Below, one piece after another: positions 1 to 64,000 of a DNA stretch of 64,000 nt (position 1 is its first letter; each line of letters opens with the position of its first letter). The position numbers and the translations under genes were made by a program. Origin of the DNA: an uncultured Eubacteriales bacterium (lineage in GTDB: Bacteria > Bacillota > Clostridia > Oscillospirales > Oscillospiraceae); contig CASDSM010000005.1 in NCBI GenBank assembly GCA_949283375.1, forward strand, positions 121,600 to 185,599. Direction: 5' to 3'. The notes below the pieces were generated by a model. It did not search any database and was not told where the DNA came from. It saw only the letters and a list, made by a program, of their open reading frames with translations.

Positions 1-458
1 CCGCGGCTGCCGGAGGAGTCCACCGCCTTGAAGATGACCGGATAGCCGATCCGCTCGCAGACGTCCACCGGGTTGCTGTTCTGGATATCCACATACTCGA
101 AGTAGGCCGTCCGCACGCCGCGGCGCACAAAGGCCTCCTTCATCAGGTACTTGTCCTGCGCGCGCAGCGCGGCCTCCTCCCCGGGGCCGACCAGGCCCAG
201 GCGGTCGCAGAGATAGCCCTGTGCGGGCACGCAGACATCCGTCCCGCTGACGCACACGCCGCTCACGCCCTCCTCACGGGCCAGGCGCTCCAGGGCAAGC
301 TTGTCCGTCGTGTTCACATAGTAGACCTTGTCGGCATACTGGAAGCCGGGGTACTTGCCGGGGATACTGGCCACGATGGTGTAGTAGCCCAGCCGCTTCG
401 CCCGCTGGATCAGCGGGACCTGATAGATGCCCGCGCCCAGGATCAATACTTTTTTCAT
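1..458 (-). CDS. ATP-grasp domain protein, N-terminal part (cut by window edge)
   Basis: The visible 152 residues begin MKKVLILGAG, a nucleotide-fold start typical of the pre-ATP-grasp domain. They then run through a central part ending in GYPVIFKAVDSSGSRG, which matches the first ATP-binding Lys strand and Gly-rich loop of carbamoyl-phosphate-synthase-like ATP-grasp enzymes. These enzymes use ATP to activate a carboxylate and ligate it to an amine or thiol. The substrate cannot be read from sequence. It is the last visible gene of the minus-strand surface-polymer operon: its ATG lies one base after the stop of the glycosyltransferase gene, so translational coupling is likely. The context suggests modification of a nucleotide sugar or polymer side group (inference). 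The C-terminal catalytic half lies outside the window. Confidence 0.85.
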   Translation of the reverse strand, partial: MKKVLILGAGIYQVPLIQRAKRLGYYTIVASIPGKYPGFQYADKVYYVNTTDKLALERLAREEGVSGVCVSGTDVCVPAQGYLCDRLGLVGPGEEAALRAQDKYLMKEAFVRRGVRTAYFEYVDIQNSNPVDVCERIGYPVIFKAVDSSGSR

Positions 459-459
459 C

Positions 460-1437
460 TCAGAAGACCTCCGTCGGGGCGTCCTGCCGATCACAGTCCA
501 CATTGTATGACCGGCGCACCACATATTGCGGCGTGTTGTTGATGCACAGATAGATCCGCCCGATATACTCGCCGATGATGCCCAAAATGATCATGATCAT
601 CCCGCCGAGGAAGAGCAGCACCGACATGATGGAGCTGTAGCCGACGAGGACCATCGGGCGCATCAGCTTGTGGATGATGGTGAGCACCCCATAGACAAAG
701 CCGATCGCGGCGCACAGGAAGCCCAGCGACGTGGCCAAGCGCAGCGGCTTGACGGAAAAGGAGGTGAGCGCATTCACCAGCAGGTCCATCGACTTGCGCA
801 GGGTGTAGTGCCCCTCTCCGATCGTGCGCACGCGCTCCTCCATCTCCACGTTGACCACGCGGGAGGACGAGCGGAACATCAGCCCGGAGATATAGGGATA
901 GGGGTTGGTATAGCGCATGACCTCATCGCAGATCACCCGCGTCATGACCGAGAAGTTGGAAAAGCGCAGGTCCTTCGGCTTGCCGAGCAGCCAGTTCGCC
1001 CCCATGTCGTTGACCATGCTGCCGAGGTTCTTGATGCCGCTCTGCTTCTTGTGCGGATAGCGCGCGATGGCCACGTCCGCTTCGCCGCGCTCCAGCGGCG
1101 CCAGCAGGTCCCAGAAGCGGTCCATCGGGCACTGGCAGTCGTCGTCGATGCAGACCACATAGTCCCCCGTCGAGGCGTGGAAGCCCGCCATCAGCGCGCA
1201 GTGCCGCCCGCCGTTCTTGGCCAGGTCGAGCACCTTCACCTGCCGGTCGCGCTCCGCCTCGGCGACGAGGACGCCGAGCACGCCGTCCGGCGAGCAGTCG
1301 TTCACCGCCACCACCTCATATTCATACTCCGGGCGCTGGGCGATCACGTCCCGGATCTCCTGGATCACCAGCGCGACCGACCCCTCGCTGGCATAGCAGG
1401 GGATCACAAAGCTGATGCGTTGCCTCTCCATAGGCAT
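460..1437 (-). CDS. Family 2 glycosyltransferase (polyprenyl-phosphate sugar transferase type)
   Basis: 325 residues. The N-terminal GT-A domain starts ISFVIPCYASEGSV and carries the metal-binding acidic motif CIDDDCQCP near residue 98. Two hydrophobic segments at about 230-255 and 265-295 end in GEYIGRIYL, the C-terminal layout of ArnC/GtrB/DPM1-like enzymes that move a sugar from a nucleotide donor to undecaprenyl phosphate at the inner face of the membrane. The open frame extends 38 codons upstream, but I chose the ATG at 1437 because GGGAG lies 9 bases upstream and the family fold begins there. It sits between a polytopic membrane protein and an ATP-grasp enzyme in a surface-polymer operon. 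Exact sugar unknown. Confidence 0.9.
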   Translation of the reverse strand: MPMERQRISFVIPCYASEGSVALVIQEIRDVIAQRPEYEYEVVAVNDCSPDGVLGVLVAEAERDRQVKVLDLAKNGGRHCALMAGFHASTGDYVVCIDDDCQCPMDRFWDLLAPLERGEADVAIARYPHKKQSGIKNLGSMVNDMGANWLLGKPKDLRFSNFSVMTRVICDEVMRYTNPYPYISGLMFRSSSRVVNVEMEERVRTIGEGHYTLRKSMDLLVNALTSFSVKPLRLATSLGFLCAAIGFVYGVLTIIHKLMRPMVLVGYSSIMSVLLFLGGMIMIILGIIGEYIGRIYLCINNTPQYVVRRSYNVDCDRQDAPTEVF

Positions 1438-1472
1438 ATTCACACACTCCCAAAGCAGTTTCCCGCCGCGCC

Positions 1473-2735
1473 TCAGCACATGATGTCGTGAGACGCCAAC
1501 AGGCAGTAGTAGAGGATTCCGGTCATCAGGTGGAACGCCAGCAGCGTCCATCCGACGCAGGCCACCGCCCGGCCGCGCCGGCCGGACAGGCGCCCCTCTG
1601 ACAGCAGGCCGCCGAAATGGCAGAGGGCGACCAGCCAGAGCAGGCCGGCTGCGGCGGCATAGCCCCAGCTGAAGTTGCAGTGATAGCGCCGCTCGCCGAT
1701 CTCAGCCAGCAGTGCCTTGGACGCCATTGCCGAGACGGTGCACCAGATGGCAAGCTGTCCGCGCACGGAGGAAGAAAACCCCTTCCAGTCCACCGCCATG
1801 ACAAACAGTGGGAAGGCCAGCAGCAGGAGCACGGACACCGGGATGCACCGGCTGGATTGGCTCCAGACGTCCAGCGGGGCGATCTCGACGCCGAGGCCGT
1901 CCGACTCCGAGCGGACCCAAAAGGCGACGAGGAAGCGCATCCCCATCAGCAGCACGCCGGGCACATAGGCCGAGGCGAGCTTCAGGGCGAAGGGAAAGGA
2001 CCTGCCCCGGCTGCGCACCAGGTCTGTCAGCAGCATCGCGCCCAGACCGGGCACAAACGCCTGCAGAAAGCTGGGCTTGGCCCAGACGCTCACGGCGATC
2101 AGCGCCGTATAGAGCGCCGCCTCCCCCCGGCTCCGGTAGGTCCGCGCGCTGCAGCCCTCCGCCTCCCGCCAGCGCCGGTAGATGCACACCGTCATCCAGA
2201 ACACGAGCACGGCAAAGGGCCGCACCATGATATGGGTCGGGTTGTGCCACACGTTGGGCGAGGACGTGTCGAGGTAGATCGACTCGCTGTACCAGGGCAG
2301 GTAGAGCGGCCCCACCAGAGAGAGGGCCATCGCCCCCAGCGGCGCCGCAGCGGCGCGCAGGCGCGGCAGCTCCCGCCGCAGCACGGCGCAGGAGATGACA
2401 TAGACGGCGGTGATCGCCGCTGCCGTGACCGCGGAGGCCGCATAGACCCAGTCCCCGCAGAGGCGGCGAAAGAGGACGACGCCCAGATACCACAGGCAGT
2501 TGCCGCCCAGCAGGAATTCCTGCACCAGCCCGCCGCGCAGCATGCCGCCCCGGGAGAGCTCCTGCGCCCTGCCCAGATGGGTCTGGATATCCGTCTCCAC
2601 CGGGTTGTGGAGCTGGTGATAGGCCATCCAGAACGACATAAAGAACAGCAGCACGCCCAGCAGGCAGGCCAGTGCAAGCCCCTGCTGTTCCTGGCGCTCC
2701 CGCTCAGACAGGGCGGGGGCGGTCTCCTCTCTCAT
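1473..2735 (-). CDS. Polytopic membrane protein of the surface-polymer operon, function unknown
   Basis: About 420 residues with roughly ten hydrophobic segments separated by short Arg-rich loops. After the first membrane helix there is a loop with HNPVETDIQTHLGRAQ. The shape (acidic residues in the first outside loop, many helices, no soluble domain) is like lipid-linked-sugar-dependent GT-C glycosyltransferases, but I recognise no specific family, so that is only a suggestion. Two in-frame ATGs occur. The second (2735) is preferred because GGAGGG then lies 6 bases upstream, whereas the first abuts the Shine-Dalgarno. It lies 12 bases downstream of the aminotransferase stop and is surely co-transcribed with it. 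Confidence 0.75.
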   Translation of the reverse strand: MREETAPALSERERQEQQGLALACLLGVLLFFMSFWMAYHQLHNPVETDIQTHLGRAQELSRGGMLRGGLVQEFLLGGNCLWYLGVVLFRRLCGDWVYAASAVTAAAITAVYVISCAVLRRELPRLRAAAAPLGAMALSLVGPLYLPWYSESIYLDTSSPNVWHNPTHIMVRPFAVLVFWMTVCIYRRWREAEGCSARTYRSRGEAALYTALIAVSVWAKPSFLQAFVPGLGAMLLTDLVRSRGRSFPFALKLASAYVPGVLLMGMRFLVAFWVRSESDGLGVEIAPLDVWSQSSRCIPVSVLLLLAFPLFVMAVDWKGFSSSVRGQLAIWCTVSAMASKALLAEIGERRYHCNFSWGYAAAAGLLWLVALCHFGGLLSEGRLSGRRGRAVACVGWTLLAFHLMTGILYYCLLASHDIMC

Positions 2736-2747
2736 CTCCATCCCTCC

Positions 2748-3887
2748 TCAGCGGCTGCGGCCGAAGAAGCTGTAGATGCCGTCCACCACCTGCGCGCGTT
2801 CTTCGGCGGTGAGGCCGTAGTACATCGGCAGGCGGGTCAGCCGCTCGCTCTGGCGGGTGGTTTGCTCGTCCACGCCGTGGAAGCGGCCATAGCGCAGCCC
2901 GGCAGGGGAGCTGTGCAGCGGCACATAGTGGAAGGAGACGACGATCTCCCGCTCCCTGAGATGGGCGGTGAGGGCGGTGCGCTCGGCCAGGTCGCGCAGG
3001 CGGATGTGGAACATGTGCGCGTTGTGCGCGCACTCCTCCGGGATCTGCGCCAGCTCGAGCAGCCCCGCCTCCTGCAGCGGGAGGAGTTGGTCATAGTAGT
3101 CCTGCCAGCTCGCCAGGCGGTCGCGGTTGATCTCCTCCGCCGCCTCGAGCTGGGCCAGCAGATGGGCTGCGTTCAGCTCGCTGGGCAGGTAGGAGGAGCC
3201 ATAGCTCGTCCAGGTATACTTGTCCACCTGGCCGCGGAGGAACTTGGCGCGGTTGGTCCCCTTCTCGCGCAGGATCTCCGCCGCCTCGATCCGGTCGGGG
3301 TCGTTGATGAGCACGGCGCCCCCCTCGCCCATGGAGTAGTTCTTGGTCTCGTGGAAGGAGTAGCAGCCAAAGTCGCCGATCGTGCCGAGGGCGCGCCCCT
3401 TGTAGGAGGCCATCACGCCCTGGGCCGCGTCCTCCACCACCTTGAGGTTGTGGCGGCGGGCGATGTCCATGATCGTATCCATCTCACAGCCCACCCCGGC
3501 ATAGTGCACCGCGCAGATCACGCGGGTCCTGTCCGTGATGGCCGCCTCGATCTTGCGCTCGTCGATGTTGAGCGTGTCCGGGCGGATGTCCACAAACACC
3601 GGGACCGCCCCGCAGAGCACAAAGGCGTTGGCCGTGGAGGTGAAGGTGTAGGAGGGGAGGATCACCTCGTCCCCCGGCTGCAGATCGCACAGGAGGGCGG
3701 CCATCTCCAGTGCGGAGGAGCCGGAGGTGGTCAGCAGCGCCTTCGGGCAGCCGGTGCGCTCCTCGATCCAGCGATGGCACTGCTTGGTGAACGGTCCATC
3801 TCCGCAGAGCTTGTGGTTGACCAGCACAGCCTGGGCCATATAGTCCAGTTCTTTTCCCACATAGGGGGGCAGATTAAAGGGAATCAT
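2748..3887 (-). CDS. wecE: dTDP-4-amino-4,6-dideoxygalactose transaminase (WecE/RffA type)
   Basis: 379 residues, the usual WecE length. It is a fold-type I PLP aminotransferase of the DegT/DnrJ/EryC1 group. It begins MIPFNLPPYVGKE, has TTSGSSALEMAALL (cofactor phosphate binding), VEDAAQGVMASYKGRALG, and the FHETKNYSMGEGG segment that carries the PLP Lys near residue 180. WecE converts dTDP-4-keto-6-deoxyglucose to the 4-amino sugar, using glutamate. The start has GGAGG 8 bases upstream. With the neighbouring GT2, YfhO and CDP-glycerol genes it indicates an amino-deoxysugar in a surface glycopolymer. Substrate assignment is by family, not proven here. Confidence 0.9.
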   Translation of the reverse strand: MIPFNLPPYVGKELDYMAQAVLVNHKLCGDGPFTKQCHRWIEERTGCPKALLTTSGSSALEMAALLCDLQPGDEVILPSYTFTSTANAFVLCGAVPVFVDIRPDTLNIDERKIEAAITDRTRVICAVHYAGVGCEMDTIMDIARRHNLKVVEDAAQGVMASYKGRALGTIGDFGCYSFHETKNYSMGEGGAVLINDPDRIEAAEILREKGTNRAKFLRGQVDKYTWTSYGSSYLPSELNAAHLLAQLEAAEEINRDRLASWQDYYDQLLPLQEAGLLELAQIPEECAHNAHMFHIRLRDLAERTALTAHLREREIVVSFHYVPLHSSPAGLRYGRFHGVDEQTTRQSERLTRLPMYYGLTAEERAQVVDGIYSFFGRSR

Positions 3888-3921
3888 CGCACATTACCTC
3901 CAAATCATGATCTGCCGGCGC

Positions 3922-6900
3922 TCACCGCGCCTGCCGCCGCCGGCGCAGGCGGCCCACGGCACAGGCCGGGACCAGCGCGAGCACCGCCGCGGCGCTCACC
4001 AACACGCCGGCCATCCCGGCACGGTTCTCATAGCGCAGCTCGATCTCATATTCGCCCGGCTCAAGCAGGACACCGCAGTACATCACATTGACCTGCAGCA
4101 GTTCTCGCTCCTCGCCGTTGACGCAGACGCTCCAGCCCTCGTCATAGGGCACGGAGAAGGTGAGCAGGCGGCTCTCATCGGTGGAGAAGGTGCCTGTGAT
4201 GACGTCCTGCTCCTCCACGATGTTCTCCAGCGCCGTCTCGCTCAGGGCGGAGACCTGCGCGCCATAGTCCTCCACCGGCACACAGACGACATAGATGTCG
4301 TCAAAGGAGAAGTGCGCCTGCTTGTCAAACGTGAGGGTGCAGCTTCCCTGCGCCTCCCCACTGTAGCCAAGGTGGAAGATGAGCGCATCGCGCTCAAAGT
4401 AGTAGCTCTGTCCGCCGCCGCGCACATAGCCGTTGCTGCGCGCGCCCACCTCTCCGCGGCAGGCGATCCGGCAGTTCCCGTTGGAGTTCTCCTTCGTATA
4501 GCGCAGGCCGTCGAGCACCAGATAGGTCTCGCAGCCACTCCTGCCCTCAAAGCTCAGGCGCATCTCGCCGTCCACCAGCGTCTGCATCCAGCCGTTCTCC
4601 AGGTCGATCACCACGCCGTCCGTCCTGGATACCTCGCAGGCGATCTCCTCCTGCTGCCAGACCGCCCCGCCGTGCGTGAGCTGCTCCGGCTGGGCGTCGA
4701 TCACCGCGCTGGTGAGCATCACCTGCTGCTTTTCCAGCGGCGTGAGCTGTTCATATTCCTCCAGCGTGAGGTAGCTGTCATAGGAGTAGCCCAGGGGAAG
4801 GGCGTAGTCATTCTGATAGATGAAGGCCCTCTCCTCCGTGCCATCCTCCGCACTGTCCACCAGCTCCGTCAGGAGGGAGAAGCCGTAGGGGATGCGGGCA
4901 TCGTCGCTCTGCGCAACATAATACTTCACCGAGGAGAGCGTGGTGGGGACCGCCCGCTCATCCAGGCCGGTGACGCGGAAGGTCTGCAGCTGGCCCGACA
5001 GGCAGATATCTGCCAGGTAGTCGCTCACCCCCGCCGGGCTGACGCTGTAATAGGCGCTCACGCCATAGTAGCCCAGGCCGAGGCTCTGGTTGGCATCGTT
5101 CGCCCCCTGGGCGATGCGGTAGAAGCTCTCGTCCTCCTCCAGGACGGTGAGTGCCTGCCCCACCGTGCCAGACATGTCGTGATAGGCCTCTCCTGCATCC
5201 TCAAATGTGCCGGCATAGCTGCCCAGGCCGGGCAGGAAGGAGGCCGTCAGGCTCACCATCACCGTCATGGCGGTCACCGCCGCCAGCACGCCCATGCGCA
5301 GACGGCGCGAGGCGATATAGTCCCCCATGGTGAGGACCACCAGGACCGTCATGCACAGCACGACCAGGCCGATCAGCTTGGGCATGGTGGCCCCGTCGTC
5401 GTGGGTCACCGACAGGGCGCAGTAGAGGAGCGTGACCACCACCAGAGCAGTCCGGTCCCGCCGGGTCAGGCGGAGGAACTCCGGCGCCATCTCCACCAAA
5501 ATCATCCCCACCAGCAGCGGGAAGGTGAAGGACCAGCGGTTGCTCACATAGGCAAAGCCGTTGAACAACAGCCCGAAGACCGGGAAAATGGCAAATACCG
5601 ACAGGGAGGCCAGGCCGATCTGGTACGGCAGCAACGCGCGCCGCCGGCGCAGGCAGAGGAGGATGCAGGCCAGCCAGCCGATCGATGCCAGGCTGATATA
5701 GGTCCAGTAGTCCACGTTGCCGAACTCCAGCGGGAGCCCGGTCAGGATATCCTCGTAATAGTAGTTCTCGTAGAACAGATCGAGCGAGAGCTGCGCCGCC
5801 GTGCGGGAGGAGCCGCTCAGGCTGAGCAGGCTGGGCAGCAGCGCAGCCATCGCCATCGCCGCGCCCCAGGCATACAGGCCGATCAGACGGCCGATCTCGG
5901 CGGCGATCCGGCGGATATCCCGCCGGTACTGGCAGCCGAGGCGGATGAGCAGATAGACCGCCAGCATGCAGCCGTTGATAAAGGCGGTGTAATACCCGCA
6001 CAGGAGCTGCAGGAAGACGAGCAGGACAAACATGCCCCACTTCCGCCGCCGCAGATAGCGCTCCGCCCCGACGAGCATGAGCGGCAGATAGGTCATCATG
6101 GCCGTGATAAAGAAGGGCTGGCGTCCGGAGGCGTAGATGGAAAAGCCGGAGCAGATGTACACCAGCGCGCCCATCACCACCGGCCAGGTGCGCTTTCTGC
6201 CCAGTGCGGCGCACAGGGCCTGAAAGGAGAGGCCGCACACATACAGCCGCAGGATGACGATGACGTTCATCACCGCCTCCATCGTCTCCTCATTGCCCAG
6301 CAGAGACAGCAGCATGAACGGCTCCCGGCGCAGGGCGTCGAGCGGCGACATGCCAAAGCCGATGGAGAAATCCCACTGCGGGAAGTCCAGCGTCCCGGTG
6401 GCAAGCAGCCGGTCGAGCACCTCGAGGACGTACTCCTTGAAGTAGAACATCATGGGGTACTGCTGCCCCATGCCGTCCGTCCTCCAGATCAGGCACTTGC
6501 CGCTGGAGAAGAAGGGATAGACATAGGCCACCATCACCGCGATGAAGCAGGCGGTGTAGAGCGCCGTAGTCCGGATCGCCCAGCGGTGGCGGCGGTAAAA
6601 CGCGCTGCCCGCCAGCCTCGGTGGAACCTGCGCCCGCTCCCCCGCGCGCGCCCGCTCCGGCGCGCAGGCCATCCAGCGCACCGGCCACGCCGCCGCGCGC
6701 GACGGGGCAAAGAGGACCGCCGCCCCCGTCAGCACCCCGGCCAGCAGCAGGGCGCGCACGGTCAGGCCGCCGCGCGCCGGGGCCACGGTGAAGTAGCCCA
6801 GCGACAGCGCCCAAAAGTATCCGGACAGCGCCCGGCCGCCCTGTGCGGTGAACAGCGGCAGGCGCACCCCCGGCGTCAGGCACAGCAGGGCGAGCAGCAG

Positions 6901-7656
6901 GCCGCAGGCGAGCAGATACCACCCCAGGCGCAGCAGGATGCCGGCGGGCAGGAGCGCGCCGGTCAGCGCGCTGCACGCGCCATACCAGCCCTCACCGTCC
7001 ACCAGCGGCCAGAGGGCCTTGAGCGGCCAGCGCAGGAGGAGGCAGGCCGCGCCGGTGAGGGCCAGCAGCGCCAGGGCAGGCAGCTTCCAGCGGCGGTCGC
7101 TCCCCCAGCGGTCGAGCGCGTCGTCCTCCAGGCAGCTGCCGAGGACAAAGAAGGGGGCGTAGGCAAAGGTCTGCCCCAGGCAGAGAAAGCTGTCAAACGG
7201 GCGGACCAAGCCGCCGAGCAGGCCGAGGGCCACGCTCACCGCCAGCAGGCGGCGGGTGCTGTGCCGGTGCGTCTCCAGCGCGCCGGCGAGCAGGGTGCAG
7301 GTCCCCGCCGTCAGGAAGACCCAGGCGACGCCGGAGGTGGAGAAGGGGTAGAACACTGGCCCCTGCCCCAGCAGGGTCTGCGCCCAGAAGACGAGCACCT
7401 TCTGCGCATAGCCCACCAGAAGCAGCCCCAGGCCGGCGCAGAGTGCCCCCTTCCGGTCGTGCAGGCGTCCGCGCGCCCAGCGTCCGAGCAGAAAGACCAT
7501 GCCCGGGCGTGCCAGCATGGAGAAAAACGGATAGGCTGCGGCGAAAACGCCCCAGCCGGTCTTGCGGGAGGCGACAAAATAGCCCACCGCACACAGAAAG
7601 ATCAGATAGGCGGCGTTCTGCCGCTTTACTGCCGCGCGTCCCTGCGCCTGCTCCAT
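3922..7656 (-). CDS. Giant YfhO-family membrane protein with acyltransferase-like N-terminal half
   Basis: 1244 residues. From about residue 350 it is a clear YfhO-type protein: YVYPFFSSGKCLIWRTDG, GMGQQYPMMFYFKEY, a run of membrane helices, a large extracellular beta-rich domain, and a last membrane helix followed by a basic tail. YfhO proteins are GT-C-fold enzymes linked to lipoteichoic-acid glycosylation in Bacillus and Listeria. Residues 1 to about 330 form another block of about ten helices that resembles an OafA/acyltransferase-3 membrane domain but lacks the usual early His. Ordinary YfhO proteins are about 850-900 residues, so this looks like a fusion. GGAAGG precedes the ATG. It lies between tagD (27-base gap) and wecE (34-base gap). 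Confidence 0.85.
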   Translation of the reverse strand: MEQAQGRAAVKRQNAAYLIFLCAVGYFVASRKTGWGVFAAAYPFFSMLARPGMVFLLGRWARGRLHDRKGALCAGLGLLLVGYAQKVLVFWAQTLLGQGPVFYPFSTSGVAWVFLTAGTCTLLAGALETHRHSTRRLLAVSVALGLLGGLVRPFDSFLCLGQTFAYAPFFVLGSCLEDDALDRWGSDRRWKLPALALLALTGAACLLLRWPLKALWPLVDGEGWYGACSALTGALLPAGILLRLGWYLLACGLLLALLCLTPGVRLPLFTAQGGRALSGYFWALSLGYFTVAPARGGLTVRALLLAGVLTGAAVLFAPSRAAAWPVRWMACAPERARAGERAQVPPRLAGSAFYRRHRWAIRTTALYTACFIAVMVAYVYPFFSSGKCLIWRTDGMGQQYPMMFYFKEYVLEVLDRLLATGTLDFPQWDFSIGFGMSPLDALRREPFMLLSLLGNEETMEAVMNVIVILRLYVCGLSFQALCAALGRKRTWPVVMGALVYICSGFSIYASGRQPFFITAMMTYLPLMLVGAERYLRRRKWGMFVLLVFLQLLCGYYTAFINGCMLAVYLLIRLGCQYRRDIRRIAAEIGRLIGLYAWGAAMAMAALLPSLLSLSGSSRTAAQLSLDLFYENYYYEDILTGLPLEFGNVDYWTYISLASIGWLACILLCLRRRRALLPYQIGLASLSVFAIFPVFGLLFNGFAYVSNRWSFTFPLLVGMILVEMAPEFLRLTRRDRTALVVVTLLYCALSVTHDDGATMPKLIGLVVLCMTVLVVLTMGDYIASRRLRMGVLAAVTAMTVMVSLTASFLPGLGSYAGTFEDAGEAYHDMSGTVGQALTVLEEDESFYRIAQGANDANQSLGLGYYGVSAYYSVSPAGVSDYLADICLSGQLQTFRVTGLDERAVPTTLSSVKYYVAQSDDARIPYGFSLLTELVDSAEDGTEERAFIYQNDYALPLGYSYDSYLTLEEYEQLTPLEKQQVMLTSAVIDAQPEQLTHGGAVWQQEEIACEVSRTDGVVIDLENGWMQTLVDGEMRLSFEGRSGCETYLVLDGLRYTKENSNGNCRIACRGEVGARSNGYVRGGGQSYYFERDALIFHLGYSGEAQGSCTLTFDKQAHFSFDDIYVVCVPVEDYGAQVSALSETALENIVEEQDVITGTFSTDESRLLTFSVPYDEGWSVCVNGEERELLQVNVMYCGVLLEPGEYEIELRYENRAGMAGVLVSAAAVLALVPACAVGRLRRRRQAR

Positions 7657-7683
7657 ATTACACCTTCCGTCCGCGCGCGGCCA

Positions 7684-8073
7684 TCAGTGGCCGAGGTCCT
7701 GCTTGATCTGCGTGGAGGAGATCTCCGGGGTGCGCGGCAGATAGACCACCTCGCACAGGTCCTTCAGGAAATCAAACCTGCCCTCCCAGTCGTCGCCGAT
7801 GACAAAGGTGTCCACACGGAACTCCTGCACATCTGAGCGTTTCTGCTCCCAGCAGGTCTCCGGGATCACCAGGTCTACATAGCGGATCGCCTCGAGGAGC
7901 TGCTTGCGCTGCTCGTAGCTGAAATAGCACTTCTTGTGCTTCTGCTCCCAGTTGAACTCGTCGGTGGACAGGGCCACGATCAGGTAGTCCCCCAGCGCCT
8001 TGGCCCGGCGCAGGAGATTGATGTGCCCGTAGTGGAGCAGATCGTAGGTGCCGTAGGTAATCACTTTTTTCAC
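7684..8073 (-). CDS. tagD: Glycerol-3-phosphate cytidylyltransferase
   Basis: 129 residues, exactly the length of Bacillus TagD/TarD. It makes CDP-glycerol from CTP and sn-glycerol-3-phosphate, the donor for poly(glycerol phosphate) teichoic acids, in the cytoplasm. The nucleotidyltransferase signature HYGH is at residues 14-17 after YGTYDLL, and the second signature RTPEISST lies near the C-terminus. The start is GTG at 8073 with AGGAGG 7 bases upstream; the longer open frame to 8118 is not needed. It is the first gene of the minus-strand surface-polymer operon and has its own promoter at 8188-8216. Confidence 0.95.
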   Translation of the reverse strand: MKKVITYGTYDLLHYGHINLLRRAKALGDYLIVALSTDEFNWEQKHKKCYFSYEQRKQLLEAIRYVDLVIPETCWEQKRSDVQEFRVDTFVIGDDWEGRFDFLKDLCEVVYLPRTPEISSTQIKQDLGH

Positions 8074-8124
8074 GTCAAGGCCTCCTGATGGGTCGCCGCA
8101 GCTCTCACAAAAGCGCATTTTATC

Positions 8125-8216
8125 TTCCGTCCTGCGGGACGGAAACGGCCTGTCTTTCCGGGCTTCCGGCTCTGTTCAGTACCCATTATCATACCATAAC
8201 TCTCATTGCAATGCAA
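8125..8216 (-). promoter_or_regulatory. Promoter and leader hairpin of the tagD operon
   Basis: On the minus strand TTGCAT (8211-8216), a 17-base spacer and TATGAT (8188-8193) fit a sigma-A promoter. In the leader, TTCCGTCC and GGACGGAA (8125-8132 with 8137-8144) form a perfect 8-bp hairpin about 50 bases before the tagD GTG. The 187 bases between tagD and the next upstream gene hold no other gene. Confidence 0.7.
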
Positions 8217-8260
8217 TCGCCTGACCGCCCTGCGGCGGCGTTTTCTGGCCGGGCGGCCCG

Positions 8261-9406
8261 TCAGCGCGCGCCGGCCGCCGTCTCCTGCTGCGGGCGCACC
8301 CGCTCCGGCATGAGGGAGAGGAGAAAGCGGGCGATGGCGCCGGTGTTGTCCTCCCCCGCCGTCTCGATATAGCGCGCACCAAAGCGGGCGAGGGCGGCTG
8401 CATCGTACGCCCCCGCCGCGACCGCCTCCAGCAGCGCCGCGGGGTTGCGGAAGCAGGCCCCCGGCAGCTCGCGCTCCGGGTCGATGTTGAGGCCCTGCTC
8501 GCGCTCATAGCGCTCCTTGTCAAAGAGGTAGAAGTAGACCGGCTTTGCCAGCAGGCTCGCCTCCAGCGAGGCGGCGGAGTAGTCGGTGATCACCACGTCG
8601 CACACCTTCATCAGGTCATAGGTGGACCAGCCGCGCGCCGTCCGGTGCTCCGGCGGCAGTTCAAAGCGGGAGAGGGGATGCGGCTTGACCAGCAGGGCCA
8701 CTTCCGGGCACTGCTCTGCCGCCCCCACCAGGGCGGCCACCCCCTCGTCCACCCCGTCGCGGAAGGTGGGCAGATAGAGGGCCAGACGCCGCCCCGCCAG
8801 CTGGGGCTGTGCAGCGAGATAGCGCGCGCGGGCGTCGGGGTCGGGGCGGCGGATGTAGTCCACCCGCGGCATGCCCAGCGGCAGAATGCGCTCGATCGGG
8901 GTGTCAAACGCCTTGGCGTAGATCTGCCGCGTCGCCTCGCTCGTGCAGAGGATGTAGTCATAGTTGCGGTGCATGCACATCTGCCGGGCCACCGCGCTCG
9001 AGCGCCCGCCCGGCCGGTCGAGCGACTGATAGGAGAACTGTTTCACCGCGCCCACCGCGTGCCAGATCTGGACCACTTTCTGGCCCGGCTTATGGCGCAG
9101 CACGCACAGCGGGATGGAGTAGGTATCCGTCACCGCCACGGCGGCGGTGGCGATGTGGAAGAGGCTGCGCAGCAGGAAGAGACAGTAGGAGAAGGGGTTG
9201 ATGTTCCGGGTCATCTTCCGGCAGAAGCTGACCACCTCCGTTTCGGGGGACAGCTGCTCCAGCGCCTCGCGCAGGAGGACAAAGTCCACCGGCTCGCTGT
9301 CTGACTCCCGGGAGAGCATGACCACCTTGTTTTGCAGCGGCAGCAGGCGCAGCGGCAGATACAGCAGGCGAAGCCCCAGTTTTGCCACAGCCAGGATCCA
9401 GCTCAT
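8261..9406 (-). CDS. CDP-glycerol glycerophosphotransferase family protein (TagB/TagF type)
   Basis: 381 residues. The N-terminus is a short amphipathic or membrane-associated segment (MSWILAVAKLGLRLLYLPLR). The rest matches the Glyphos_transf (PF04464) fold: VVQIWHAVGAVKQFSY, a glycine-poor middle with ILPLGMPRVD, and VITDYSAASLEASLLAKPVYFY near the C-terminus. This is the Asp-Tyr-Ser motif that binds CDP-glycerol. Such enzymes add glycerol phosphate (primer or polymer) to a lipid-linked teichoic acid precursor on the cytoplasmic face. The ATG at 9406 has GGAGGAG 5 bases upstream; the longer frame to 9577 crosses the promoter. It lies upstream of tagD, transcribed in the same direction. Confidence 0.9.
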   Translation of the reverse strand: MSWILAVAKLGLRLLYLPLRLLPLQNKVVMLSRESDSEPVDFVLLREALEQLSPETEVVSFCRKMTRNINPFSYCLFLLRSLFHIATAAVAVTDTYSIPLCVLRHKPGQKVVQIWHAVGAVKQFSYQSLDRPGGRSSAVARQMCMHRNYDYILCTSEATRQIYAKAFDTPIERILPLGMPRVDYIRRPDPDARARYLAAQPQLAGRRLALYLPTFRDGVDEGVAALVGAAEQCPEVALLVKPHPLSRFELPPEHRTARGWSTYDLMKVCDVVITDYSAASLEASLLAKPVYFYLFDKERYEREQGLNIDPERELPGACFRNPAALLEAVAAGAYDAAALARFGARYIETAGEDNTGAIARFLLSLMPERVRPQQETAAGAR

Positions 9407-9461
9407 TGCGCTCCTCCTCTCCCTCCGGACACGCTCCGGCGCGGTCGATCTCACTGAGGGT

Positions 9462-9490
9462 ATCTTAGCGGTCTTTTTCTGCCTTGTCAA
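9462..9490 (-). promoter_or_regulatory. Promoter of the glycerophosphotransferase gene
   Basis: Minus strand TTGACA (9485-9490), 17-base spacer, TAAGAT (9462-9467), about 55 bases before the start codon. It is near-consensus sigma-A. The ~300-base gap to the divergent plus-strand gene holds only the two divergent promoters. Confidence 0.8.
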
Positions 9491-9612
9491 CTGGAAAACA
9501 GACCTAATTCCTCTTTCTTCGCCCTGCTTTTCCCCTTTTTCTCCCGCCTGTGCCGGGGAGGGGGAAAATCCTGACAAATTATAAAGGTTCTATGAAGCAT
9601 GCCTCCGGCAAA

Positions 9613-9641
9613 TTGACGCATCCGGTCATCTGTGTTAAGAT
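9613..9641 (+). promoter_or_regulatory. Promoter of the L,D-transpeptidase gene
   Basis: TTGACG (9613-9618), 17-base spacer, TAAGAT (9636-9641) with an extended TGT just before the -10. Transcription would start near 9648, giving a leader of about 57 bases. Confidence 0.8.
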
Positions 9642-9704
9642 GAAGGAGCACGGATATCAATTTTCGGCCTGAGAACGGCTGTTTTGACAGAAAGGATGGT
9701 TTTT

Positions 9705-11183
9705 GTGGCTACGGCAACCCAGACTCCGGAGACCGGCCGGCGCGGCTCGGCCCTCCTCGTCGTGCTGTCCGTCCTGCTCGGCCTGCTGCTGATCCTCTTC
9801 GGCATCTATGCCGGCATTTCGGTGCGCTACGGCGGGATGTTTCTCCCCAACTCCTCCATCAACGGCATCGACGTCTCCGGCATGACGGTCGCGCAGGTGG
9901 AGCAGACCCTGATCGACAATCAGGCCAGCTACACCCTCACCATCATCGAGCGCGACGGCATGACTGAGACCATCTCCGGCGAGGAGATCGAGCTCACCCT
10001 CTCCTTTGACGGCACGCTGGAGACGCTGCTGGAGGAGCAGAACGGCTGGACCTGGCCGCTCGCCCAGCTCCTCGGCCGGACAGACCAGATGACGGTGGAG
10101 ACGATATATTCCTATGACACCGCCCTGCTCACCGAGGCAATCAGCAACCTCCTGTGCATGAACAGCGCCTCCCAGACCGCGCCGCGCGACGCATACCTCT
10201 CCGGCTACAGTGAGGAGACCGGCGGGGTGGAGATCGTCCCCGAGGTGCTGGGCAATCTGGTGGATCAGGAGATCCTCCTGCCCGCCATCCAGCAGGCGGT
10301 CGCCAGCATGCAGACCGAGCTGGATCTGGAGGCCCTGGGCTGCTATGTCGCCCCCGCCGTCACCTCGGACGACCCCACCCTCCTGGCCCAGGCGGAGGCG
10401 ATGAACCAGTTCCTCGGCGTGGAGATCACCTATGAGTTCGGCTCGGAGACCGAGGTGCTCAACGGCTCCACCCTCATCAACTGGCTGGAGACGGGCGAGG
10501 ACGGCAGCCTCTCCGTCAACAGGGACGAGGTGACCGCCTTCGTGCGCAGCCTGGCCTACAACCACAACACCTACGGCGCCACGCGCACCATCAACAGCTC
10601 CTATGGGCAGGAGGTGACGGTGACCGGCGGCGACTACGGCTGGTGGATGGACGAGCCGGCCACGGTAGAGGACCTCTACGACGCCATCGTCAATCAGGAG
10701 AGCGGCGTACGCGAGCCCATCTGGCAGCGCGAGGCGGTCTCCTTCGACGGGCCGGACTACGGCGACACCTACATCGAGCTCAACCTCACTGCCCAGCAGC
10801 TCTTCTTCATCCAGAACGGCGAGGTGGTGCTCACCTCCGACGTGGTCACCGGCCTTGAGACAGTGGAGGACCGGCGCACCCCGACCGGGACCTACGGCCT
10901 GACCTACAAGCAGTCCCCCGGTACCCTGGTGGGCGAGGGGTACAACAGCCATGTCAGCTACTGGATGCCGTTTTACTACAACGTCGGCCTGCACGACGCC
11001 GACTGGCGCAGCAGCTTCGGCGGGACGATCTACAAGCGCAGCGGCTCCCACGGCTGCGTGAATATGCCCATCGCCAACGCCGCCGCCCTGTATGCCCTGG
11101 TGGATGCCAACACCCCCATCTTCGTCTACGAGCTGGAGGGGACCGAGCGCTCGGAGACCTCCGGTCAGATCTACGAGAGCTGA
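9705..11183 (+). CDS. Membrane-anchored L,D-transpeptidase (YkuD domain) with VanW-type peptidoglycan-binding domains
   Basis: 492 residues. A single membrane helix (about residues 14-38) is followed by two repeats of the PG_binding_4 type seen with VanW/YkuD proteins (NGIDVSGMTVAQVEQTL is the hallmark). A C-terminal YkuD domain follows, with LHDADWRSSFGG (His near 429) and SGSHGCVNMP (catalytic Cys near 451). It should form 3-3 cross-links or attach proteins to peptidoglycan outside the membrane. I chose the GTG at 9705 because AAAGGA sits 8 bases upstream; the ATG at 9696 and TTG at 9684 have no ribosome site. Single-gene unit: own promoter before it and a hairpin terminator after it. Confidence 0.92.
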   Translation: MATATQTPETGRRGSALLVVLSVLLGLLLILFGIYAGISVRYGGMFLPNSSINGIDVSGMTVAQVEQTLIDNQASYTLTIIERDGMTETISGEEIELTLSFDGTLETLLEEQNGWTWPLAQLLGRTDQMTVETIYSYDTALLTEAISNLLCMNSASQTAPRDAYLSGYSEETGGVEIVPEVLGNLVDQEILLPAIQQAVASMQTELDLEALGCYVAPAVTSDDPTLLAQAEAMNQFLGVEITYEFGSETEVLNGSTLINWLETGEDGSLSVNRDEVTAFVRSLAYNHNTYGATRTINSSYGQEVTVTGGDYGWWMDEPATVEDLYDAIVNQESGVREPIWQREAVSFDGPDYGDTYIELNLTAQQLFFIQNGEVVLTSDVVTGLETVEDRRTPTGTYGLTYKQSPGTLVGEGYNSHVSYWMPFYYNVGLHDADWRSSFGGTIYKRSGSHGCVNMPIANAAALYALVDANTPIFVYELEGTERSETSGQIYES

Positions 11184-11201
11184 GCAAGCTGTAGACGACA
11201 A

Positions 11202-11246
11202 GCCGCCCCGCCGCGACCAGAGAGATCGCGGCGGGGCGGCAATTTT
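11202..11246 (+). terminator. Terminator between the L,D-transpeptidase and the convergent kinase gene
   Basis: A perfect 15-bp stem, GCCGCCCCGCCGCGA (11202-11216) with its complement at 11226-11240, has a 9-base loop and AATTTT after it. It best serves the plus-strand gene and may also stop the opposing operon. Confidence 0.8.
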
Positions 11247-11281
11247 CATGCCTGGGGAAGGGGAACGGCGCCTGTGGCTCC

Positions 11282-12274
11282 CTAGGACAGATCCAGCTCT
11301 CCTGCACGCTTGAACCAGTCGTCCATCTTGCCGCTGCCCCGCACCTGTTTGGGCTGCTCGGGCGGAGCGGGAGGAGGGGGTGGGGGTGGAGGCGGAGGAG
11401 GCGGCGTGGGTGGGACGACCGGCTCGACCGGGCGGAGCAGGCGCTCGAAGAACGCATAGGCGTCCGCCGCTGTACCGCGCTGCTCCGGCTCCGGAGCAAG
11501 CAGGCGCTCGATCACAGCGCGCTCCTCCCCCTCCAGTTTTCCGGAGAGGGCGACCGGTTCACCGGAGAGCAGCGCCACGGCAGCGCAGCCGAAGTTCTGC
11601 CTGTCATAGTCCGGCATCTCGCCGGTCAGGATATCGTGCAGCAGCAGCCCGAGGGCGAACACATCGCAGCTGCAGTCCAGCGTCTCGCGCATCCCGGCCT
11701 GGTATTCCAGCATCTCCGGGGCGACATACGCCTCGTCGTACTGGAGCATCTCCGCCTCGGGCGGCCGGTTGGCAAAGAAGCTGGCGTCAAAGTCGATCAC
11801 CTTGGCCACATAGTGTCCCGCCCCGCTCTTGACCAGCAGGATGTTCTCCGGCTTGAGGTCGGAGTGGACCACGCCGCGGGCGTGCAGGCTCATCAGCGCG
11901 TGCGTGAGGGTCAGGCACACCATCTGCCGCTCCTCCAGCGGCTGCTCCACCAGCTTTTCGATCTGCAGCGACTCCTGATGGATGCGCGGCATGGCCAGAT
12001 AGTAGTGCCCTCCCTGGCGGAAGAAGCACTCCGGGCGGATCACATTTCCATCCGATGCGTTGGCAATGGCGCGGTAGAGGACGCTCTTCTCCTCCTCAAA
12101 CTGCTTGCAGTACTCGATCTGCTGCGCTGCGCCCGGCGCGTCCGCCTTGGGATAGACCGGGTCGAGAAAGCGCTTGATGAAGTACTCCTGTTTGCCGCGC
12201 CGGCCAAAGGTCCAGGCACTGAAGCCCGCATTCTCGTTTTGGAAGGCGGCTTCCAGCTCATAGCGGCACTCCAT
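11282..12274 (-). CDS. Ser/Thr protein kinase of a VWA-PP2C-kinase operon
   Basis: 330 residues. Kinase core (1-~285): Lys34 in YFIKRF, Glu60-62 in the alpha-C region, catalytic loop HSDLKPEN with Asp139 and Asn144, metal-binding Asp161 in a DFD (not DFG) motif, and APE at 185-187. The HRD Arg is Ser, so activation-loop control probably differs from canonical kinases. A linker with twelve consecutive prolines follows. The protein ends in a short distinct motif, KMDDWFKRAGELDLS, that looks like a docking or substrate tail. No membrane helix. The ATG overlaps closely with the phosphatase stop (1 base between them). It is the last gene of the five-gene operon and presumably phosphorylates partner proteins whose phosphate the PP2C removes (inference). 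Confidence 0.88.
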   Translation of the reverse strand: MECRYELEAAFQNENAGFSAWTFGRRGKQEYFIKRFLDPVYPKADAPGAAQQIEYCKQFEEEKSVLYRAIANASDGNVIRPECFFRQGGHYYLAMPRIHQESLQIEKLVEQPLEERQMVCLTLTHALMSLHARGVVHSDLKPENILLVKSGAGHYVAKVIDFDASFFANRPPEAEMLQYDEAYVAPEMLEYQAGMRETLDCSCDVFALGLLLHDILTGEMPDYDRQNFGCAAVALLSGEPVALSGKLEGEERAVIERLLAPEPEQRGTAADAYAFFERLLRPVEPVVPPTPPPPPPPPPPPPAPPEQPKQVRGSGKMDDWFKRAGELDLS

Positions 12275-12275
12275 C

Positions 12276-13265
12276 TTACCTGCTCCCCTTTCCCGCGATC
12301 TGACTCTGATATGCCGGGCGATAGGCGGCCCAGAGGCGTCGCTTTGTCTCGGCGATCTGCGCCGCGTCCCCCGACTCATAGGCCCGGTAGAGCGGCTCGA
12401 TCATCTCTTTCCACATCCACTCATAGCGCGGCCGGAGGCGGCTGCGCAGGGTGGCATAGTCCCCCATGCCGGTGACGGTGAAGGCGAGGGTGAAGTCATC
12501 TCCCGCGATCTCTCCCAGCAGGGTACGCAGCGAGGCCTCAAAGGCCTCCGGCGTCTCGCTCTGGGTGATGGCATGCAGGAGATAGTATTCAAACTCCATC
12601 GGCGTCTGCAGATATCCGAAGCACCCGTCCGTCGCGGCCAGTACCAGGCAGGGCGCATCCAGCGTGCCAGAGGCCGTGTTGAGCTGGTAGTTGCCGTCGG
12701 CGGAGAGCACATTGCTCATCGGTGCATCGCTCTCCATCGCCTCCAGCGTGGCGCCCTCCGCGTCGTCCCGCGTGAGCTGGCACAGGCCGTTGGCATCCAG
12801 GCGGTAGACCCGCGAGTCCCCCGCCCAGATGACGCACAGCCGGGTCCTGCCGCCGGTATGGCGCAGCGCCGCCATCGCCAGTGTGCTCGGCAACAGGCGC
12901 ACCAGCGTGCCGACCGCATCGTCCTGCGCCTCGCGGCCGAGCGCCCGCTGGCAGATCTGAAAGCCACGGCGGATCAGACCGTCGAGCTGCTGTGCGGCCT
13001 CTATATCGCTCTTCCACTGGTCTCCATACGCGGCAAACCACTGGCCCACCGCGGCTGCGGCGATCCGGCTGGCCAGATAGGCCCCGGTATGCTTTCCGGC
13101 GGCCTCATACCGCCGGGCGCCCATGCCGCCGCTCCCGTCCGCGACGGCCGCCACCGCGCAGGACGGACGCCAGGCGGCGTAGAAGCCGTCCTCCCCCGCG
13201 TCCGGCCGGCTCTCGGCAAAGAGCACGGAGACCTGGTCCAGCCAGTCCTCATACTTCATCTTCAT
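12276..13265 (-). CDS. PP2C-family Ser/Thr protein phosphatase of the VWA-PP2C-kinase operon
   Basis: 329 residues. PP2C motifs in order: a D-G pair in AVADGSGGMG (Asp43, Gly44), WAGDSRVYRL near 148, ATDGCFGY near 215, and GDDFTL near 255. These acidic residues bind the two metal ions, so the enzyme should be active. A C-terminal extension of about 60 helical, Arg/Trp-rich residues (RPRYEWMWKEM) is not part of the catalytic fold. It is cytoplasmic, with no membrane segment. It lies 12 bases after the VWA gene stop and 1 base before the kinase ATG. By family it reverses Ser/Thr phosphorylation laid down by the neighbouring kinase. Confidence 0.9.
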   Translation of the reverse strand: MKMKYEDWLDQVSVLFAESRPDAGEDGFYAAWRPSCAVAAVADGSGGMGARRYEAAGKHTGAYLASRIAAAAVGQWFAAYGDQWKSDIEAAQQLDGLIRRGFQICQRALGREAQDDAVGTLVRLLPSTLAMAALRHTGGRTRLCVIWAGDSRVYRLDANGLCQLTRDDAEGATLEAMESDAPMSNVLSADGNYQLNTASGTLDAPCLVLAATDGCFGYLQTPMEFEYYLLHAITQSETPEAFEASLRTLLGEIAGDDFTLAFTVTGMGDYATLRSRLRPRYEWMWKEMIEPLYRAYESGDAAQIAETKRRLWAAYRPAYQSQIAGKGSR

Positions 13266-13277
13266 CGCCGCCCCCGG

Positions 13278-13997
13278 TCAGATCGAGTTGCAGACGGTGT
13301 TGAGAATGCTCGCGTAGTCCTGCTCGCCCAGGCCCTCGCCCGCCTTGGACGGGCGAAGATAGACCTGATTCCACTCCCGCGCAATATCCGTCCAGCTGGG
13401 GGCATCCGGCGCGAAGATCAGCAGGCGCTTGGCGCTCTGGTCCATCTTCCCCGGCGCGCCGCGGTTGCCCCACATGGCGGTCAGCTCCCCAAAGGTCTTG
13501 GGCATGGATTTCGGATACTTGGGATACTTGCTCCCAAAACCGAGCGGATGGGTGGGCGCATCCGTCCAGACCACAATGACATGGCGGCGCTTGATCCCCT
13601 CTTTGGTCCAGTCGGAGTGGATGGCGTAGGCCAGCGCCTCCAGCCCGTCCTCCGGGTCGTCGCCGCCGCCCTTGACCTCGATGCTGTTGATGCAGCGGGC
13701 AAACTCCTCCTGCTCCTCCGGCATGTCAAAGAATCGGGTCACCATCATGGCGTCCTCCTTGTCATACCAGTAGTCGCGAAAGGCGATCACCCGGATGCGC
13801 AGGCGGCCCACCCGCTTGTTTTTGTACTCCATGTTCTCCCGGAAGTCATCGTAAAAGCGCAGAGCGTTCTCCTTGACCATCGTCATCAGCGGCAGCATGC
13901 TCACCGTCGCATCGATGCAGAACACCAGATCGACGCAGTAGGCAGACTGCTGCGCCCAATTCCGCGGCCCCATGCCGCCGTTTCCCGGATATACCAT
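13278..13997 (-). CDS. TerY-like von Willebrand factor A (VWA) domain protein
   Basis: 239 residues, almost all one VWA domain. The metal-ion-dependent adhesion site is intact: Asp29-x-Thr31-x-Ser33 in FCIDATVSML, a conserved Gly-Gly-Asp-Asp stretch (VKGGGDDPEDGLEAL), and Asp in VVWTDAPTHP. No signal peptide, so cytoplasmic. It resembles TerY-type VWA proteins, which in tellurite-resistance neighbourhoods are encoded with a PP2C and a kinase. The ATG at 13997 was chosen over the one at 14018 because AGGAGG lies 7 bases upstream. VWA domains usually scaffold protein complexes through the bound metal; here it is probably the adaptor of the phospho-switch (inference). Confidence 0.9.
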   Translation of the reverse strand: MVYPGNGGMGPRNWAQQSAYCVDLVFCIDATVSMLPLMTMVKENALRFYDDFRENMEYKNKRVGRLRIRVIAFRDYWYDKEDAMMVTRFFDMPEEQEEFARCINSIEVKGGGDDPEDGLEALAYAIHSDWTKEGIKRRHVIVVWTDAPTHPLGFGSKYPKYPKSMPKTFGELTAMWGNRGAPGKMDQSAKRLLIFAPDAPSWTDIAREWNQVYLRPSKAGEGLGEQDYASILNTVCNSI

Positions 13998-14017
13998 TCT
14001 CTCTCCTCCTCTGGACA

Positions 14018-14803
14018 TTACCAGGCAGCGCCCGCCGCCGATCTGCGGCTGACATCGCCGTCATAGCTTTCATTGGCCTGCTGCCAGTAATCACTGTCAA
14101 CAGTTGGCACTTCGTTGGGCCTATCATCCGTCTCCGGCTCATATTCTCCGGTCTGACCCGGCTGCAGCTCCAATTCCCCGGTCTGTTCTGCCTGCTGCCC
14201 GGCCTCCTGCATCTCACGCATCTCCGCAGCGGCCCTCTCCGCCTCTTCCGCAGCCGCCTGCGCCCTGTCAAGATAGTCCGCCATCTGGTCGAGCATCGAC
14301 TGGAAGGCGGGGTCTGCGCTGTCAAACATGGACACATCGCCCTCCACCGGCGTTCTGTCCTCTTCGCTCAGGCCGCTCTCTGCGCTGGCCTGCCGCGCCT
14401 GGAGTGTGTTGACCGCGTCCACAGTCTCATCGATCCGGCTGTCCAGCTCATCCAGGGTGCTGCCCGTGCTGCACGAGCGCAGGAAGAGGAAGCCAATGAG
14501 CAGCAGCAGGATACCTGTCAGCACCAGCATCCCCCGGAACAGGGCGCGCAACTCCTTCGCCTGATCCCTGAGCTGCGTCTCCAGGCGCATCACGCTGGCG
14601 CCGCCGGAGACGCTCTGCCGGGCAGCCGACTGCACACGTCCCCGGTCCGCCTGAGGCGGGCGGCTCTCCTGTGCCGTCCCCTTCCGGGCAGGTTGGTAGA
14701 GGTCCCAGAAGCCGTTGGAATATTCCGCCGGCTGGCTCTTCGCGCCGCAGTTGGAACAGACAGGCTCTCCATCCTTCAGGCGGCATCCACATTTCTTGCA
14801 GTA
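14018..14803 (-). CDS. Zinc-ribbon membrane protein with cytoplasmic head and coiled-coil tail
   Basis: 261 residues. An N-terminal zinc ribbon with Cys3, Cys6, Cys17 and Cys20 (CKKCGCRLKDGEPVCSNCG) is followed by a basic, polar linker. One membrane helix lies at about 88-111 (LVLTGILLLLIGFLFL). After it comes a long Ala/Glu/Gln-rich segment that reads as a coiled coil and then an acidic, disordered tail. I start at the GTG at 14803, with GGGGAG upstream, rather than the longer frame to 14848. By topology the ribbon is probably cytoplasmic and the coiled coil outside. Its place between the other zinc-ribbon gene and the VWA gene suggests it anchors or senses for the phospho-module. No known family name recognised. 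Confidence 0.8.
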   Translation of the reverse strand, partial: YCKKCGCRLKDGEPVCSNCGAKSQPAEYSNGFWDLYQPARKGTAQESRPPQADRGRVQSAARQSVSGGASVMRLETQLRDQAKELRALFRGMLVLTGILLLLIGFLFLRSCSTGSTLDELDSRIDETVDAVNTLQARQASAESGLSEEDRTPVEGDVSMFDSADPAFQSMLDQMADYLDRAQAAAEEAERAAAEMREMQEAGQQAEQTGELELQPGQTGEYEPETDDRPNEVPTVDSDYWQQANESYDGDVSRRSAAGAAW

Positions 14804-14829
14804 CACAGCGCTCTCCCCTCTCTTCTCTC

Positions 14830-15141
14830 TCAATAGACGTTGCGCCATCCGCAGACCGGACAGCTTGCGTGCTCCATCCCCAGCTCGGAGTCACAGCGCG
14901 GACAGATGCGGCCAGAATTCGACATGCTGTCGTCAAAAAAGACCGCCTCCGCGATCAGCTCTTCCTTTTTCGGCTCCCGTTTCTGCTTGCCTGACGGGTT
15001 GAATGCCGCCGTGGACTTTGTGCCGGTATAAGTCAGCTTTCCGCTGTCCTCCAGCCGCTTTCCGGCGGGATTCTTTTTCCCCACATAATGAAACAGGACA
15101 ACGATACCGATGACGACACACACAAGGAGCAATACCGGCAT
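14830..15141 (-). CDS. Small single-span membrane protein with C-terminal zinc ribbon
   Basis: 103 residues. Residues 2-20 are one membrane helix (PVLLLVCVVIGIVVLFHYVG). A basic linker follows, and a C-terminal zinc ribbon (CPRC ... CPVCG near 80-97) ends in WRNVY. I chose the ATG at 15141 because GGTGGAG lies 6 bases upstream. It is the first gene of the five-gene operon, about 70 bases downstream of a strong promoter, and ends 26 bases before the next start. It forms a pair with the next zinc-ribbon protein, which has the ribbon at the opposite end. Function unknown. Confidence 0.8.
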   Translation of the reverse strand: MPVLLLVCVVIGIVVLFHYVGKKNPAGKRLEDSGKLTYTGTKSTAAFNPSGKQKREPKKEELIAEAVFFDDSMSNSGRICPRCDSELGMEHASCPVCGWRNVY

Positions 15142-15214
15142 TACAGTCTCCACCTTCCCCGCTCTCGCCGGCCGGTGCAGATCGCGCCGCGGCGTGGTTG
15201 ATTTAACAGACATT

Positions 15215-15244
15215 ATTATACTCTATCTTCCTTCGCTCTGGCAA
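15215..15244 (-). promoter_or_regulatory. Promoter of the zinc-ribbon/VWA/PP2C/kinase operon
   Basis: Minus strand TTGCCA (15239-15244), 18-base spacer, perfect TATAAT (15215-15220). All five genes downstream are spaced by 1-26 bases with no terminator between them. Confidence 0.75.
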
Positions 15245-15315
15245 GGTCCTGCTGCGGCTTTTGAAAAAAAACCTCCGCTTGCCGGAAACGGGGCTCCCTG
15301 TGCTCCAGGCAGTGC

Positions 15316-15357
15316 AAAAGCCGCCGAGAATCCGCTCTTTCGCGTTTCTCAGCGGCC
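15316..15357 (-). terminator. Terminator after the 99-residue hypothetical gene
   Basis: On the minus strand GCCGCTGAGAA and TTCTCGGCGGC pair (one G-U) around a loop of about 14 bases and are followed by TTTT. Confidence 0.65.
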
Positions 15358-15400
15358 TTTCGGCGTATCTGTGCACTTTGCATCCGGGCGCAGGCGGCGC

Positions 15401-15700
15401 TCAGCCCTGCGGGCATATGGCACCATACTGCCCATCCAGCCATCCGATCACCTGCTCATGTCCCTCCTCTGTGAGCGGGAACTCCGCCCTGTCGAGCACC
15501 TCGCTCTCCTCCAGGCAGTATTCCCCCCTCCAGACGAGGACCTCCACATGGCTCCCGGCGAGCAGCTCACCGGTCGCCTTCTCCCGCATCACCGTGGGAC
15601 GGACGAGAAAGCGCATCTCGCCCAGGCTGCCGAAGAAGGCGTTGCCATTTGTCCAGCTGTGCAGATTGGTGAGGAAAAAGTCAGGGTTCTCCCGCAGCAT
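15401..15700 (-). CDS. Small hypothetical protein (99 residues)
   Basis: 99 residues, soluble, with mixed charge and several aromatics (FFLTNLHSWTNGNAFFG, GSHVEVLVWRGEYC). A good ribosome site (GAGGAGG) lies just upstream and a terminator after it. I do not recognise the family. It reads like a small alpha/beta protein with one Cys pair unlikely to bind metal. It lies just after the S10-spc-alpha operon terminator in the same direction, so it is probably expressed by read-through or from a weak promoter not evident in the 83-base gap. Confidence 0.7.
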   Translation of the reverse strand: MLRENPDFFLTNLHSWTNGNAFFGSLGEMRFLVRPTVMREKATGELLAGSHVEVLVWRGEYCLEESEVLDRAEFPLTEEGHEQVIGWLDGQYGAICPQG

Positions 15701-15721
15701 GGCGGCATCCTCCTCTCAAAG

Positions 15722-15759
15722 AGAAAACGCGCCGCAGAGCACGACGTCCTCTGCGGCGC
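15722..15759 (-). terminator. Terminator of the S10-spc-alpha ribosomal operon
   Basis: Minus strand stem of 11 bp, GCGCCGCAGAG with CTCTGCGGCGC (15729-15739 and 15749-15759), loop of 9, followed by GTTTTCTC, 25 bases after the rplQ stop. Confidence 0.8.
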
Positions 15760-15783
15760 ATATCCCGGCAATGGAACCGATGC

Positions 15784-16125
15784 TCACACCAGCTCGAGCA
15801 CCGCGATCTCCGCGGCGTCGCCCCGGCGGAAGCCAGCCCGGACGATCCGGGTGTAGCCGCCGTTGCGGTCGGCATACTTCGGGCCGATCTGGTCGAACAG
15901 CTTCTTGGCCACGTCCTCCTTGGTCAGGAAGGCGAGGGCCTGACGGTAGGCGGCCAGGTCGTTCTGCTTGGCCAGGGTGATCATCTTCTCCGCCAGCGGG
16001 GCGATCTCCTTGGCCCGGGTGACGGTGGTTCTCATCTGGCCGTGCTCGAGCAGGTCAGTGGTCTGCTGGCGCAGCATGGCCATACGGGCGTCAGTGGTCT
16101 TGCCCAGTTTGCGATAACCAGCCAT
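15784..16125 (-). CDS. rplQ: 50S ribosomal protein L17
   Basis: 113 residues, the short Firmicute form of L17. It starts [19 protein letters not shown] and contains [17 protein letters not shown] and the C-terminal [18 protein letters not shown], all family hallmarks. L17 sits near the peptide exit tunnel of the large subunit. It is the last gene of the superoperon, 65 bases after rpoA, with an operon terminator 25 bases beyond. Confidence 0.97.
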
Positions 16126-16190
16126 TCCAATTCACTCCTTCAGTCCGCCCTGCCGCAGCAGGGCTTTGATTTCTCGGGCGAATTGCCCGG

Positions 16191-17144
16191 TCAGTTATTT
16201 TCTTCGCTCTTGAGAGAGAGCCCCATCATCGCCAGCTTGTTGATGACCTCCTCCAGGCTCTTGCGGCCCAGATTGCGCACCTTCATCATCTCGTCCTCCG
16301 TCTTCTCGGTGAGATCCTGGACGGTGTTGATGTTGGCCCGCTTGAGGCAGTTGAAGGAACGGACGGAGAGGTCCAGCTCCTCGATGGTCATCTCGAGCAC
16401 CTTGTCACGCTGCGCCTCCGGCTTCTCCACCACGGTGGAGCGGCTGCCCACCGTCTCGGACAGGTCGGTGAAGAGGGCAAAGAGGTCGCACAGGATCTTC
16501 GAGCCCAGGGAGACGGCGTCGCGGGCGGTCATGGTGCCATCCGTCCAGACCTCCAGCGTGAGCTTGTCGTAGTCGGTCATGTTGCCCACACGGGTGTTCT
16601 CCACCGTGTAGTTGGCCTTGAGCACCGGGGAATAGATGGAGTCCACCGGGATCACGCCGATGATGGACTGCTGCATCGGCTTGTTGCGGTCGGCGGGCAC
16701 ATAGCCGCGGCCGTGGCTGAGCGTCAGCTCCATATTCAGGGTGGCGTCCGGACCGAGGGTGGCGATGTGCAGGTCGGGATTGAGGATCTCCACCTCGCCG
16801 TCGGCCTTGATGTCACCCGCAGTGACCTCGCCCTCGCCGCTGGCCTGGATATAGACCGTCTTCGTCCCGGTGCCGAAGAGCTTGGCGATAATCTTCTTCA
16901 CATTCAGGACGATCTGGGTCACATCTTCCTTGACCCCGGGGATGGTGCAGAATTCATGCTGAACGCCGGCGATCTTCATGGTAGTGACGGCAGTGCCGGG
17001 GAGAGAGGACAGCAGGACACGGCGCAGGGCGTTGCCCAGCGTGGTGCCATAGCCGCGCTCCAGAGGCTCGACGACATACTTGCCATAGGTACCGTCATTG
17101 GGGTTCTCAACACACTCAATGCGGGGCTTATCAATTTCTACCAT
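16191..17144 (-). CDS. rpoA: DNA-directed RNA polymerase alpha subunit
   Basis: 317 residues, normal length. The N-terminal assembly domain (1-~230) has [20 protein letters not shown]-type sequence and the 'PGTAV' turn. The C-terminal domain (~250-310) has [19 protein letters not shown] and [13 protein letters not shown], the helix-hairpin-helix that binds UP-element DNA and activators. The dimer nucleates beta and beta-prime. It lies in the alpha part of the superoperon, between rpsD and rplQ as usual. A structured 169-base spacer precedes it. Confidence 0.98.
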
Positions 17145-17313
17145 TTATTACATACCCTCCTCGTCTGCGGGGGAACGGCTCGCGTTCCCCTTTTGGTTGT
17201 ACAGCTTACCAATCTGAGGAAGCACTGATTCAATGGGCGGCGGACCGGACAGGCAGTCTGGCCCGCCGCTCTCTCTTTCTTTGACTCAGAGGTTCCTGAT
17301 GAGGGCCGGGCGA
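17145..17313 (-). promoter_or_regulatory. Structured spacer between rpsD and rpoA
   Basis: 169 bases with no gene, wider than most spacers in this operon. The RNA can form GCGGCGG/CCGCCGC (7 bp) and, directly before the rpoA ribosome site, GGGGAACG/CGTTCCCC (8 bp). No U-run follows, so these are not intrinsic terminators. A role in setting rpoA translation or in S4-type feedback is possible but unproven. Confidence 0.4.
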
Positions 17314-17919
17314 TTACTTGGAGTACAGCTCGACGATCAGGTGCTCTTCCACAGGGAAGTCGATGTCGGCGCGCTCCGGCAGACGAGTGATGGTGCCCTT
17401 CAGGGCCTCTTTCTCGCGGTCCATCCAGGCGGGGACGGTGACGGCGATGGCGTCCTCACCCAGGAAACGCTTGAACTTGACGGAGGAACGGCTGGTGTCC
17501 TTCACCTCGACCACGTCGCCGGCCTTCACCAGGTAAGAGGGGATGTTCACCCGCTTGCCGTTGACCAGGAAGTGGCCGTGGCTCACCAGCTGACGGGCCT
17601 CGCGGCGGGTCAGGGCGAAGCCCATGCGGAACACGACGTTGTCCAGACGGCGCTCGAGGGTGACGAGCAGGGTCTCGCCGGTGACGCCGGGGGCCTTGGC
17701 GGCCTTCTCATAGTAGGTGCGGAACTGCTTCTCCAGCACGCCGTAGATGAACTTGACCTTCTGCTTCTCCTGAAGCTGGAGGGCGTACTCGCTCTTCTTG
17801 CGGCGCATCTGGTTCTTCGCGGTGCGCTTGGTGCTCTTTTTGCCGTTATAGCCCATCACGGCGGGGGAGATGCCCAGGGCCTCGCAGCGCTTGGCGATGG
17901 GCTGAGTGTTCTTGGCCAT
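17314..17919 (-). CDS. rpsD: 30S ribosomal protein S4
   Basis: 201 residues. It begins [19 protein letters not shown] and holds the S4 RNA-binding domain ([39 protein letters not shown]). S4 starts small-subunit assembly at the 5' domain of 16S rRNA and in many bacteria represses its own operon. The N-terminal Cys cluster of zinc-binding S4 forms is absent (only one Cys), so this is the zinc-free form. Confidence 0.98.
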
Positions 17920-17944
17920 AGTCTCTTATGCCTCCTTCTTGTGA

Positions 17945-18340
17945 TCAGACACGTCTTCTCTTGGGAGGACGGCAGCCATTGTGGGGCACGGGGGTGACGT
18001 CCTTGATCAGGGTCACTTCCAGGCCCACGCCCTGCAGCGCGCGGATGGCGGCCTCACGGCCGGCGCCCGGGCCCTTGACGTACACCTCCACCGTCTTCAG
18101 GCCATGCTCCATGGCGGCCTTGGCGGCGGTCTCCGCGGCGGTCTGCGCGGCGAAGGGGGTGGACTTACGGGAACCACGGAAGCCCAGGCCACCGGAGGAG
18201 GCCCAGCTCAGGGCATTGCCCTGCAGGTCGGTGACGGTGACCATGGTGTTGTTGAAGGAAGAGCGGATATGCACAGCGCCCTTCTCCACGTTCTTGCGCT
18301 CGCGGCGGCGGCGAACGACTTTCTTAGTAGCTTTGGCCAT
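17945..18340 (-). CDS. rpsK: 30S ribosomal protein S11
   Basis: 131 residues with the conserved [17 protein letters not shown]-type strand, [15 protein letters not shown] and the C-terminal [18 protein letters not shown]. It forms part of the platform of the 30S subunit near the E site. It lies between rpsM and rpsD, spaced 16 and 25 bases. Confidence 0.98.
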
Positions 18341-18356
18341 TGTTCATATCCCTCCT

Positions 18357-18725
18357 TTACTTCTTCTTGTTGGCAATGGTCTTCTTCGGGCCCTTGCGGG
18401 TGCGGGCGTTCGTCTTGGAGCGCTGGCCGCGCACGGGCAGGCTCTTCTTATGGCGCAGGCCACGATAGGAGCCGATCTCAATGAGGCGCTTGATATCCAT
18501 AGCCACGTTACGGCGCAGGTCGCCTTCGACCATATACTGGTGGCCGATCACGTCGCGCAGGGCGGCCTCCTGGGCCTCAGTCAGGTCACGGACGCGGGTA
18601 TCGGGGTCGATCCCGGTCTGGGCGAGGATCTTCTGGGCGCTGGTGCGGCCGATGCCATAGATATAGGTCAGGCCGATCTCCACGCGCTTATCCTTGGGCA
18701 GGTCAATGCCGGCAATACGAGCCAT
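18357..18725 (-). CDS. rpsM: 30S ribosomal protein S13
   Basis: 122 residues. [20 protein letters not shown], the helix-two-turn-helix region [14 protein letters not shown], and the basic tail [17 protein letters not shown] are all standard. S13 sits in the head of the 30S subunit and contacts tRNA and the L5 bridge. 16 bases downstream of rpmJ. Confidence 0.98.
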
Positions 18726-18741
18726 AAATCAATACACCTCC

Positions 18742-18855
18742 TTATCCTTGTCTCTGCTTGTGCTTGGGATTCGGGCAAATCACCATAACTCTGCCCTTGC
18801 GCTTAATGACCTTGCACTTTTCGCACATGGGCTTGACGGACGGTCTTACTTTCAT
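18742..18855 (-). CDS. rpmJ: 50S ribosomal protein L36
   Basis: 37 residues, too short for many ORF screens. [20 protein letters not shown] is followed by a second Cys and His in [13 protein letters not shown]: the C-C-C-H zinc ribbon of the ancestral zinc-binding L36. AGGAGG lies upstream. Position between infA and rpsM is canonical. Confidence 0.97.
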
Positions 18856-18936
18856 CGTCGTACCTCCTGTTTTGCTGCATGGGACCGTACCCTTGTCCAG
18901 AGGGCGTGTTCCCATGTCCCCGCCGGGCAGGCGGGC

Positions 18937-19155
18937 TTATTTGCTTCTCCAGGTAATCCGGCCGCGAGTCAGATCATAAGGGGACATCTGGACTGTCACC
19001 TTATCTCCCGGGAGGATCCTGATATAGTTCATCCGGAGCTTGCCGGAAATGTGGGCCAGGATGGTGTGGCCGCGTCCGATATCCACCAAAAAGGTGGTGT
19101 TGGGCAGGGCCTCTTTCACGATCCCTTCCAGCTCGATCATATCTTCTTTGGACAT
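18937..19155 (-). CDS. infA: Translation initiation factor IF-1
   Basis: 72 residues, the universal length. It is one OB fold with [20 protein letters not shown], and [20 protein letters not shown] near the end. IF-1 binds the A site of the 30S subunit during initiation. It lies between the KOW-domain gene and rpmJ. Confidence 0.98.
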
Positions 19156-19162
19156 GAGCGTT

Positions 19163-19474
19163 TTACCTCCTATGCGGAGTTCCCGTTTCGGGACCTTCCG
19201 GGGAATCTGAGTCGCGGAAGGCGGCCAATACAGCGCGCAGTTGCCTGTCGCTGACCGCTTCGCCTCTGTGCAGCCGTTCGGCTGCCGGATGTGCGCTGGT
19301 CCCTACGCAGCGGAGATGCCTCGGGTTCTTCCGCTTGGGCGTAGCCAGCTTTCTCCCCTTACCGTCGGCGACCAGGACGCGGTCCCCCTCGACCGCGAGG
19401 ACGAGGAAGAGGCGGCCCCGGTCATGCCCGGCCAGGGAGAGAACGATTTGTCTCGGGTGGATACTTACATTCAT
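19163..19474 (-). CDS. KOW-domain RNA-binding protein (L14e-like)
   Basis: 103 residues. The first ~50 residues form a KOW motif of the archaeal/eukaryal L14e/L6e kind ([20 protein letters not shown] followed by [14 protein letters not shown]). The remaining part is basic and Pro/His-rich ([18 protein letters not shown]). Genes of this sort are commonly found between map and infA in clostridia and are presumed to bind rRNA, but no firm function is known to me. The start overlaps the map stop region, so it is translationally coupled. Confidence 0.85.
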
Positions 19475-19475
19475 A

Positions 19476-20294
19476 TCACTCTCCGCACCGGGTGAGGATC
19501 TCCGCCTCGCCGTCGGTGATGAGAATGGTATTTTCGTAATGGGCGGCCAGCTTGCCGTCCGCCGTCATGGGGACGACCCAGCCGTCCGGCATCCGGCGGT
19601 TGCGGATGCGCGCGCTGCCCTCGTTGACCATCGGCTCGATGCAGATGGCCATGTTGGGATACAGGCGCGGATTGCCGCCCAGGCGGCGCTCGGGCACGAA
19701 GTTGGGGACCTCCGGCGCCTCGTGGACGCTGCGGCCGATGCCGTGGCCGGTGTACTCCCGGACCAGGCTGTAGCCCGCGCCCTCGGCGCACTGCTGCACC
19801 GCGGCGGAGATGTCATGCACATGTCCGCCGGCGCGCGCCATGCGGTACCCGGCCCAGAAGGCCTGCTCCGTGGTCTCGATCAGCCGCCGCGCCTCGTCGG
19901 AAATCTCACCGCAGGCGAAGGTCGCGCAGCAATCGCCGTGATATCCGCCGACGGCCACGCCGTTGCGGTCAAGCTTATAGTCTCCCACGCAGGCGCCGAC
20001 GTCGATGGTCACGATGTCCCCCTCTTCCAGCCGGCGGTTGCCCGGCACGCCGTGGATGATCTCGTCGTTGACCGAGATGCACGCCGCGCCGCGGAAGCCG
20101 TAGAGGTGGTAGAAGGAGGGGTATCCGCCGTGACTGCGGATAAACTTGAAGATCTCGTGGTCGATCTCCCGGGTGGTGACGCCCGGGCGGACCAGGCTGC
20201 CGCCGAAGGCACGCGCCTCGGCCGTCAGCCGCCCCGCCCGGCGCATCAGCTCCACCTGATGGGGCGAGAGGATGGTGATGCGTTCTCCGGACAT
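19476..20294 (-). CDS. map: Methionine aminopeptidase, type I
   Basis: 272 residues. All five metal ligands of the pita-bread fold are present: Asp in VTIDVGACVGDYKLD (two), His in YTGHGIGRSVHEAP, Glu in MAICIEPMVNEG, and Glu in the last strand ITDGEAEILT. It removes the initiator Met from nascent chains. Two starts are possible: GTG at 20300, which overlaps the adk stop as GTGA, and ATG at 20294, two codons later, which I use. Downstream of adk as in most Firmicutes. Confidence 0.97.
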   Translation of the reverse strand: MSGERITILSPHQVELMRRAGRLTAEARAFGGSLVRPGVTTREIDHEIFKFIRSHGGYPSFYHLYGFRGAACISVNDEIIHGVPGNRRLEEGDIVTIDVGACVGDYKLDRNGVAVGGYHGDCCATFACGEISDEARRLIETTEQAFWAGYRMARAGGHVHDISAAVQQCAEGAGYSLVREYTGHGIGRSVHEAPEVPNFVPERRLGGNPRLYPNMAICIEPMVNEGSARIRNRRMPDGWVVPMTADGKLAAHYENTILITDGEAEILTRCGE

Positions 20295-20296
20295 GG

Positions 20297-20929
20297 TCAC
20301 TTGCCCAGGACGGCCATGATCGCCTCGTTGGTGGCCTGGATGGTGGGCTGGTTCGCCACCATCTTGAGCACGCCGCGGCGCTCATAGTAGCCCTTCAGGG
20401 GCTCGGTCTCGGCATGGTAGGTCGCCAGCCGCGCCCGCACCGTCTCCGGCTTGTCATCCTTGCGCTGGGTGAGGGGCTGACCGCACACGTCGCACACGCC
20501 CTCCACCTTGGGAGGAGCGGCGACCACATGATAGGTCGCGCCGCAGTTCAGGCAGGTCCGGCGGCCGGTCATCCGGCGCTCGATCTCCTCGTCGCTGATC
20601 TCGATGGAGATCACCGCGTCGAAGTGGATGCCGGCGGCCTCCAGGGCGTCCGCCTGGGCCAGCGTGCGGGGCACGCCGTCGAGAATATAGCCGTTCGCGC
20701 AGTCCGGCTCGGCCAGGCGCTCGGTGATCACGCCGATGATGACCTCATCGGGGACCAGGGCGCCGGCGTCCATATACTCCTTCGCCTTGAGCCCGATGGG
20801 GGTGCCGTTCTTCACGGCGGCGCGGAGGATATTGCCGGTGGAAATGGTGGGGATGTGCAGGGCACGGCTGATGATGTCAGCCTGCGTGCCCTTGCCGGCG
20901 CCGGGAGCGCCCAACAGAATCATCTTCAT
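20297..20929 (-). CDS. adk: Adenylate kinase, zinc-binding long form
   Basis: 210 residues. P-loop [12 protein letters not shown], the NMP-binding segment, [13 protein letters not shown], and a long LID with a zinc ribbon (CLNCGATYH ... CDVCG), typical of Gram-positive adenylate kinases. It interconverts ATP + AMP and 2 ADP in the cytoplasm. It starts 14 bases after secY and its stop overlaps the GTG of map. Confidence 0.98.
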
Positions 20930-20943
20930 CCTTTTCGCCCTCC

Positions 20944-22245
20944 TCAGTTCAGGAAGCCTTTGTAGTTGCGCATCAGCATCTGGGCCTCGAGCGCCTTCTG
21001 GGTTTCCAGGGCGACAGAGACCACGATGAGCACGGAGGTGCCGCCGATGGACAGCACGCTCATGTTGAGCAGGTTGCCGGTGACGATGGGCAGCAGGGCG
21101 ATGATGCCGAGGTAGATCGCGCCGAACATGGTGACCCGGTTGAGCACCCGCGCGAGGAACTCAGCAGTCGGCCGACCCGAGCGGAAGCCGGGGATGAAGC
21201 CGCCCTGCGCCTTGAGGTTGTTGGCCACCTCGATGGGGTTGAACTGGATGGTCGCGTAGAAGTAGCTGAACGCCACGATTAGCAGGACGTAGACCACAGC
21301 GTAGAAGACGCTGTCGGTGTCGAACGCCTGAATCACCGGAGAATCGGCCCACGCGGGGACAAAGGCGGCAATGGTCGCCGGGATGCTGGCGATGGTCTGC
21401 GCGAAAATGATCGGCATGACGCCGGCCATATTCACCTTCATCGGGATTTTGGAGGACTGGCCGCCATACTGCTTCCGGCCCACCACGCGCTTGGCGTACT
21501 GGACGGGAATGCGGCGCTCAGCACCGCTGATGAACACGACGAAGACTACCAGCACCAGCGCGCCGATCACGATGAGCGGGATCGCCCAGAGGGGGACCAC
21601 GATGCTCGAGGTGTCCGTCACGCCGTTGAGCCAGTTGGCGCCGCCGAGGTACATATAGTACACAGCGGTGGGGATGCGGGAGATAATGCCGGCAAAGAGC
21701 AGGATGGAGATGCCGTTGCCGATGCCAAACTCCGTGATCTGCTCGCCCAGCCACATCACGAAGACGGAGCCGGCGGTGAAGGTGATCACGATCACGATGG
21801 CCGCCCAGACGCTGGTCTCCGCGAGCAGGCTCTGGTTCCGGAGCAGGAAATAGTAGCCGAGGCCCTGCAGCAGGCCGATGGCCAGGGTGGTGTAGCGGGT
21901 GATGCGCTCGATCTTGCGCTTGCCCTCCTCACCGCCGTCACGGGCCAGCCGCTCCAGCGGCGGGATGGCCACCGTGAGCAGCTGGATGATGATGGAGGCG
22001 TTGATATAGGGCTGGATGGACAGGGCGAAGACGGTGCCCTGCCCGAACGCGCCGCCGCTCATCACGTTCATCAGGCCAAGGATGTTGGTCGAGGCCGCGT
22101 TGAAGTAGTTCTGGAGCTCGGCGGTGTTGATGAAGGGGACGGGGATGGAGTTGCCCAGCCGGAAAATCAGCAGGGCGAAGGCGACAAAGATGAGCTTACG
22201 GCGAAGCTCCTGGATCTTCCATGCATTGCGAATGGTCTCGAGCAC
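20944..22245 (-). CDS. secY: Protein translocase subunit SecY
   Basis: 433 residues with ten membrane helices, starting [18 protein letters not shown]. The signature regions are present: [19 protein letters not shown], and [22 protein letters not shown] before helix 9. It forms the channel with SecE and SecG for export and membrane insertion. Its ATG lies one base after the rplO stop. Confidence 0.98.
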
Positions 22246-22246
22246 T

Positions 22247-22687
22247 TTAGATCACCTCTGCCTTTCCTCCCGCGGCCTCAATCTTTTCCTTCGCAGAAGC
22301 GGAGAAAGCGTTCACCTGCACGGTCAGCTTCTTGGTCAGCTCGCCGTTGCCAAGGATCTTCACGCCGTACTTGCAGTTGCTCACCAAGCCGGCCTCCATG
22401 ATGTCGCGCACGGTGACGGTCGCGCCGTCCTCGAAGCGCTCGAGCGCGGAGACGTTGATGGCGTCCAGGGGCTTAGCAAAGATGTTGTGGAAGCCGCGCT
22501 TGGGCAGGCGGCGGGACAGCGGCATCTGGCCGCCCTCGAAGCCGATGCGCACCTTGCCGCCGGAGCGGGCCTTCTGGCCCTTGTGACCACGACCGGCGGT
22601 CTTGCCGTTGCCGGTGCCGTGGCCGCGGCCCTTGCGCTTGGGGGCCTGGGTCGCACCCGGCGCGGGAGACAGGTCATGCAGATTCAT
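22247..22687 (-). CDS. rplO: 50S ribosomal protein L15
   Basis: 146 residues. [20 protein letters not shown] and the Gly-rich [20 protein letters not shown] are the L15 hallmark; the C-terminal domain ends in [13 protein letters not shown]. Of two nearby ATGs I use the second (22687), because AGGAGG is 10 bases from it and only one base from the first. L15 is a late-assembly protein of the large subunit. Confidence 0.97.
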
Positions 22688-22702
22688 AATCGACATACCT
22701 CC

Positions 22703-22882
22703 TTATTCAGCTTCGGAAACCTGGCAGAGGTAACCGATTTGGGCGAGCTTGCCCGCCGTCTGCGCGTTGTCCGGCTGGACGGTGGTGTCGCCGATCTTGC
22801 GCAGGCCCAGGGAGGCCGCCGTGTCCTTATGCTTCTGGAGCCGGCCGTTCAGGCTCTTGACCAGAGTGATTTTCTTCGCCAT
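22703..22882 (-). CDS. rpmD: 50S ribosomal protein L30
   Basis: 59 residues. MAKKITLVKSLNGRLQKHKD and SLGLRKIGDTTVQPD match L30, and the length is standard. It lies between rpsE and rplO. The C-terminus (YLCQVSEAE) is ordinary. Confidence 0.97.
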   Translation of the reverse strand: MAKKITLVKSLNGRLQKHKDTAASLGLRKIGDTTVQPDNAQTAGKLAQIGYLCQVSEAE

Positions 22883-22896
22883 GGTAACGACCCTCC

Positions 22897-23391
22897 TTAC
22901 AGCTCTTCCACGGACTTGCCGCGGGTGGCCGCGACCTGCTCAGGGGTGCGCAGGCTCTTGAGGCCCTCAAAGGTGGAGGCGACCACGTTCTGCGGGTTGT
23001 GGGAGCGCAGGCACTTGGTACGGATGTCCTTGATGCCGACGGCCTCCATCACAGCACGCACCGGGCCGCCGGCAATGACGCCGGTGCCGTCGGGGGCGGG
23101 CTTGAGGAGCACGGAGCCGGCGCCGAACTTGCCGACCACCTCGTGGGGGATGGTGGTCCCCTGGAGAGAGACGTCGATCATGTTCTTCTTGGCATCCTCA
23201 ATGCCCTTGCGGATCGCCTCGGGCACCTCGGCGGCCTTGCCAAGGCCGTAACCGACCTTGCCCTTGCCGTCGCCGACCACCATCAGGGCGGAGAACTTGA
23301 AGATTCGGCCGCCCTTGACCGTCTTGCTGACGCGGTTGAGGTAGACGAGCTTCTCGATATACTCGCTCTGCGGTTTCTCAAATCTGGGCAT
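22897..23391 (-). CDS. rpsE: 30S ribosomal protein S5
   Basis: 164 residues. N-terminal double-stranded-RNA-binding domain ([39 protein letters not shown]) and C-terminal domain with [21 protein letters not shown]5 guards decoding accuracy, and its N-terminal loop is the site of spectinomycin-resistance mutations in other species. Confidence 0.98.
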
Positions 23392-23409
23392 GTTCTTTCC
23401 TCCTCCTCA

Positions 23410-23769
23410 TCAGAACTGCAGGCCGCCCTCGCGGGCGCCCTCGGCCAGGGCCTTGACGCGGCCGTGGTACAGGTAGCCGCCGCGGTCAAAGACCACAGCC
23501 TCGATGCCGGCGGCCTTGGCACGCTCGGCAACCATCAGGCCGACCTTCTTGGCCGCCTCGACGTTGCCGCCGTGGCCCTCAAAGCCCTTCTCGAGGGAGG
23601 AAGCGGAGACCAGGGTGACGCCCTTGGTGTCGTCGATCACCTGAGCATAGATGTTGGTCTCGCTGCGGAACACGTTCAGACGGGGTCTCTCGGGGGTGCC
23701 GGAGATCTTAGAGCGGACACGCTTATGACGCTTGAGGCGCTGCGCGTTGGTATTGGGTCTGTGAATCAT
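23410..23769 (-). CDS. rplR: 50S ribosomal protein L18
   Basis: 119 residues: basic N-terminus [20 protein letters not shown], then [16 protein letters not shown] and [20 protein letters not shown]. It binds 5S rRNA with L5. Normal position between rplF and rpsE. Confidence 0.98.
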
Positions 23770-23783
23770 TTAGGCACACCTCC

Positions 23784-24332
23784 TTACTTCTTCTTGGCGC
23801 CGGTCTTGCCTTCCTTGCGGCGGATGACTTCGTCGGCGTACTTGATGCCCTTGCCCTTATAGGGCTCAGGCGGACGGATCTCGCGGATGCGGGCGGCCAC
23901 CTGGCCGACCAGCTCCTTATCGCAGCCCTTGACCACGATCTTGTTCGGCGCGGGGCACTCAAGCGTGATCCCCTCCACCGGCTCAACATTCACCGGATGG
24001 GAGTAGCCGACATTGAGCTGGAGCTCCTTGCCCTGCATGGCGACACGGTAGCCGATGCCGTTGACGTCCAGATCCTTCTGGAATCCCTTGGTCACCCCGA
24101 CGACCATGTTGTGGACGATCGCGCGGACCATCCCGTGGCAGGCGCGGTTCTCCTTGCTGTCGTTCGGGCGGGTGCAGTGGATCACATTCCCCTCCTGGGC
24201 GACCGTGATGTTGGTGGGGAACTGACGGGTGAGCTCGCCCAGGGGGCCCTTGACGGTGATGACATTGCCCTCGGCGATGGTGACGGTGACACCGGCGGGA
24301 ACATCAATGGGCATTCTGCCAATTCGAGACAT
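23784..24332 (-). CDS. rplF: 50S ribosomal protein L6
   Basis: 182 residues in two repeated domains. [17 protein letters not shown] begins the first. The C-terminal signature region [18 protein letters not shown] is complete. L6 contacts the sarcin-ricin loop region. Ends in a Lys-rich tail. Confidence 0.98.
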
Positions 24333-24346
24333 GTTCTGTTCCCTCC

Positions 24347-24742
24347 TTACCAGACGAACGCAAGGACCTCGCCGCCGACGTGGGCCGCGCGCGCGGCTTT
24401 GTCGGTCATGACGCCCTTGGAGGTGGATACGATGGCGATGCCCAGGCCGTGCAGGACGCGGGGCAGCTCGTCGGCGCCGGCGTAGACGCGCAGGCCGGGC
24501 TTGGAGACGCGGCGCAGGCCGGTCAGGGCCTTGTCGTTGCCGTTGTACTTCAGGGTGATGCGGATGATCCCCTGGGTGCCGTCGTCGATGAGCTGGAAGT
24601 TCTTGATATAGCCCTCGTCGAGCAGGATCTGGGCGATGGACTTCTTCATGTTGGACGCGGGGACATCGACGGTGGTATGCTTGGCTGCGTTGGCATTGCG
24701 GATGCGGGTGAGCATATCAGCAATGGGATCGGTGATGTGCAT
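24347..24742 (-). CDS. rpsH: 30S ribosomal protein S8
   Basis: 131 residues. [20 protein letters not shown] and the C-terminal [20 protein letters not shown] are conserved. S8 binds helix 21 of 16S rRNA and in E. coli represses the spc operon. Here an unusually long and structured 167-base spacer precedes it, and a good ribosome site (AAGGAGGT) lies just before the ATG. Confidence 0.98.
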
Positions 24743-24909
24743 ACGGATGGACCTCCTTCAATAAAGGTTACAGGCGGGCGTTCGCTCCGCCTGTCAAGGC
24801 GTCAGGGTATCAGGGGAACGCAGGCCGAAGGCGTCCGGCCCCGGCAGGGTATTCCCATGACTTCTGACGCCGGTTTGACAGCGTCGCTCCGGCGGGAGCC
24901 TCCGGGCAG
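24743..24909 (-). ncRNA. Candidate structured cis-regulatory RNA between rpsN and rpsH
   Basis: 167 bases without a gene, inside an operon where most spacers are 12-25 bases. CTGTCAAGGCGTCAG (24791-24805) pairs along its whole length with 24864-24881, with only a 3-base bulge. Inside this stem GGGAA/TTCCC (24814-24818 with 24852-24856) and GGCCG/CGGCC (24823-24827 with 24836-24840) nest. Next to the rpsH ribosome site, ACAGGCGG/CCGCCTGT (24770-24777 with 24787-24794) forms a hairpin that shares four bases with the long stem, so the two are mutually exclusive. Candidate ribosomal-protein or other switch; no known family recognised. Confidence 0.5.
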
Positions 24910-25095
24910 TTACCAGGAGGCCTTCTTCACACCGGGGATCTGGCCCTTATAGGCCAGCTCACGGAAGCAGATACGGCAGATGCCGTAGTCACGCAGATAG
25001 GCGTGCGGACGGCCGCACAGCTTGCAGCGGTTGTAGCGGCGGGTGGAAAACTTGGGGGTGCGCTGCTGCTTGAGCTTCATAGAAGTCTTTGCCAT
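24910..25095 (-). CDS. rpsN: 30S ribosomal protein S14, zinc-binding type
   Basis: 61 residues, the short type Z form. Zinc ligands are in [20 protein letters not shown], followed by [18 protein letters not shown]. It lies between rplE and rpsH as in Gram-positives. Confidence 0.98.
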
Positions 25096-25111
25096 GTTCT
25101 GTTCTCCTCCC

Positions 25112-25651
25112 TTACTTGGCGAACGGAGCGCCCAGCAGGGTGAGCAGCTCGCGGGCCTCTTCGTCCGTCTTGGCGGTGGTGACCATCACGATGTCCATGC
25201 CGCGGATCTTGTCGATCTTGTCGTACTCGATCTCGGGGAAGATCAGCTGCTCCTTCACGCCGAGGGCATAGTTGCCGCGGCCGTCGAAGGAGTCGGCGCT
25301 GATGCCGCGGAAGTCACGCACGCGGGGCAGGGCGATGTTGAACAGGCGGTCGAGGAACTCCCACATCTTGTCCTGACGCAGAGTGACTTTCGCGCCGATG
25401 GGCATGCCCTCACGCAGCTTGAAGTTGGCCACGCTCTTCTTGGCCTTGCAGACCACGGCTCTCTGGCCGGTGATGGTGGAGAGGTCGCGCACCACGTTGT
25501 CGAGCACCTTGGGGTTCTCGCGGCCCTCGCTGCAGCCGACGTTGACCACGATCTTGTCCAGACGGGGGATCTCCATCACGGACTTGTAGCCGAACTTCTG
25601 CATCAGAGCGGGAGCGACTTCCTGATTGTACTTATCCTTCAAAGTAGGCAT
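25112..25651 (-). CDS. rplE: 50S ribosomal protein L5
   Basis: 179 residues. [20 protein letters not shown], the conserved [13 protein letters not shown], and [15 protein letters not shown], plus [18 protein letters not shown] near the end. L5 binds 5S rRNA and bridges to S13. Confidence 0.98.
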
Positions 25652-25671
25652 TTCAGTCTTACGCTCCTTTC

Positions 25672-25986
25672 TCAGATTTCAGCGCCGCACTTCTTGCAGA
25701 TGCGGACCTTCTTGCCGTCCACGATCTTGCTGGCGGCCTTGGTGGGCTTGCCGCACTTGGGGCACACGCGCATCACCTTGCAGGCGTAGATCGGGCAGCT
25801 CTTCTTGACAATGCCGGACTCCTCGCCCTGCTTGCGCGCCTTCTGGTGGCGGAAGCAGACGTTGATGCCCTCGACGATGACCTTGCTCTCCTTGGGCATG
25901 ACGGCAATGACCTCGCCGGTCTTGCCCTTGTCCTTGCCGGAGAGGACGATCACCTTGTCGCCCTTCTTGATGTTCATTCTTTTCAT
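25672..25986 (-). CDS. rplX: 50S ribosomal protein L24
   Basis: 104 residues. The KOW motif [20 protein letters not shown] lies at the N-terminus. The C-terminal half holds two CxxC pairs ([13 protein letters not shown] ... CKKCG), the zinc-ribbon-like tail common in clostridial L24. L24 starts 50S assembly. Confidence 0.97.
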
Positions 25987-25999
25987 CTCGTCGCCCTCC

Positions 26000-26368
26000 T
26001 TAAATCACTTCGGGAGCCAGAGACAGGATACGCAGATAGTCCTTATCACGAAGCTCGCGGGCCACCGGGCCAAAGATGCGGGTGCCCTGGGGGGTCTTGT
26101 CGTCCTTGATGATGACGGCGGCATTCTCGTCGAAGCGGACATAGGAGCCGTCGGCACGGCGGACGCCGAAGGCGGAGCGGACGATGACGGCCTTGACCAC
26201 GTCGCCCTTCTTCACCTGGCCGCCCGGGGCGGCCTTGCGGACGGAGGCTACGACCACGTCGCCGATGTTGCCGTACTTGCGGCGGGAGCCGCCGAGGACA
26301 CGGATGGTCTTGAGGACCTTGGCGCCGGTATTGTCAGCAACCTTCAGCAGAGTTTCTTCCTGGATCAT
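26000..26368 (-). CDS. rplN: 50S ribosomal protein L14
   Basis: 122 residues. [20 protein letters not shown] and the signature [20 protein letters not shown] are intact, as is [19 protein letters not shown]. It sits at the subunit interface. Confidence 0.98.
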
Positions 26369-26382
26369 CTATCGGCACCTCC

Positions 26383-26640
26383 TTACTTCGCCTTTTCGAT
26401 GATCTCGACCAGTCTCCAGCGCTTGTCGTGGGAGAGGGGACGAGTCTCCATGACGCGCACGCGGTCGCCGACGTGGCAGACGTTGTTCTCGTCATGGGCC
26501 TTGAGCTTGTAGGTTCTCTTGACGATCTTCTTGTAGAGCGGATGGGCCACACGGTCGGCGACGGCCACGACGATCGTCTTATCCATCTTGTCGGAAACGA
26601 CCAGGCCGACTCTGGTCTTGCGGGAAGAAGTTCTTTCCAT
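26383..26640 (-). CDS. rpsQ: 30S ribosomal protein S17
   Basis: 85 residues, OB fold. [20 protein letters not shown] and [20 protein letters not shown] are conserved, ending [13 protein letters not shown]. Early-binding 5'-domain protein. Confidence 0.98.
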
Positions 26641-26654
26641 CTTGCAGTTCCTCC

Positions 26655-26846
26655 TTAGTCAGCGGCCTTTTCGCGGATGATGGTCTTCACGCGGGCGATG
26701 TCGCGCTTGACGTCGACCAGCTTCTGCGGGTTATCCAGCTGGTTGGTGGCGTGCTGAAAGCGCAGGTTGAACAGTTCCTTCTTCAGCTCCATCAGCTTCT
26801 TCTCCAGCTCGGAAGCGGACATGGCGCGGATCTCTTTGGCCTTCAT
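26655..26846 (-). CDS. rpmC: 50S ribosomal protein L29
   Basis: 63 residues, two helices: [20 protein letters not shown] and [18 protein letters not shown]. Its ATG overlaps the rplP stop by one base (TAATG), so the two are translationally coupled. Confidence 0.98.
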
Positions 26847-27277
26847 TACGCTTCACCACCTTCCTGGGGGACTTCTTTCTTCACGATCTTGGTCTGGATC
26901 GGCAGCTTGTGGGAGGCCAGGCGCAGCGCCTCGCGGGCGACGGCCTCGGGCACGCCGGAGATCTCAAACATCACGCGGCCGGGCTTGACAACGGCGACCC
27001 AGTACTCCGGGGAGCCCTTACCTTTACCCATACGGGAGCCGGCAGCCTGCTGGGTGACCGGCTTGTCGGGGAAGATCTTGATCCAGACCTTGCCGCCACG
27101 CTTGGTGTAGCGGGTCATGGCGATACGGGCCGCCTCGATCTGGTTGGACTTGATCCAGGCGGGCTCGAGGGCCTGCAGGCCGAACTCGCCGTAGGTGATG
27201 GTGTTGCCGCGGGAAGCCTTACCGGTCATGCGGCCGCGCTGTACTCTGCGGTACTTTACTCTCTTAGGCAGAAGCAT
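26846..27277 (-). CDS. rplP: 50S ribosomal protein L16
   Basis: 143 residues. [40 protein letters not shown] and [20 protein letters not shown] match L16. It helps shape the peptidyl-transferase centre. Its ATG overlaps the rpsC stop by one base (TGATG). Confidence 0.98.
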
Positions 27278-28110
27278 CAGCGGTTGCCTCCTTCCTTACG
27301 GGGCGCGCCGCCGCTGGCACGGTCGCGGTTAAAACCGCCGCCGGCGGGACGGCCGTCCCGGTTGCGATTGAAGCTGCCGTTGCCTCCGCGGCGGCCATCC
27401 CGGCGGCGGGGCCGGTCGGAGCGCTCGCGATAGGGCTTGGACAGGTCGATGGTGCGGGGGGTGGTGCGCAGGGTCTGGCTCAGGATCTCGCCCTTGTAGA
27501 CCCAGACCTTGACACCGATGCGGCCGTAGGTGGTCGCAGCCTCGGCGAAGCCGTACTCGATGTCGGCGCGCAGCGTCTGCAGGGGGATGGTGCCCTCATG
27601 ATAGTGCTCGCTGCGGGCGATCTCCGCGCCGCCCAGACGGCCGGACACGCAGACCTTGATGCCCTTGGCGCCGGCACGCATGGCGTTGCTGATGCCCTTC
27701 TTCATGGCCCGACGGAAGGAGATACGCTTCTCGAGCTGCTGGGCGATGTTCTCAGCGACCAGCTGGGCGTTCATGTCGATCTCGCCGCGCTTGACCTCCA
27801 CGATGGACAGCTGCACGGTCTTGCCGATCATCTTCTCCAGCTCCTTGCGGATGCGCTCAACCTCGGTGGCGTCCTTGCCGATCACCATGCCGGGGCGGGC
27901 GCAGTGGAGGTAGATGCGCACCTTGGCGTTGTCGCGCTCGATCTCGATGCGGGGCACGCCGGCGCTGTAGAGCGTTTTCTTCAGGTACTTGCGGATCTTC
28001 TGATCCTCAACGATCAGGTCGCCCACCTTCTCGTTGCGGGCATACCAGCGGGAGTCCCAGTCCTTGATGACACCCACGCGGAAGCCGTGGGGATTCACTT
28101 TCTGACCCAT
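27277..28110 (-). CDS. rpsC: 30S ribosomal protein S3 with long Arg/Gly/Asn-rich tail
   Basis: 277 residues, about 50-60 longer than usual. Residues 1-~215 are ordinary S3: [20 protein letters not shown], the KH domain region [18 protein letters not shown], and [11 protein letters not shown]. From about 225 a low-complexity tail rich in Arg, Gly, Asn and Asp ([27 protein letters not shown]) follows, probably disordered and RNA-binding. S3 lines the mRNA entry channel. Confidence 0.97.
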
Positions 28111-28123
28111 AAATCTTCCCTCC

Positions 28124-28462
28124 TCAGGCTTTCTCGCTCACCACGACGGTGATGTGGGCGGTGCGCTTGTCGATGCGGTAGCCGCGGCCGTGAGCGCGCG
28201 GGCGCATCCGCTTGATGATGGGGCCGGCGTTGGCGTAGGCGGCGGAGACATACAGCTTGGAGGCGTCCATGCCGTGGTTGTTCTCCGCGTTGGCCGCGGC
28301 GCTCTTCACCAGCTTGGCCAGCAGGGGGGAGGCCTTCTTGGGGGTGTTGTTCAGGATGCCGACCGCCAGGTCGATGTCCTTGCCCCGGATCAGATCGCAG
28401 ACGATGTTGACCTTGCGCGGGGAGATCCGGGCGTAGGTCAGGGTCGCTTTCGCTTCACTCAT
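28124..28462 (-). CDS. rplV: 50S ribosomal protein L22
   Basis: 112 residues. [20 protein letters not shown] and [20 protein letters not shown] are diagnostic. Its loop lines the nascent-peptide tunnel, where macrolide-resistance changes occur in other species; the loop here is of normal length. Confidence 0.98.
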
Positions 28463-28476
28463 TTGTCGCAGCCTCC

Positions 28477-28746
28477 TTACTTGGTCTTGCCGCCGCTGTG
28501 GCCGCGGAAGTAGCGGGTGGGCGCGAACTCGCCCAGCTTATGGCCGACCATGTCCTCCGTCACATAGACGGGCACATGCTTCTTGCCGTCATGCACGGCG
28601 AAGGTGTGGCCGACGAAAGAGGGGAAGATGGTGGAGGCGCGGCTCCAGGTCTTGAGGACCTTCTTCTCGCCGGTCTGGTTCATCTCATCCACCCGCTTCA
28701 GCAGCTCGGGAGCGCAGAAGGGGCCTTTCTTGATAGATCTGCTCAT
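28477..28746 (-). CDS. rpsS: 30S ribosomal protein S19
   Basis: 89 residues. [20 protein letters not shown], and [20 protein letters not shown] at the C-terminus. Head protein of the 30S subunit, next to S13. Confidence 0.98.
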
Positions 28747-28758
28747 GTCTCTGCCTCC

Positions 28759-29592
28759 TTACTTGGCGTTGCGGCGACGGACAATGAACTTGTCGGTCGG
28801 ATTCTTCTTCTTGCGGGTCTTGTAACCCAGAGCGGGCTTGCCCCACGGGGTGACCGGGCCGGGACGGCCGATGGGGGCGCGGCCCTCGCCGCCGCCGTGC
28901 GGGTGGTCATTCGGGTTCATGACGGAGCCGCGGACGGTGGGACGCCAGCCCATGTGGCGCTTCCGGCCGGCCTTGCCGATGTGGACGTTGGCGTGGTCCT
29001 CGTTGCCCACCTGGCCGATGCAGGCCTTGCAGTTGGCCTTGACCAGACGGTACTCGCCGGAGGGGAGGCGGATCTGGGCGGAGTCGCCCTCCTTGGCCAT
29101 CAGCTGGGCCTGCTCGCCGGCGGCGCGCACGAGCTGGGCGCCCTTGCCAGGGTGCAGCTCGATGTTGTGGATGATGGTGCCCACGGGGATCGCAGACAGG
29201 GGCAGGCAGTTGCCCGGCTTGATGTCGGCCTGGGCGCCGGTCTCGATGATGTGGCCGGGCTTGAGGCCCACGGGGGCGAGGATATAGGCCTTGTCGCCGT
29301 TCTCATACTGGATGAGGGCGATGTTGGCGGAGCGGTTGGGATCATACTCCAGGCGCAGGACGGTGGCGTTGTCCTCACGCAGGCGCCGGAAGTCGATCAC
29401 GCGGTACTTGCGGCGCACGCCGCCGCCGCGGTGGCGGACGGTGATGCGGCCATAGCTGTTGCGGCCGGCGCTCTTCTTCAGAGACTCGGTCAGGCCGCGC
29501 TCAGGCTTGGCCTTCTTGTCGATGCCCTCGAACGTGGACACCGTCATGTGACGGCGCGACGGAGTCGTGGGCTTATAAGCACGAATCGCCAT
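28759..29592 (-). CDS. rplB: 50S ribosomal protein L2
   Basis: 277 residues. [20 protein letters not shown] at the start; the C-terminal signature [20 protein letters not shown] contains the conserved His near the peptidyl-transferase centre. Normal length and position. Confidence 0.98.
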
Positions 29593-29607
29593 TTTGCGTT
29601 ACCTCCC

Positions 29608-29901
29608 TTACACCATGCCTTCGAAGAACTCGATCGTCTTGGAGTCTTCCGTCAGCTTGACGATGGCCTTCTTGTAGCCGGAGCGGCGGCCGGGACGGCC
29701 GGCGCCCATGCGCTTGACCTTGCCGTCGTAGTTCATCGTGTTGACCTTGGCGACCTTGACGCCGAAGATCTCCTCGACGGCCTGGCCGATCATGGCCTTG
29801 TTGGCGTCGGGATGGACGATGAAGGTGTACTTCTTCTCGGCGCTGCCGAGCATGGAGCGCTCGGTGACGACGGGGCGGAGAATGATATCATAGGCGGTCA
29901 T
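29608..29901 (-). CDS. rplW: 50S ribosomal protein L23
   Basis: 97 residues. [40 protein letters not shown] and [20 protein letters not shown] are conserved. It is the docking site for SRP and trigger factor at the tunnel exit. The ATG overlaps the rplD stop by one base. Confidence 0.98.
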
Positions 29902-30521
29902 TACGCGTACACCTCCTCGATGGTGGCCAGCGCGGCCTTGTCGATGACCAGGGTCTTGGCATTGACCAGGTCGTAGACGCTCAGGATGTTGGCGGGGGTG
30001 GTGATCACGCCGGGGATGTTGCGCGCGGAGAGCACCACGCCGGACTTCACGCCGTCGGTGATGACCACGCTCTTGCCGGCGTCGATCGCGCCGAGCAGGG
30101 CGGCCATGGTCTTGGTCTTGGGCTCGGCGATGTCCAGGCCGTCGATCACGGCGATGTTGCCGTTCTGGGCCTTATCGGACAGGACGCTCTTGAGGGCCAG
30201 GCGGCGCAGCTTCTTGTTGAGGGTGTAGCGGTAGCTGCGGGGCTTGGGAGCGAAGACGATGCCGCCGTGCGTCCACTGCGGGGAGCGGGTCGAGCCCTGA
30301 CGGGCGCGGCCGGTGCCCTTCTGGCGCCACGGCTTCTTGCCGCCGCCGGAGACCTCAGCGCGGGTGAGCGCGGACTGCGTGCCCTGACGGCAGTTGGCCA
30401 GGTGGTTCTTGACCACCGCGTGAACGGCGGGCAGGTTGGGCTCGATACCAAAGACAGACTCGGCCAGCTCGACCTCGCCCACCTGCTTGCCGGCCATATC
30501 ATAAACCTTAGCGATAGACAT
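29901..30521 (-). CDS. rplD: 50S ribosomal protein L4
   Basis: 206 residues. The extended loop [20 protein letters not shown] reaches into the exit tunnel; [20 protein letters not shown] follows. In E. coli L4 represses the S10 operon through its leader; a leader of about 290 bases is present here (31736-32023). Confidence 0.98.
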
Positions 30522-30542
30522 GTTGGTTTACTCTCCTTTCCC

Positions 30543-31274
30543 TTAGCGGTTTCTCGCGGAAGCCTTCTGCGGGTTGACGCGGGCGGAAGCCTTCTGCGGG
30601 TTGCTGGAGATGCCGGCGCCGGCCTGCTTGACCACGTTGACCTTGGCGGTGCTCTTGATGACCACCACGCCGCCCTTCGGGCCGGGGATCGCGCCGCGGA
30701 CGGCGATCAGATTGACCTCGGGATCGACCTTGACCACTTCCAGGTTCTGCACGGTGACCTGCTCGGCGCCCATCTGGCCGGCGCCGATCTTGCCCTTGCG
30801 GATACGGCTGGGGGTGGAGGTGGAGCCCATGGAGCCTGCATGACGGTGGACCGGGCCGCCGCCGTGGCTCATCGGGGTGCGGTGCGCGCCGTGGCGCTTG
30901 ATGACGCCGGCGTAGCCCTTGCCCTTGCTGATGCCGGTGGCATCGACCTTGTCGCCCACGGCGAAGACGTCCGCCTTGAGCACGTCGCCGACGTTCAGGG
31001 CGTCATAGTTGTCCACGCGGACTTCCTTGAGCACGCGCAGCAGCAGGCCCTCGCCCGCCTTGGCCAGGTGGCCCTTCTGGCCCTTGGTCAGGTGCTTTTC
31101 GGTGGTGGGCTGGTAGCCGAGCTGAATGGCCTCATAGCCGTCCTTCTCAGCGGTCTTCTTCTGAACCACGGTGCAGGGCCCCGCCTCGATGACGGTGACG
31201 GGAACCACCTTGCCGGCTTCATCGAAGATCTGGGTCATGCCGACCTTTTTGCCGATGATTGCCTTGTGTTCCAT
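30543..31274 (-). CDS. rplC: 50S ribosomal protein L3 with duplicated C-terminal octapeptide
   Basis: 243 residues. [20 protein letters not shown] and the conserved [20 protein letters not shown] mark L3. The last ~20 residues hold NPQKASAR twice, matching a 21-base DNA direct repeat at about 30551-30605. This is a small tail extension not seen in short L3 forms and probably of no catalytic consequence. L3 starts 50S assembly. Confidence 0.97.
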
Positions 31275-31426
31275 TTCGGAGTTCCTCCTTATATAAGGTT
31301 ATTGGTTGAGGGGACCGACCATTGGGCTGGCGGACGCATCCTCAACATGACCCCTCCGCCCTGCCGGACGGACCGGTTGGCGGAGTATGGGTACTGACAA
31401 AACAGTGGTGAGATCCGAATGCCGGG

Positions 31427-31735
31427 TTACAGCTTGATCTCAATCTCAACGCCCGCCGGAAGCTGCAGATTCATCAGCGCCTCCACCGTCTTGGGGGAGG
31501 GATTCTGGATGTCGATCAGGCGCTTGTGGGTGCGGCGCTCGAACTGCTCACGGCTGTCCTTGTACTTGTGGACAGCGCGCAGGATGGTCACGACCTCGCG
31601 CTTGGTGGGCAGGGGGATCGGGCCGGAGACGGAGGCGCCGGTGCGCTTGGCGGTCTCCACGATGGTCTCGGCGCTCTGATCGATGAGCTGATGGTCATAG
31701 GCCTTCAGGCGAATACGAATCATTTCTTTTGCCAT
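31427..31735 (-). CDS. rpsJ: 30S ribosomal protein S10
   Basis: 102 residues. [20 protein letters not shown], the loop [20 protein letters not shown], and [20 protein letters not shown] are intact. It also serves as NusE in antitermination. It is the first gene of the superoperon; the ribosome site GGAGGAG lies 11 bases upstream. The 151-base gap to rplC holds no gene. Confidence 0.98.
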
Positions 31736-32023
31736 GGTGTTTGCTCCTCCTTGTTTTCGTACTGTTGTACATGACCGGGGGTATTTGGCCGGGGCAGACT
31801 GGTCAGGATTAACATACGCTGTGCCGTGTGTATCACTTCATGTCATAAGGAAAGCCGACGCAAAACCGCCGGCCGTCTCCACCATGCATGACGATATACC
31901 CGTCAAAATGGCACAGTGGTCACTTCACAGCCGCCCAGATCCAGCCCGGACATACTCCGCAGAAGTTACCGGACGTCCGTCCGCAATCTCCTGCATCATC
32001 GCATGATACGCCGCAGCGCATCG
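31736..32023 (-). promoter_or_regulatory. Leader of the S10 operon (about 290 nt)
   Basis: From the predicted start near 32023 to the rpsJ ATG there are about 288 untranslated bases. A stem of 7 bp, GCCGGCG/CGTCGGC (31854-31873), has a GTTTTG loop and is followed by TTTCC, like a weak attenuator. The rest shows further short complementarities but no family I can name. A long leader here is where L4 or another protein regulates the operon in some bacteria. Confidence 0.55.
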
Positions 32024-32029
32024 GTAGGT

Positions 32030-32058
32030 ATTATACCGGTTCGGGCGGAAAAAGTCAA
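32030..32058 (-). promoter_or_regulatory. Main promoter of the S10-spc-alpha operon
   Basis: Minus strand TTGACT (32053-32058), 17-base spacer, TATAAT (32030-32035): close to a consensus strong promoter. It diverges from the plus-strand promoter at 32128-32157. Confidence 0.85.
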
Positions 32059-32127
32059 GCGGTTTTGCCGCATTTTTGCAGAACTTTTCCATCTCTTTTC
32101 CCCGGCGGCGGAATCCGCGCCCCTCTC

Positions 32128-32157
32128 TTGCCGCGCGATGGGCAGATATGCTATAAT
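32128..32157 (+). promoter_or_regulatory. Promoter of the large TagF-like gene
   Basis: TTGCCG (32128-32133), 18-base spacer, TATAAT (32152-32157) with TGC before the -10. In the short leader CCGGCCC/GGGCCGG (32181-32200) forms a hairpin directly before the AGGAGG site. Confidence 0.75.
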
Positions 32158-32215
32158 TTATAAATCGAGACGAAGGTATTCCGGCCCCCGGGAGGGCCGG
32201 CAGGAGGTTTTCGCC

Positions 32216-35200
32216 ATGTCCCAGCCCAATGCGCCCTGGACGCCGCTGCCGTCCAGCCTCTCCATCTCCTCCACCGGGCAGCCGCTTCAGGTGGAGCTGC
32301 TGCCCCCGGCCGGCGGGCGGCTGCGCCTGCGCTGCATACGCGATGAACAGCCGCTGCCGGAGGGTCCGCTCTTTCTGCTGGTCTCCAACTGGCCGGAGAC
32401 CAGCCACTGGCAGTGCCCCGCCGAGTCCCTCGGAGACGGGCGGATCGCCGTGGACCTCAACGGCGCGCAGGCCGCCTTTCAGCCGGAGGAGAAGCGCCCG
32501 CTGCGGCTGCATCTGGTGGACGGCAGCCGGACGCTCTATCCCCTCGAAAACGGCGCCATGACGCCTCTCCTGCGCAGGACCGGACAGGAGCTCTACCTCT
32601 ATGACCGCCGCGCCTTTTACGGGGAGCCTGCGGCCAGCTTCTTCCACGACGGCATTTTCTACGAGGCGATCCCCTACTTCTATCAGGACGGCACCCGTCC
32701 GGCGGAGCTCGGGCTGAGATTTACCCCGCGCAGCCTGCGCTACTGGTCCCAGCTCGGCTATGGCCTCACGGAGTGGGCGCTTGACGAGGAGCCGTTCCGC
32801 CTGAGCATCCAGATGCCGGAGGGCGCGCCCCCCCTGGATGCGCTGGTGCTCCACGACCCGGATGGCCGGGAGGAGGGACGGGTCCTCCTCCCCGTCTCCC
32901 ACAGCGGCGCGGGGCGGTGCACCGCCACCCTCTCCCGCCTCCAGCTTCCGCTCCAAGGGCGGCCCCTCGCCCTCTCGGGCGCCATCGACACCGGGGACGG
33001 GGTGCTCTGCTGCATCCCGCTCTCCGTCATCCGCGATGAACTGCACCAGCGCCTGGAGTACGCCGCCAATGGCGAGCCGCTGCACGAGGCGGCCGGGCAG
33101 CGGTGCTATCTCTCCCTCGACCAGCGCTGCCGCCCCATCCTGGTCCCCGGCGAGCTGCCGCCCTTTGCCCAGAGGCTGGCAGAACCCCTCCCGCTCGCGC
33201 GCGCGCTGGAGGAGGAGCTGCTGCCGGTGACCGGACAGCGGGGCATCCGCGACCTCGGCGGCGAGGACTGGCATTGGCGCTTTGAGCTCCCGAACGTCTC
33301 CTTCTCCGAGACGGACGAGCTGCTGCTGACCGCCGGGCGGAGGGGGCAGACCCTCCGCCTGCCCGTCCGCTCCTGCACCGACCCGCGCCGGCCCGGATTG
33401 CTGGAGGCGGACTTCACCCCCCTGCGCGACGCGCTCCCCAACAGCCTGATCAACCGCTGGTCGCTCTCTCTGGCCATCCGGCAGGGCGACGTCTACTATC
33501 ATGTGTCCCTCCGCCTGCCTGAGCGGACCATCCGCCGCCAGTTCCGCCAGAAGGACGATTTTCTCAACACCTCCTTTGCCTACGGCGCCCCGGTGGGCGA
33601 GGCGGCCCTCGGCCCCGTGACGGTCTGCGGCCTGATCTGCTGCCCCTCCTCGGGCTACTGCCAGCTCCAGACCTCCGACCGGATGCGCCGGTATGAGCGC
33701 CAGCTTGTCTGCCGGGCCCAGCTCATCCGCCTGCGCGGGAGCAGGCTGGACCTGCGCGTGGTCTGTCCCAACTCGGTCCCCGGGCGCTGGACCGGCTTTG
33801 CCATCCTCCACCGTTACAAGCTGGAGGTGGACCGCTCGGTATACTCCTTCTCCGCCTCCTCCCGCCCTGGCGCGGACGGGACCACCCTGCTCACCGCCTC
33901 GCTCGACCTCTCCCAGTGCCGGTTCAGCCCGCTGTACTGGGATATCCGCGCGGTCTTCGAGGGGCAGGACGGCGTGTCCTACACCGTGCGCATCCGCGCC
34001 GGCCTGGTCAAGACCGACCGGGCGCGCCGGCAGAGAAAGCTCCGCCAGCGGCTGGAGCGCACCTTCCACTCCGGCAGCTACCGTCAGGACGAGGCGCAGT
34101 CCGTCTCCCTCTATCAGACGGCGGACCGCAATTTTGCCCTCGTATGCCAGGAGTACAGCCCGTACAGCGGCCTGCGCTTCCGTCTCAAGGAGCGGCTGGC
34201 CCTGCTGCTGAGCAGGCTCTTTGCCCGGCGTCTGGCAGAGAAAAACATCTTCCTGTGCTACGAGAAATACTGCTGCATGGCGCAGGACAACGGCTTCTAC
34301 TTCTTCCGCCACTGCATGGAAAACGACATGGAGCGCAAGATGAACCGGAGCATCTACTTCGTCATCGACAAGCGCCAGCCGGACTATCAGGAGCGGCTGC
34401 TCCCCTACCAGGACCATGTCATCCAGTTTATGAGCCTGCGGCACATGGTCTACCTCCTCGCCGCGCGTCTGCTCATCTCCAGCGACTCCAAGGCGCACGC
34501 CTACGCCTGGCGGGCCAAGGAGAGCATCATCCTCCCGCGCATGATGAACCGGAAGAAGCTGGTCTTCCTCCAGCACGGGGTGATCGCCCTCAAGCGGGTG
34601 GAGTTTTACAGCAAGGGGACCAACGCCGTCAATCTCTTCGTCACCTCCAACCAGCGCGAGCACGACATCATCGTTCAGGAGATGGCCTATCCCCCGGAGG
34701 ACGTCATCATCACCGGTCTCGCACGGTGGGATGTGCTCCGCGACGCCGGCTGGGAGGAGCGGCATGTGCTCGTCATGCCCACCTGGCGCAACTGGCTGGA
34801 GGAGGTCTCGGACGCGGCCTTTGTCACCAGCGACTACTATAAAAACTATATGGCCCTGCTCAACGACCCGCGCCTGGCCGATCTGCTCGAGCGGGAGGAC
34901 CTCTACCTCGACTTCTATATCCACCCCAAATTCCGCGACTACCTCTCCAACTTCCACATCGCCGGGGGCGGACGGGTACGGCTGATCCCGTTCGGCTCCG
35001 AGCCGCTCAACCAGCTCATCATGGGCTGCAAGCTGCTCATCACCGACTACTCCAGCGTCTGCTGGGACGTCTACTATCAGGCAAAGCCGGTGCTCTTCTA
35101 TCAGTTCGATCTGGAGCAGTACAACGAGACCACCGGCTCGTATATCGACATGGAGACCGAACTCTTCGGTGAGCGTGTGCTCACGCCGGAGGCCCTGCTC

Positions 35201-35338
35201 GAGCGGCTGGAGGCCTACGCCAGGGACGGCTTCCGCCTGCCGGAGAAATACGCCGCCATGCGTCCGCAGATGTACGCCTACCTCGACCACAACAACAGCC
35301 AGCGCACCTGCGAGGAGATCATGAAGCGCCACTGGTGA
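32216..35338 (+). CDS. Large CDP-glycerol glycerophosphotransferase (TagF-like, 1040 residues)
   Basis: The C-terminal ~365 residues (from KNIFLCYEKYCC near 675) form a Glyphos_transf (PF04464) domain: QRLLPYQDHVIQFMSLRHM, FLQHGVIALKRVEFY, ITGLARWDVLRD, and LLITDYSSVCWDVYYQAKPV with the Asp-Tyr-Ser substrate motif. The N-terminal ~670 residues are rich in beta strands and repeat loosely (several PLEGRPL- and DGVLCC-like strands), resembling the beta-rich accessory domains found ahead of some clostridial TagF proteins. No membrane helix. It likely polymerises or decorates a teichoic-acid-like chain at the inner membrane face. ATG at 32216 has AGGAGG 8 bases upstream; the open frame upstream is not coding. 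Far from tagD, but the same pathway. Confidence 0.88.
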   Translation: MSQPNAPWTPLPSSLSISSTGQPLQVELLPPAGGRLRLRCIRDEQPLPEGPLFLLVSNWPETSHWQCPAESLGDGRIAVDLNGAQAAFQPEEKRPLRLHLVDGSRTLYPLENGAMTPLLRRTGQELYLYDRRAFYGEPAASFFHDGIFYEAIPYFYQDGTRPAELGLRFTPRSLRYWSQLGYGLTEWALDEEPFRLSIQMPEGAPPLDALVLHDPDGREEGRVLLPVSHSGAGRCTATLSRLQLPLQGRPLALSGAIDTGDGVLCCIPLSVIRDELHQRLEYAANGEPLHEAAGQRCYLSLDQRCRPILVPGELPPFAQRLAEPLPLARALEEELLPVTGQRGIRDLGGEDWHWRFELPNVSFSETDELLLTAGRRGQTLRLPVRSCTDPRRPGLLEADFTPLRDALPNSLINRWSLSLAIRQGDVYYHVSLRLPERTIRRQFRQKDDFLNTSFAYGAPVGEAALGPVTVCGLICCPSSGYCQLQTSDRMRRYERQLVCRAQLIRLRGSRLDLRVVCPNSVPGRWTGFAILHRYKLEVDRSVYSFSASSRPGADGTTLLTASLDLSQCRFSPLYWDIRAVFEGQDGVSYTVRIRAGLVKTDRARRQRKLRQRLERTFHSGSYRQDEAQSVSLYQTADRNFALVCQEYSPYSGLRFRLKERLALLLSRLFARRLAEKNIFLCYEKYCCMAQDNGFYFFRHCMENDMERKMNRSIYFVIDKRQPDYQERLLPYQDHVIQFMSLRHMVYLLAARLLISSDSKAHAYAWRAKESIILPRMMNRKKLVFLQHGVIALKRVEFYSKGTNAVNLFVTSNQREHDIIVQEMAYPPEDVIITGLARWDVLRDAGWEERHVLVMPTWRNWLEEVSDAAFVTSDYYKNYMALLNDPRLADLLEREDLYLDFYIHPKFRDYLSNFHIAGGGRVRLIPFGSEPLNQLIMGCKLLITDYSSVCWDVYYQAKPVLFYQFDLEQYNETTGSYIDMETELFGERVLTPEALLERLEAYARDGFRLPEKYAAMRPQMYAYLDHNNSQRTCEEIMKRHW

Positions 35339-35459
35339 GCAGCTTCCCCTTCTTCCGGGAGAAACCGACGGAATTTTCCCCTTCTCCGTCCTCTCAGTCC
35401 GTTTTATTGGACTGTGAATGCCGTATCCTGAGGGCATCCAAAACAGAGGAGGGATTCCC

Positions 35460-35582
35460 GTGGAATACGAGATTCGCCACGTCAGAGGTCATGTAGAGGT
35501 GTTCTCCCCGGAGGGGAATTTCCTCTTCTCCGCCGACACCGAGTATGAGGCCCGCTGCGAGCTGCGCGAGGACGCGGCGTGA
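35460..35582 (+). CDS. Small protein of 40 residues
   Basis: GTG start with an excellent site (GAGGAGGG, 6 bases upstream), reading VEYEIRHVRGHVEVFSPEGN then FLFSADTEYEARCELREDAA and a TGA. The pattern of an alternating beta hairpin followed by an acidic helix, plus the ribosome site, argues for a real protein. I do not recognise a characterised family. It follows the TagF-like gene by 121 bases. The 219 bases after it hold only the next promoter. Confidence 0.65.
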   Translation: MEYEIRHVRGHVEVFSPEGNFLFSADTEYEARCELREDAA

Positions 35583-35678
35583 GTCACAGGCGGCAATTTC
35601 GTCTGTCTGCCCCCGGCTCCGGCCGGGGGCAGAGCTTCCGGCCCATGTTAGTTTGTTCGAACCTCACAATTTTTTTGC

Positions 35679-35706
35679 TTGACAGCGGCGCAGTTGCCCG
35701 TATACT
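35679..35706 (+). promoter_or_regulatory. Promoter of the HPr-like/D-lactate dehydrogenase pair
   Basis: Perfect TTGACA (35679-35684), 16-base spacer, TATACT (35701-35706). A ~95-base leader follows. Confidence 0.7.
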
Positions 35707-35801
35707 GTTACCAGAGAGCATTTGCCGCATCCGGACAGGCGTTCGGATGCATCGCCCGCGCCCGGCGCGGGCAATCTATCAGCAAAAAGGAGTGCAGCCC
35801 G

Positions 35802-36059
35802 ATGAGACAATTCACCTACACCGTAGCCGACCCCAACGGCGTCCACGCCCGCACGGCCGGCCTGTTTTCCGAGGAGGCAGTCAAGTTCCACTGCGCCATC
35901 GAGCTGGCGCTGAACGGGAAGAAGGCCAACGCCAAGCGCCTGCTGGACATCATGTCCCTGCACGCGAAGGCAGGGGACACGCTGACGGTCACCTGCGAGG
36001 GTCCGGAGGAGGACCAGGCCGCCGCCGCGCTCGAGGCGGATATCGGCCGCTATTTCTGA
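35802..36059 (+). CDS. HPr-family phosphocarrier protein lacking the regulatory serine
   Basis: 85 residues, HPr length. The active-site His is in NGVHARTAGLF, matching the GxHARPA motif of HPr (Pro replaced by Thr). At the regulatory site, HPr reads KSIMGVMSL with Ser46; here it reads KRLLDIMSL, so Ser46 is Arg. The protein could still accept phosphate on His from enzyme I but could not be phosphorylated by HPr kinase. It lies 21 bases before a D-2-hydroxyacid dehydrogenase gene, so the two are co-transcribed. ATG at 35802 has AAAGGAG upstream; the longer frame from 35679 overlaps the promoter. It could be a PTS regulator rather than the main HPr. Confidence 0.85.
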   Translation: MRQFTYTVADPNGVHARTAGLFSEEAVKFHCAIELALNGKKANAKRLLDIMSLHAKAGDTLTVTCEGPEEDQAAAALEADIGRYF

Positions 36060-36080
36060 GCTGGAGAAAGGAGCGCCACG

Positions 36081-37073
36081 ATGAAGATCCTGTTTTACGG
36101 AGCGAAGGACTACGACCACCTCTACTTTGACCAGCTCGCCGCCGACCCCGGCTACGGCTGCCAGATCGACTTTCTGAGCGCCAACCTGGACGCGACCACC
36201 GCCCCGCTGTGCAAGGGGTATGAGGCGGTCTGCGCCTTTGTGAACGCCGACTGCTCCCGCCCGGTGCTCGAGCGGTTCCATCAGGAGGGGGTCCGCCTGC
36301 TGCTGATGCGCTGCGCAGGCTTCAACAACGTCGACCTCGCCGCGGCGAAGGAGTTTGGCATCACCGTCCTGCGCGTGCCCGGCTACAGCCCGGAGGCGGT
36401 GGCGGAGTTCGCCATGACGCTGGCCCTCGCGGCCAACCGGCGCATCCACAAGGCATATATTAAGGTGCGCAACAACAACTTCTCCCTGGACGGCCTGCTC
36501 GGCTACAACCTGCACGACAGCGTGGCCGGCATCGTGGGCACAGGCAAGATCGGCGCGGCGATGGCGCGCATCTGCAAGGGCTTCGGCATGGAGGTCATCG
36601 CCTACGACAAGTACCCCAACCCCGCCCTAAAGGACATCCTGACCTATGTGGAGCTCGACGAGCTGCTGCGGCGCAGCGACCTGATCAGCCTGCACTGCCC
36701 GCTCACGCCGGAGAACCACCACATGATCAACGCCGAGACCATCGCCCAGATGAAGGACTCCGCCATCCTGGTCAACACCAGCCGCGGCCCGCTGATCGAC
36801 ACCGACGCCCTGCTCGTCGCCCTGCGGCAGCACAAGTTCGCCGCCGTCGCGCTTGACGTGTACGAGGACGAGGACGAGCAGGTGTTCGAGGACTTCTCGG
36901 ACAACGTGCTGACCAACGACAAGGTCGCCCTGCTGCTGGCCTTTCCCAATGTGATTGTGACCAGCCACCAGGCCTTTTTCACCCACACCGCCCTGCAGGC
37001 GATCGCCGTCACCACGATGGAGAACGCCTACGCCTTCGCCCACGGCGAGGAGCTGAAGAACAAGGTGGAATGA
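36081..37073 (+). CDS. D-2-hydroxyacid dehydrogenase, D-lactate dehydrogenase (LdhA) type
   Basis: 330 residues, typical for fermentative D-lactate dehydrogenase. NAD-binding GIVGTGKIGAAMARICKGFG; catalytic Arg in ILVNTSRGPLID, Glu in VALDVYEDEDEQV, and His in VIVTSHQAFFT. The substrate-loop region LLLMRCAGFNNVDL is the one shared by LdhA enzymes. It would reduce pyruvate to D-lactate with NADH in the cytoplasm; other 2-keto acids are possible. GAAAGGAG site upstream. The unit ends at a 17-bp hairpin. Confidence 0.92.
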   Translation: MKILFYGAKDYDHLYFDQLAADPGYGCQIDFLSANLDATTAPLCKGYEAVCAFVNADCSRPVLERFHQEGVRLLLMRCAGFNNVDLAAAKEFGITVLRVPGYSPEAVAEFAMTLALAANRRIHKAYIKVRNNNFSLDGLLGYNLHDSVAGIVGTGKIGAAMARICKGFGMEVIAYDKYPNPALKDILTYVELDELLRRSDLISLHCPLTPENHHMINAETIAQMKDSAILVNTSRGPLIDTDALLVALRQHKFAAVALDVYEDEDEQVFEDFSDNVLTNDKVALLLAFPNVIVTSHQAFFTHTALQAIAVTTMENAYAFAHGEELKNKVE

Positions 37074-37081
37074 TCCACGAA

Positions 37082-37125
37082 AAAACCGGCCAGGAGGCAG
37101 ATCAGCTCGCCTCCTGGCCGGTTTT
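37082..37125. terminator. Bidirectional terminator between ldhA-type and M23 genes
   Basis: Perfect 17-bp stem, 37082-37098 (AAAACCGGCCAGGAGGC) with 37109-37125, loop of 10. The A-run on one side and T-run on the other serve both converging genes. Confidence 0.92.
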
Positions 37126-37136
37126 CACCGTTCCGG

Positions 37137-38030
37137 TCAGCCCAGATATTCCGCCGGGTCCACCATCTCGCCGTCGCGCAGGACGGCAAAGTGGAGCCAA
37201 GCCCCCTCGTTGTGCTCGCCCGCGGCGGTCTCCCCCACCGCGCCGATCACCTCGCCGGCGGAGACGGTGTCCCCCTGCTCCACGGCCACATCGGGGTCGA
37301 GGTTGCCGTAGACCGTCATCAGTCCGTCCCCGTGGTTGAGGGTGATGGTGGTGCCGAGCAGGACGTCCTCCCCGACAGAGAGCACCTCCCCGCCGCGCAC
37401 GGCGCAGACCGCATCCCCCACATGGGCGGCGAGGTCCACCCCGTTGTGGGTCCGCCAGTCGCCGAGGGCGGCGTTATAGGTCAGTTCGCTGTCAGAGAAG
37501 GCGGCGACCACCTCTCCCGGCACCGGGCTGGCAAAGCCGGCAGCCTCTTCGGCGGGCTCCTCCGCAGCAGCCGTCTCCTGTGCGGGGGTCTCCTCCGCGG
37601 CGGACACCGCTTCAGCAGGGGCCTCCTCCACAGCGGCTGCCTCCTGCGCCGCGCCGCTCACCATCTCAGACGGAGTCTCTGCGGCGGTCTCCTCTGCGGC
37701 GGGAACTTCCGGGGCGGTCTCCGCGGCGTGCTCCTCTGCCGCGGCCTCCTGCGCCGCCGTCTCCGCCTCAGCAGCAGCCCGGGCGCGCTCCTCTGCCTCG
37801 GCGATCGCGTCCGCGACCTGCTCCACCTCCGATGCGCCGGCGGCTTCCCGGGCTGGGACCTCCACCTCGGCGGTGGCGGAGACCGTCTGTCCGCTCAGAT
37901 CCTCCGTCGCCAGATGATACAGATAATAGCCGGAACCGCCGATGGCCATCACACACAGCAAGAGCACCATGTAAAAGCCCTTCCCCATCAGGAAATCGCC
38001 GATCCGGCTCCAGATTTTGGATCTCTTCAT
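37137..38030 (-). CDS. SpoIIQ-like membrane-anchored M23 (LytM) protein
   Basis: 297 residues. One membrane helix at about 19-38 (MVLLLCVMAIGGSGYYLYHL), then ~120 residues of Ala/Glu-rich low-complexity spacer, then an M23 domain (about 180-297). Zinc ligands are kept: His and Asp in THNGVDLAAH and the last His in AWLHFAVL. In active M23 enzymes the last motif is HxH; here the first His (the catalytic base) is Trp, so peptidase activity is doubtful. This layout fits SpoIIQ, the forespore half of the SpoIIQ-SpoIIIAH channel, some of which are inactive. A cell-separation role is also possible. Start at 38030 has GGAGGT 4 bases upstream. The gap to mutY holds only a promoter. Confidence 0.75.
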   Translation of the reverse strand: MKRSKIWSRIGDFLMGKGFYMVLLLCVMAIGGSGYYLYHLATEDLSGQTVSATAEVEVPAREAAGASEVEQVADAIAEAEERARAAAEAETAAQEAAAEEHAAETAPEVPAAEETAAETPSEMVSGAAQEAAAVEEAPAEAVSAAEETPAQETAAAEEPAEEAAGFASPVPGEVVAAFSDSELTYNAALGDWRTHNGVDLAAHVGDAVCAVRGGEVLSVGEDVLLGTTITLNHGDGLMTVYGNLDPDVAVEQGDTVSAGEVIGAVGETAAGEHNEGAWLHFAVLRDGEMVDPAEYLG

Positions 38031-38204
38031 GCCAACCTCCAGCCTCTCCGCACGGGGGCTCCCGTGCGGTGCCGCTCTTTTGCGGCGGGCGGCGCGCCGA
38101 GCTTCCGGGCCGGAACGTCTCCGGTCCCTTCGCCTCTCAGTATGGACGGCGCGCGGGGCAGATATTCCTCTTTTTCCAGGTTTTCCTGCGATGGAGGGCG
38201 AGAC

Positions 38205-38233
38205 TTGCGTCTTTGCCCCGGGCACAGTATAAT
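38205..38233 (+). promoter_or_regulatory. Promoter of mutY
   Basis: TTGCGT (38205-38210), 17-base spacer, TATAAT (38228-38233). The 5' leader is only about 13 bases. Confidence 0.7.
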
Positions 38234-38252
38234 ATTCTTCGAGGTGAACGCC

Positions 38253-39341
38253 ATGAACGCCAACGCGCCCCGGACAGACGGGGCTCTGGACGGCATCGTC
38301 TTTCCCCTGCTGGTCTGGTTCCGCGAGCACGCGCGAGCGCTGCCCTGGCGCAGCGACCCGCAGCCATATCGGGTCTGGATCTCAGAGATCATGCTCCAGC
38401 AGACCAGAGTGGCCGCCGTGCTGGGCTATTTCGCCCGCTTTACCGAGCGGCTGCCCACCGTGCGCGATCTGGCGGAGGTGGATGAGGAGGAGCTGCTCAA
38501 GCTCTGGCAGGGGCTCGGATACTACAACCGCGCGCGCAACCTGCAAAAGGCGGCGCGGCAGATCATGGAGCGCTTCGGCGGCGTCTTTCCCGACCGGTAT
38601 GAGGACATTCTCACCCTCGCCGGGGTGGGGGAGTATACCGCCGGGGCGGTCGCGTCCATCGCCTTCGGCCAGGCGGTCCCCGCGGTGGACGGGAACGTGC
38701 TGCGCGTCGTCTGCCGGGTGACGGGGGACGCGCGCCCGATCGACGCCCCGGAGACAAAACGCGCCGTGCGCGGGGCCCTCGCGGCGGTCATCCCGCTGGA
38801 CTTTCCCGGCCAGTTCAATCAGGCGCTCATGGAGCTGGGCGCCCTCATCTGCCTGCCCAACGGCGCGCCGCTGTGCGACCGCTGTCCCCTCGCCGGCCAG
38901 TGCCGCGCGCATCAGGAGGGGCGGACGGATACGCTGCCGGTCCGGCTGCCCAAGCGGGCGCGCCGGCTGGCGGCAGGGACGGTCTACCTGATCTTCTCCG
39001 CCGGGCGGGTCGCCCTGCGCAAGCGGCCGGGGCGCGGCCTGCTCGCCGGTCTCTGGGAATACCCCCATACGCTGGAGGGGGAGGACCCCGCCGCCTGGGG
39101 CCTGCCGCTGGCGGACGCACAGCGGGCCGGGCGCGGGCGGCACATCTTCACCCACATCGAGTGGCAGATGGAGGGCCGCGCGCTCGAGCTGGGCGCGGAC
39201 GCCGTCCTGCCCGACGGCTGGGTCTGGGCGGACCGGGCCGCCCTCCACGGCACCTACGCCGTGCCCAACGCCTTTTCCGCCTTTCGGGCGGAGGTGGAGG
39301 CGCATCTGACCGGTCCGACGGAGGGAGGCGGGATGCGATGA
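38253..39341 (+). CDS. mutY: A/G-specific adenine DNA glycosylase
   Basis: 362 residues. Helix-hairpin-helix LAGVGEYTAGAVASIA, catalytic Glu in SEIMLQQTRV and Asp in AVDGNVLRV, and a [4Fe-4S] cluster with spacing C-x6-C-x2-C-x5-C in CLPNGAPLCDRCPLAGQC. A C-terminal NUDIX-like 8-oxoG-recognition domain (RPGRGLLAGLWEYP) follows. It removes adenine mispaired with 8-oxoguanine. ATG at 38253 with GAGGTGA upstream. Its stop overlaps the next ATG as ATGA, so the radical SAM gene is coupled. Confidence 0.95.
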   Translation: MNANAPRTDGALDGIVFPLLVWFREHARALPWRSDPQPYRVWISEIMLQQTRVAAVLGYFARFTERLPTVRDLAEVDEEELLKLWQGLGYYNRARNLQKAARQIMERFGGVFPDRYEDILTLAGVGEYTAGAVASIAFGQAVPAVDGNVLRVVCRVTGDARPIDAPETKRAVRGALAAVIPLDFPGQFNQALMELGALICLPNGAPLCDRCPLAGQCRAHQEGRTDTLPVRLPKRARRLAAGTVYLIFSAGRVALRKRPGRGLLAGLWEYPHTLEGEDPAAWGLPLADAQRAGRGRHIFTHIEWQMEGRALELGADAVLPDGWVWADRAALHGTYAVPNAFSAFRAEVEAHLTGPTEGGGMR

Positions 39342-40213
39342 TCTGCAATCTCTGTCCCCGCCGCTGCGGCGCGGTGCGCACCGGGACGGAGGCGGGCGGC
39401 TACTGCCGGATGCCCTCCCTCCCCGTCCTCGCGCGCGGCGCCCTGCACCACTGGGAGGAGCCGCCCATCTCGGGCACGCGCGGGTCGGGGACCGTCTTCT
39501 TCTCCGGCTGCCCGCTCCGCTGCGTCTTCTGCCAGAACAGCGAGATCAGCCAGGACGGCTTCGGCAAGCCGGTCACCCCGCAGCGGGTGCGGGAGATCTG
39601 CCTGGAGCTGATCGCCCAGGGGGCGCACAACATCAACTTTGTCACCCCCACCCACTACGCCCATGTGATCGCCCGGGTGCTCCGCACCCCCCTCGGCGTG
39701 CCGGTGGTGTACAACACCGGGGGCTACGAGCGCCTGGAGACCCTGCGCGCCCTGGAGGGGAAGGTAGACATCTACCTCCCCGACCTGAAATACGCCGATG
39801 ACCGCGACGCCCTGCGCTACAGCGGGGCGGGGGACTATGTGGAGACCGCCCAGGCCGCCATCCGGGAGATGGTGCGCCAGACCGGGCCGTACCAGCTGGA
39901 CGCGGACGGGCTGCTCACGCGCGGCGTCGTCATCCGCCACCTGATCCTGCCCGGCAAGCTCCCGGCGGCCCGGGCGGTGATGGACTGGGTGGCGGAGACC
40001 TTCCCGCCCGGGACGGTGCTCTTCTCCCTCATGAGCCAGTACCTCCCCTGCGCTCGGGCGGCGGAGTTTCCCGAGCTGAACCGCCGCCTGCGCTCCGGCG
40101 AGCGCCGGGCCGCGAGGGCCTACATGGAAAATCTGGGGCTGGAGGGCTTCACCCAGGAGCCGGAGTCCGCCCGGAACGAATATATCCCTCCCTTCGATCT
40201 GACGGGAGTCTGA
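39338..40213 (+). CDS. Radical SAM protein, PflX/PflA-like
   Basis: 291 residues. The radical SAM cluster motif C-x3-C-x2-C appears as GCPLRCVFCQNSEIS. The N-terminus has an extra Cys set (CNLCPRRCGAVR, GGYC) seen in the COG1313/PflX family. These are related to pyruvate formate-lyase activases, but their substrate is not established. No glycyl-radical enzyme gene is in the window. Starts within the mutY stop and ends 15 bases before the NUDIX gene, so the three are one operon. Confidence 0.88.
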   Translation: MICNLCPRRCGAVRTGTEAGGYCRMPSLPVLARGALHHWEEPPISGTRGSGTVFFSGCPLRCVFCQNSEISQDGFGKPVTPQRVREICLELIAQGAHNINFVTPTHYAHVIARVLRTPLGVPVVYNTGGYERLETLRALEGKVDIYLPDLKYADDRDALRYSGAGDYVETAQAAIREMVRQTGPYQLDADGLLTRGVVIRHLILPGKLPAARAVMDWVAETFPPGTVLFSLMSQYLPCARAAEFPELNRRLRSGERRAARAYMENLGLEGFTQEPESARNEYIPPFDLTGV

Positions 40214-40228
40214 CAAGGAGGCAGCGAC

Positions 40229-40774
40229 ATGAACCTGAAGGAACAACAGCTCTCTTACGAGTACAAATTCAAAGGCCGCATTGTCAAGCTGCGGGTGGAC
40301 CGCGCGCGCCTGCCTGACGGGCAGGAGGTAGGCCGCGAGGTGATCGAGCACCCCGGCGGCGTCACCGTGGCCGCACTCACGGAGGAAAACGAGCTGCTCT
40401 TCGTCCGCCAGTTCCGCTATCCCTTCCAGTGCGAGACGCTGGAGCTCCCCGCCGGCAAGCTCGAGCCGGGAGAGGACCCCTTCGAGGCGATGAAGCGCGA
40501 GCAGGAGGAGGAGACGGGCACCTGGTCGGAGCAGTATGTCTTTCTCGGGGAGATCTACCCCACTCCCGGCTACTGCAATGAGATCCTCCGCCTCTGGGCC
40601 TGCCGCATCTCGGGCACCCGCCAGATGCACCTGGACGAGGACGAGTTCCTCGAGGTGGAGCGCATCCCGCTGGAGACGGCCTATCAGATGGCGCTTGCCA
40701 ATCAGCTCCCCGACGCGAAGACCCAGCTCGGCGTGCTGCGCACCTGGGCGCTCGTGCAGCAGGGGGCACTCTGA
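40229..40774 (+). CDS. nudF: ADP-ribose pyrophosphatase (NUDIX hydrolase)
   Basis: 181 residues. The full Nudix box GX5EX7REUXEEXGU is present as GKLEPGEDPFEAMKREQEEE followed by TG. The preceding HPGGVTVAALTEENELLFVR and YPTPGYCNEILRLWAC match ADP-ribose pyrophosphatases. It hydrolyses ADP-ribose to AMP and ribose 5-phosphate. AAGGAGG 9 bases upstream. Substrate by family only. Confidence 0.9.
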   Translation: MNLKEQQLSYEYKFKGRIVKLRVDRARLPDGQEVGREVIEHPGGVTVAALTEENELLFVRQFRYPFQCETLELPAGKLEPGEDPFEAMKREQEEETGTWSEQYVFLGEIYPTPGYCNEILRLWACRISGTRQMHLDEDEFLEVERIPLETAYQMALANQLPDAKTQLGVLRTWALVQQGAL

Positions 40775-40962
40775 GCCGCCGCCCCGGCGCAAACGTTCCC
40801 ATTTTGCCCGATTCCGCCGTTCAGCCCCCCTTTTCGCCCCCTTTGACGGCGGCGCGCGTCCGGCGCGGAGGGCAGAGCGTGAAATTTTAGACAAAGAACG
40901 CCCTGCCGCCCGCCCCGAATTGGATAGTTCGCCAAAAATAATGCCGATAATCCGATTCTTTA

Positions 40963-41006
40963 TTTACTTTTCCCAGCATTTTGCTTATACTGTTATTTGT
41001 TATAAT
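40963..41006 (+). promoter_or_regulatory. Promoter region of the oxaloacetate-decarboxylase-type operon
   Basis: TTTACT (40963-40968), 17-base spacer, TATACT (40986-40991); a second, perfect TATAAT lies at 41001-41006 without a good -35. The 283-base gap after the NUDIX gene is AT-rich in its last 120 bases and holds no gene. Confidence 0.6.
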
Positions 41007-41057
41007 CTGTTTTCCATTGCCTGAAATTAGGAAAGAGACAACTTCGGAGGTGTACGT

Positions 41058-42443
41058 ATGCGCGTGCAATTGACTGAAACCGTACTGCGTGATGCAAACC
41101 AGTCCCTGATCGCCACCCGTCTGCCCTATGACAAGTATGAGCCCATCCTCTCCACCATGGACAAGGCCGGCTATTACTCCGTCGAGTGCTGGGGCGGCGC
41201 TACCTTTGACTCCTGCCTGCGCTATCTGCATGAGGACCCCTGGGCCCGCCTGCGCGGCATCCGGAAGAACATGCCCAACACCAAGCTGCAGATGCTCCTG
41301 CGCGGCCAGAACCTGCTGGGCTACAAGCACTATCCGGACGACATCGTGACCAAGTTCGTCGAGCTGTCCGTCAAGAACGGCATCGACATCATCCGCATCT
41401 TTGACGCGCTCAACGACTTCCGCAACATCAAGACCGCCTTCGAGGCCGCCAAGAAGTTCGGCGCCACCGCCTCCGGCTGCATCTCCTACACCCAGAGCCC
41501 GGTGCACACCGTGGCCAAGTATGTCGAGATGTGCAAGGAGCTCCAGCAGATGGGCTTTGACACCATCTGCCTGAAGGACATGGCGGGCACGATGGGCCCG
41601 CAGGAGGCCTATGACCTCATCTCCGGCGTGAAGGACGCGGTGGGCGACATGCCCATCATCCTGCACACCCACTGCACCACCGGCATGGCCTATATGACCT
41701 ATATGAAGGCCATCGAGGCGGGCATCGACGTGATCGACACCGCCACCTCCTGCTTCTCCGGCGGCACCAGCCAGCCGGCCACCGAGACGATGCACTTCGC
41801 CCTGCAGCAGATGGGCATCGAGGACGGCCTGGAGGAGCGGGTGCTCAAGCAGGTCAACGACTTCTTCAAGCCCATCAAGGAGGCCTATGTGGCCGACGGC
41901 ACCCTGAACCCCAAGAGCCTGGCCACCGACTCCAACGCTCTGGTCTACAAGGTCCCCGGCGGCATGCTCTCCAACATGATCGCCAACCTCACCGACATGG
42001 GCGCGATGGACAAGTTCGACGCCGCCCTCACCGAGATCCCCAAGGTGCGCAAGGACCTGGGCTATCCCCCGCTGGTCACTCCGCTGAGCCAGATGGTGGG
42101 CAACCAGGCGGTCACCAACGTGCTCGTCGGCGAGCCGTACAAGCAGATCTCCAACGAGATCAAGGCCTACTTCCACGGCGAGTATGGCATCGCCCCCGCC
42201 CCGGTGAGCCAGGAGCTGGCCAAGAAGATCCTCGGCGACCAGCAGCCCATCGACTGCCGCACCGTGGACGCGCGTAAGAACACCGTCTGGGCGGACGCCG
42301 CGGCGGAGCTGGGCGACCTGGCCCGCAGTGAGGAAGATGTGATGAGCTATATCTGCTTCCCGAAGCAGGCGAAGGACTATTTCCAGTACCGCAAAGAGCA
42401 GGAGGAGCGCACCTGCACCTATACGCTGGAAGCCCTGGATTGA
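41058..42443 (+). CDS. oadA: Oxaloacetate decarboxylase alpha-type carboxyltransferase subunit
   Basis: 461 residues. Carboxyltransferase TIM barrel of the OadA/pyruvate-carboxylase-CT/5S group: TETVLRDANQSLIATRL (metal Asp), carboxylated Lys in CLKDMAGTMGPQEA, and metal His pair in ILHTHCTTGMAY. The C-terminal part (PPLVTPLSQMVGNQAV) is the PYC_OADA domain. Unlike single-chain OadA it has no biotin domain; the carrier is a separate gene two ORFs downstream. It transfers CO2 between oxaloacetate (or methylmalonyl-CoA) and biotin; which reaction it serves is open because no beta subunit is seen. GGAGGTG site upstream. Confidence 0.92.
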   Translation: MRVQLTETVLRDANQSLIATRLPYDKYEPILSTMDKAGYYSVECWGGATFDSCLRYLHEDPWARLRGIRKNMPNTKLQMLLRGQNLLGYKHYPDDIVTKFVELSVKNGIDIIRIFDALNDFRNIKTAFEAAKKFGATASGCISYTQSPVHTVAKYVEMCKELQQMGFDTICLKDMAGTMGPQEAYDLISGVKDAVGDMPIILHTHCTTGMAYMTYMKAIEAGIDVIDTATSCFSGGTSQPATETMHFALQQMGIEDGLEERVLKQVNDFFKPIKEAYVADGTLNPKSLATDSNALVYKVPGGMLSNMIANLTDMGAMDKFDAALTEIPKVRKDLGYPPLVTPLSQMVGNQAVTNVLVGEPYKQISNEIKAYFHGEYGIAPAPVSQELAKKILGDQQPIDCRTVDARKNTVWADAAAELGDLARSEEDVMSYICFPKQAKDYFQYRKEQEERTCTYTLEALD

Positions 42444-42457
42444 TATAGGAGGGCAGA

Positions 42458-42784
42458 ATGAACATTCTCTTCATGCAGGACGGCCAGATCTCCGGCATCG
42501 TCGTGCTGGCAGTGCTGCTGGTGATCGTGCTGGCCGTCGTGCTCATCTCCCGTTCCCGTTCGGCCAAGGAAAACCAGGAGGCCGCGCTGGCGGCGGCCAA
42601 CGCCTTCCCCGAGGCGCCCGCCCCCGCCGCCGAGCCCGCCCGGCTGGCCCGCGGCTCCTGCGGCGGCGTCATGCTGTTTGATGTGCCCGACCGCACGGCG
42701 GCGATGGTGATGTGCATTGTCGCCGACGAGCTCCAGCTCCCCCTCAACGAGCTGCGCTTCATTTCCATCCAGGAGTTAAAGTAA
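42458..42784 (+). CDS. Small membrane subunit, OadG-like
   Basis: 108 residues. One membrane helix at about 13-31 (GIVVLAVLLVIVLAVVLI), then a Lys/Ala/Pro-rich linker, then a conserved tail AAMVMCIVADELQLPLNELR ending FISIQELK, as in OadG-related proteins next to clostridial decarboxylase genes. It probably anchors the complex or assists its zinc- or biotin-dependent step. It is set 14 bases after oadA and 1 base before the biotin carrier gene. Confidence 0.75.
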   Translation: MNILFMQDGQISGIVVLAVLLVIVLAVVLISRSRSAKENQEAALAAANAFPEAPAPAAEPARLARGSCGGVMLFDVPDRTAAMVMCIVADELQLPLNELRFISIQELK

Positions 42785-42785
42785 G

Positions 42786-43187
42786 ATGAAATACAGAGTG
42801 ACTCTCAACGGCCGCGTCTACGAGGTCATCGTGGAGCGGGGCCAGGCCATCCTGGCCGATGAGTATGAGGCCGCCGCTCCCGCCCCTGCCGCTGCTCCCG
42901 CCGCCGCTGCTCCTGCGGCCGCTCCCTCTGCCGCCCCTGCCGCAGCCGCCGCCCCCGCCGCGCCGCTGGCCTCCGGCCAACCGGTCACCGCTCCGCTGCC
43001 CGGCACCGTCGTCGCCATCAAGGTCAGCGCCGGCCAGTCCGTGCGCAGCGGCGAGATCCTCGCCGTCATCGAGGCGATGAAGATGGAGACCGAGGTCCTC
43101 GCCCCGAAGGACGGCCTGGTTGCCCAGGTGGTCGCCACTCAGGGCGCCTCCGTCAAGACGGGCGACCCGCTCGTCATCCTGAGCTGA
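42786..43187 (+). CDS. Biotin carboxyl carrier protein
   Basis: 133 residues. A short N-terminal fold (MKYRVTLNGRVYEVIVERG), an Ala/Pro linker of about 50 residues, and a biotinyl domain with the biotin Lys in VIEAMKMETEV. The linker is a flexible arm between carboxyltransferase and acceptor, as in the gamma/1.3S subunits of decarboxylases and transcarboxylases. It is the last gene of the operon, before a strong terminator. Confidence 0.93.
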   Translation: MKYRVTLNGRVYEVIVERGQAILADEYEAAAPAPAAAPAAAAPAAAPSAAPAAAAAPAAPLASGQPVTAPLPGTVVAIKVSAGQSVRSGEILAVIEAMKMETEVLAPKDGLVAQVVATQGASVKTGDPLVILS

Positions 43188-43203
43188 CGCACAGCACCAA
43201 AAA

Positions 43204-43247
43204 CCGCCCGGCAGAGGGAGTAGCTCTCCCCCTGCCGGGCGTTTTTT
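43204..43247 (+). terminator. Terminator of the decarboxylase operon
   Basis: Stem CGCCCGGCAG-AGGGAG with CTCCCC-CTGCCGGGCG (43205-43241), five-base loop, followed by six T residues. Confidence 0.92.
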
Positions 43248-43281
43248 CCTGCTCTCTCCGCCTCTCTGCGGCCGGAGGGAC

Positions 43282-43319
43282 AAAATTTGCCGGGGCGGCT
43301 GGGCCGCTCCCGGCATTTT
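43282..43319 (-). terminator. Terminator of the DUF47/PiT operon
   Basis: Imperfect inverted repeat 43282-43299 with 43303-43319 (AAAATGCCGG against CCGGCA-ATTTT on the minus strand), ending in an ATTTT run, about 35-70 bases after the DUF47 stop. Confidence 0.65.
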
Positions 43320-43351
43320 GGCTGTCTGGGACCTTCTCCCCGCGCAGGGGA

Positions 43352-43981
43352 TCAGGTGTTGTTCATCATCGCGCTCTCAACGGCGTCGGCGACGTGCTCG
43401 CAGGCGTCGGCGCACTTCTCCAGGTAGTTGTAGATCTCGCGCCAGGCGATGACGGTGAGCGGGTCGGTGCAGGTGGCGTGGAGGTTGCGCATGCTGCGGA
43501 TATAGAGCTTGTCCGCCTCGCCCTCCATGCTGTTGACCTCGATGATGTGCTGGTAGAGCTCCTTCGGGTCGGACTTGAAGTTGGGGAACTCCTCCATCAT
43601 CGCTTTCACCGCCTCGCAGCAGCGCACCACCAGGTCCGCCATCGGCAGGGCGTCCGGCTGGATCTCCTGGATGTTGTTGTAGTAGATGCGGATGATGACG
43701 TCCTCCAGCTTGTCCGTCACCTCGTCGATGTTGCGGCTGATGTCCATGATGTCCTCCCGCTCGATCGGGGTGATGAAGGCCTTCACCAGGGCGTTGAGCA
43801 GCTCATGGCGCTGCTGGTCCGCCTTGTGCTCGATGGCGTGGATGTCCTGCAGCTGCTGGTCGATGAGCTGGGGGTCAAAGTGCTCGAACACCTCGCGCAG
43901 CATGCTCGCGGCCTGCACGGCGGAGTCGGCACAGGCGACAAAGTTATCGAAATAGAAGTTGTCCTGCTTCTTTTTGAACAT
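43352..43981 (-). CDS. DUF47 (PhoU-like) phosphate transport regulator
   Basis: 209 residues, all-helical PhoU-like protein of the UPF0111/DUF47 family: NFVACADSAVQAASML, HAIEHKADQQRHELLNALVK, FITPIEREDIMDISRNIDEV. Glu/Asp/His clusters of the PhoU metal-binding type are present. It normally controls the activity of the PiT transporter encoded upstream; spacing is 66 bases, same direction. Confidence 0.92.
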   Translation of the reverse strand: MFKKKQDNFYFDNFVACADSAVQAASMLREVFEHFDPQLIDQQLQDIHAIEHKADQQRHELLNALVKAFITPIEREDIMDISRNIDEVTDKLEDVIIRIYYNNIQEIQPDALPMADLVVRCCEAVKAMMEEFPNFKSDPKELYQHIIEVNSMEGEADKLYIRSMRNLHATCTDPLTVIAWREIYNYLEKCADACEHVADAVESAMMNNT

Positions 43982-44047
43982 AGTAATCTCTCCTTTTCTC
44001 CCGGCCTCCAGACCGGGGCGGCATTCACTGAGGTCTGGCGGCTGGGA

Positions 44048-45100
44048 TCAGAAGATGGCCATGAACAGCTTGGCCATGACGAAGCTGATCAGTCCGCAGC
44101 CGGGGAAGGTGCAGATCCAGGTGAGCATCATGTCCTTCACCACGCCATAGTTGATGGCGGACAGGCGCTTGACCGCGCCGACGCCCATGATTGCGCTGGT
44201 CTTGGTGTGGGTGGTGGAGACCGGGATACCGAACACGCTGGAGATCAGCAGGCAGAGGGCCGCCGCCAGGTCGGCGGAAAAGCCCTGATACTTCTCCAGG
44301 TGGACCATATCCATTCCCACCGACTTGATGATCTTCTCGCCGCCCACGCTGGTGCCGACGCCCATGATGACGCTGCACAGCAGCATCATCCACACCGGGA
44401 TCACCGCGCCGGAGACGGAGTCCTGCCCGTGGCAGAAGGCCATGCCGAGGAAGAGGACGCCGATGAACTTCTGGCCGTCCTGCGCGCCGTGCATAAAGCT
44501 CATCGCCGCCGCGCCAAAGATCTGCGCGCCCTGGAAGGCCTTGTTTGTCTTGCGCCGGTCCATCCGGTAGCAGATGACGGTGACCAGCTTGCACACGCCC
44601 CAGCCGATGGCGAAGCCGATGAGCAGGCTGAGCACCAGTCCGTAGAGCACCTTGGCCCACTCGTCCATGTTCACGCCCTCCGGGCCGTTGTGTATGGCGA
44701 GGGCGGAGCCGGTCAGGCCGGCGATCAGGCTGTGGCTCTCACTGGTGGGAATGCCGAAGTAGGAGGCCCCCACGCTGTAGACCACGATGGAGAAGAGGGC
44801 CGCACAGAGCGCGATGAGCGCCTCCTGGGTGTTGCCGCCGAAGTCCACCATGTTGGTGATGGTGGAGGCGACCGAGCTGTTGATCTGGGTCATAATGAGC
44901 ACACCGAGGAAGTTGAACACGGCGCTCATCCAGATGGCGGAGCGCACCTTCATGCAGCGGGTGCTGATGCAGGTGGCGATCGCGTTGGGCGCGTCCGTCC
45001 AGCCGTTGACGAAGATGACCCCCAGTGTGAGGAGGACCGTCACCGTCAGGACGGGGTTGCTCATCATGGATTGGATAAAATCTGAGAAGGTTACATCCAT
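44048..45100 (-). CDS. pit: Inorganic phosphate transporter, PiT family
   Basis: 350 residues with about ten membrane helices. Both copies of the family motif are present: VNGWTDAPNAIATCISTR near the N-terminus and MSFMHGAQDGQKFIG with IPVSTTHTKTSAIMGVG in the second half. It imports phosphate, driven by cations. The ATG at 45100 has GGGGAG upstream; the open frame to 45283 runs over the leader and is not coding. Co-transcribed with the DUF47 gene. Confidence 0.94.
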   Translation of the reverse strand: MDVTFSDFIQSMMSNPVLTVTVLLTLGVIFVNGWTDAPNAIATCISTRCMKVRSAIWMSAVFNFLGVLIMTQINSSVASTITNMVDFGGNTQEALIALCAALFSIVVYSVGASYFGIPTSESHSLIAGLTGSALAIHNGPEGVNMDEWAKVLYGLVLSLLIGFAIGWGVCKLVTVICYRMDRRKTNKAFQGAQIFGAAAMSFMHGAQDGQKFIGVLFLGMAFCHGQDSVSGAVIPVWMMLLCSVIMGVGTSVGGEKIIKSVGMDMVHLEKYQGFSADLAAALCLLISSVFGIPVSTTHTKTSAIMGVGAVKRLSAINYGVVKDMMLTWICTFPGCGLISFVMAKLFMAIF

Positions 45101-45254
45101 ATTTTTCTCGTCTCCCCAAGCAATTCCGGGGCGCGCGGCAAAAAAAGAGCAGAACTCTCGCTGACGAAAATCCCGCTCCTCCTCTGTACAGGGCGCTCCT
45201 TGCCCCGGTCTGTTTGATTCGCGCCGGAATTTCTTTCTGTCCTCCGGCTTTTTT

Positions 45255-45283
45255 AGCATAGCAGAAAGTGTAAACTTTGTCAA
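45255..45283 (-). promoter_or_regulatory. Promoter of the PiT/DUF47 operon
   Basis: Minus strand TTGACA (45278-45283), 17-base spacer, TATGCT (45255-45260). A ~150-base leader follows before the pit ATG; no PHO-box-like repeat was recognised. Confidence 0.8.
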
Positions 45284-45377
45284 TCAATTTCGCAGAACAG
45301 GTAACTTTTTTGTAAATAGTGTAATATTTGTAAAGTGGAATGAATCAGATTTTTCATGAATTGCGCCCGAGGAGGCT

Positions 45378-45418
45378 AAAAGAGACCGCCGGATGCAGGA
45401 TTTCCGGCAGTCTCTTTT
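45378..45418. terminator. Terminator after the M16 peptidase gene
   Basis: AAAAGAGACTGCCGGA pairs with TCCGGCGGTCTCTTTT (minus strand; one G-U), loop of about 9. A-run and T-run on both flanks make it potentially bidirectional. Confidence 0.88.
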
Positions 45419-45431
45419 GTCAAAACGGGCC

Positions 45432-46688
45432 TCAGCGGCCGAGCAGGCGGCGGTATGCCTCCTCCCCCGCGATACGGCCCACCACAGAGAGGGAGGCGTC
45501 CTGCCAGCGGAAGGTCTCGCGGGCGAGGGCGGTCACGTCCTGCAGTGTCACCGCGTCATAGGCGGCGATGATCTCGTCCGGCGAGAGCACCCCCGTCCCC
45601 TCCAGCAGGGAGCGGGCAAGGTGGTTCATGTGTGCGGTGGTGGACTCCAGTCCCATGAGCACGTTCGCCTTGGCGAGCTCGCGGGCGCGGTCCAGCTCCT
45701 CCGGCGTGGGGCCCCCGTCCAGGAACTCGTCCACCACAGCGCGGATGCGCGCGAGCGCCCGCGCCTCCGTCTCCTGGCTCTGCGCGGTGGCGATGGCGAA
45801 CAGGCCAATGTCGGAATAGCAGTTGCCGTAGGTGTAAATGTTATAGCACAGCCCCTCCCGCTCGCGCACCTCCTGAAACAGGCGGGAGGAGAGCCCACCG
45901 CCGAGGATGGAGCTGAGCAGCTGCATGGAAAAGCGGCTCCCATCCCCCGCCGGGCGGGCGGGGAAGGCGAGGATGAGCTGGTTCTGCTCCGTCGCCTTGC
46001 GGCGCAGTGTGACGGCGCTCTGATAGCGGCCGGGGCGGGTCCGGACCGGCCGGACCGGGGCCATCGCGCCGAAGCGGCGGCGGATCTCCTCCACCACCTC
46101 CGCGCCGAAGGAGCCGGCGAGGGAGACGATCACACGGTCGGGGCGGTAGTGGGACGCCTGATAGCCGCGCAGCCACTCCCCCGTCATCCGCTCCAGCGTG
46201 GCGCGGCGGCCCAGGATGGGTCGGGCCAGCGGGGTGCCGCGGAAGACGGCGGCGCTCAGCCGCTCGGAGCAGACGTCCGCCGGGTCGTCGCGGTACATGC
46301 CGATCTCCTCCAGGATGACGCCGCGCTCCGTCTGCACGTCCTCCTCGGCGAATTTGGCTTCAAAGAACATGCCGGTCAGGATGTCCAGCCCCTCCATCAG
46401 GTGGCTGTCGAGGGCGTGGAGGTAGAAGCAGGTGCACTCCTTGGTGGTGAAGGCGTTGAGCTGTCCGCCGATGGCGTCCATCCGCGCGGCCATTGCGGCG
46501 GCGGAGTGGGTCCGCGTCCCCTTGAAGAGCATGTGCTCGATAAAGTGTGCCGCCCCCGACTCGCCCGCGCGCTCGTCACGCGAGCCGGTGGCCACCCAGA
46601 TGCCCAGGGCGGCGGAACGGACGGAGGAGATCGGTTCGGTGATGATGCGCACCCCGTTTGCCAGGGTCTCCAGACAGTAATCAGACAC
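45432..46688 (-). CDS. M16-family zinc peptidase (processing-protease-like)
   Basis: 418 residues: one active half and one non-catalytic half. The inverted zinc motif HxxEH is in GAAHFIEHMLFKG, and the distal Glu in TERGVILEEIGMYRDDP. It resembles Bacillus YmxG/MlpA, which is encoded next to pnp as here and affects processing of secreted or regulatory proteins; substrate unknown. Start is GTG with GGGAGG 7 bases upstream. It follows a terminator after pnp, so expression may be partly by read-through. Confidence 0.92.
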   Translation of the reverse strand: MSDYCLETLANGVRIITEPISSVRSAALGIWVATGSRDERAGESGAAHFIEHMLFKGTRTHSAAAMAARMDAIGGQLNAFTTKECTCFYLHALDSHLMEGLDILTGMFFEAKFAEEDVQTERGVILEEIGMYRDDPADVCSERLSAAVFRGTPLARPILGRRATLERMTGEWLRGYQASHYRPDRVIVSLAGSFGAEVVEEIRRRFGAMAPVRPVRTRPGRYQSAVTLRRKATEQNQLILAFPARPAGDGSRFSMQLLSSILGGGLSSRLFQEVREREGLCYNIYTYGNCYSDIGLFAIATAQSQETEARALARIRAVVDEFLDGGPTPEELDRARELAKANVLMGLESTTAHMNHLARSLLEGTGVLSPDEIIAAYDAVTLQDVTALARETFRWQDASLSVVGRIAGEEAYRRLLGR

Positions 46689-46714
46689 GGGAAGTCCTCC
46701 CTTTTATTGCTTTC

Positions 46715-46752
46715 AGCAAAACAGCGCCGGACATAGTCTGCCCGGCGCTGCT
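46715..46752 (-). terminator. Terminator of pnp
   Basis: CAGCGCCGG (46722-46730) pairs with CCGGCGCTG (46742-46750), loop of 11; on the minus strand TTTTGCTG follows. Confidence 0.75.
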
Positions 46753-46786
46753 TGGTTTTATTGGTTCTGACAGGCTGCGGGCCGGA

Positions 46787-48925
46787 TCAGTTGCCGCTCT
46801 TGCGGGCCTTGATCTCGCGCAGGGCGTCGATGTGGCTGAGGTTGACGCGGCCCTTCTCGTCGATGTCGGTGACCTTGACCCAGATCATGTCGCCGATGTT
46901 CACCGCGTCCTCCACGCGGGCGATGCGGTGGTTGGCCAGTTTGGAGATGTGGACCATGCCGTCCTTGCCCGGGGCCAGCTCGACAAAGGCGCCGAACTTG
47001 AGGATGCGCACCACCTTGCCGAAGTAGAGGCTGCCCACCTCGGGCACGAAGACGATCGCCTCGATCGCCCGGCGCGCCGCGTCGCAGGAGGCGGCGTTCT
47101 CGGCGGAGATATAGATGGTGCCGTCCTCCTCCACGTCCACCTTGGCGCCGGAGTCGGCCTGGATCTTCTGGATCACCTTACCGCCGGAGCCGATGACGTC
47201 GCGGATATTCTCCACGGCGATCTTCATCTTGACCATCTTCGGGGCGTTCTCCGACACCTCCGGGCGGGGCTCGGCGATGCAGGGGAGCATGATCTGGTCG
47301 AGGATCTCATAGCGGGCGTCGCGGGTGATCTCGAGGGCGTTCTTCACGATCTCGAGGGTGAGGCCGTCGTTCTTCAGGTCCATCTGGATGGCGGTGATGC
47401 CCGCCTTGGTGCCGGCCACCTTGAAGTCCATCTCGCCGTGGAAGTCCTCCACGCCCTGGATGTCGATAAAGGTGGTGAAGCCGCCCTCATCGTCCTGGAT
47501 CAGGCCGCAGGAGATGCCGGCCACCGGGGCCTTGATGGGCACGCCCGCGTCCATCAGCGCCAGGGTGGAGCCGCAGATGGAGCCCTGAGAGGTGGAGCCG
47601 TTGGAGCTGAGCACCTCGGAGACGACGCGGATGGCGTAGGGGAACTCCTCCTCCGAGGGGAGCACCGGCACGAGCGCGCGCTCGGCGAGGGCGCCGTGGC
47701 CGTACTCGCGGCGGTTGGTGGAGCGGCTGCCCCGCGCCTCGCCCACCGAGAAGGAGGGGAAGTTGTAGTGGTGCATATACCGCTTGGTGTCCTCCTCCCA
47801 GATGGTGTCCAGCTTCTGGCAGGCGGAGAGGGTGTTCAGGGTGCAGATGGAGAGCACCTGCGTCTGGCCGCGGGTGAAGAGGCCGGAGCCGTGCACCTTG
47901 GGCAGCACCGCCACCTCGGCATCCAGCGGGCGGATCTCGTTCATGGCGCGGCCGTCCACGCGGTGGCCCTCGAGCAGCCAGGCCTTGACGATCTTCTTCT
48001 GGAACTTATAGGTGATCTCCTCGAGGTACTTGTCCATCTCGGGATAGTCCTCCAGGAAGAGCTCGTGCCAGCGGTCGATCAGCTTGTCCCAGCGGGCCTC
48101 GCGCACGTTCTTGTCGTCGGTGTCCATGGCGGCCTTGGCCTCGTCCATGGTGGCGGCCACGATCTTGTCAAAGAGCTCCTGGTCGAAGTCGGCGTGCGGA
48201 TAGTCAAACTTGGGCTTGCCGATCTCGGCGACCATCTGATTGATGAGGGCGATCTGCTTCTGAATCTCGTCGAAAGCCTTGGCGATGCCGTCGAACATGA
48301 CGCTCTCCGGGATCTGATCCGCGCCCGACTCGATCATGACGATCTTCTTGCCGGTGGCCACCACGGTGGTGGACATGCGGCTCTTATGGCTCTGCTCCTG
48401 GGTGGGGTTGAAGACGATCTCGCCGTCCACATAGCCCACGCTCAGGCAGCCGACCGGGCCGTTCCAGGGGATGTCGGAGATGGCGAGGGCGGCGGAGGTG
48501 CCGATGGTGGCAGCCACCTCGGCCGAGCAGTCGCGGTCAACGGAGAGGACGGTGCAGACGATGGCGACATCGTTGCGGAAGTCCGACGGGAAGAGCGGGC
48601 GGATGGGCCGGTCGATGCAGCGGCTGGCCAGCACAGCCGGCAGGCTGGGACGGCCCTCGCGGCGCAGAAAGGAGCCGGGGATGCGGCCCACGGCGTAGAG
48701 CTTCTCCTCAAAGTCGACGGACAGGGGGAAGAAATCCACCCCGTCGCGCGGACGGGAGGCGGCGGTGGCGGTGACGAGGACGGTGGTCTCGCCGTAGCTC
48801 ACCACGACGGCGGCGTTGGCCAGCTCGGCCACCTTGCCCACCTCGAGCTTGAGGGGGCGGCCGGCGAGGTCCATCTCATAGCACTTGTAGCCGGGGAACT
48901 GGCGGTGCCGGATGATCGTTGACAT
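46787..48925 (-). CDS. pnp: Polyribonucleotide nucleotidyltransferase (PNPase)
   Basis: 712 residues. Two RNase PH domains (1-~215 and ~310-~530), with the second carrying the phosphorolytic site (AGISCGLIQDDEGGFTTFID, YEILDQIMLPCIAEPRPEVS). A KH domain (IRDVIGSGGKVIQKIQADSG) and an S1 domain (YFGKVVRILKFGAFVELAPG) follow. It degrades RNA 3'-5' with phosphate. ATG at 48925 has AGGAGG 6 bases upstream. It is downstream of rpsO with structured RNA in between, as in many bacteria. Confidence 0.98.
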   Translation of the reverse strand: MSTIIRHRQFPGYKCYEMDLAGRPLKLEVGKVAELANAAVVVSYGETTVLVTATAASRPRDGVDFFPLSVDFEEKLYAVGRIPGSFLRREGRPSLPAVLASRCIDRPIRPLFPSDFRNDVAIVCTVLSVDRDCSAEVAATIGTSAALAISDIPWNGPVGCLSVGYVDGEIVFNPTQEQSHKSRMSTTVVATGKKIVMIESGADQIPESVMFDGIAKAFDEIQKQIALINQMVAEIGKPKFDYPHADFDQELFDKIVAATMDEAKAAMDTDDKNVREARWDKLIDRWHELFLEDYPEMDKYLEEITYKFQKKIVKAWLLEGHRVDGRAMNEIRPLDAEVAVLPKVHGSGLFTRGQTQVLSICTLNTLSACQKLDTIWEEDTKRYMHHYNFPSFSVGEARGSRSTNRREYGHGALAERALVPVLPSEEEFPYAIRVVSEVLSSNGSTSQGSICGSTLALMDAGVPIKAPVAGISCGLIQDDEGGFTTFIDIQGVEDFHGEMDFKVAGTKAGITAIQMDLKNDGLTLEIVKNALEITRDARYEILDQIMLPCIAEPRPEVSENAPKMVKMKIAVENIRDVIGSGGKVIQKIQADSGAKVDVEEDGTIYISAENAASCDAARRAIEAIVFVPEVGSLYFGKVVRILKFGAFVELAPGKDGMVHISKLANHRIARVEDAVNIGDMIWVKVTDIDEKGRVNLSHIDALREIKARKSGN

Positions 48926-49103
48926 AGGGTTCCTCCTTTTTTCGTCTGTATCTGTGGAGGAACAGCGGGACTCTTTTAGCACTTGAATCCATCGTCCAGA
49001 CGCTCTGAACGCCAGATTCAACTGCTAAAGAGAGGTCTTCCCGCTGTTCCGGGGAAATTGCCCCGGGGCGGCGGAGACGCCGCCCCGGGAACGGGCGCTG
49101 CGC
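48926..49103 (-). promoter_or_regulatory. Long hairpins between rpsO and pnp
   Basis: First, a long imperfect stem: 48959-48970 with 49039-49050 (12 bp perfect), then 48971-48981 with 49023-49033 and 48983-48989 with 49015-49021, about 29 bp in total. Second, a perfect 12-bp stem with a four-base loop, 49062-49073 with 49078-49089. No U-run follows. In E. coli a comparable rpsO-pnp stem is cut by RNase III and lets PNPase control its own mRNA; the same function here is inference. Confidence 0.6.
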
Positions 49104-49370
49104 TTACTTACGGATGCCCAGCTTCGCGATCAGGGCGCGATAGCGCTCGACGTCCTTCTTGGCGAGGTAGTCGAGCAGACGGCGGCGCTTACCGACCATC
49201 TTCATCAGGCCGCGGCGGGAGTGGTTGTCCTTCTTGTGGACCTTCAGGTGCTCAGTCAGCTCCTGAATGCGGGCGGTGAGAATGGCGACCTGGACCTCGG
49301 GGGAGCCGGTGTCGTTCTCATGGGTGCGGTTGGCCTCGATGACGGCGGTCTTCTCTTCCTTGCGAATCAT
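49104..49370 (-). CDS. rpsO: 30S ribosomal protein S15
   Basis: 88 residues. [40 protein letters not shown] and [20 protein letters not shown] are the family hallmarks. I start at the ATG at 49370 with AAGGTGG 8 bases upstream; a GTG four codons earlier would overlap that site. S15 joins the 30S platform and bridges to the 50S. Upstream of pnp as usual. Confidence 0.97.
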
Positions 49371-49531
49371 GTCTTGTTCCACCTTTCTGATGCTTGCCCT
49401 GCAAGCCGGGTCTCGGGCCGGTGAAGAGACCGGGCACGGCCCGGAAAGCCCCGAAACTCAGCACGCGGGCGAATTTCTGCATGCCGCTTTGCATGCTTTT
49501 TTACTGTATCATATTTTCCTGCGCCTGTAAA
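49371..49531 (-). promoter_or_regulatory. Promoter and structured leader of rpsO
   Basis: Minus strand TTTACA (49526-49531), 17-base spacer, TACAGT (49503-49508). The ~130-base leader holds CCGGGC/GCCCGG (49430-49444), GGTCTC/GAGACC (49409-49431) and, directly before the ribosome site, GCTTGC/GCAAGC (49392-49406). The GGTCTC stem and the CCGGGC stem share bases, so alternative folds exist. S15 represses its own mRNA in several bacteria through different leader folds; this could be another. Confidence 0.5.
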
Positions 49532-49746
49532 GAGCTTTTTCCGGCCCTTCGGCATTTTCCGTCACTTTAACGTGATATTGCATCAGCACAGGCAGCCCTG
49601 TCTCCGGCGCGCAAAGCGGCCGCAATTGGAGGACAAACGTCCTCATTTCTCCTCCGCGCACCGTTTTTTGTCCATTTCGCCGCAAACGCACCGGGAAATC
49701 TCCCCCGTTTTTCGTCAGAGCGCGGCTGTTTTTTTGTCACTTTCTC

Positions 49747-49889
49747 TTGCATTTGGGGGAAATATCGCTTATAATACAGGACACGGAAATGCTTCCTACC
49801 TGCGGCCCCGCAATCGCGTTGCCAGAATGCACTGGAGCATTTTCCAGATCAGAACGTCTGAGTGCACGGCTCAGGCGTTTTGATTTTTT
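49747..49889 (+). ncRNA. Candidate small non-coding RNA with its own promoter and terminator
   Basis: Promoter TTGCAT (49747-49752), 17-base spacer, perfect TATAAT (49770-49775). Predicted transcript from about 49782 to 49889 (about 108 nt). It holds TGCG/CGCA (49801-49812), CTGGA/TCCAG (49832-49847), and a terminator stem of 10 bp (49853-49862 with 49870-49879, one G-U) followed by TTGATTTTTT. The only ATG near its start lacks a ribosome site and its frame runs through the terminator. No match to 6S, SRP, RNase P or tmRNA consensus that I can recall. The rest of the 49532-49964 gap shows nothing else. Confidence 0.5.
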
Positions 49890-49913
49890 CTGCCGCCGGA
49901 GTATCTGCCGGCG

Positions 49914-49965
49914 AAAAAGGGGTGTCCTCCGCTCATCCGCACCGGATGGGAGGGCGCCCCTTTTT
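49914..49965 (-). terminator. Terminator after the sensor kinase gene
   Basis: AAAAAGGGG (49914-49922) pairs with CCCCTTTTT (49957-49965), with inner CATCCG/CGGATG. On the minus strand it ends in a T-run; it overlaps the last base of the stop codon of the gene. Confidence 0.8.
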
Positions 49966-51380
49966 CAGATTTTCTGACGGACCGGTGCATCCGGACCGCC
50001 GGCGCCGCCGTCCTGCCCCTCCGCCGCCGTCCGCTCCGGCGGGAAGCGGAGGGTGACGCGCGTCCCTTCGCCGGGGCGGCTCTCGAGCGAGACCTCCATC
50101 CCGTGCCGGGCCGCCCCGTGCTTGACGATGGCGAGGCCGAGGCCCGTGCCGCCGATGGCGCGCGAGTGGCTCTTGTCCACCCGGTAGAAGCGCTCGAAGA
50201 CGCGCGCCTGGTCCTCCGGGGGGATACCGATGCCGGTGTCCTCCACGGTGAGCACGGCGCGGCCACGCTCCTGCGCGGCGCGCAGGACCACCCGCCCGCC
50301 GGGGCGGTTATACTTGATGGCGTTGTCGCAGAGATTGCCGAGCATCTCGCCGAGCACCCGCTCTGAGCCGCGCACCGCCACCGGCCCGGCCTCCACCGCA
50401 AGGGAGACCGAGGCCCGCTCCGCCTGAAGCTGGAAGCGGCGCGCCGTCTCCCGGCAGAGGGCGTCGAGGGAGATCGCCGTCTCAGACAGGGGGCTGTCCT
50501 CCGCCTCCAGGCTGGAGAGCTGGATGATGTCCCCCACCAGGCTTTGCAGGCGGCCCGCCTCGTTACAGATGCGCCCGGCGAAGTCCGGGACGTCCTCCGG
50601 CCGGGCGATCCCCTCCCGGATGAGCTCGGCATAGCCCGAGATGGAAGTGAGGGGCGTCTTGAGCTCGTGGGAGACGTTGGCGGTGAACTCCCGGCGGAGC
50701 CGGTCCTGCCGGCGGTGCTCCCGGGCGAGCAGGTCCATCTGGCGGCGGAGCTGGCGGTTCTGCGCGGAGATGCGCGCGACGAGCGGGCGCAGCTCGGGGT
50801 AGACCGCCCCCTCCTCCGGTCGCTCGAGGTCGATGGCGTTCACCGGGCGGACCAGCGCCCGGGCGGTCTGCCACGAGAGGGCGAGGGCCAGCGCGAGGGC
50901 CAGCGCCGCCACCAGCGCCAGCGGCAGCCACAGCCCGGCCAGGAGCGCCAGCGGCGCCGGCTCCGTGCACGATATGCGCAGCACCGCCCCGTCCGCGAGC
51001 AGGAGGGCGTAGTTGAGCGTCCTCGTCTGGAGGGTGCTGGAATAGCGCTCGCTCCAGCCGGCGCCCTCGGCGCGGGCCTGACAGATCTCCTCGCGTGCGT
51101 TGTGGTTCTCCAGCGCGTCCGGGTCCACGTCGCTGTCATAGAGCACGTCGCCCGCCGCGTCCACCAGGGTGACGCGCTGCCAGTCGGCGTCCCCGCTCTG
51201 ATAGAGGAAGTCCGGCCCCGCCGACTCCACCGCGGCGGCCAGCCAGACGGTCTCCTGCCCGAGCTGCCGCCGGAGCTGCTCGGAGTGGTAGCCGTAGAGC
51301 GCCCAGAGGCTGACAGCGAGGCAGGCGGCGAACACCGCCATCGCCACGCCGAAGATGGACCAGAACAGCCTACGCCTCAT
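49965..51380 (-). CDS. PhoR-like membrane sensor histidine kinase
   Basis: 471 residues. Helix 1 (about 5-30), an extracytoplasmic sensor of about 130 residues, helix 2 (LALLAGLWLPLALVAALALA region), then HAMP-like linker, phospho-His in TANVSHELKTPLTSISG, and the ATP-binding boxes LCDNAIKYNRPGG (N), DTGIGIPPEDQ (G1) and GTGLGLAIVKHG (G2). The ATG at 51380 lies inside the end of the regulator gene (11-base overlap). With its regulator it forms a PhoR/ResE-class pair. The signal is unknown; phosphate is a guess only. Confidence 0.92.
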   Translation of the reverse strand: MRRRLFWSIFGVAMAVFAACLAVSLWALYGYHSEQLRRQLGQETVWLAAAVESAGPDFLYQSGDADWQRVTLVDAAGDVLYDSDVDPDALENHNAREEICQARAEGAGWSERYSSTLQTRTLNYALLLADGAVLRISCTEPAPLALLAGLWLPLALVAALALALALALSWQTARALVRPVNAIDLERPEEGAVYPELRPLVARISAQNRQLRRQMDLLAREHRRQDRLRREFTANVSHELKTPLTSISGYAELIREGIARPEDVPDFAGRICNEAGRLQSLVGDIIQLSSLEAEDSPLSETAISLDALCRETARRFQLQAERASVSLAVEAGPVAVRGSERVLGEMLGNLCDNAIKYNRPGGRVVLRAAQERGRAVLTVEDTGIGIPPEDQARVFERFYRVDKSHSRAIGGTGLGLAIVKHGAARHGMEVSLESRPGEGTRVTLRFPPERTAAEGQDGGAGGPDAPVRQKI

Positions 51381-52062
51381 GGTCCCCTCCCCGCAGGCGG
51401 TAGCCGACGCCGCGCACCGTCTCGATCTGGTCTCCCGCCGTGCCCAGCTTCTGGCGCAGGGTGCGCACATGGACGTCCACCGTCCGGCTCTCCCCCTGGA
51501 AGCCGTAGCCCCAGACCTCGCGCAGGAGGCGCTCGCGGGTGACCGCCCGCCCCGGCGCGCGCAGGAGGAGGGCGAGCAGGTCGAACTCCTTGCGGGTGAG
51601 CGCGATCTCCCGCCCGTCCGCCTGCGCGATGCGGCGCTCCGGCCAGAGGGCGACCGCCCCGGCGCGCAGGCAGTCCTCCTGCGCGTGCCCCGCGCGGCGC
51701 AGCAGGGCGCGCACCCGGGCGGTCAGCTCCAGCATGCCGAAGGGCTTGGCGAGGTAGTCGTCCGCGCCGAGGTCCAGCCCCGCCGCCTTGTCATATTCGC
51801 TGCCGCGCGCGGTGAGCATCATCACGGGGAGGGCGGCGGTGTCCGCCCGGCCGCGCAGCCGGCGCAGAATGGCGAGGCCGTCCTCCTCCGGCAGCATGAT
51901 GTCCAGCAGCACCAGGTCGGGCCGCCGCGCGTCCAGCGCCTGCCAGAACGCGGAGGGGCGCGCGAACCCCTCCGCCTCAATGCCGGACTGGCGGAGGGTA
52001 TAGGTCACCAGGTCGCGAATGTTCCCGTCGTCCTCCACCAGATAGACCACCGGCCGGGTCAT
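51370..52062 (-). CDS. OmpR/PhoB-family response regulator
   Basis: 230 residues. Receiver (1-~120): acidic pair in VYLVEDDGNIRD, phospho-Asp in DLVLLDIMLPEEDG, Lys in DDYLAKPFGMLEL. Winged-helix DNA-binding domain from about 135 (ALTRKEFDLLALLLRAPGRA, VDVHVRTLRQKLG). Its ATG overlaps the stop of the SecB-like gene as ATGA, and its end overlaps the sensor kinase start. Confidence 0.95.
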   Translation of the reverse strand: MTRPVVYLVEDDGNIRDLVTYTLRQSGIEAEGFARPSAFWQALDARRPDLVLLDIMLPEEDGLAILRRLRGRADTAALPVMMLTARGSEYDKAAGLDLGADDYLAKPFGMLELTARVRALLRRAGHAQEDCLRAGAVALWPERRIAQADGREIALTRKEFDLLALLLRAPGRAVTRERLLREVWGYGFQGESRTVDVHVRTLRQKLGTAGDQIETVRGVGYRLRGGDHEA

Positions 52063-52478
52063 ACGATGGGCAGGGTGGGCGGCTTGGGCTGGGAGAGGGT
52101 CACCCTGGTCTGGTCCAGCTTCATCTTCTTCACCATAAAGCCGGGCATCCCCGCGCCGGCGAAGAGCTGACTGACGGTGGCCTGCAGATAGGGGAAGAGG
52201 GCGTCATAGGCCAGCAGGTGGATCTCCCGCCGGTCCGAGTCCGTCACGACGCCCATGCAGTCAAACACCCCCTCCAGCGTCACCGAGAGGGAGAAGCTCT
52301 CGTCGCCGCCCTTGTCCTCAAAGCTCTGGTAGAGCGTGGCAACGCAGCGCCTGCCGTCCGGCGCGAACTTGACGTTGAAGTTGAAGTTGCTCTTGAGCTC
52401 GAGCTTGCCCGGCTTCTGGATGTCGTTGCGCAGGTGCAGCTCGCGCGTGCGCTGCTGCAGCAGATTGATCGCAGGCAT
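52059..52478 (-). CDS. SecB-like protein-export chaperone homologue
   Basis: 139 residues. It resembles SecB in its beta-sheet region (NFNFNVKFAPDGRRCVATLY, FSLSVTLEGVFDCMG) and its C-terminal helix (LLAYDALFPYLQATVSQLFA, GAGMPGFMVKKMKL; SecB has LFPYARE and GGFPPL). SecB keeps presecretory or aggregation-prone proteins unfolded; it is uncommon in Firmicutes, where SecB-like proteins also occur as chaperones for antitoxins. No toxin gene is next to it. It is the first gene of an operon with the downstream two-component system (ATGA overlap). AGGAGG site upstream. Confidence 0.75.
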   Translation of the reverse strand: MPAINLLQQRTRELHLRNDIQKPGKLELKSNFNFNVKFAPDGRRCVATLYQSFEDKGGDESFSLSVTLEGVFDCMGVVTDSDRREIHLLAYDALFPYLQATVSQLFAGAGMPGFMVKKMKLDQTRVTLSQPKPPTLPIV

Positions 52479-52537
52479 GATAAAGTCCTCCTTTTCCTGT
52501 CAGGCGGGTGGTGGCTGTCTCCTCCGCCGGAAGGGAT

Positions 52538-52566
52538 ATTATAGCATAGTTTCCTGCCCCAGGCAA
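52538..52566 (-). promoter_or_regulatory. Promoter of the SecB-like/two-component operon
   Basis: Minus strand TTGCCT (52561-52566), 17-base spacer, TATAAT (52538-52543) with TGC before the -10. Confidence 0.8.
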
Positions 52567-52577
52567 TTTGGGCCGCC

Positions 52578-53824
52578 CTATCGCGGGGCGCTCTGCCGGC
52601 CCTCCCGCGCGAGCGGCAGGGCGCAGGTGAAGCGGTTCCAGCCGTCCCCGCCGGAGGAGGCCCAGAGCCGCCCGCCGTGCTCCCCGGCGATGGTCCGGGC
52701 GATGGCGAGGCCCAGCCCGAAGCCCGGGGAGCTGCGCGAGCGGTCGCTGCGGTAAAAGCGGCGGAAGATGGCCTCCAGCTCCTCTGCGGGGATGGGCTCT
52801 CCCTCGTTGGCCACCACCAGCACACAGCGCCGCCCCTCCCGGCGCAGGGTCACGCGGATCTGCCCGCCGGGGGAGGCGTATTTCACTGCGTTGTCCAGCA
52901 GGACGCCGGCCAGCCGCTGGAGACGTGCGGCGTCGCCCGAGACGGTGATCCCCCGCTCCACCTCGCCCGGCGCGAACCTCCTGCCCGCCTCAAAGGCGAC
53001 CGGCTCGAACAGGAGCACGGCGCTCTCCACCAGGTCGGAGAGATCCACCGGGGCAAAGCTCTGGCGCGCGGCCCCGTCGCTGTCGCTGCGGGCGAGCAGG
53101 AGGAGCTGCTCCACCAGCTCTCGCATCTGGCCGCCGGCGGCGCTGATGTTCTCCGCCCAGCGGTCCGGCCCGGCCCGGTCCTCCCCGTCCCAGGACTGTA
53201 GCAGGCCGGCATTGGAGAGGATGATGGTCAGCGGCGTCTTGAGCTCGTGGGAGGCGTCGGCAACGAACTGGCGCTGCTGCTGCCAGGACCGCTCCACCGG
53301 CCGCACCGCCCAGCGGGCGAGCAGGACGCTCACCAGGAGAAAGGCCACCAGCGCCGCCAGCCCCACCGTCACCGTGTTCCAGATGGTGCTGCGCAGCGAG
53401 CTGACGGCATAGGAGTTGTCCACAAAGGCCACCCGCCAGCCAAAGCCGCTCTCCTTACGCAGGTAGGCCAGGCCGTACTCCTCCAGAAAGCCGCTCTGCT
53501 GCGGCTGGGCAAAGCTGGCGGCGACGATCTCCGCCAGCGCCTCCTCGCTCTCGAGCGTGTAGGACTGGCCGGAGGTGACCACCACGTCCCCCATCAGGTT
53601 AATGGCCACGGTAAAGTAGGGCAGGCTCACCTCGTCCCGCCAGCGGCCGCGCTCAAACATCCAGACGGAGAGCTCTGTCTCGTCGATCACCCGCTCGAGC
53701 ACCGCCATGCTGTCCGCCTGGAGATTGCCGGCCGCCGAGAGGATCAGCAGCAGGCAGATCACCGCCATCAGCGCCGTGACCAGCGCCATATTGATGAGCA
53801 CAAACTTGCGCCGGAGCTGCCGGA

Positions 53825-53828
<4 letters not shown>
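52578..53828 (-). CDS. Membrane sensor histidine kinase (second two-component system)
   Basis: 416 residues. Two membrane helices (about 10-32 and 155-177, VGLAALVAFLLVSVLLARWA) bracket an extracytoplasmic sensor of about 120 residues. Phospho-His in VADASHELKTPLTIILSNAG; boxes LLDNAVKYASPGG (N), NEGEPIPAEELE (G1 variant) and GFGLGLAIARTIAG (G2). The ATG overlaps the regulator stop as ATGA. Signal unknown. The C-terminus lies about 10 bases from the divergent-looking SecB promoter region. Confidence 0.93.
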
Positions 53829-54505
<677 letters not shown>

Positions 54506-54618
54506 GGATTTCTCCCCCTTTTCTCCGGTATTGGCTGTTTTTATCCTACCACACCCCTCCCGGCTTGGCAACCGGAGTATGGAAAATCCTTCCCTGCGAC
54601 AAAATGGCGCAAACTGTC

Positions 54619-54646
54619 TTGCATTGCGGAATATTTTTGTTATAAT
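54619..54646 (+). promoter_or_regulatory. Promoter of the YheO-type regulator gene
   Basis: TTGCAT (54619-54624), 16-base spacer, TATAAT (54641-54646), followed by a ~85-base AT-rich leader. The intergenic region also serves the divergent response-regulator gene, whose promoter is not clear. Confidence 0.65.
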
Positions 54647-54735
54647 ATTCTTTACTATCGTAAAAATTGCCTGATTATCCGCTTTTCCTATGTAAATTCT
54701 GCACATTCCCCGCAGGGAGGGAGGTTACTACCTGA

Positions 54736-55395
54736 ATGAACCGAGATGAGGCCTTTGAATTTCTCGACCGCACCGCCCGCGGCATCGCAGAGACCTTTGG
54801 CTCCAACTGTGAGACGCTGGTCCACGACATGAGCATCCCCAGCCACCCCATTCTGGTCATCTACAACGGGCACATCTCCGGCCGTTCCGCCGGCTCGACC
54901 ATGGACATCCTCGGCAACGAGACCGAGCTGAGCGAGGAGGGGCTGAGGACGGACTTCGTCAATCTCTACGCCACCACCCCCTCCGGCCAGCAGATCAAGA
55001 GCTCCACCTTCCACATGATCGGCCCGGACTACAACCTCGCCCTCGGCATCAACTTTGACTACACCTCTCTGGTCTACGCCAACCGCATTCTCGTTGACCT
55101 GATGAGCGCGGACGCCGACCTCAAGTCCGCCATGTGGCGCAGCGGGGACAACCGCCTCGGCGAGGTGTTTGACGAGTGCCTTGCCGCGGTGGGCAAGCCG
55201 GTGAACGCGCTCAACAAGGCCGACCGGCTCAAGATCATCGCCCTGCTCGACCAGAAGGAGGCCTTCTCCTTCCGCAAGTCGGTCCCCTTCATTGCCCAGC
55301 GCCTGGGCGTGTCCCGCTACACCGTCTACAAGTACTTCTCCGAGCTGGCGCAGGAGCGCGCCACCGGCGAGGCGGCTCAGCCGGAGGATGCCTGA
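54736..55395 (+). CDS. YheO-family transcriptional regulator (PAS-like plus helix-turn-helix)
   Basis: 219 residues. The N-terminal YheO domain (1-~125) is a PAS-like sensor: GSNCETLVHDMSIPSHPILV, and GPDYNLALGINFDYTSLVYA. The C-terminal helix-turn-helix is in VPFIAQRLGVSRYTVYKYFS. Related regulators (DauR type) control amino-acid or D-amino-acid use. Targets unknown here. GGGAGG upstream; the unit ends in a hairpin at 55496. Confidence 0.88.
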   Translation: MNRDEAFEFLDRTARGIAETFGSNCETLVHDMSIPSHPILVIYNGHISGRSAGSTMDILGNETELSEEGLRTDFVNLYATTPSGQQIKSSTFHMIGPDYNLALGINFDYTSLVYANRILVDLMSADADLKSAMWRSGDNRLGEVFDECLAAVGKPVNALNKADRLKIIALLDQKEAFSFRKSVPFIAQRLGVSRYTVYKYFSELAQERATGEAAQPEDA

Positions 55396-55495
55396 GGGCC
55401 CTGTCATCAGAGCCGGCACGGAAGTGGGGCGGAACGTCGGGAAAGCCTCCTGCCGCGCGCGATCGCAGAAGTCTCAGGCACAGTTTTTCCACAAC

Positions 55496-55530
55496 AGGCT
55501 GCCAAAGAGGATTTCTTTGGCAGCCTTCTG
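55496..55530 (+). terminator. Hairpin after the YheO-type gene
   Basis: AGGCTGCCAAAG (55496-55507) pairs perfectly with CTTTGGCAGCCT (55515-55526), 12 bp with a seven-base loop; only a short T stretch follows, so termination may be weak. Confidence 0.6.
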
Positions 55531-55558
55531 CGTACCGGCCTTTGTCAGCACACAGAAA

Positions 55559-55770
55559 GGGCGCGCCTTTGTTGGCGCGCCCCAGACTGTCGAAGAACTA
55601 CGCTGAGACTTCCGCGAGAGAGCCGCGGGGGTGCGGAGGAGGGGGCAAAGGACCCCCTTCGCGTGCAGTCAAAACCGTTTTTTGGAACTTTTTTAAAGTT
55701 TCAAAAAACGGACTCAGCGTGGCAAAAAGATTTTTTGACACGCTGGGGCGCGCCGTTGTTGGCGCGCCCC
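55559..55770. repeat. Palindrome-rich element bounded by a 25-bp direct repeat
   Basis: The same 25-bp sequence, itself a GGGCGCGCC/GGCGCGCCC palindrome around TTGTT, occurs at 55559-55583 and 55746-55770 with one mismatch. Between them: GGGGG/CCCCC hairpin near 55651-55666, CCGTTTTTTG/CAAAAAACGG (55675-55684 with 55702-55711), ACGCTGAG/CTCAGCGT (55600-55607 with 55713-55720), and CAGCGTG...CAAAAA with TTTTTG...CACGCTG (55715-55745). No open frame of note. It looks like a dispersed, non-coding mobile or terminator-like repeat; copies elsewhere could not be checked. It fills most of the 397-base gap before ileS. Confidence 0.55.
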
Positions 55771-55792
55771 TTTGTTTTGGGAGAGATTCGGT

Positions 55793-58597
55793 TTACAGCT
55801 CCACCTGCATCGCGCGCACCACAGCGGCGCAGCGCGGGCAGAGCTCTGGGTAGTCCGCGTCCGAGCCGATGTCCGGATGGTGCAGCCAGCAACGCGGGCA
55901 CTTGGGGTCCTGGCTCATCGCCACCGAGATGGTCACGCCGGGGAAACCCTCCCCCGCGGTGCCCTGGCCCTCGCCCTGGCAGACGTCCACCCGGCTGACA
56001 ATGAAGAGCTCGGCGAGGTCCAGCCCGGCGAGGTCCTGGAAGGACTTCCAGCCGCTCTCGTCAAAGCGGAGGGTGAGCACGGCGTCCGTGCTCTTCTTGA
56101 CCTCCTTGGCCACACGGGAGGCCTCCAGGGCCTTGTTCACGTCCCCGCGCAGGGCGAGGAGCTTGTCCCACCGGGCCTGCTCCTCCTCGGAGAGGGCGAG
56201 GGAGCTGTCCACCTCCGGCATATCGTTGAGCAGGACGCTCTCCGTCTCACAGCCATCGGTGTGCGGCATGGCCTCCCAGATCTCCTCCGAGGTGAAGGCC
56301 AGGATGGGGGCCACCAGCTTCACCATCGCGTCGAGGATCTGATAGATGGTGGACTGGGCGCTGCGCCGTCCGGCCTCGTCGCCGCAATAGAGGCGGTCCT
56401 TGATGATGTCCAGATAGAAGTTGGACATCTCCACCACGCAGAAGTTGTAGAGCGTGCGATAGACGGCGTGGAACTCATAGTGGTCATAGGCCGCGCGGCA
56501 CTTGGCGACCAGGTCGTTCAGGGCGGCCATCGCCCAGCGGTCCAGAGCGGTCCGCTCCGCGACGGGAACCAGATGGTTCGGGTCAAAGCCGTCGAGGTTA
56601 CCGAGGATATAGCGGGCGGTGTTGCGGATCTTCAGGTAGGTGTCCGAGAGTTGCTTGAGGATGGGCTTGGACAGGCGCATATCCTGCGTGTAGTCCGCCG
56701 AGGAGACCCAGAGCCGGAGGATATCCGCCCCGTACTCCTTCAGGGTGTCCTGGGGGGAGATGGCGTTGCCCAGGCTCTTGTGCATCACCTTGCCCTGACC
56801 GTCCACCGTCCAGCCGTGGGTGACGATCTCCCTGTAGGGAGCCACCCCGTTGATGGCGATGGAGGTGAGCATGGAGGACTGGAACCAGCCACGATACTGG
56901 TCGCCGCCCTCGAGGTAGAGGTTGGTGGGATAGCCCAGCTCGCCCCGGGCCTCGCAGACCGCCTTCCAGGTGGAGCCGGAGTCGAACCAGACGTCCAGAA
57001 TGTCCTTCTCCTTGCGGAAGGAGGTGCAGCCGCACGCACACTTGGCCCCCTCGGGCAGCAGCTCCGCCGCCTCGCAGGCCCACCAGGCGTTGGACCCCTC
57101 CCGGGCGAAGATGGAGGCCACCTTCCCGATGGACGCCTCAGTGCAGTAGGGCTTGCCGCAGTCCTCGCAGAAGAACATCGGGATGGGCACGCCCCAGGTG
57201 CGCTGGCGGGAGATGCACCAGTCGGAGCGCTCGCGGATCATGGAGATCATCCGCTCCTTGCCCCACTCCGGCTTCCAGGTGATGTCCTCGCAGGCGGCGA
57301 CCGCCTGCTCCTTGATGGCGTCCACGCTGGCAAACCACTGCTGGGTCGCCCGGAAGATGATGGGCTTTTTGCAGCGCCAGCAGTGCGGGTAGCTGTGGAC
57401 GATGTCCCTGGCGGAGAGGATGGCGCCCTTATCCACCAGGTCCTGGAAGATGACGGGGTGGGCCTTCTGGACGTGGATGCCGCTATAGGGTCCGGCGAAC
57501 TCGTTGAGATAGCCGCGGGCGTCCACCGAGACCTCCATCGTGATGTCGGTGGGGATCTCCGGATAGCGCTGGCAGACATAGAAGTCGTCCAGGCCGAAGG
57601 CGGGGGCGGTGTGGACGCAGCCGGAGCCCGCCTCCAGGGTGACGTGATCGCCCAGGATGATGAGGGAGTCGCGGTCCATGAAGGGGTGATGGGCGGTCAT
57701 ATACTCAAACTCATCGCCATACATCGTCGCCACCGTCTCATAGGCGCTGATGCCGGACTCGCGCATGACGCTCTCCACCAGCTCGTGGGCCATGATGAGG
57801 ATCTCGTCGCCCACCCGCACCAGGTCGTACTCCAGCTGGGGATTCAGGCAGATCGCCATATTGCCGGGGAGGGTCCAGGTGGTGGTGGTCCAGATGACGA
57901 AGTACATCCGGTCGAGGTCGCCATACTGTGCCAGCTTGCCCTTGTCGTCGTGGACGCGGAACTTGACGAAGATGGTGGTCACCGGGTCGTCGGCATACTC
58001 CACCTCCGCCTCGGCCAGGGCGGTCTCGCAGGTGGGGCACCAGTAGGTGGGCTTGAGACCCTGATAGATCAGCCCCTTCTGGGCCATCGCGCCGAAGACC
58101 TCCACCTGCTTTGCCTCGAAATCCGGGGTCAGGGTGATATAGGGGTGGTCCCAGTCGCCGATGACGCCCAGGCGCTTGAAGCCCTCGCGCTGGCGGTCCA
58201 CCTGCTCTAAGGCAAAGGCGCGGCACTTGTCCCGGAACTCGGGGACGGACATCTCATTGCGCTTGACGCCCTTCTTCTGGATGGCGTTCTCGATGGGCAT
58301 GCCGTGGGTGTCCCAGCCGGGGACGTAGGGGGCCTGATAGCCCGTCATGTTCCGGTGGCGCACGATGATGTCCTTGAGGATCTTATTGAGCGCGTGGCCG
58401 ATGTGGATGTCGCCGTTGGCGTAGGGAGGGCCGTCGTGCAGGATATAGCGCGGCTTGCCCTCGTTGCGGCGCATCAGCTTGGTATAGATGTCCTTGCGCT
58501 CAAATGCCTCCAGCATGCCCGGCTCGCGCTTGGCCAGTGCGGCGCGCATGGGGAAGGCGGTCTTGGGCAGATGGATGGTCTTGTTGTAGTCTGGCAT
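55793..58597 (-). CDS. ileS: Isoleucyl-tRNA synthetase
   Basis: 934 residues, full length. Class I signatures: HIGH in YANGDIHIGHALNKIL near residue 65 and the KMSKS-type loop VMHKSLGNAISPQ. The editing domain (WTTTTWTLPGNMAICLNPQL) is complete, and a C-terminal zinc-binding segment (CPRCWLHH ... CPRC) is present, as in the Gram-positive type. It charges tRNA-Ile. GAGGAGG site upstream. The 178-base leader is structured but has no T-box signature. Confidence 0.97.
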   Translation of the reverse strand: MPDYNKTIHLPKTAFPMRAALAKREPGMLEAFERKDIYTKLMRRNEGKPRYILHDGPPYANGDIHIGHALNKILKDIIVRHRNMTGYQAPYVPGWDTHGMPIENAIQKKGVKRNEMSVPEFRDKCRAFALEQVDRQREGFKRLGVIGDWDHPYITLTPDFEAKQVEVFGAMAQKGLIYQGLKPTYWCPTCETALAEAEVEYADDPVTTIFVKFRVHDDKGKLAQYGDLDRMYFVIWTTTTWTLPGNMAICLNPQLEYDLVRVGDEILIMAHELVESVMRESGISAYETVATMYGDEFEYMTAHHPFMDRDSLIILGDHVTLEAGSGCVHTAPAFGLDDFYVCQRYPEIPTDITMEVSVDARGYLNEFAGPYSGIHVQKAHPVIFQDLVDKGAILSARDIVHSYPHCWRCKKPIIFRATQQWFASVDAIKEQAVAACEDITWKPEWGKERMISMIRERSDWCISRQRTWGVPIPMFFCEDCGKPYCTEASIGKVASIFAREGSNAWWACEAAELLPEGAKCACGCTSFRKEKDILDVWFDSGSTWKAVCEARGELGYPTNLYLEGGDQYRGWFQSSMLTSIAINGVAPYREIVTHGWTVDGQGKVMHKSLGNAISPQDTLKEYGADILRLWVSSADYTQDMRLSKPILKQLSDTYLKIRNTARYILGNLDGFDPNHLVPVAERTALDRWAMAALNDLVAKCRAAYDHYEFHAVYRTLYNFCVVEMSNFYLDIIKDRLYCGDEAGRRSAQSTIYQILDAMVKLVAPILAFTSEEIWEAMPHTDGCETESVLLNDMPEVDSSLALSEEEQARWDKLLALRGDVNKALEASRVAKEVKKSTDAVLTLRFDESGWKSFQDLAGLDLAELFIVSRVDVCQGEGQGTAGEGFPGVTISVAMSQDPKCPRCWLHHPDIGSDADYPELCPRCAAVVRAMQVEL

Positions 58598-58775
58598 CGT
58601 CTGTCTTCCTCCTCACGGGCGGACGCAGGGCATCCCCCCGATTATTCCAGTCCGGGCAGCTGCATGCGCCCGGCTCTCCAGGCCGATCCGCACACGGGAT
58701 CGGTGAGATGGCGATAGCCTCCCGGCACGGGAGGCTATGTCATCGAAAAAGTACCGGCTATCTCTCGAAGGCCCC
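58598..58775 (-). promoter_or_regulatory. Structured leader/spacer between divIVA and ileS
   Basis: 178 bases with no gene. Perfect 11-bp hairpin with three-base loop at 58714-58738 (ATAGCCTCCCG/CGGGAGGCTAT), then CCGATCC/GGATCGG (58683-58689 with 58697-58703), then a weaker GC-rich stem. No poly-U and no T-box AGGGTGG-type motif. Function unknown. Confidence 0.4.
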
Positions 58776-59522
58776 TTATTTGATCTCGTAATTCTTGCCA
58801 AATTTCAGGCTGGAGAAGTCGATCCGGCTGGTCCCGGCGCCGGCCGCCTCTTCCTCCAGGGCGCTCTGCTCCTCCGGGGCGGCGGAATCGGCCGCGGGGA
58901 CCTCCTCCTCTTCCTCGGGCACATACTCCACCATCGGGCCGGACTCGCCGGCGATGAGATCGGCGACGGTGTCCTCCGCCTCGGGGATCTCCGCCACGGG
59001 AGCCGCCTCCGGCGCCACCGGCGCCTCCGCCTCCCCGTCCGCGGACTCACCGCCCGTCTCCTCAAACTTGCGGAACATCTCCGGCAGGCGCTCCAGGAAG
59101 CTCTGCTGCTGCTCGGTCAGGTCGCGGACGGCGGCCAGATAGTTGGCCGTCTCCTCCCGGGCGCTGGCGAGCTGGGCGCGGCAGGCGGCGATCTCGTCGT
59201 CATAGGACTGCTTGCGCGCGCGGATGTCCTCCTCCAGGGCGTTGAGGATGTCCTCGCGCTTGCTCTCGGCCTCGGCGATGATGTCGCTGGCCGTCTTCTG
59301 TGCGTTGCGGAGGGTGGCGCGCATGACGTCCTCCGTCTCGCGGTATTCGGCGATCTTGTCGGCCAGGATCTTCAGCTTGCCCTTCAGGCCCGCGTTCTCC
59401 TCAAACAGGGCGTTGTAGTCGCTGGTGATCTGATCGAGAAAATCGTCCACTTCCTGCATGGAGTAGCCGCCAAACTTGGCTTTCGTAAAGGTGCGCTCTG
59501 CGACCTGCTGCGGTGTCAGCAC
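58776..59522 (-). CDS. divIVA: DivIVA-domain division/septum-site protein
   Basis: 248 residues. N-terminal membrane-binding DivIVA domain (LTPQQVAERTFTKAKFGGYS, then MQEVDDFLDQITSDY), a long coiled coil to about 150, then an acidic, Ala/Pro-rich disordered tail and a conserved end, SSLKFGKNYEIK. DivIVA senses negative membrane curvature at poles and septa. GTG start with GGGGGAA upstream. Downstream of sepF as in the Bacillus ylm cluster. Confidence 0.9.
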   Translation of the reverse strand: MLTPQQVAERTFTKAKFGGYSMQEVDDFLDQITSDYNALFEENAGLKGKLKILADKIAEYRETEDVMRATLRNAQKTASDIIAEAESKREDILNALEEDIRARKQSYDDEIAACRAQLASAREETANYLAAVRDLTEQQQSFLERLPEMFRKFEETGGESADGEAEAPVAPEAAPVAEIPEAEDTVADLIAGESGPMVEYVPEEEEEVPAADSAAPEEQSALEEEAAGAGTSRIDFSSLKFGKNYEIK

Positions 59523-59564
59523 GGATAGTTCCCCCTTTATCTGATAGTTCTGTCATGCACGCGC

Positions 59565-60044
59565 TCAGAAGCGCATGCCGTTGCTCTCCAGCTCGTCGAT
59601 CAGGTCGCCGATGATATCCACGTTGTACGGGGTAATGATATAGGTAGAGATGGCGACCTTCTTGATCTTGCCCTCCAGCGCATAGGCCACGCCGGAGAGG
59701 AAGTCCACCAGGCGGCGGGCGATGTCCTTGTTGGCCGACTCCAGATTGAGCACGACCGTCCGCTTGTCGCGCAGGTGGTTGGCGATGCTGGAGGCGTCCT
59801 CAAACTTCTCCGGCTTGACCAGCACGACCTGGAGCTGGGTGGTGGTGTTGATGTTCACCACGTTGTCCCGGTCGGAGCGGCGCTCCGGCTGCGGGGTATA
59901 GTAGCTGCTCTCCTCGCGGCGGCTGCTCTTGCGCGCCGGACGGCTCTCCTCGCGCTCCGGCTCCTGCTCGTCGATCTCCTCGGTAAAATCGTCCTCATCT
60001 TCATAGGGGTGAGCCAAGCGTTTCAGTTCATCCATAAAGCCCAT
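59565..60044 (-). CDS. sepF: Cell division protein SepF
   Basis: 159 residues. An amphipathic start (MGFMDELKRLA) for membrane binding, an acidic then basic linker (EEIDEQEPEREESRPAR), and the SepF globular domain with VVLVKPEKFEDASSIANHLR, VVLNLESANKDIARRLVDFL and the FtsZ-contacting end IGDLIDELESNG. It aligns FtsZ rings at the membrane. ATG at 60044 has AGGAGG 9 bases upstream; the longer frame is not coding. Confidence 0.96.
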   Translation of the reverse strand: MGFMDELKRLAHPYEDEDDFTEEIDEQEPEREESRPARKSSRREESSYYTPQPERRSDRDNVVNINTTTQLQVVLVKPEKFEDASSIANHLRDKRTVVLNLESANKDIARRLVDFLSGVAYALEGKIKKVAISTYIITPYNVDIIGDLIDELESNGMRF

Positions 60045-60093
60045 GATGGTGTTCCTCCTGTATCTGCATGGTGTGCGTGTGCTTTCTGTTTGT

Positions 60094-60804
60094 TCAGCCC
60101 CGGACCCGCATGGGGGGCCGCTTTCCGAACAGGGCGGTACCGATCCGCACCAGCGTTGAGCCATGGGCGATCGCTTCCTCGAAGTCGTCGCTCATGCCCA
60201 TGGACAGGCAGTCAATACTCACTTCATTATCATACTTTTTCTCTCTCATGTCAATAAAAAGCTGATACATTTCGGCAAAATATTGGCTGTTTCCGCCGGG
60301 AACCTCCGCCACAGGGGGAATTGCCATCAGTCCGCGCAGCCGTATCCCCTCCATCGCGCCCGCCTGAGCGGCCAGCGCGGGGAGATTCTCCGGCAAAACG
60401 CCGCTCTTGCTCTCCTCCCGGCCGATGTTCACCTCCAGGAGGATATCCTGCCGCACGCCGAGGCGGCAGGCGCGCTGGGCGATGGCCCCGAGCAGCTCGG
60501 GGGAGTCCACCGACTCGATCAGGCTCACCTTTCCCACCAAATATTTTACCTTATTTTTTTGCAGGTGGCCGATGAAGTGGACCTCGGCCCCCTCATAGGC
60601 CCCGTCCGCCCAGTGGGCGTTGAACTCCTGGACGCGGTTCTCCCCGCAGACGCGGATCCCGGCGGCGATCGCCTCGCGGATGCGCTCGGAGGTCTGGACC
60701 TTGGTGGCCGCCTCCAGCGTCACCGTCTCCGGGCTGCGCCCGGCCCGGCGCGCCGCTTCGTCCATCTTCTGCCGGATCCCCGCCAATTGCTCCTGAATCG
60801 ACAT
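60094..60804 (-). CDS. yggS: YggS-family pyridoxal-phosphate homeostasis protein
   Basis: 236 residues. PLP Lys in EAATKVQTSERIREAI, and GENRVQEFNAHW, EVHFIGHLQKNKVKYL, SMGMSDDFEEAIAHGSTLVR, all YggS/YlmE hallmarks; TIM-barrel fold like the alanine racemase N-domain. It buffers PLP. The ATG (60804) overlaps the upstream stop by one base (TGATG). Confidence 0.95.
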   Translation of the reverse strand: MSIQEQLAGIRQKMDEAARRAGRSPETVTLEAATKVQTSERIREAIAAGIRVCGENRVQEFNAHWADGAYEGAEVHFIGHLQKNKVKYLVGKVSLIESVDSPELLGAIAQRACRLGVRQDILLEVNIGREESKSGVLPENLPALAAQAGAMEGIRLRGLMAIPPVAEVPGGNSQYFAEMYQLFIDMREKKYDNEVSIDCLSMGMSDDFEEAIAHGSTLVRIGTALFGKRPPMRVRG

Positions 60805-62042
60805 CACGAAATCACCTTTCCGTCATAGAGATTTTTGCCGCGCACGATCACCTCGTCACCCGCGCGCAGCAGACGCGCCTGCTGGGCCTGGGTCATGTCC
60901 TCCTCCCGGACCGAGCGGACGAGGTAGTAGTCCCGTCCGGAGTAGAGCAGCTCCACCTCGACCCACTCCGCCTGCGCGCCCGCCAGGCGGTAGACGCCGA
61001 GCGCCCCCGTCTCCTGGTCCGCCCGGAGGGCCCGGGAGGGGATGCGCAGCCCGTCGTGCTCGGCATAGGCCACGTCCACGTTCTGCCCGCGCAGCAGGGT
61101 GGTCGCCGTCAGGCCGCGGTTGGAGGAGAAGATGACCAGCACCTCGCCGTCCTCATCCGCGGCGCTGATGGACTGCACCTGCATCCGCTGCGCACCGGCG
61201 GAGCCCTCAAAGTTGACGGTCACGCTGTCCCCCGAGGCGGCGTAGGCCGTCACCGATTCGGGCAGGACGGCGGCGTAGTACCACGTCGTGTCGGTGATCA
61301 GCTTGCCGAGCGCGCCGCTCACCGTCTGCTGCCGTCCTGCCAGCGCCCGCAGCCCGTCCGGGGTGAGCCCCTCGAGCACATCCGGGGTGAGCACGCTCTC
61401 ATAGCCGTCCACCGCAGAGGAGAAGACGCCGGAGACGGGGGCAGAGACGGTGTCCACCGCGCTCTCCACCTCGTTTTGCAGGCCGCTGAGCCGCTCCTGC
61501 AGGGAGGCGATCTGCGCATAGATCGTGTCGCTGCTGGTGTAGGTGAAGTCCCGGCGGAAGACCAGGTCCTCGAGGCTGCCGATCTGGTCGTCCAGCCCGT
61601 CGAAGTCGCCGGCGCTCACGGAAGCGTGCAGCGCGGCGATCGCGTCAATGATCTGCTCGTTGAGGCGCAGGGCGTCCGACTCGCCGGCGCTGTGGCTCTG
61701 GATATACTCCAGCCGCTCGAGCTCCTGCTGGACGCTCTCGAGCTCGCGGTGGCGCTCCAGGGCGCCCTCCGAGCGGTAGACGCGCGCGACGGTGTCCCCC
61801 AGCGCGACCTTCTCCCCCTCGTCCACGACGATCTCCTCCAGGCTGCCGCCCCCCTCCAGGACGGTCTCCGTCCGGATGATATAGCCCTCCGCCTCCAGCG
61901 TGCTCTGGCTGGTGTAGGCGTAGACGGTGGCGGTCTCATAGCTGTCCCAGAAGACCCGGTAGGCGTAGACGCCGAAGTAGACCACGATCGTGGCCAACAG
62001 CAGCAGCAGGATGGCCCGCACAATGTATTTGCCTGGCTTCAT
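60804..62042 (-). CDS. HlyD-like membrane-fusion-type protein of the division cluster
   Basis: 412 residues. One membrane helix (about 8-30), then split biotinyl-lipoyl-like strands (VDEGEKVALGDTVARVYRSE at about 75, and VSAPVSGVFSSAVDGYES near 215) around a long helical hairpin (about 95-200), and a C-terminal beta barrel (RGQNVDVAYAEHDGLRIPSR). This is the layout of periplasmic-adaptor HlyD proteins, but in Gram-positives next to yggS/sepF such proteins are of unknown role. No ABC transporter gene is adjacent. ATG at 62042; downstream of hfq. Confidence 0.82.
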   Translation of the reverse strand: MKPGKYIVRAILLLLLATIVVYFGVYAYRVFWDSYETATVYAYTSQSTLEAEGYIIRTETVLEGGGSLEEIVVDEGEKVALGDTVARVYRSEGALERHRELESVQQELERLEYIQSHSAGESDALRLNEQIIDAIAALHASVSAGDFDGLDDQIGSLEDLVFRRDFTYTSSDTIYAQIASLQERLSGLQNEVESAVDTVSAPVSGVFSSAVDGYESVLTPDVLEGLTPDGLRALAGRQQTVSGALGKLITDTTWYYAAVLPESVTAYAASGDSVTVNFEGSAGAQRMQVQSISAADEDGEVLVIFSSNRGLTATTLLRGQNVDVAYAEHDGLRIPSRALRADQETGALGVYRLAGAQAEWVEVELLYSGRDYYLVRSVREEDMTQAQQARLLRAGDEVIVRGKNLYDGKVIS

Positions 62043-62076
62043 GGTTCCCTCCTCCGCCGCCCGGGCCGGGCCGCGC

Positions 62077-62331
62077 TCAGGGCACGGCGGCCGCGCCGGA
62101 CGGGTCCGGCTCCCGCAGGTCCACCGGCCGCTCCGGCACAATGGTGGAGATGGCGTGCTTGTAGATCACCTGCTGCCGCCCGTCTGTGACCAGCACGACG
62201 GTGAAGGCGTCAAACCCGGTGATCACGCCGCGCAGCTGATAGCCGTTGACCAGAAAGACGGTCACGCCCAGACGGCCGCGCCGGACCCGCGTGAGAAATG
62301 TATCCTGTAGATGGATGGTGGTTTTTGTCAT
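62077..62331 (-). CDS. hfq: RNA chaperone Hfq
   Basis: 84 residues. Sm1 motif NGYQLRGVITGFDAFTVVLV and Sm2 motif YKHAISTIVP (the YKHA of the uridine-binding ring pore). LQDTFLTRVRRGRLGVTVFL opens the fold. The tail is short and Pro/Ala-rich. It forms hexamers that bind small RNAs and mRNAs. ATG at 62331 chosen. Conserved order with miaA upstream. Confidence 0.96.
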   Translation of the reverse strand: MTKTTIHLQDTFLTRVRRGRLGVTVFLVNGYQLRGVITGFDAFTVVLVTDGRQQVIYKHAISTIVPERPVDLREPDPSGAAAVP

Positions 62332-62400
62332 GTGAGACACGTCCTTTTCTATGTATTGGGGACCTGTCTCACCGTCTCGCGGGAGGACGGGTCCTCCCTG

Positions 62401-63339
62401 TCATCCTATACCAGCCGCGGCGATGGTTTCTGTCGCAAATTGACAGGCGGCCGCAAAATCCGGCGCGCTGTCCCAGAGATACCAGCGCATCTCCCCGCTG
62501 CGGCGAAACCAGGTGAGCTGCCGCTTGGCGTACTGGCGGCTGCGCAGCTTGACCTCCTCCACCGCCGGGGCTAGGCTGCCCCCCGCGCGCAGGGCGGCGG
62601 CCAGCTCCTTGTAGCCGATGGCCTGCATGGCGGTGGACGCCGGGTCCACCCCCCGTGCGAGCAGGGCGCGGACTTCGTCCGCGAGGCCGAGAGCCATCAT
62701 CTCATCCACCCGGCGGTCGATGCGCGCCCAGAGGTCGGCACGGCTGTGAAAGCCCAGCCCCAGATAGCAGGCGCGGTAGCGCGGCGGCAGGGCGCGGGTG
62801 CGGCGGTTGTGCGCGCTGATGGTCTCCCCCGTCTCGTGCCAGACCTCCAGGGCGCGGACGATGCGCTTGCCGTCGTTCGGGTGCAGCCGCGCGGCCGCCT
62901 CCGGGTCCACCGCGCGCAGCCGCGCGAGCATCTCCTCCCCGCCCACGGCGGCGAGCTCGGCCTGCAATCTCCCCCGCCAGCCGGTGGAGGGGAGAGCGAA
63001 GGTCCGCCCCGCGATCAGCGAGTCGATATAGAGCCCGGTGCCCCCCACCACGAGGGGGATCTTCCCCCGCGCGAGGATGCCGTCCACGCAGGCGGAGGCC
63101 ATCTCCACATAGCGGGCGACGGAGAAGTTCTCCTCCGGGTCCGCCACATCCAGCATGTGGTGGACCACCCCCTCCCGCTCGGCCAGGGTGGGCTTTGCTG
63201 TGCCGATGTCCATTCCGCGGTAGATCTGCATGGAGTCCGCGCTCACCACCTCGCCGCCCAGGCGGTGGGCCAGGGCGATGGAGAGGGCGGTCTTGCCGGA
63301 AGCGGTGGGTCCGGCAATCACGATGACGGTTCCCGGCAC
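62401..63339 (-). CDS. miaA: tRNA dimethylallyltransferase
   Basis: 312 residues. P-loop VIAGPTASGKTALSIALA, SADSMQIYRGMDIGTAKP and the recognition region RTRALPPRYRACYLGLGF. It adds dimethylallyl to A37 of UNN-reading tRNAs. GTG start with GAGGAGG upstream. Lies between mutL and hfq. Confidence 0.97.
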   Translation of the reverse strand: MPGTVIVIAGPTASGKTALSIALAHRLGGEVVSADSMQIYRGMDIGTAKPTLAEREGVVHHMLDVADPEENFSVARYVEMASACVDGILARGKIPLVVGGTGLYIDSLIAGRTFALPSTGWRGRLQAELAAVGGEEMLARLRAVDPEAAARLHPNDGKRIVRALEVWHETGETISAHNRRTRALPPRYRACYLGLGFHSRADLWARIDRRVDEMMALGLADEVRALLARGVDPASTAMQAIGYKELAAALRAGGSLAPAVEEVKLRSRQYAKRQLTWFRRSGEMRWYLWDSAPDFAAACQFATETIAAAGIG

Positions 63340-63372
63340 GGCGCTCCCCTCCTCTCTGTCAGTCGGTCCCGC

Positions 63373-64000
63373 TCAGCGGCCAAACTGCCGCTCGAGCTGG
63401 CTGCGGGTCATCTCGATGGCGACCGGACGCCCGTGCGGGCAGTAGCGCACCTGGCCGGAAACCACCGCGCGGGCGATCACCTCCAGCTCGGCGGGGTCGC
63501 TCTCCCAGCCGCCCTTGATGGCCGCCTTGCAGGCCATGGTGTGCAGCACCTCGTCCCGCGCGGCGGAGGGGTCCGCGGTGCCCGCGGTGAGCAGCCGCCC
63601 GGCGATCTCGCCGAGCAGGGCGGACGCCTCGTCCGGGTCGACATAGTCCGGCACCTCGCGCAGCAGGATGTCCCCGCCGCCGAAGTCCTCCGCCTCAAAC
63701 CCGAAGCCGCGCAGCAGCTCCAGGTGCTCCAGCAGCGCCGCGCTTTCGGCGGGCGAGAGCTTGACCACCTGCGGCGCGAGGAGCACCTGGCGCATCGGCG
63801 TGTACCCCTCCGCCTTCATGCGGTCAAAGTTCATCCGCTCGTGGGCGGCGTGCTTGTCGATGAGCAGGAGCTTGTCCCCCTGCTCGACGATCAGGTAGGT
63901 GTGAAAGACCTCCCCGGCCAGGCGCCAGAGCGGCGTGTCGGGAGTGGCCTCGCTCTCCCGCGCCGTGACCAGCTCGGCCTCCGGGGGCGGCGGCGCCTCC
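63373..64000 (-). CDS. mutL: DNA mismatch repair protein MutL, C-terminal part (cut by window edge)
   Basis: The visible ~209 residues are the C-terminal dimerisation/endonuclease domain. LLIDKHAAHERMNFDRMK matches the DQHAAHER endonuclease motif (Gln replaced by Lys), with ACKAAIKGG and CPHGRPVAIEM metal/zinc-site motifs near the end, so the nicking activity is likely kept. The N-terminal ATPase is outside the window. The linker is Pro-rich (EAPPPPEAELV). 33 bases before miaA. Confidence 0.96.
   Translation of the reverse strand, partial: EAPPPPEAELVTARESEATPDTPLWRLAGEVFHTYLIVEQGDKLLLIDKHAAHERMNFDRMKAEGYTPMRQVLLAPQVVKLSPAESAALLEHLELLRGFGFEAEDFGGGDILLREVPDYVDPDEASALLGEIAGRLLTAGTADPSAARDEVLHTMACKAAIKGGWESDPAELEVIARAVVSGQVRYCPHGRPVAIEMTRSQLERQFGR

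Follow-up and report, generated by a model that had tools for sequence, protein, structure and literature searches.

We asked how the products of five adjacent genes, encoding two small zinc-ribbon membrane proteins (ZR1 and ZR2), a VWA protein, a PP2C phosphatase, and a Ser/Thr kinase, belong together, and by which means they might find one another. The genes lie at positions 11282-15244 of the window, i.e. the whole stretch of 64,000 nt that was analysed. Their identity, order, and strand (minus) had been given in a preliminary description and were confirmed.

Operon layout and recurrence

The features of the locus are, from the promoter-like site to the hairpin:

15215..15244, minus strand: promoter-like site TTGCCA-N18-TATAAT, consensus match only, 11 of 12 positions
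14830..15141, minus strand: ZR1, with a TM at the N-terminus, a linker in the cytosol, and a four-Cys ribbon at the C-terminus; longer ORF to 15213
14018..14806, minus strand: ZR2, with a zinc ribbon at the N-terminus, a GFWDL motif, a single TM, and a coiled-coil-like outer part; starts with GTG, longer ORF to 14848
13278..13997, minus strand: VWA protein, 239 aa; longer ORF to 14018
13899..13913, minus strand: MIDAS motif D29-A-T-V-S33 of the VWA protein; D29, T31, and S33 invariant in the alignment
12276..13265, minus strand: PP2C phosphatase, 329 aa
11282..12274, minus strand: Ser/Thr kinase, 330 aa
11351..11419, minus strand: proline-rich linker of the kinase tail, read by eye
11285..11323, minus strand: C-terminal tail of the kinase, DDWFKRAGELDLS, which is the shared DWFxxAGDL tag in divergent form
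11202..11240, no strand: 17-bp hairpin, possible two-way terminator, z -5.36

With the preferred starts, the intergenic gaps are 23, 20, 12, and 1 nt. The promoter-like site is the sole match within 10900-16200 (0.4 expected in shuffles), in line with the single promoter proposed earlier, and it remains a putative promoter. The first ATG of ZR1 (15213) is incompatible with it, because only 1 nt separates that codon from the end of the predicted -10 box at 15215. ATG 15141 is therefore the preferred start (103 aa), based on the promoter position and on a relative at locus L005 that also begins with its TM. The hairpin is situated between the kinase gene and a convergent L,D-transpeptidase gene.

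Pfam matches over the cut-off were obtained for the VWA protein (VWA_4, 1.8e-8), the phosphatase (PP2C_2, 7.1e-9), and the kinase (Pkinase, 2.9e-25). The ribbons stayed below it (ZR2: Zn_Ribbon_1, 1.2e-4; ZR1: DZR_2, 0.0036, and DZR, 0.0042), and the four Cys of each ribbon protein are invariant (15 rows each). The residues D43, G44, D213, and D256-D257 of PP2C (3 rows) and K34, H137, D139, K141, D161, D163, P186, and E187 of the kinase (19 rows) are also invariant. The window kinase is not of the PASTA type (NF033483, 48.6 bits vs. a cut-off of 450 bits; no PASTA domain match). It contains no CxxC, so that it has no fused C-terminal zinc ribbon; among the kinases of all loci, CxxC occurs only in L026 (one, in a partial ribbon-like CGLCG...HVCG within the linker) and L057 (one).

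The arrangement recurs in clostridia, most commonly in the order ZR1-ZR2-VWA-PP2C-(0 to 4 variable genes)-kinase. In 21 loci with a close VWA relative, the PP2C gene adjoins in all 21, the kinase gene belongs to the same run in 19, and 16 have a similar ribbon pair directly upstream of the VWA gene. The ribbon genes are thus conserved next to the triad, and the triad is not confined to other partners. L008 and L046 have no such pair, and L024, L050, and L051 have a partial or different one. The spread is patchy: with the own genome counted, the set was found in 3 of 32 genomes of the genus, 7 of 394 of the order, and 14 of 391 of the class, and the phylum search found it in the own genome alone (1 of 398).

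A shared C-terminal tail

A C-terminal peptide with the consensus DWFxxAGDL, which the preliminary description had missed together with the further tagged proteins of larger operon versions, ends 20 of the 22 kinases in recognisable form, the exceptions being L008 and L022. A strict form of the tail ends 11 of 19 kinases within operon runs; it also ends 11 of the 115 remaining genes in these runs and none of 1370 other ORFs, with 0.002 expected for shuffled ends. It is absent from the PP2C (0/24) and VWA (0/30) proteins. The window operon is a minimal version in which the kinase alone carries the tail, in a divergent copy (WFKRAGELDLS). The acidic residue is replaced by N in L018 and by S in L098, and several tails have extra residues after it. 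Looser regular expressions were set after the kinase ends had been inspected, and one of them gave a chance match on the ZR2 of L055. The L098 kinase, the end of which was inspected after the prediction had been set down, finishes with FKQAGSLF, i.e. at the right place with S for D; the out-of-sample search turned up no new loci or genomes.

At the DNA level, the tail pattern had 29 matches vs. 1 for the reversed pattern in 23 genomes with the VWA gene, compared with 25 vs. 17 in 113 class genomes without it. Of the 29 matches, 21 are located in VWA-kinase gene clusters (including contig C63 of genome G758, a separate contig with the kinase), and 3 end in TGG, which is not a stop codon. Away from the gene set, an FtsW-type protein in the carrier genome G593 contains two tail copies. 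Other stray matches are a kinase-end copy at a contig edge (L085) and frames of 57 and 72 codons (L076 and L086). The single match in the own genome, within a 243-codon frame, was taken as chance.

In the larger operon versions the tail is found on several different partner proteins, and blastp showed that the tagged proteins are mostly unlike in body. Two pairs are full-length relatives (11689/12491 of L049, and 12345 of L056 with its L072 counterpart), and some others share only a ribbon. Within L049, the likeness of the tails spans 33-50 residues, so that some tails may be recent copies. No tail is present in the distant gene sets carried by Herpetosiphon and Calothrix plasmids. VWA-PP2C-kinase sets are a recurrent feature of bacteria, and the shared tail offers a searchable code by which their partners, and possibly their clients, can be picked out from nothing but sequence.

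The VWA protein as candidate reader of the tail

The VWA protein is the best-conserved part of the gene set, with identities of 51-58% in the 20 other close loci vs. 29-39% for 18 kinases. Its MIDAS is intact, as the preliminary description had stated: D29-A-T31-V-S33, E116, and D146 are invariant in a 24-row alignment except for the two x positions. All 16 profile matches at E<=0.01 were to integrin beta-8/beta-6 (16/16, best 3.8e-4), and the 36 best PDB matches of the structure model were integrins; the model is of fair quality only (pLDDT 72.8; Foldseek TM 0.48-0.61 by query length among the matches listed). MIDAS folds are also common, a point against tail reading by the VWA.

The VWA protein and the integrin beta I domain (PMC4813479, PMC3792891) share, as far as the sections of these papers on the metal site go, a DxSxS-type MIDAS plus a Glu. 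The equivalence of E116 here and E220 in beta-3 is derived from a profile alignment, with the residue naming of PMC3792891. The passage on ligand binding in PMC4813479 describes how AGDV binds the integrin beta-3 I domain via its Asp at the MIDAS metal, and by analogy an acidic residue near the C-terminus may be the ligand here too. In contrast to the integrin domain, the VWA protein is a stand-alone, bacterial, cytosolic protein with no TM by a hydropathy rule and neither a hybrid domain nor an alpha chain, and thus is not inserted in the hybrid domain of a membrane receptor.

Our preferred reading, held tentatively at somewhat below an even chance, is a membrane-associated Ser/Thr phospho-switch with the VWA protein as a hub that reads the tails of the kinase and of the partners; we infer the binding from the integrin analogy. 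The cytosolic VWA would hold the acidic residue of the tail at its integrin-beta-like MIDAS metal, in the way that the AGDV end of fibrinogen is held by integrin beta-3. The hub would be kept at the membrane by the cytosolic ribbons of ZR1 and ZR2, and the tail would be the docking element of the kinase. Where the operon is larger, membrane proteins that have outer parts would, through this tail, join the kinase or displace it, so that an outside signal would change what the kinase reaches, and PP2C would remove the phospho-marks. The archaeal ArnA-ArnB switch, in which a vWA protein is the binding partner of a RanBP2-type finger according to the relevant part of PMC12852372, was counted for the hub reading. 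Still more tentatively, the system could do inside bacterial cells what integrins do in recognising their ligands: a metal-holding VWA would read DWFxxAGDL tails, and any tailed protein (kinase, membrane sensors, one FtsW-type cell-wall synthase) would plug into one kinase/phosphatase switch.

The shared tail on the kinase and on unlike partners may thus be a way for the parts to find one another via the integrin-like VWA. Should the metal site of the VWA be what reads the tail, the same acid-on-metal contact by which integrins recognise fibrinogen would operate within bacterial cells. Cell-wall synthesis is one possible output, as suggested by the FtsW-type protein with two tail copies in a single genome, and the tail lends itself to a simple binding test.

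Alternative readings and related systems

The tail could instead dock on PP2C, the kinase domain, or a ribbon protein, like known kinase/phosphatase docking motifs, with the VWA only as a scaffold; we regard this as rather unlikely. In minimal operons the kinase alone is tagged, so that any of VWA, PP2C, ZR1, and ZR2 could be the tail partner; L046 has the tail and no ribbon pair nearby, which leaves VWA or PP2C. The acid-and-hydrophobic tail end, however, resembles a known MIDAS ligand, and it is the VWA that is best conserved and integrin-beta-like. The position at the very end of proteins of unlike build would also suit a signal for protein handling, be it degradation, localisation, or the order of assembly, that a general cell factor reads, with the tagged proteins made and turned over together. 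This is improbable: in the class genomes without the VWA, only 1 of the 16 pattern matches examined (25 in total) ends an ORF of >100 aa, which is not the picture expected of a general signal.

A role in phage defence, as in other operons that have kinases of this type, is slightly more improbable still. It would fit the patchy spread, the match of the kinase to PADLOC kinase models (mad6 best at 6.4e-32), and the one VWA-bearing copy in the phage collection, on an unverified phage-labelled faecal scaffold beside an integrase-like ORF. Against it, PADLOC gave no match for the other four operon proteins, and the kinase reached 78.9 bits with NCBIfam MAD6 vs. a cut-off of 460; a defence system was rejected because the kinase alone matches PADLOC. 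Phage cargo was also rejected, as the viral contigs had no match to the window VWA patterns; they contain six VWA relatives of 24-28% identity.

The preliminary description had called zinc or redox sensing by the membrane ribbons plausible, for which one might cite two membrane ribbon proteins with invariant Cys; this is the least probable reading, since ribbon zinc is usually structural, many ZR1 copies fit a RanBP2 binding-finger pattern (11 of 16, own regular expression), two loci have no ribbon pair, and no result speaks for either kind of sensing. Pfam PF00641 matches ZR1 in 6 of 15 copies at E<=0.1, the window ZR1 not being among the listed matches. The ribbons may equally be tethered binding modules. 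Their proposed opposite polarity holds for domain order and fails for topology: the charges beside the TMs, judged by eye, place both ribbons in the cytosol.

Among known systems, the threonine-phosphorylation pathway of Type VI secretion (PpkA/PppA) also combines a kinase, a PP2C, a VWA, and membrane inputs; it differs in that the VWA is fused to the kinase, it is proteobacterial, and its output is via FHA.

The VWA-PP2C-kinase triad itself is already known, and the window operon is a membrane variant of it. The likeness to the TerY-P triad, noted earlier, was borne out by the portion of PMC11090510 on that triad: a TerY-like VWA, a PP2C, and a Ser/Thr kinase are encoded together, and a zinc ribbon belongs to the set. 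In TerY-P a ribbon is fused to the C-terminus of the kinase, whereas the present operons have their ribbons on distinct membrane proteins and the majority of the kinases carry the shared tail at their end; no ter or restriction genes were recognised from the ORF list among the neighbours of the window set. The term "undescribed" does not apply to the triad, but it stands for the ribbon-pair operon and the tail, neither of which was recognised in the mostly openly accessible literature searched.

Actinobacterial sets linked to GAP1-N2 also contain a kinase, sometimes with a ribbon or TM, a PP2C, and a stand-alone vWA; the section of PMC7159879 on these sets mentions no tail or ribbon pair, and no GAP1-N2 partner was recognised at the window operon. 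ArnA-ArnB, with the kinase ArnC and PP2A, is similar in that it is a kinase/phosphatase switch whose vWA protein has a RanBP2-type finger protein bound to it. As outlined in the same part of PMC12852372, it differs in being archaeal and soluble, with an FHA domain, a beta-sandwich in ArnB, and PP2A as the phosphatase.

The window operon and the conservation of its gene set

In the window, ORF reading and motif matching place a promoter-like site and five closely packed genes on the minus strand from 15244 to 11282. With the preferred starts, the gaps are 23, 20, 12, and 1 nt from ZR1 to the kinase. The features are:

15141-14830, minus strand: ZR1, membrane zinc-ribbon protein, 103 aa (preferred start)
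14806-14018, minus strand: ZR2, second membrane zinc-ribbon protein (preferred start)
13997-13278, minus strand: VWA, 239 aa (preferred start)
13265-12276, minus strand: PP2C, 329 aa
12274-11282, minus strand: kinase, 330 aa
11202-11240: 17-bp hairpin separating the kinase gene from the convergent L,D-transpeptidase gene

The long ZR1 ORF begins 1 nt past the -10 box, so that its start is too early for the promoter-like site. VWA, PP2C, and kinase pass the Pfam cut-offs, and both ribbon proteins are below them. The GC content of 11000-14999 is 0.63-0.67, inside the 0.60-0.67 range of 8000-19999. In the congener G517, a CNNM/CorC gene (L110:5735-7006) occupies the place of the window operon, i.e. 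between the L,D-transpeptidase gene and a 99-aa gene, and the VWA gene of G517 is on a different contig; the operon set therefore lies at different places in the two genomes. The 99-aa protein (window 15401-15700, minus strand) adjoins rplQ and has no Pfam or NCBIfam match; of eight congener stretches, tblastn located it in four, L110, L112, L113, and L114.

Counting the own genome each time, VWA matches came from 3 of 32 genus genomes, 4 of 150 family genomes, 7 of 394 order genomes, and 14 of 391 class genomes. Two of the family matches are weak (E 3e-6 and 2e-5) and fall in long frames. With a wider profile (E<=1e-30), 1 of 398 genomes of the phylum matched, i.e. the own genome. A search of genome contigs added one further VWA-bearing MAG contig. 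We took all order, genus, and class matches and the strong family match, omitting the two weak ones. The close-VWA set comprises 21 loci, window included (profile E<=1e-95), and the divergent-VWA set five (L023, L057-L060); loci from within one genus cannot count as independent, genes were called by simple ORF rules, and many compared genomes are drafts. Tandem VWA genes, two or three per set, occur in L056, L057, and L059.

The preliminary description proposed a five-gene operon; its refuting condition, ribbon genes not kept beside the VWA-PP2C-kinase triad in related genomes or the triad only with other partners, does not arise. PP2C adjoins VWA in all 21 close loci (in L056 a second VWA intervenes), the kinase lies within the same run in 19, and a ZR1-ZR2-like pair is immediately upstream in 16. 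L022 has its kinase farther downstream, and in L052 the contig end cuts the set, a tagged kinase being on another contig of that genome. L024 (near a contig end) and L051 have a single ribbon-TM gene, L050 has two ribbon genes of another make, and no ribbon pair was found among the upstream genes of L008 and L046. One of the five divergent loci has the pair. Of the 16 pairs, 15 have a GFx[DNH][IL] motif after the ZR2 ribbon; ZR1 fits the RanBP2-type pattern in 11 of 16, the window ZR1 not among them, and PF00641 matches 6 of 15 ZR1 at E<=0.1. In several loci PP2C and kinase are separated by extra genes, many of which encode TMs and ribbons. In L026:3321-4412 the kinase linker contains a stretch resembling part of a ribbon (CGLCG...HVCG), which may be a remnant of a kinase-ribbon fusion of the TerY-P type.

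Related VWA-kinase sets are located on plasmids of Herpetosiphon and Calothrix (L096 and L097; PP2C assigned by reading). The unverified faecal "Bacteriophage sp." scaffold L098:109-2783 (MT836186.1) has the order PP2C-kinase-VWA, with integrase-like ORFs close by.

A shared C-terminal tail

Otherwise unlike proteins of the runs have common ends (DWFTSAGDL, RFKPAGDL, RFKQAGDL, and HFQQAGDL), and the kinases carry the same kind of end behind a linker. Of 22 kinases (19 in runs plus L022, L081, and L098), 20 have a tail that can be recognised, in part by eye and with looser forms set only after inspection of the ends; the L008 and L022 kinases lack it, as do the two plasmid sets. At the key position, 16 tails have D, two have E (window and L046), one has N (L018), and one has S (L098, ending in FKQAGSLF). 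With the strict pattern [FW]..[AG]G[DE]L.?$, 11 of the 19 run kinases are positive, the window kinase not being among them. An out-of-sample search with a prediction set beforehand yielded no new genomes. In L046, L050, and L051, which are without the usual ribbon pair, the kinase ends form a sub-type with an acid replacing Gly (FFKKADEL, HFMKADDLS, and HFKKAEDIF).

The strict tail was found in 11 of 115 other run genes versus 0 of 1370 other six-frame ORFs (>=60 aa), with 0.002 expected for shuffled ends. The 11 genes are spread over seven loci, five of them in L049; none of 24 PP2C and 30 VWA has the tail. By blastp, the 11 proteins plus L072 include two pairs related over their full length, the remaining links being ribbons or tails. 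Hydropathy predicts TMs in 9 of the 11, with the tag behind the last TM, which by our reading places it in the cytosol. One of the tagged L049 proteins combines a signal-like start with BspA-type LRR repeats (4.3e-66) and a TM ahead of the tail.

At the DNA level (F..[AG]GDL-stop, TGG also accepted), 23 VWA genomes yielded 29 matches versus 1 for the reversed pattern, 21 of the 29 inside VWA-kinase clusters. For 113 class genomes without VWA (five VWA genomes set aside), the values were 25 versus 17; of 16 of these 25 that were read, one ends a frame of >100 aa and 15 are in frames of <=63 codons. A match outside the clusters belongs to an FtsW-type protein (Pfam 4.5e-57; L141:5580-7232) of genome G593, with two tail copies, FFRGGDL and FFTGGGDL, encoded upstream of two transpeptidase genes. 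It is possibly a client of the switch, in this one genome.

Candidate reader and proposed mechanism

Because the kinase is the sole tagged protein of minimal operons, the tail is likely to be read by VWA, PP2C, ZR1, or ZR2. Judged by sequence identity to the window copies, VWA is the best-conserved part (51-58% in 20 close loci), compared with PP2C (33 and 31% for two) and kinase (29-39% for 18). The best 36 PDB matches of the VWA model (pLDDT 72.8, pTM 0.76) are integrin entries, mostly chains B or D, which we take to be beta; a pilus adhesin follows at rank 37. At E<=0.01, the VWA profile matched only integrin beta-8 and beta-6 (16 of 16, best 3.8e-4). The gene set, the tail, and this fold likeness are shown here.

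In our reading of the profile alignment, VWA D29/T31/S33/D113/P115/E116 correspond to beta-3 D119/S121/S123/D217/P219/E220, which PMC3792891 lists as MIDAS and SyMBS ligands. The beta-3 I domain binds AGDV, the C-terminal fibrinogen ligand, with Asp at the MIDAS (PMC4813479), and MIDAS sites bind extended peptides according to PMC7159879. Tag-bearing and divergent VWAs differ at many positions, including T149, G153, and G155 after D146, and K190. On one reading these positions are a rim for the tail; on another, they reflect plain descent.

Who binds whom, and the signal, substrate, and output, we infer as follows. ZR1 and ZR2 would be a membrane tether, VWA would read the tails, kinase and sensor proteins would have this dock in common, and PP2C would act as the reset. 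For ArnA-ArnB, binding of a RanBP2-type finger to a vWA protein within a kinase switch has been measured (PMC12852372). An LK(S/T)TMR-like motif, which may be a phosphorylation (mark) site, was counted 8 times over the 68,040 residues that run genes encode (one in a divergent locus) versus 3 times over the 200,699 residues of the other ORFs; such stretches are found in the tails of L049:10655-13246, L053:7452-8057, L050:8608-9120, and L046:10790-11830.
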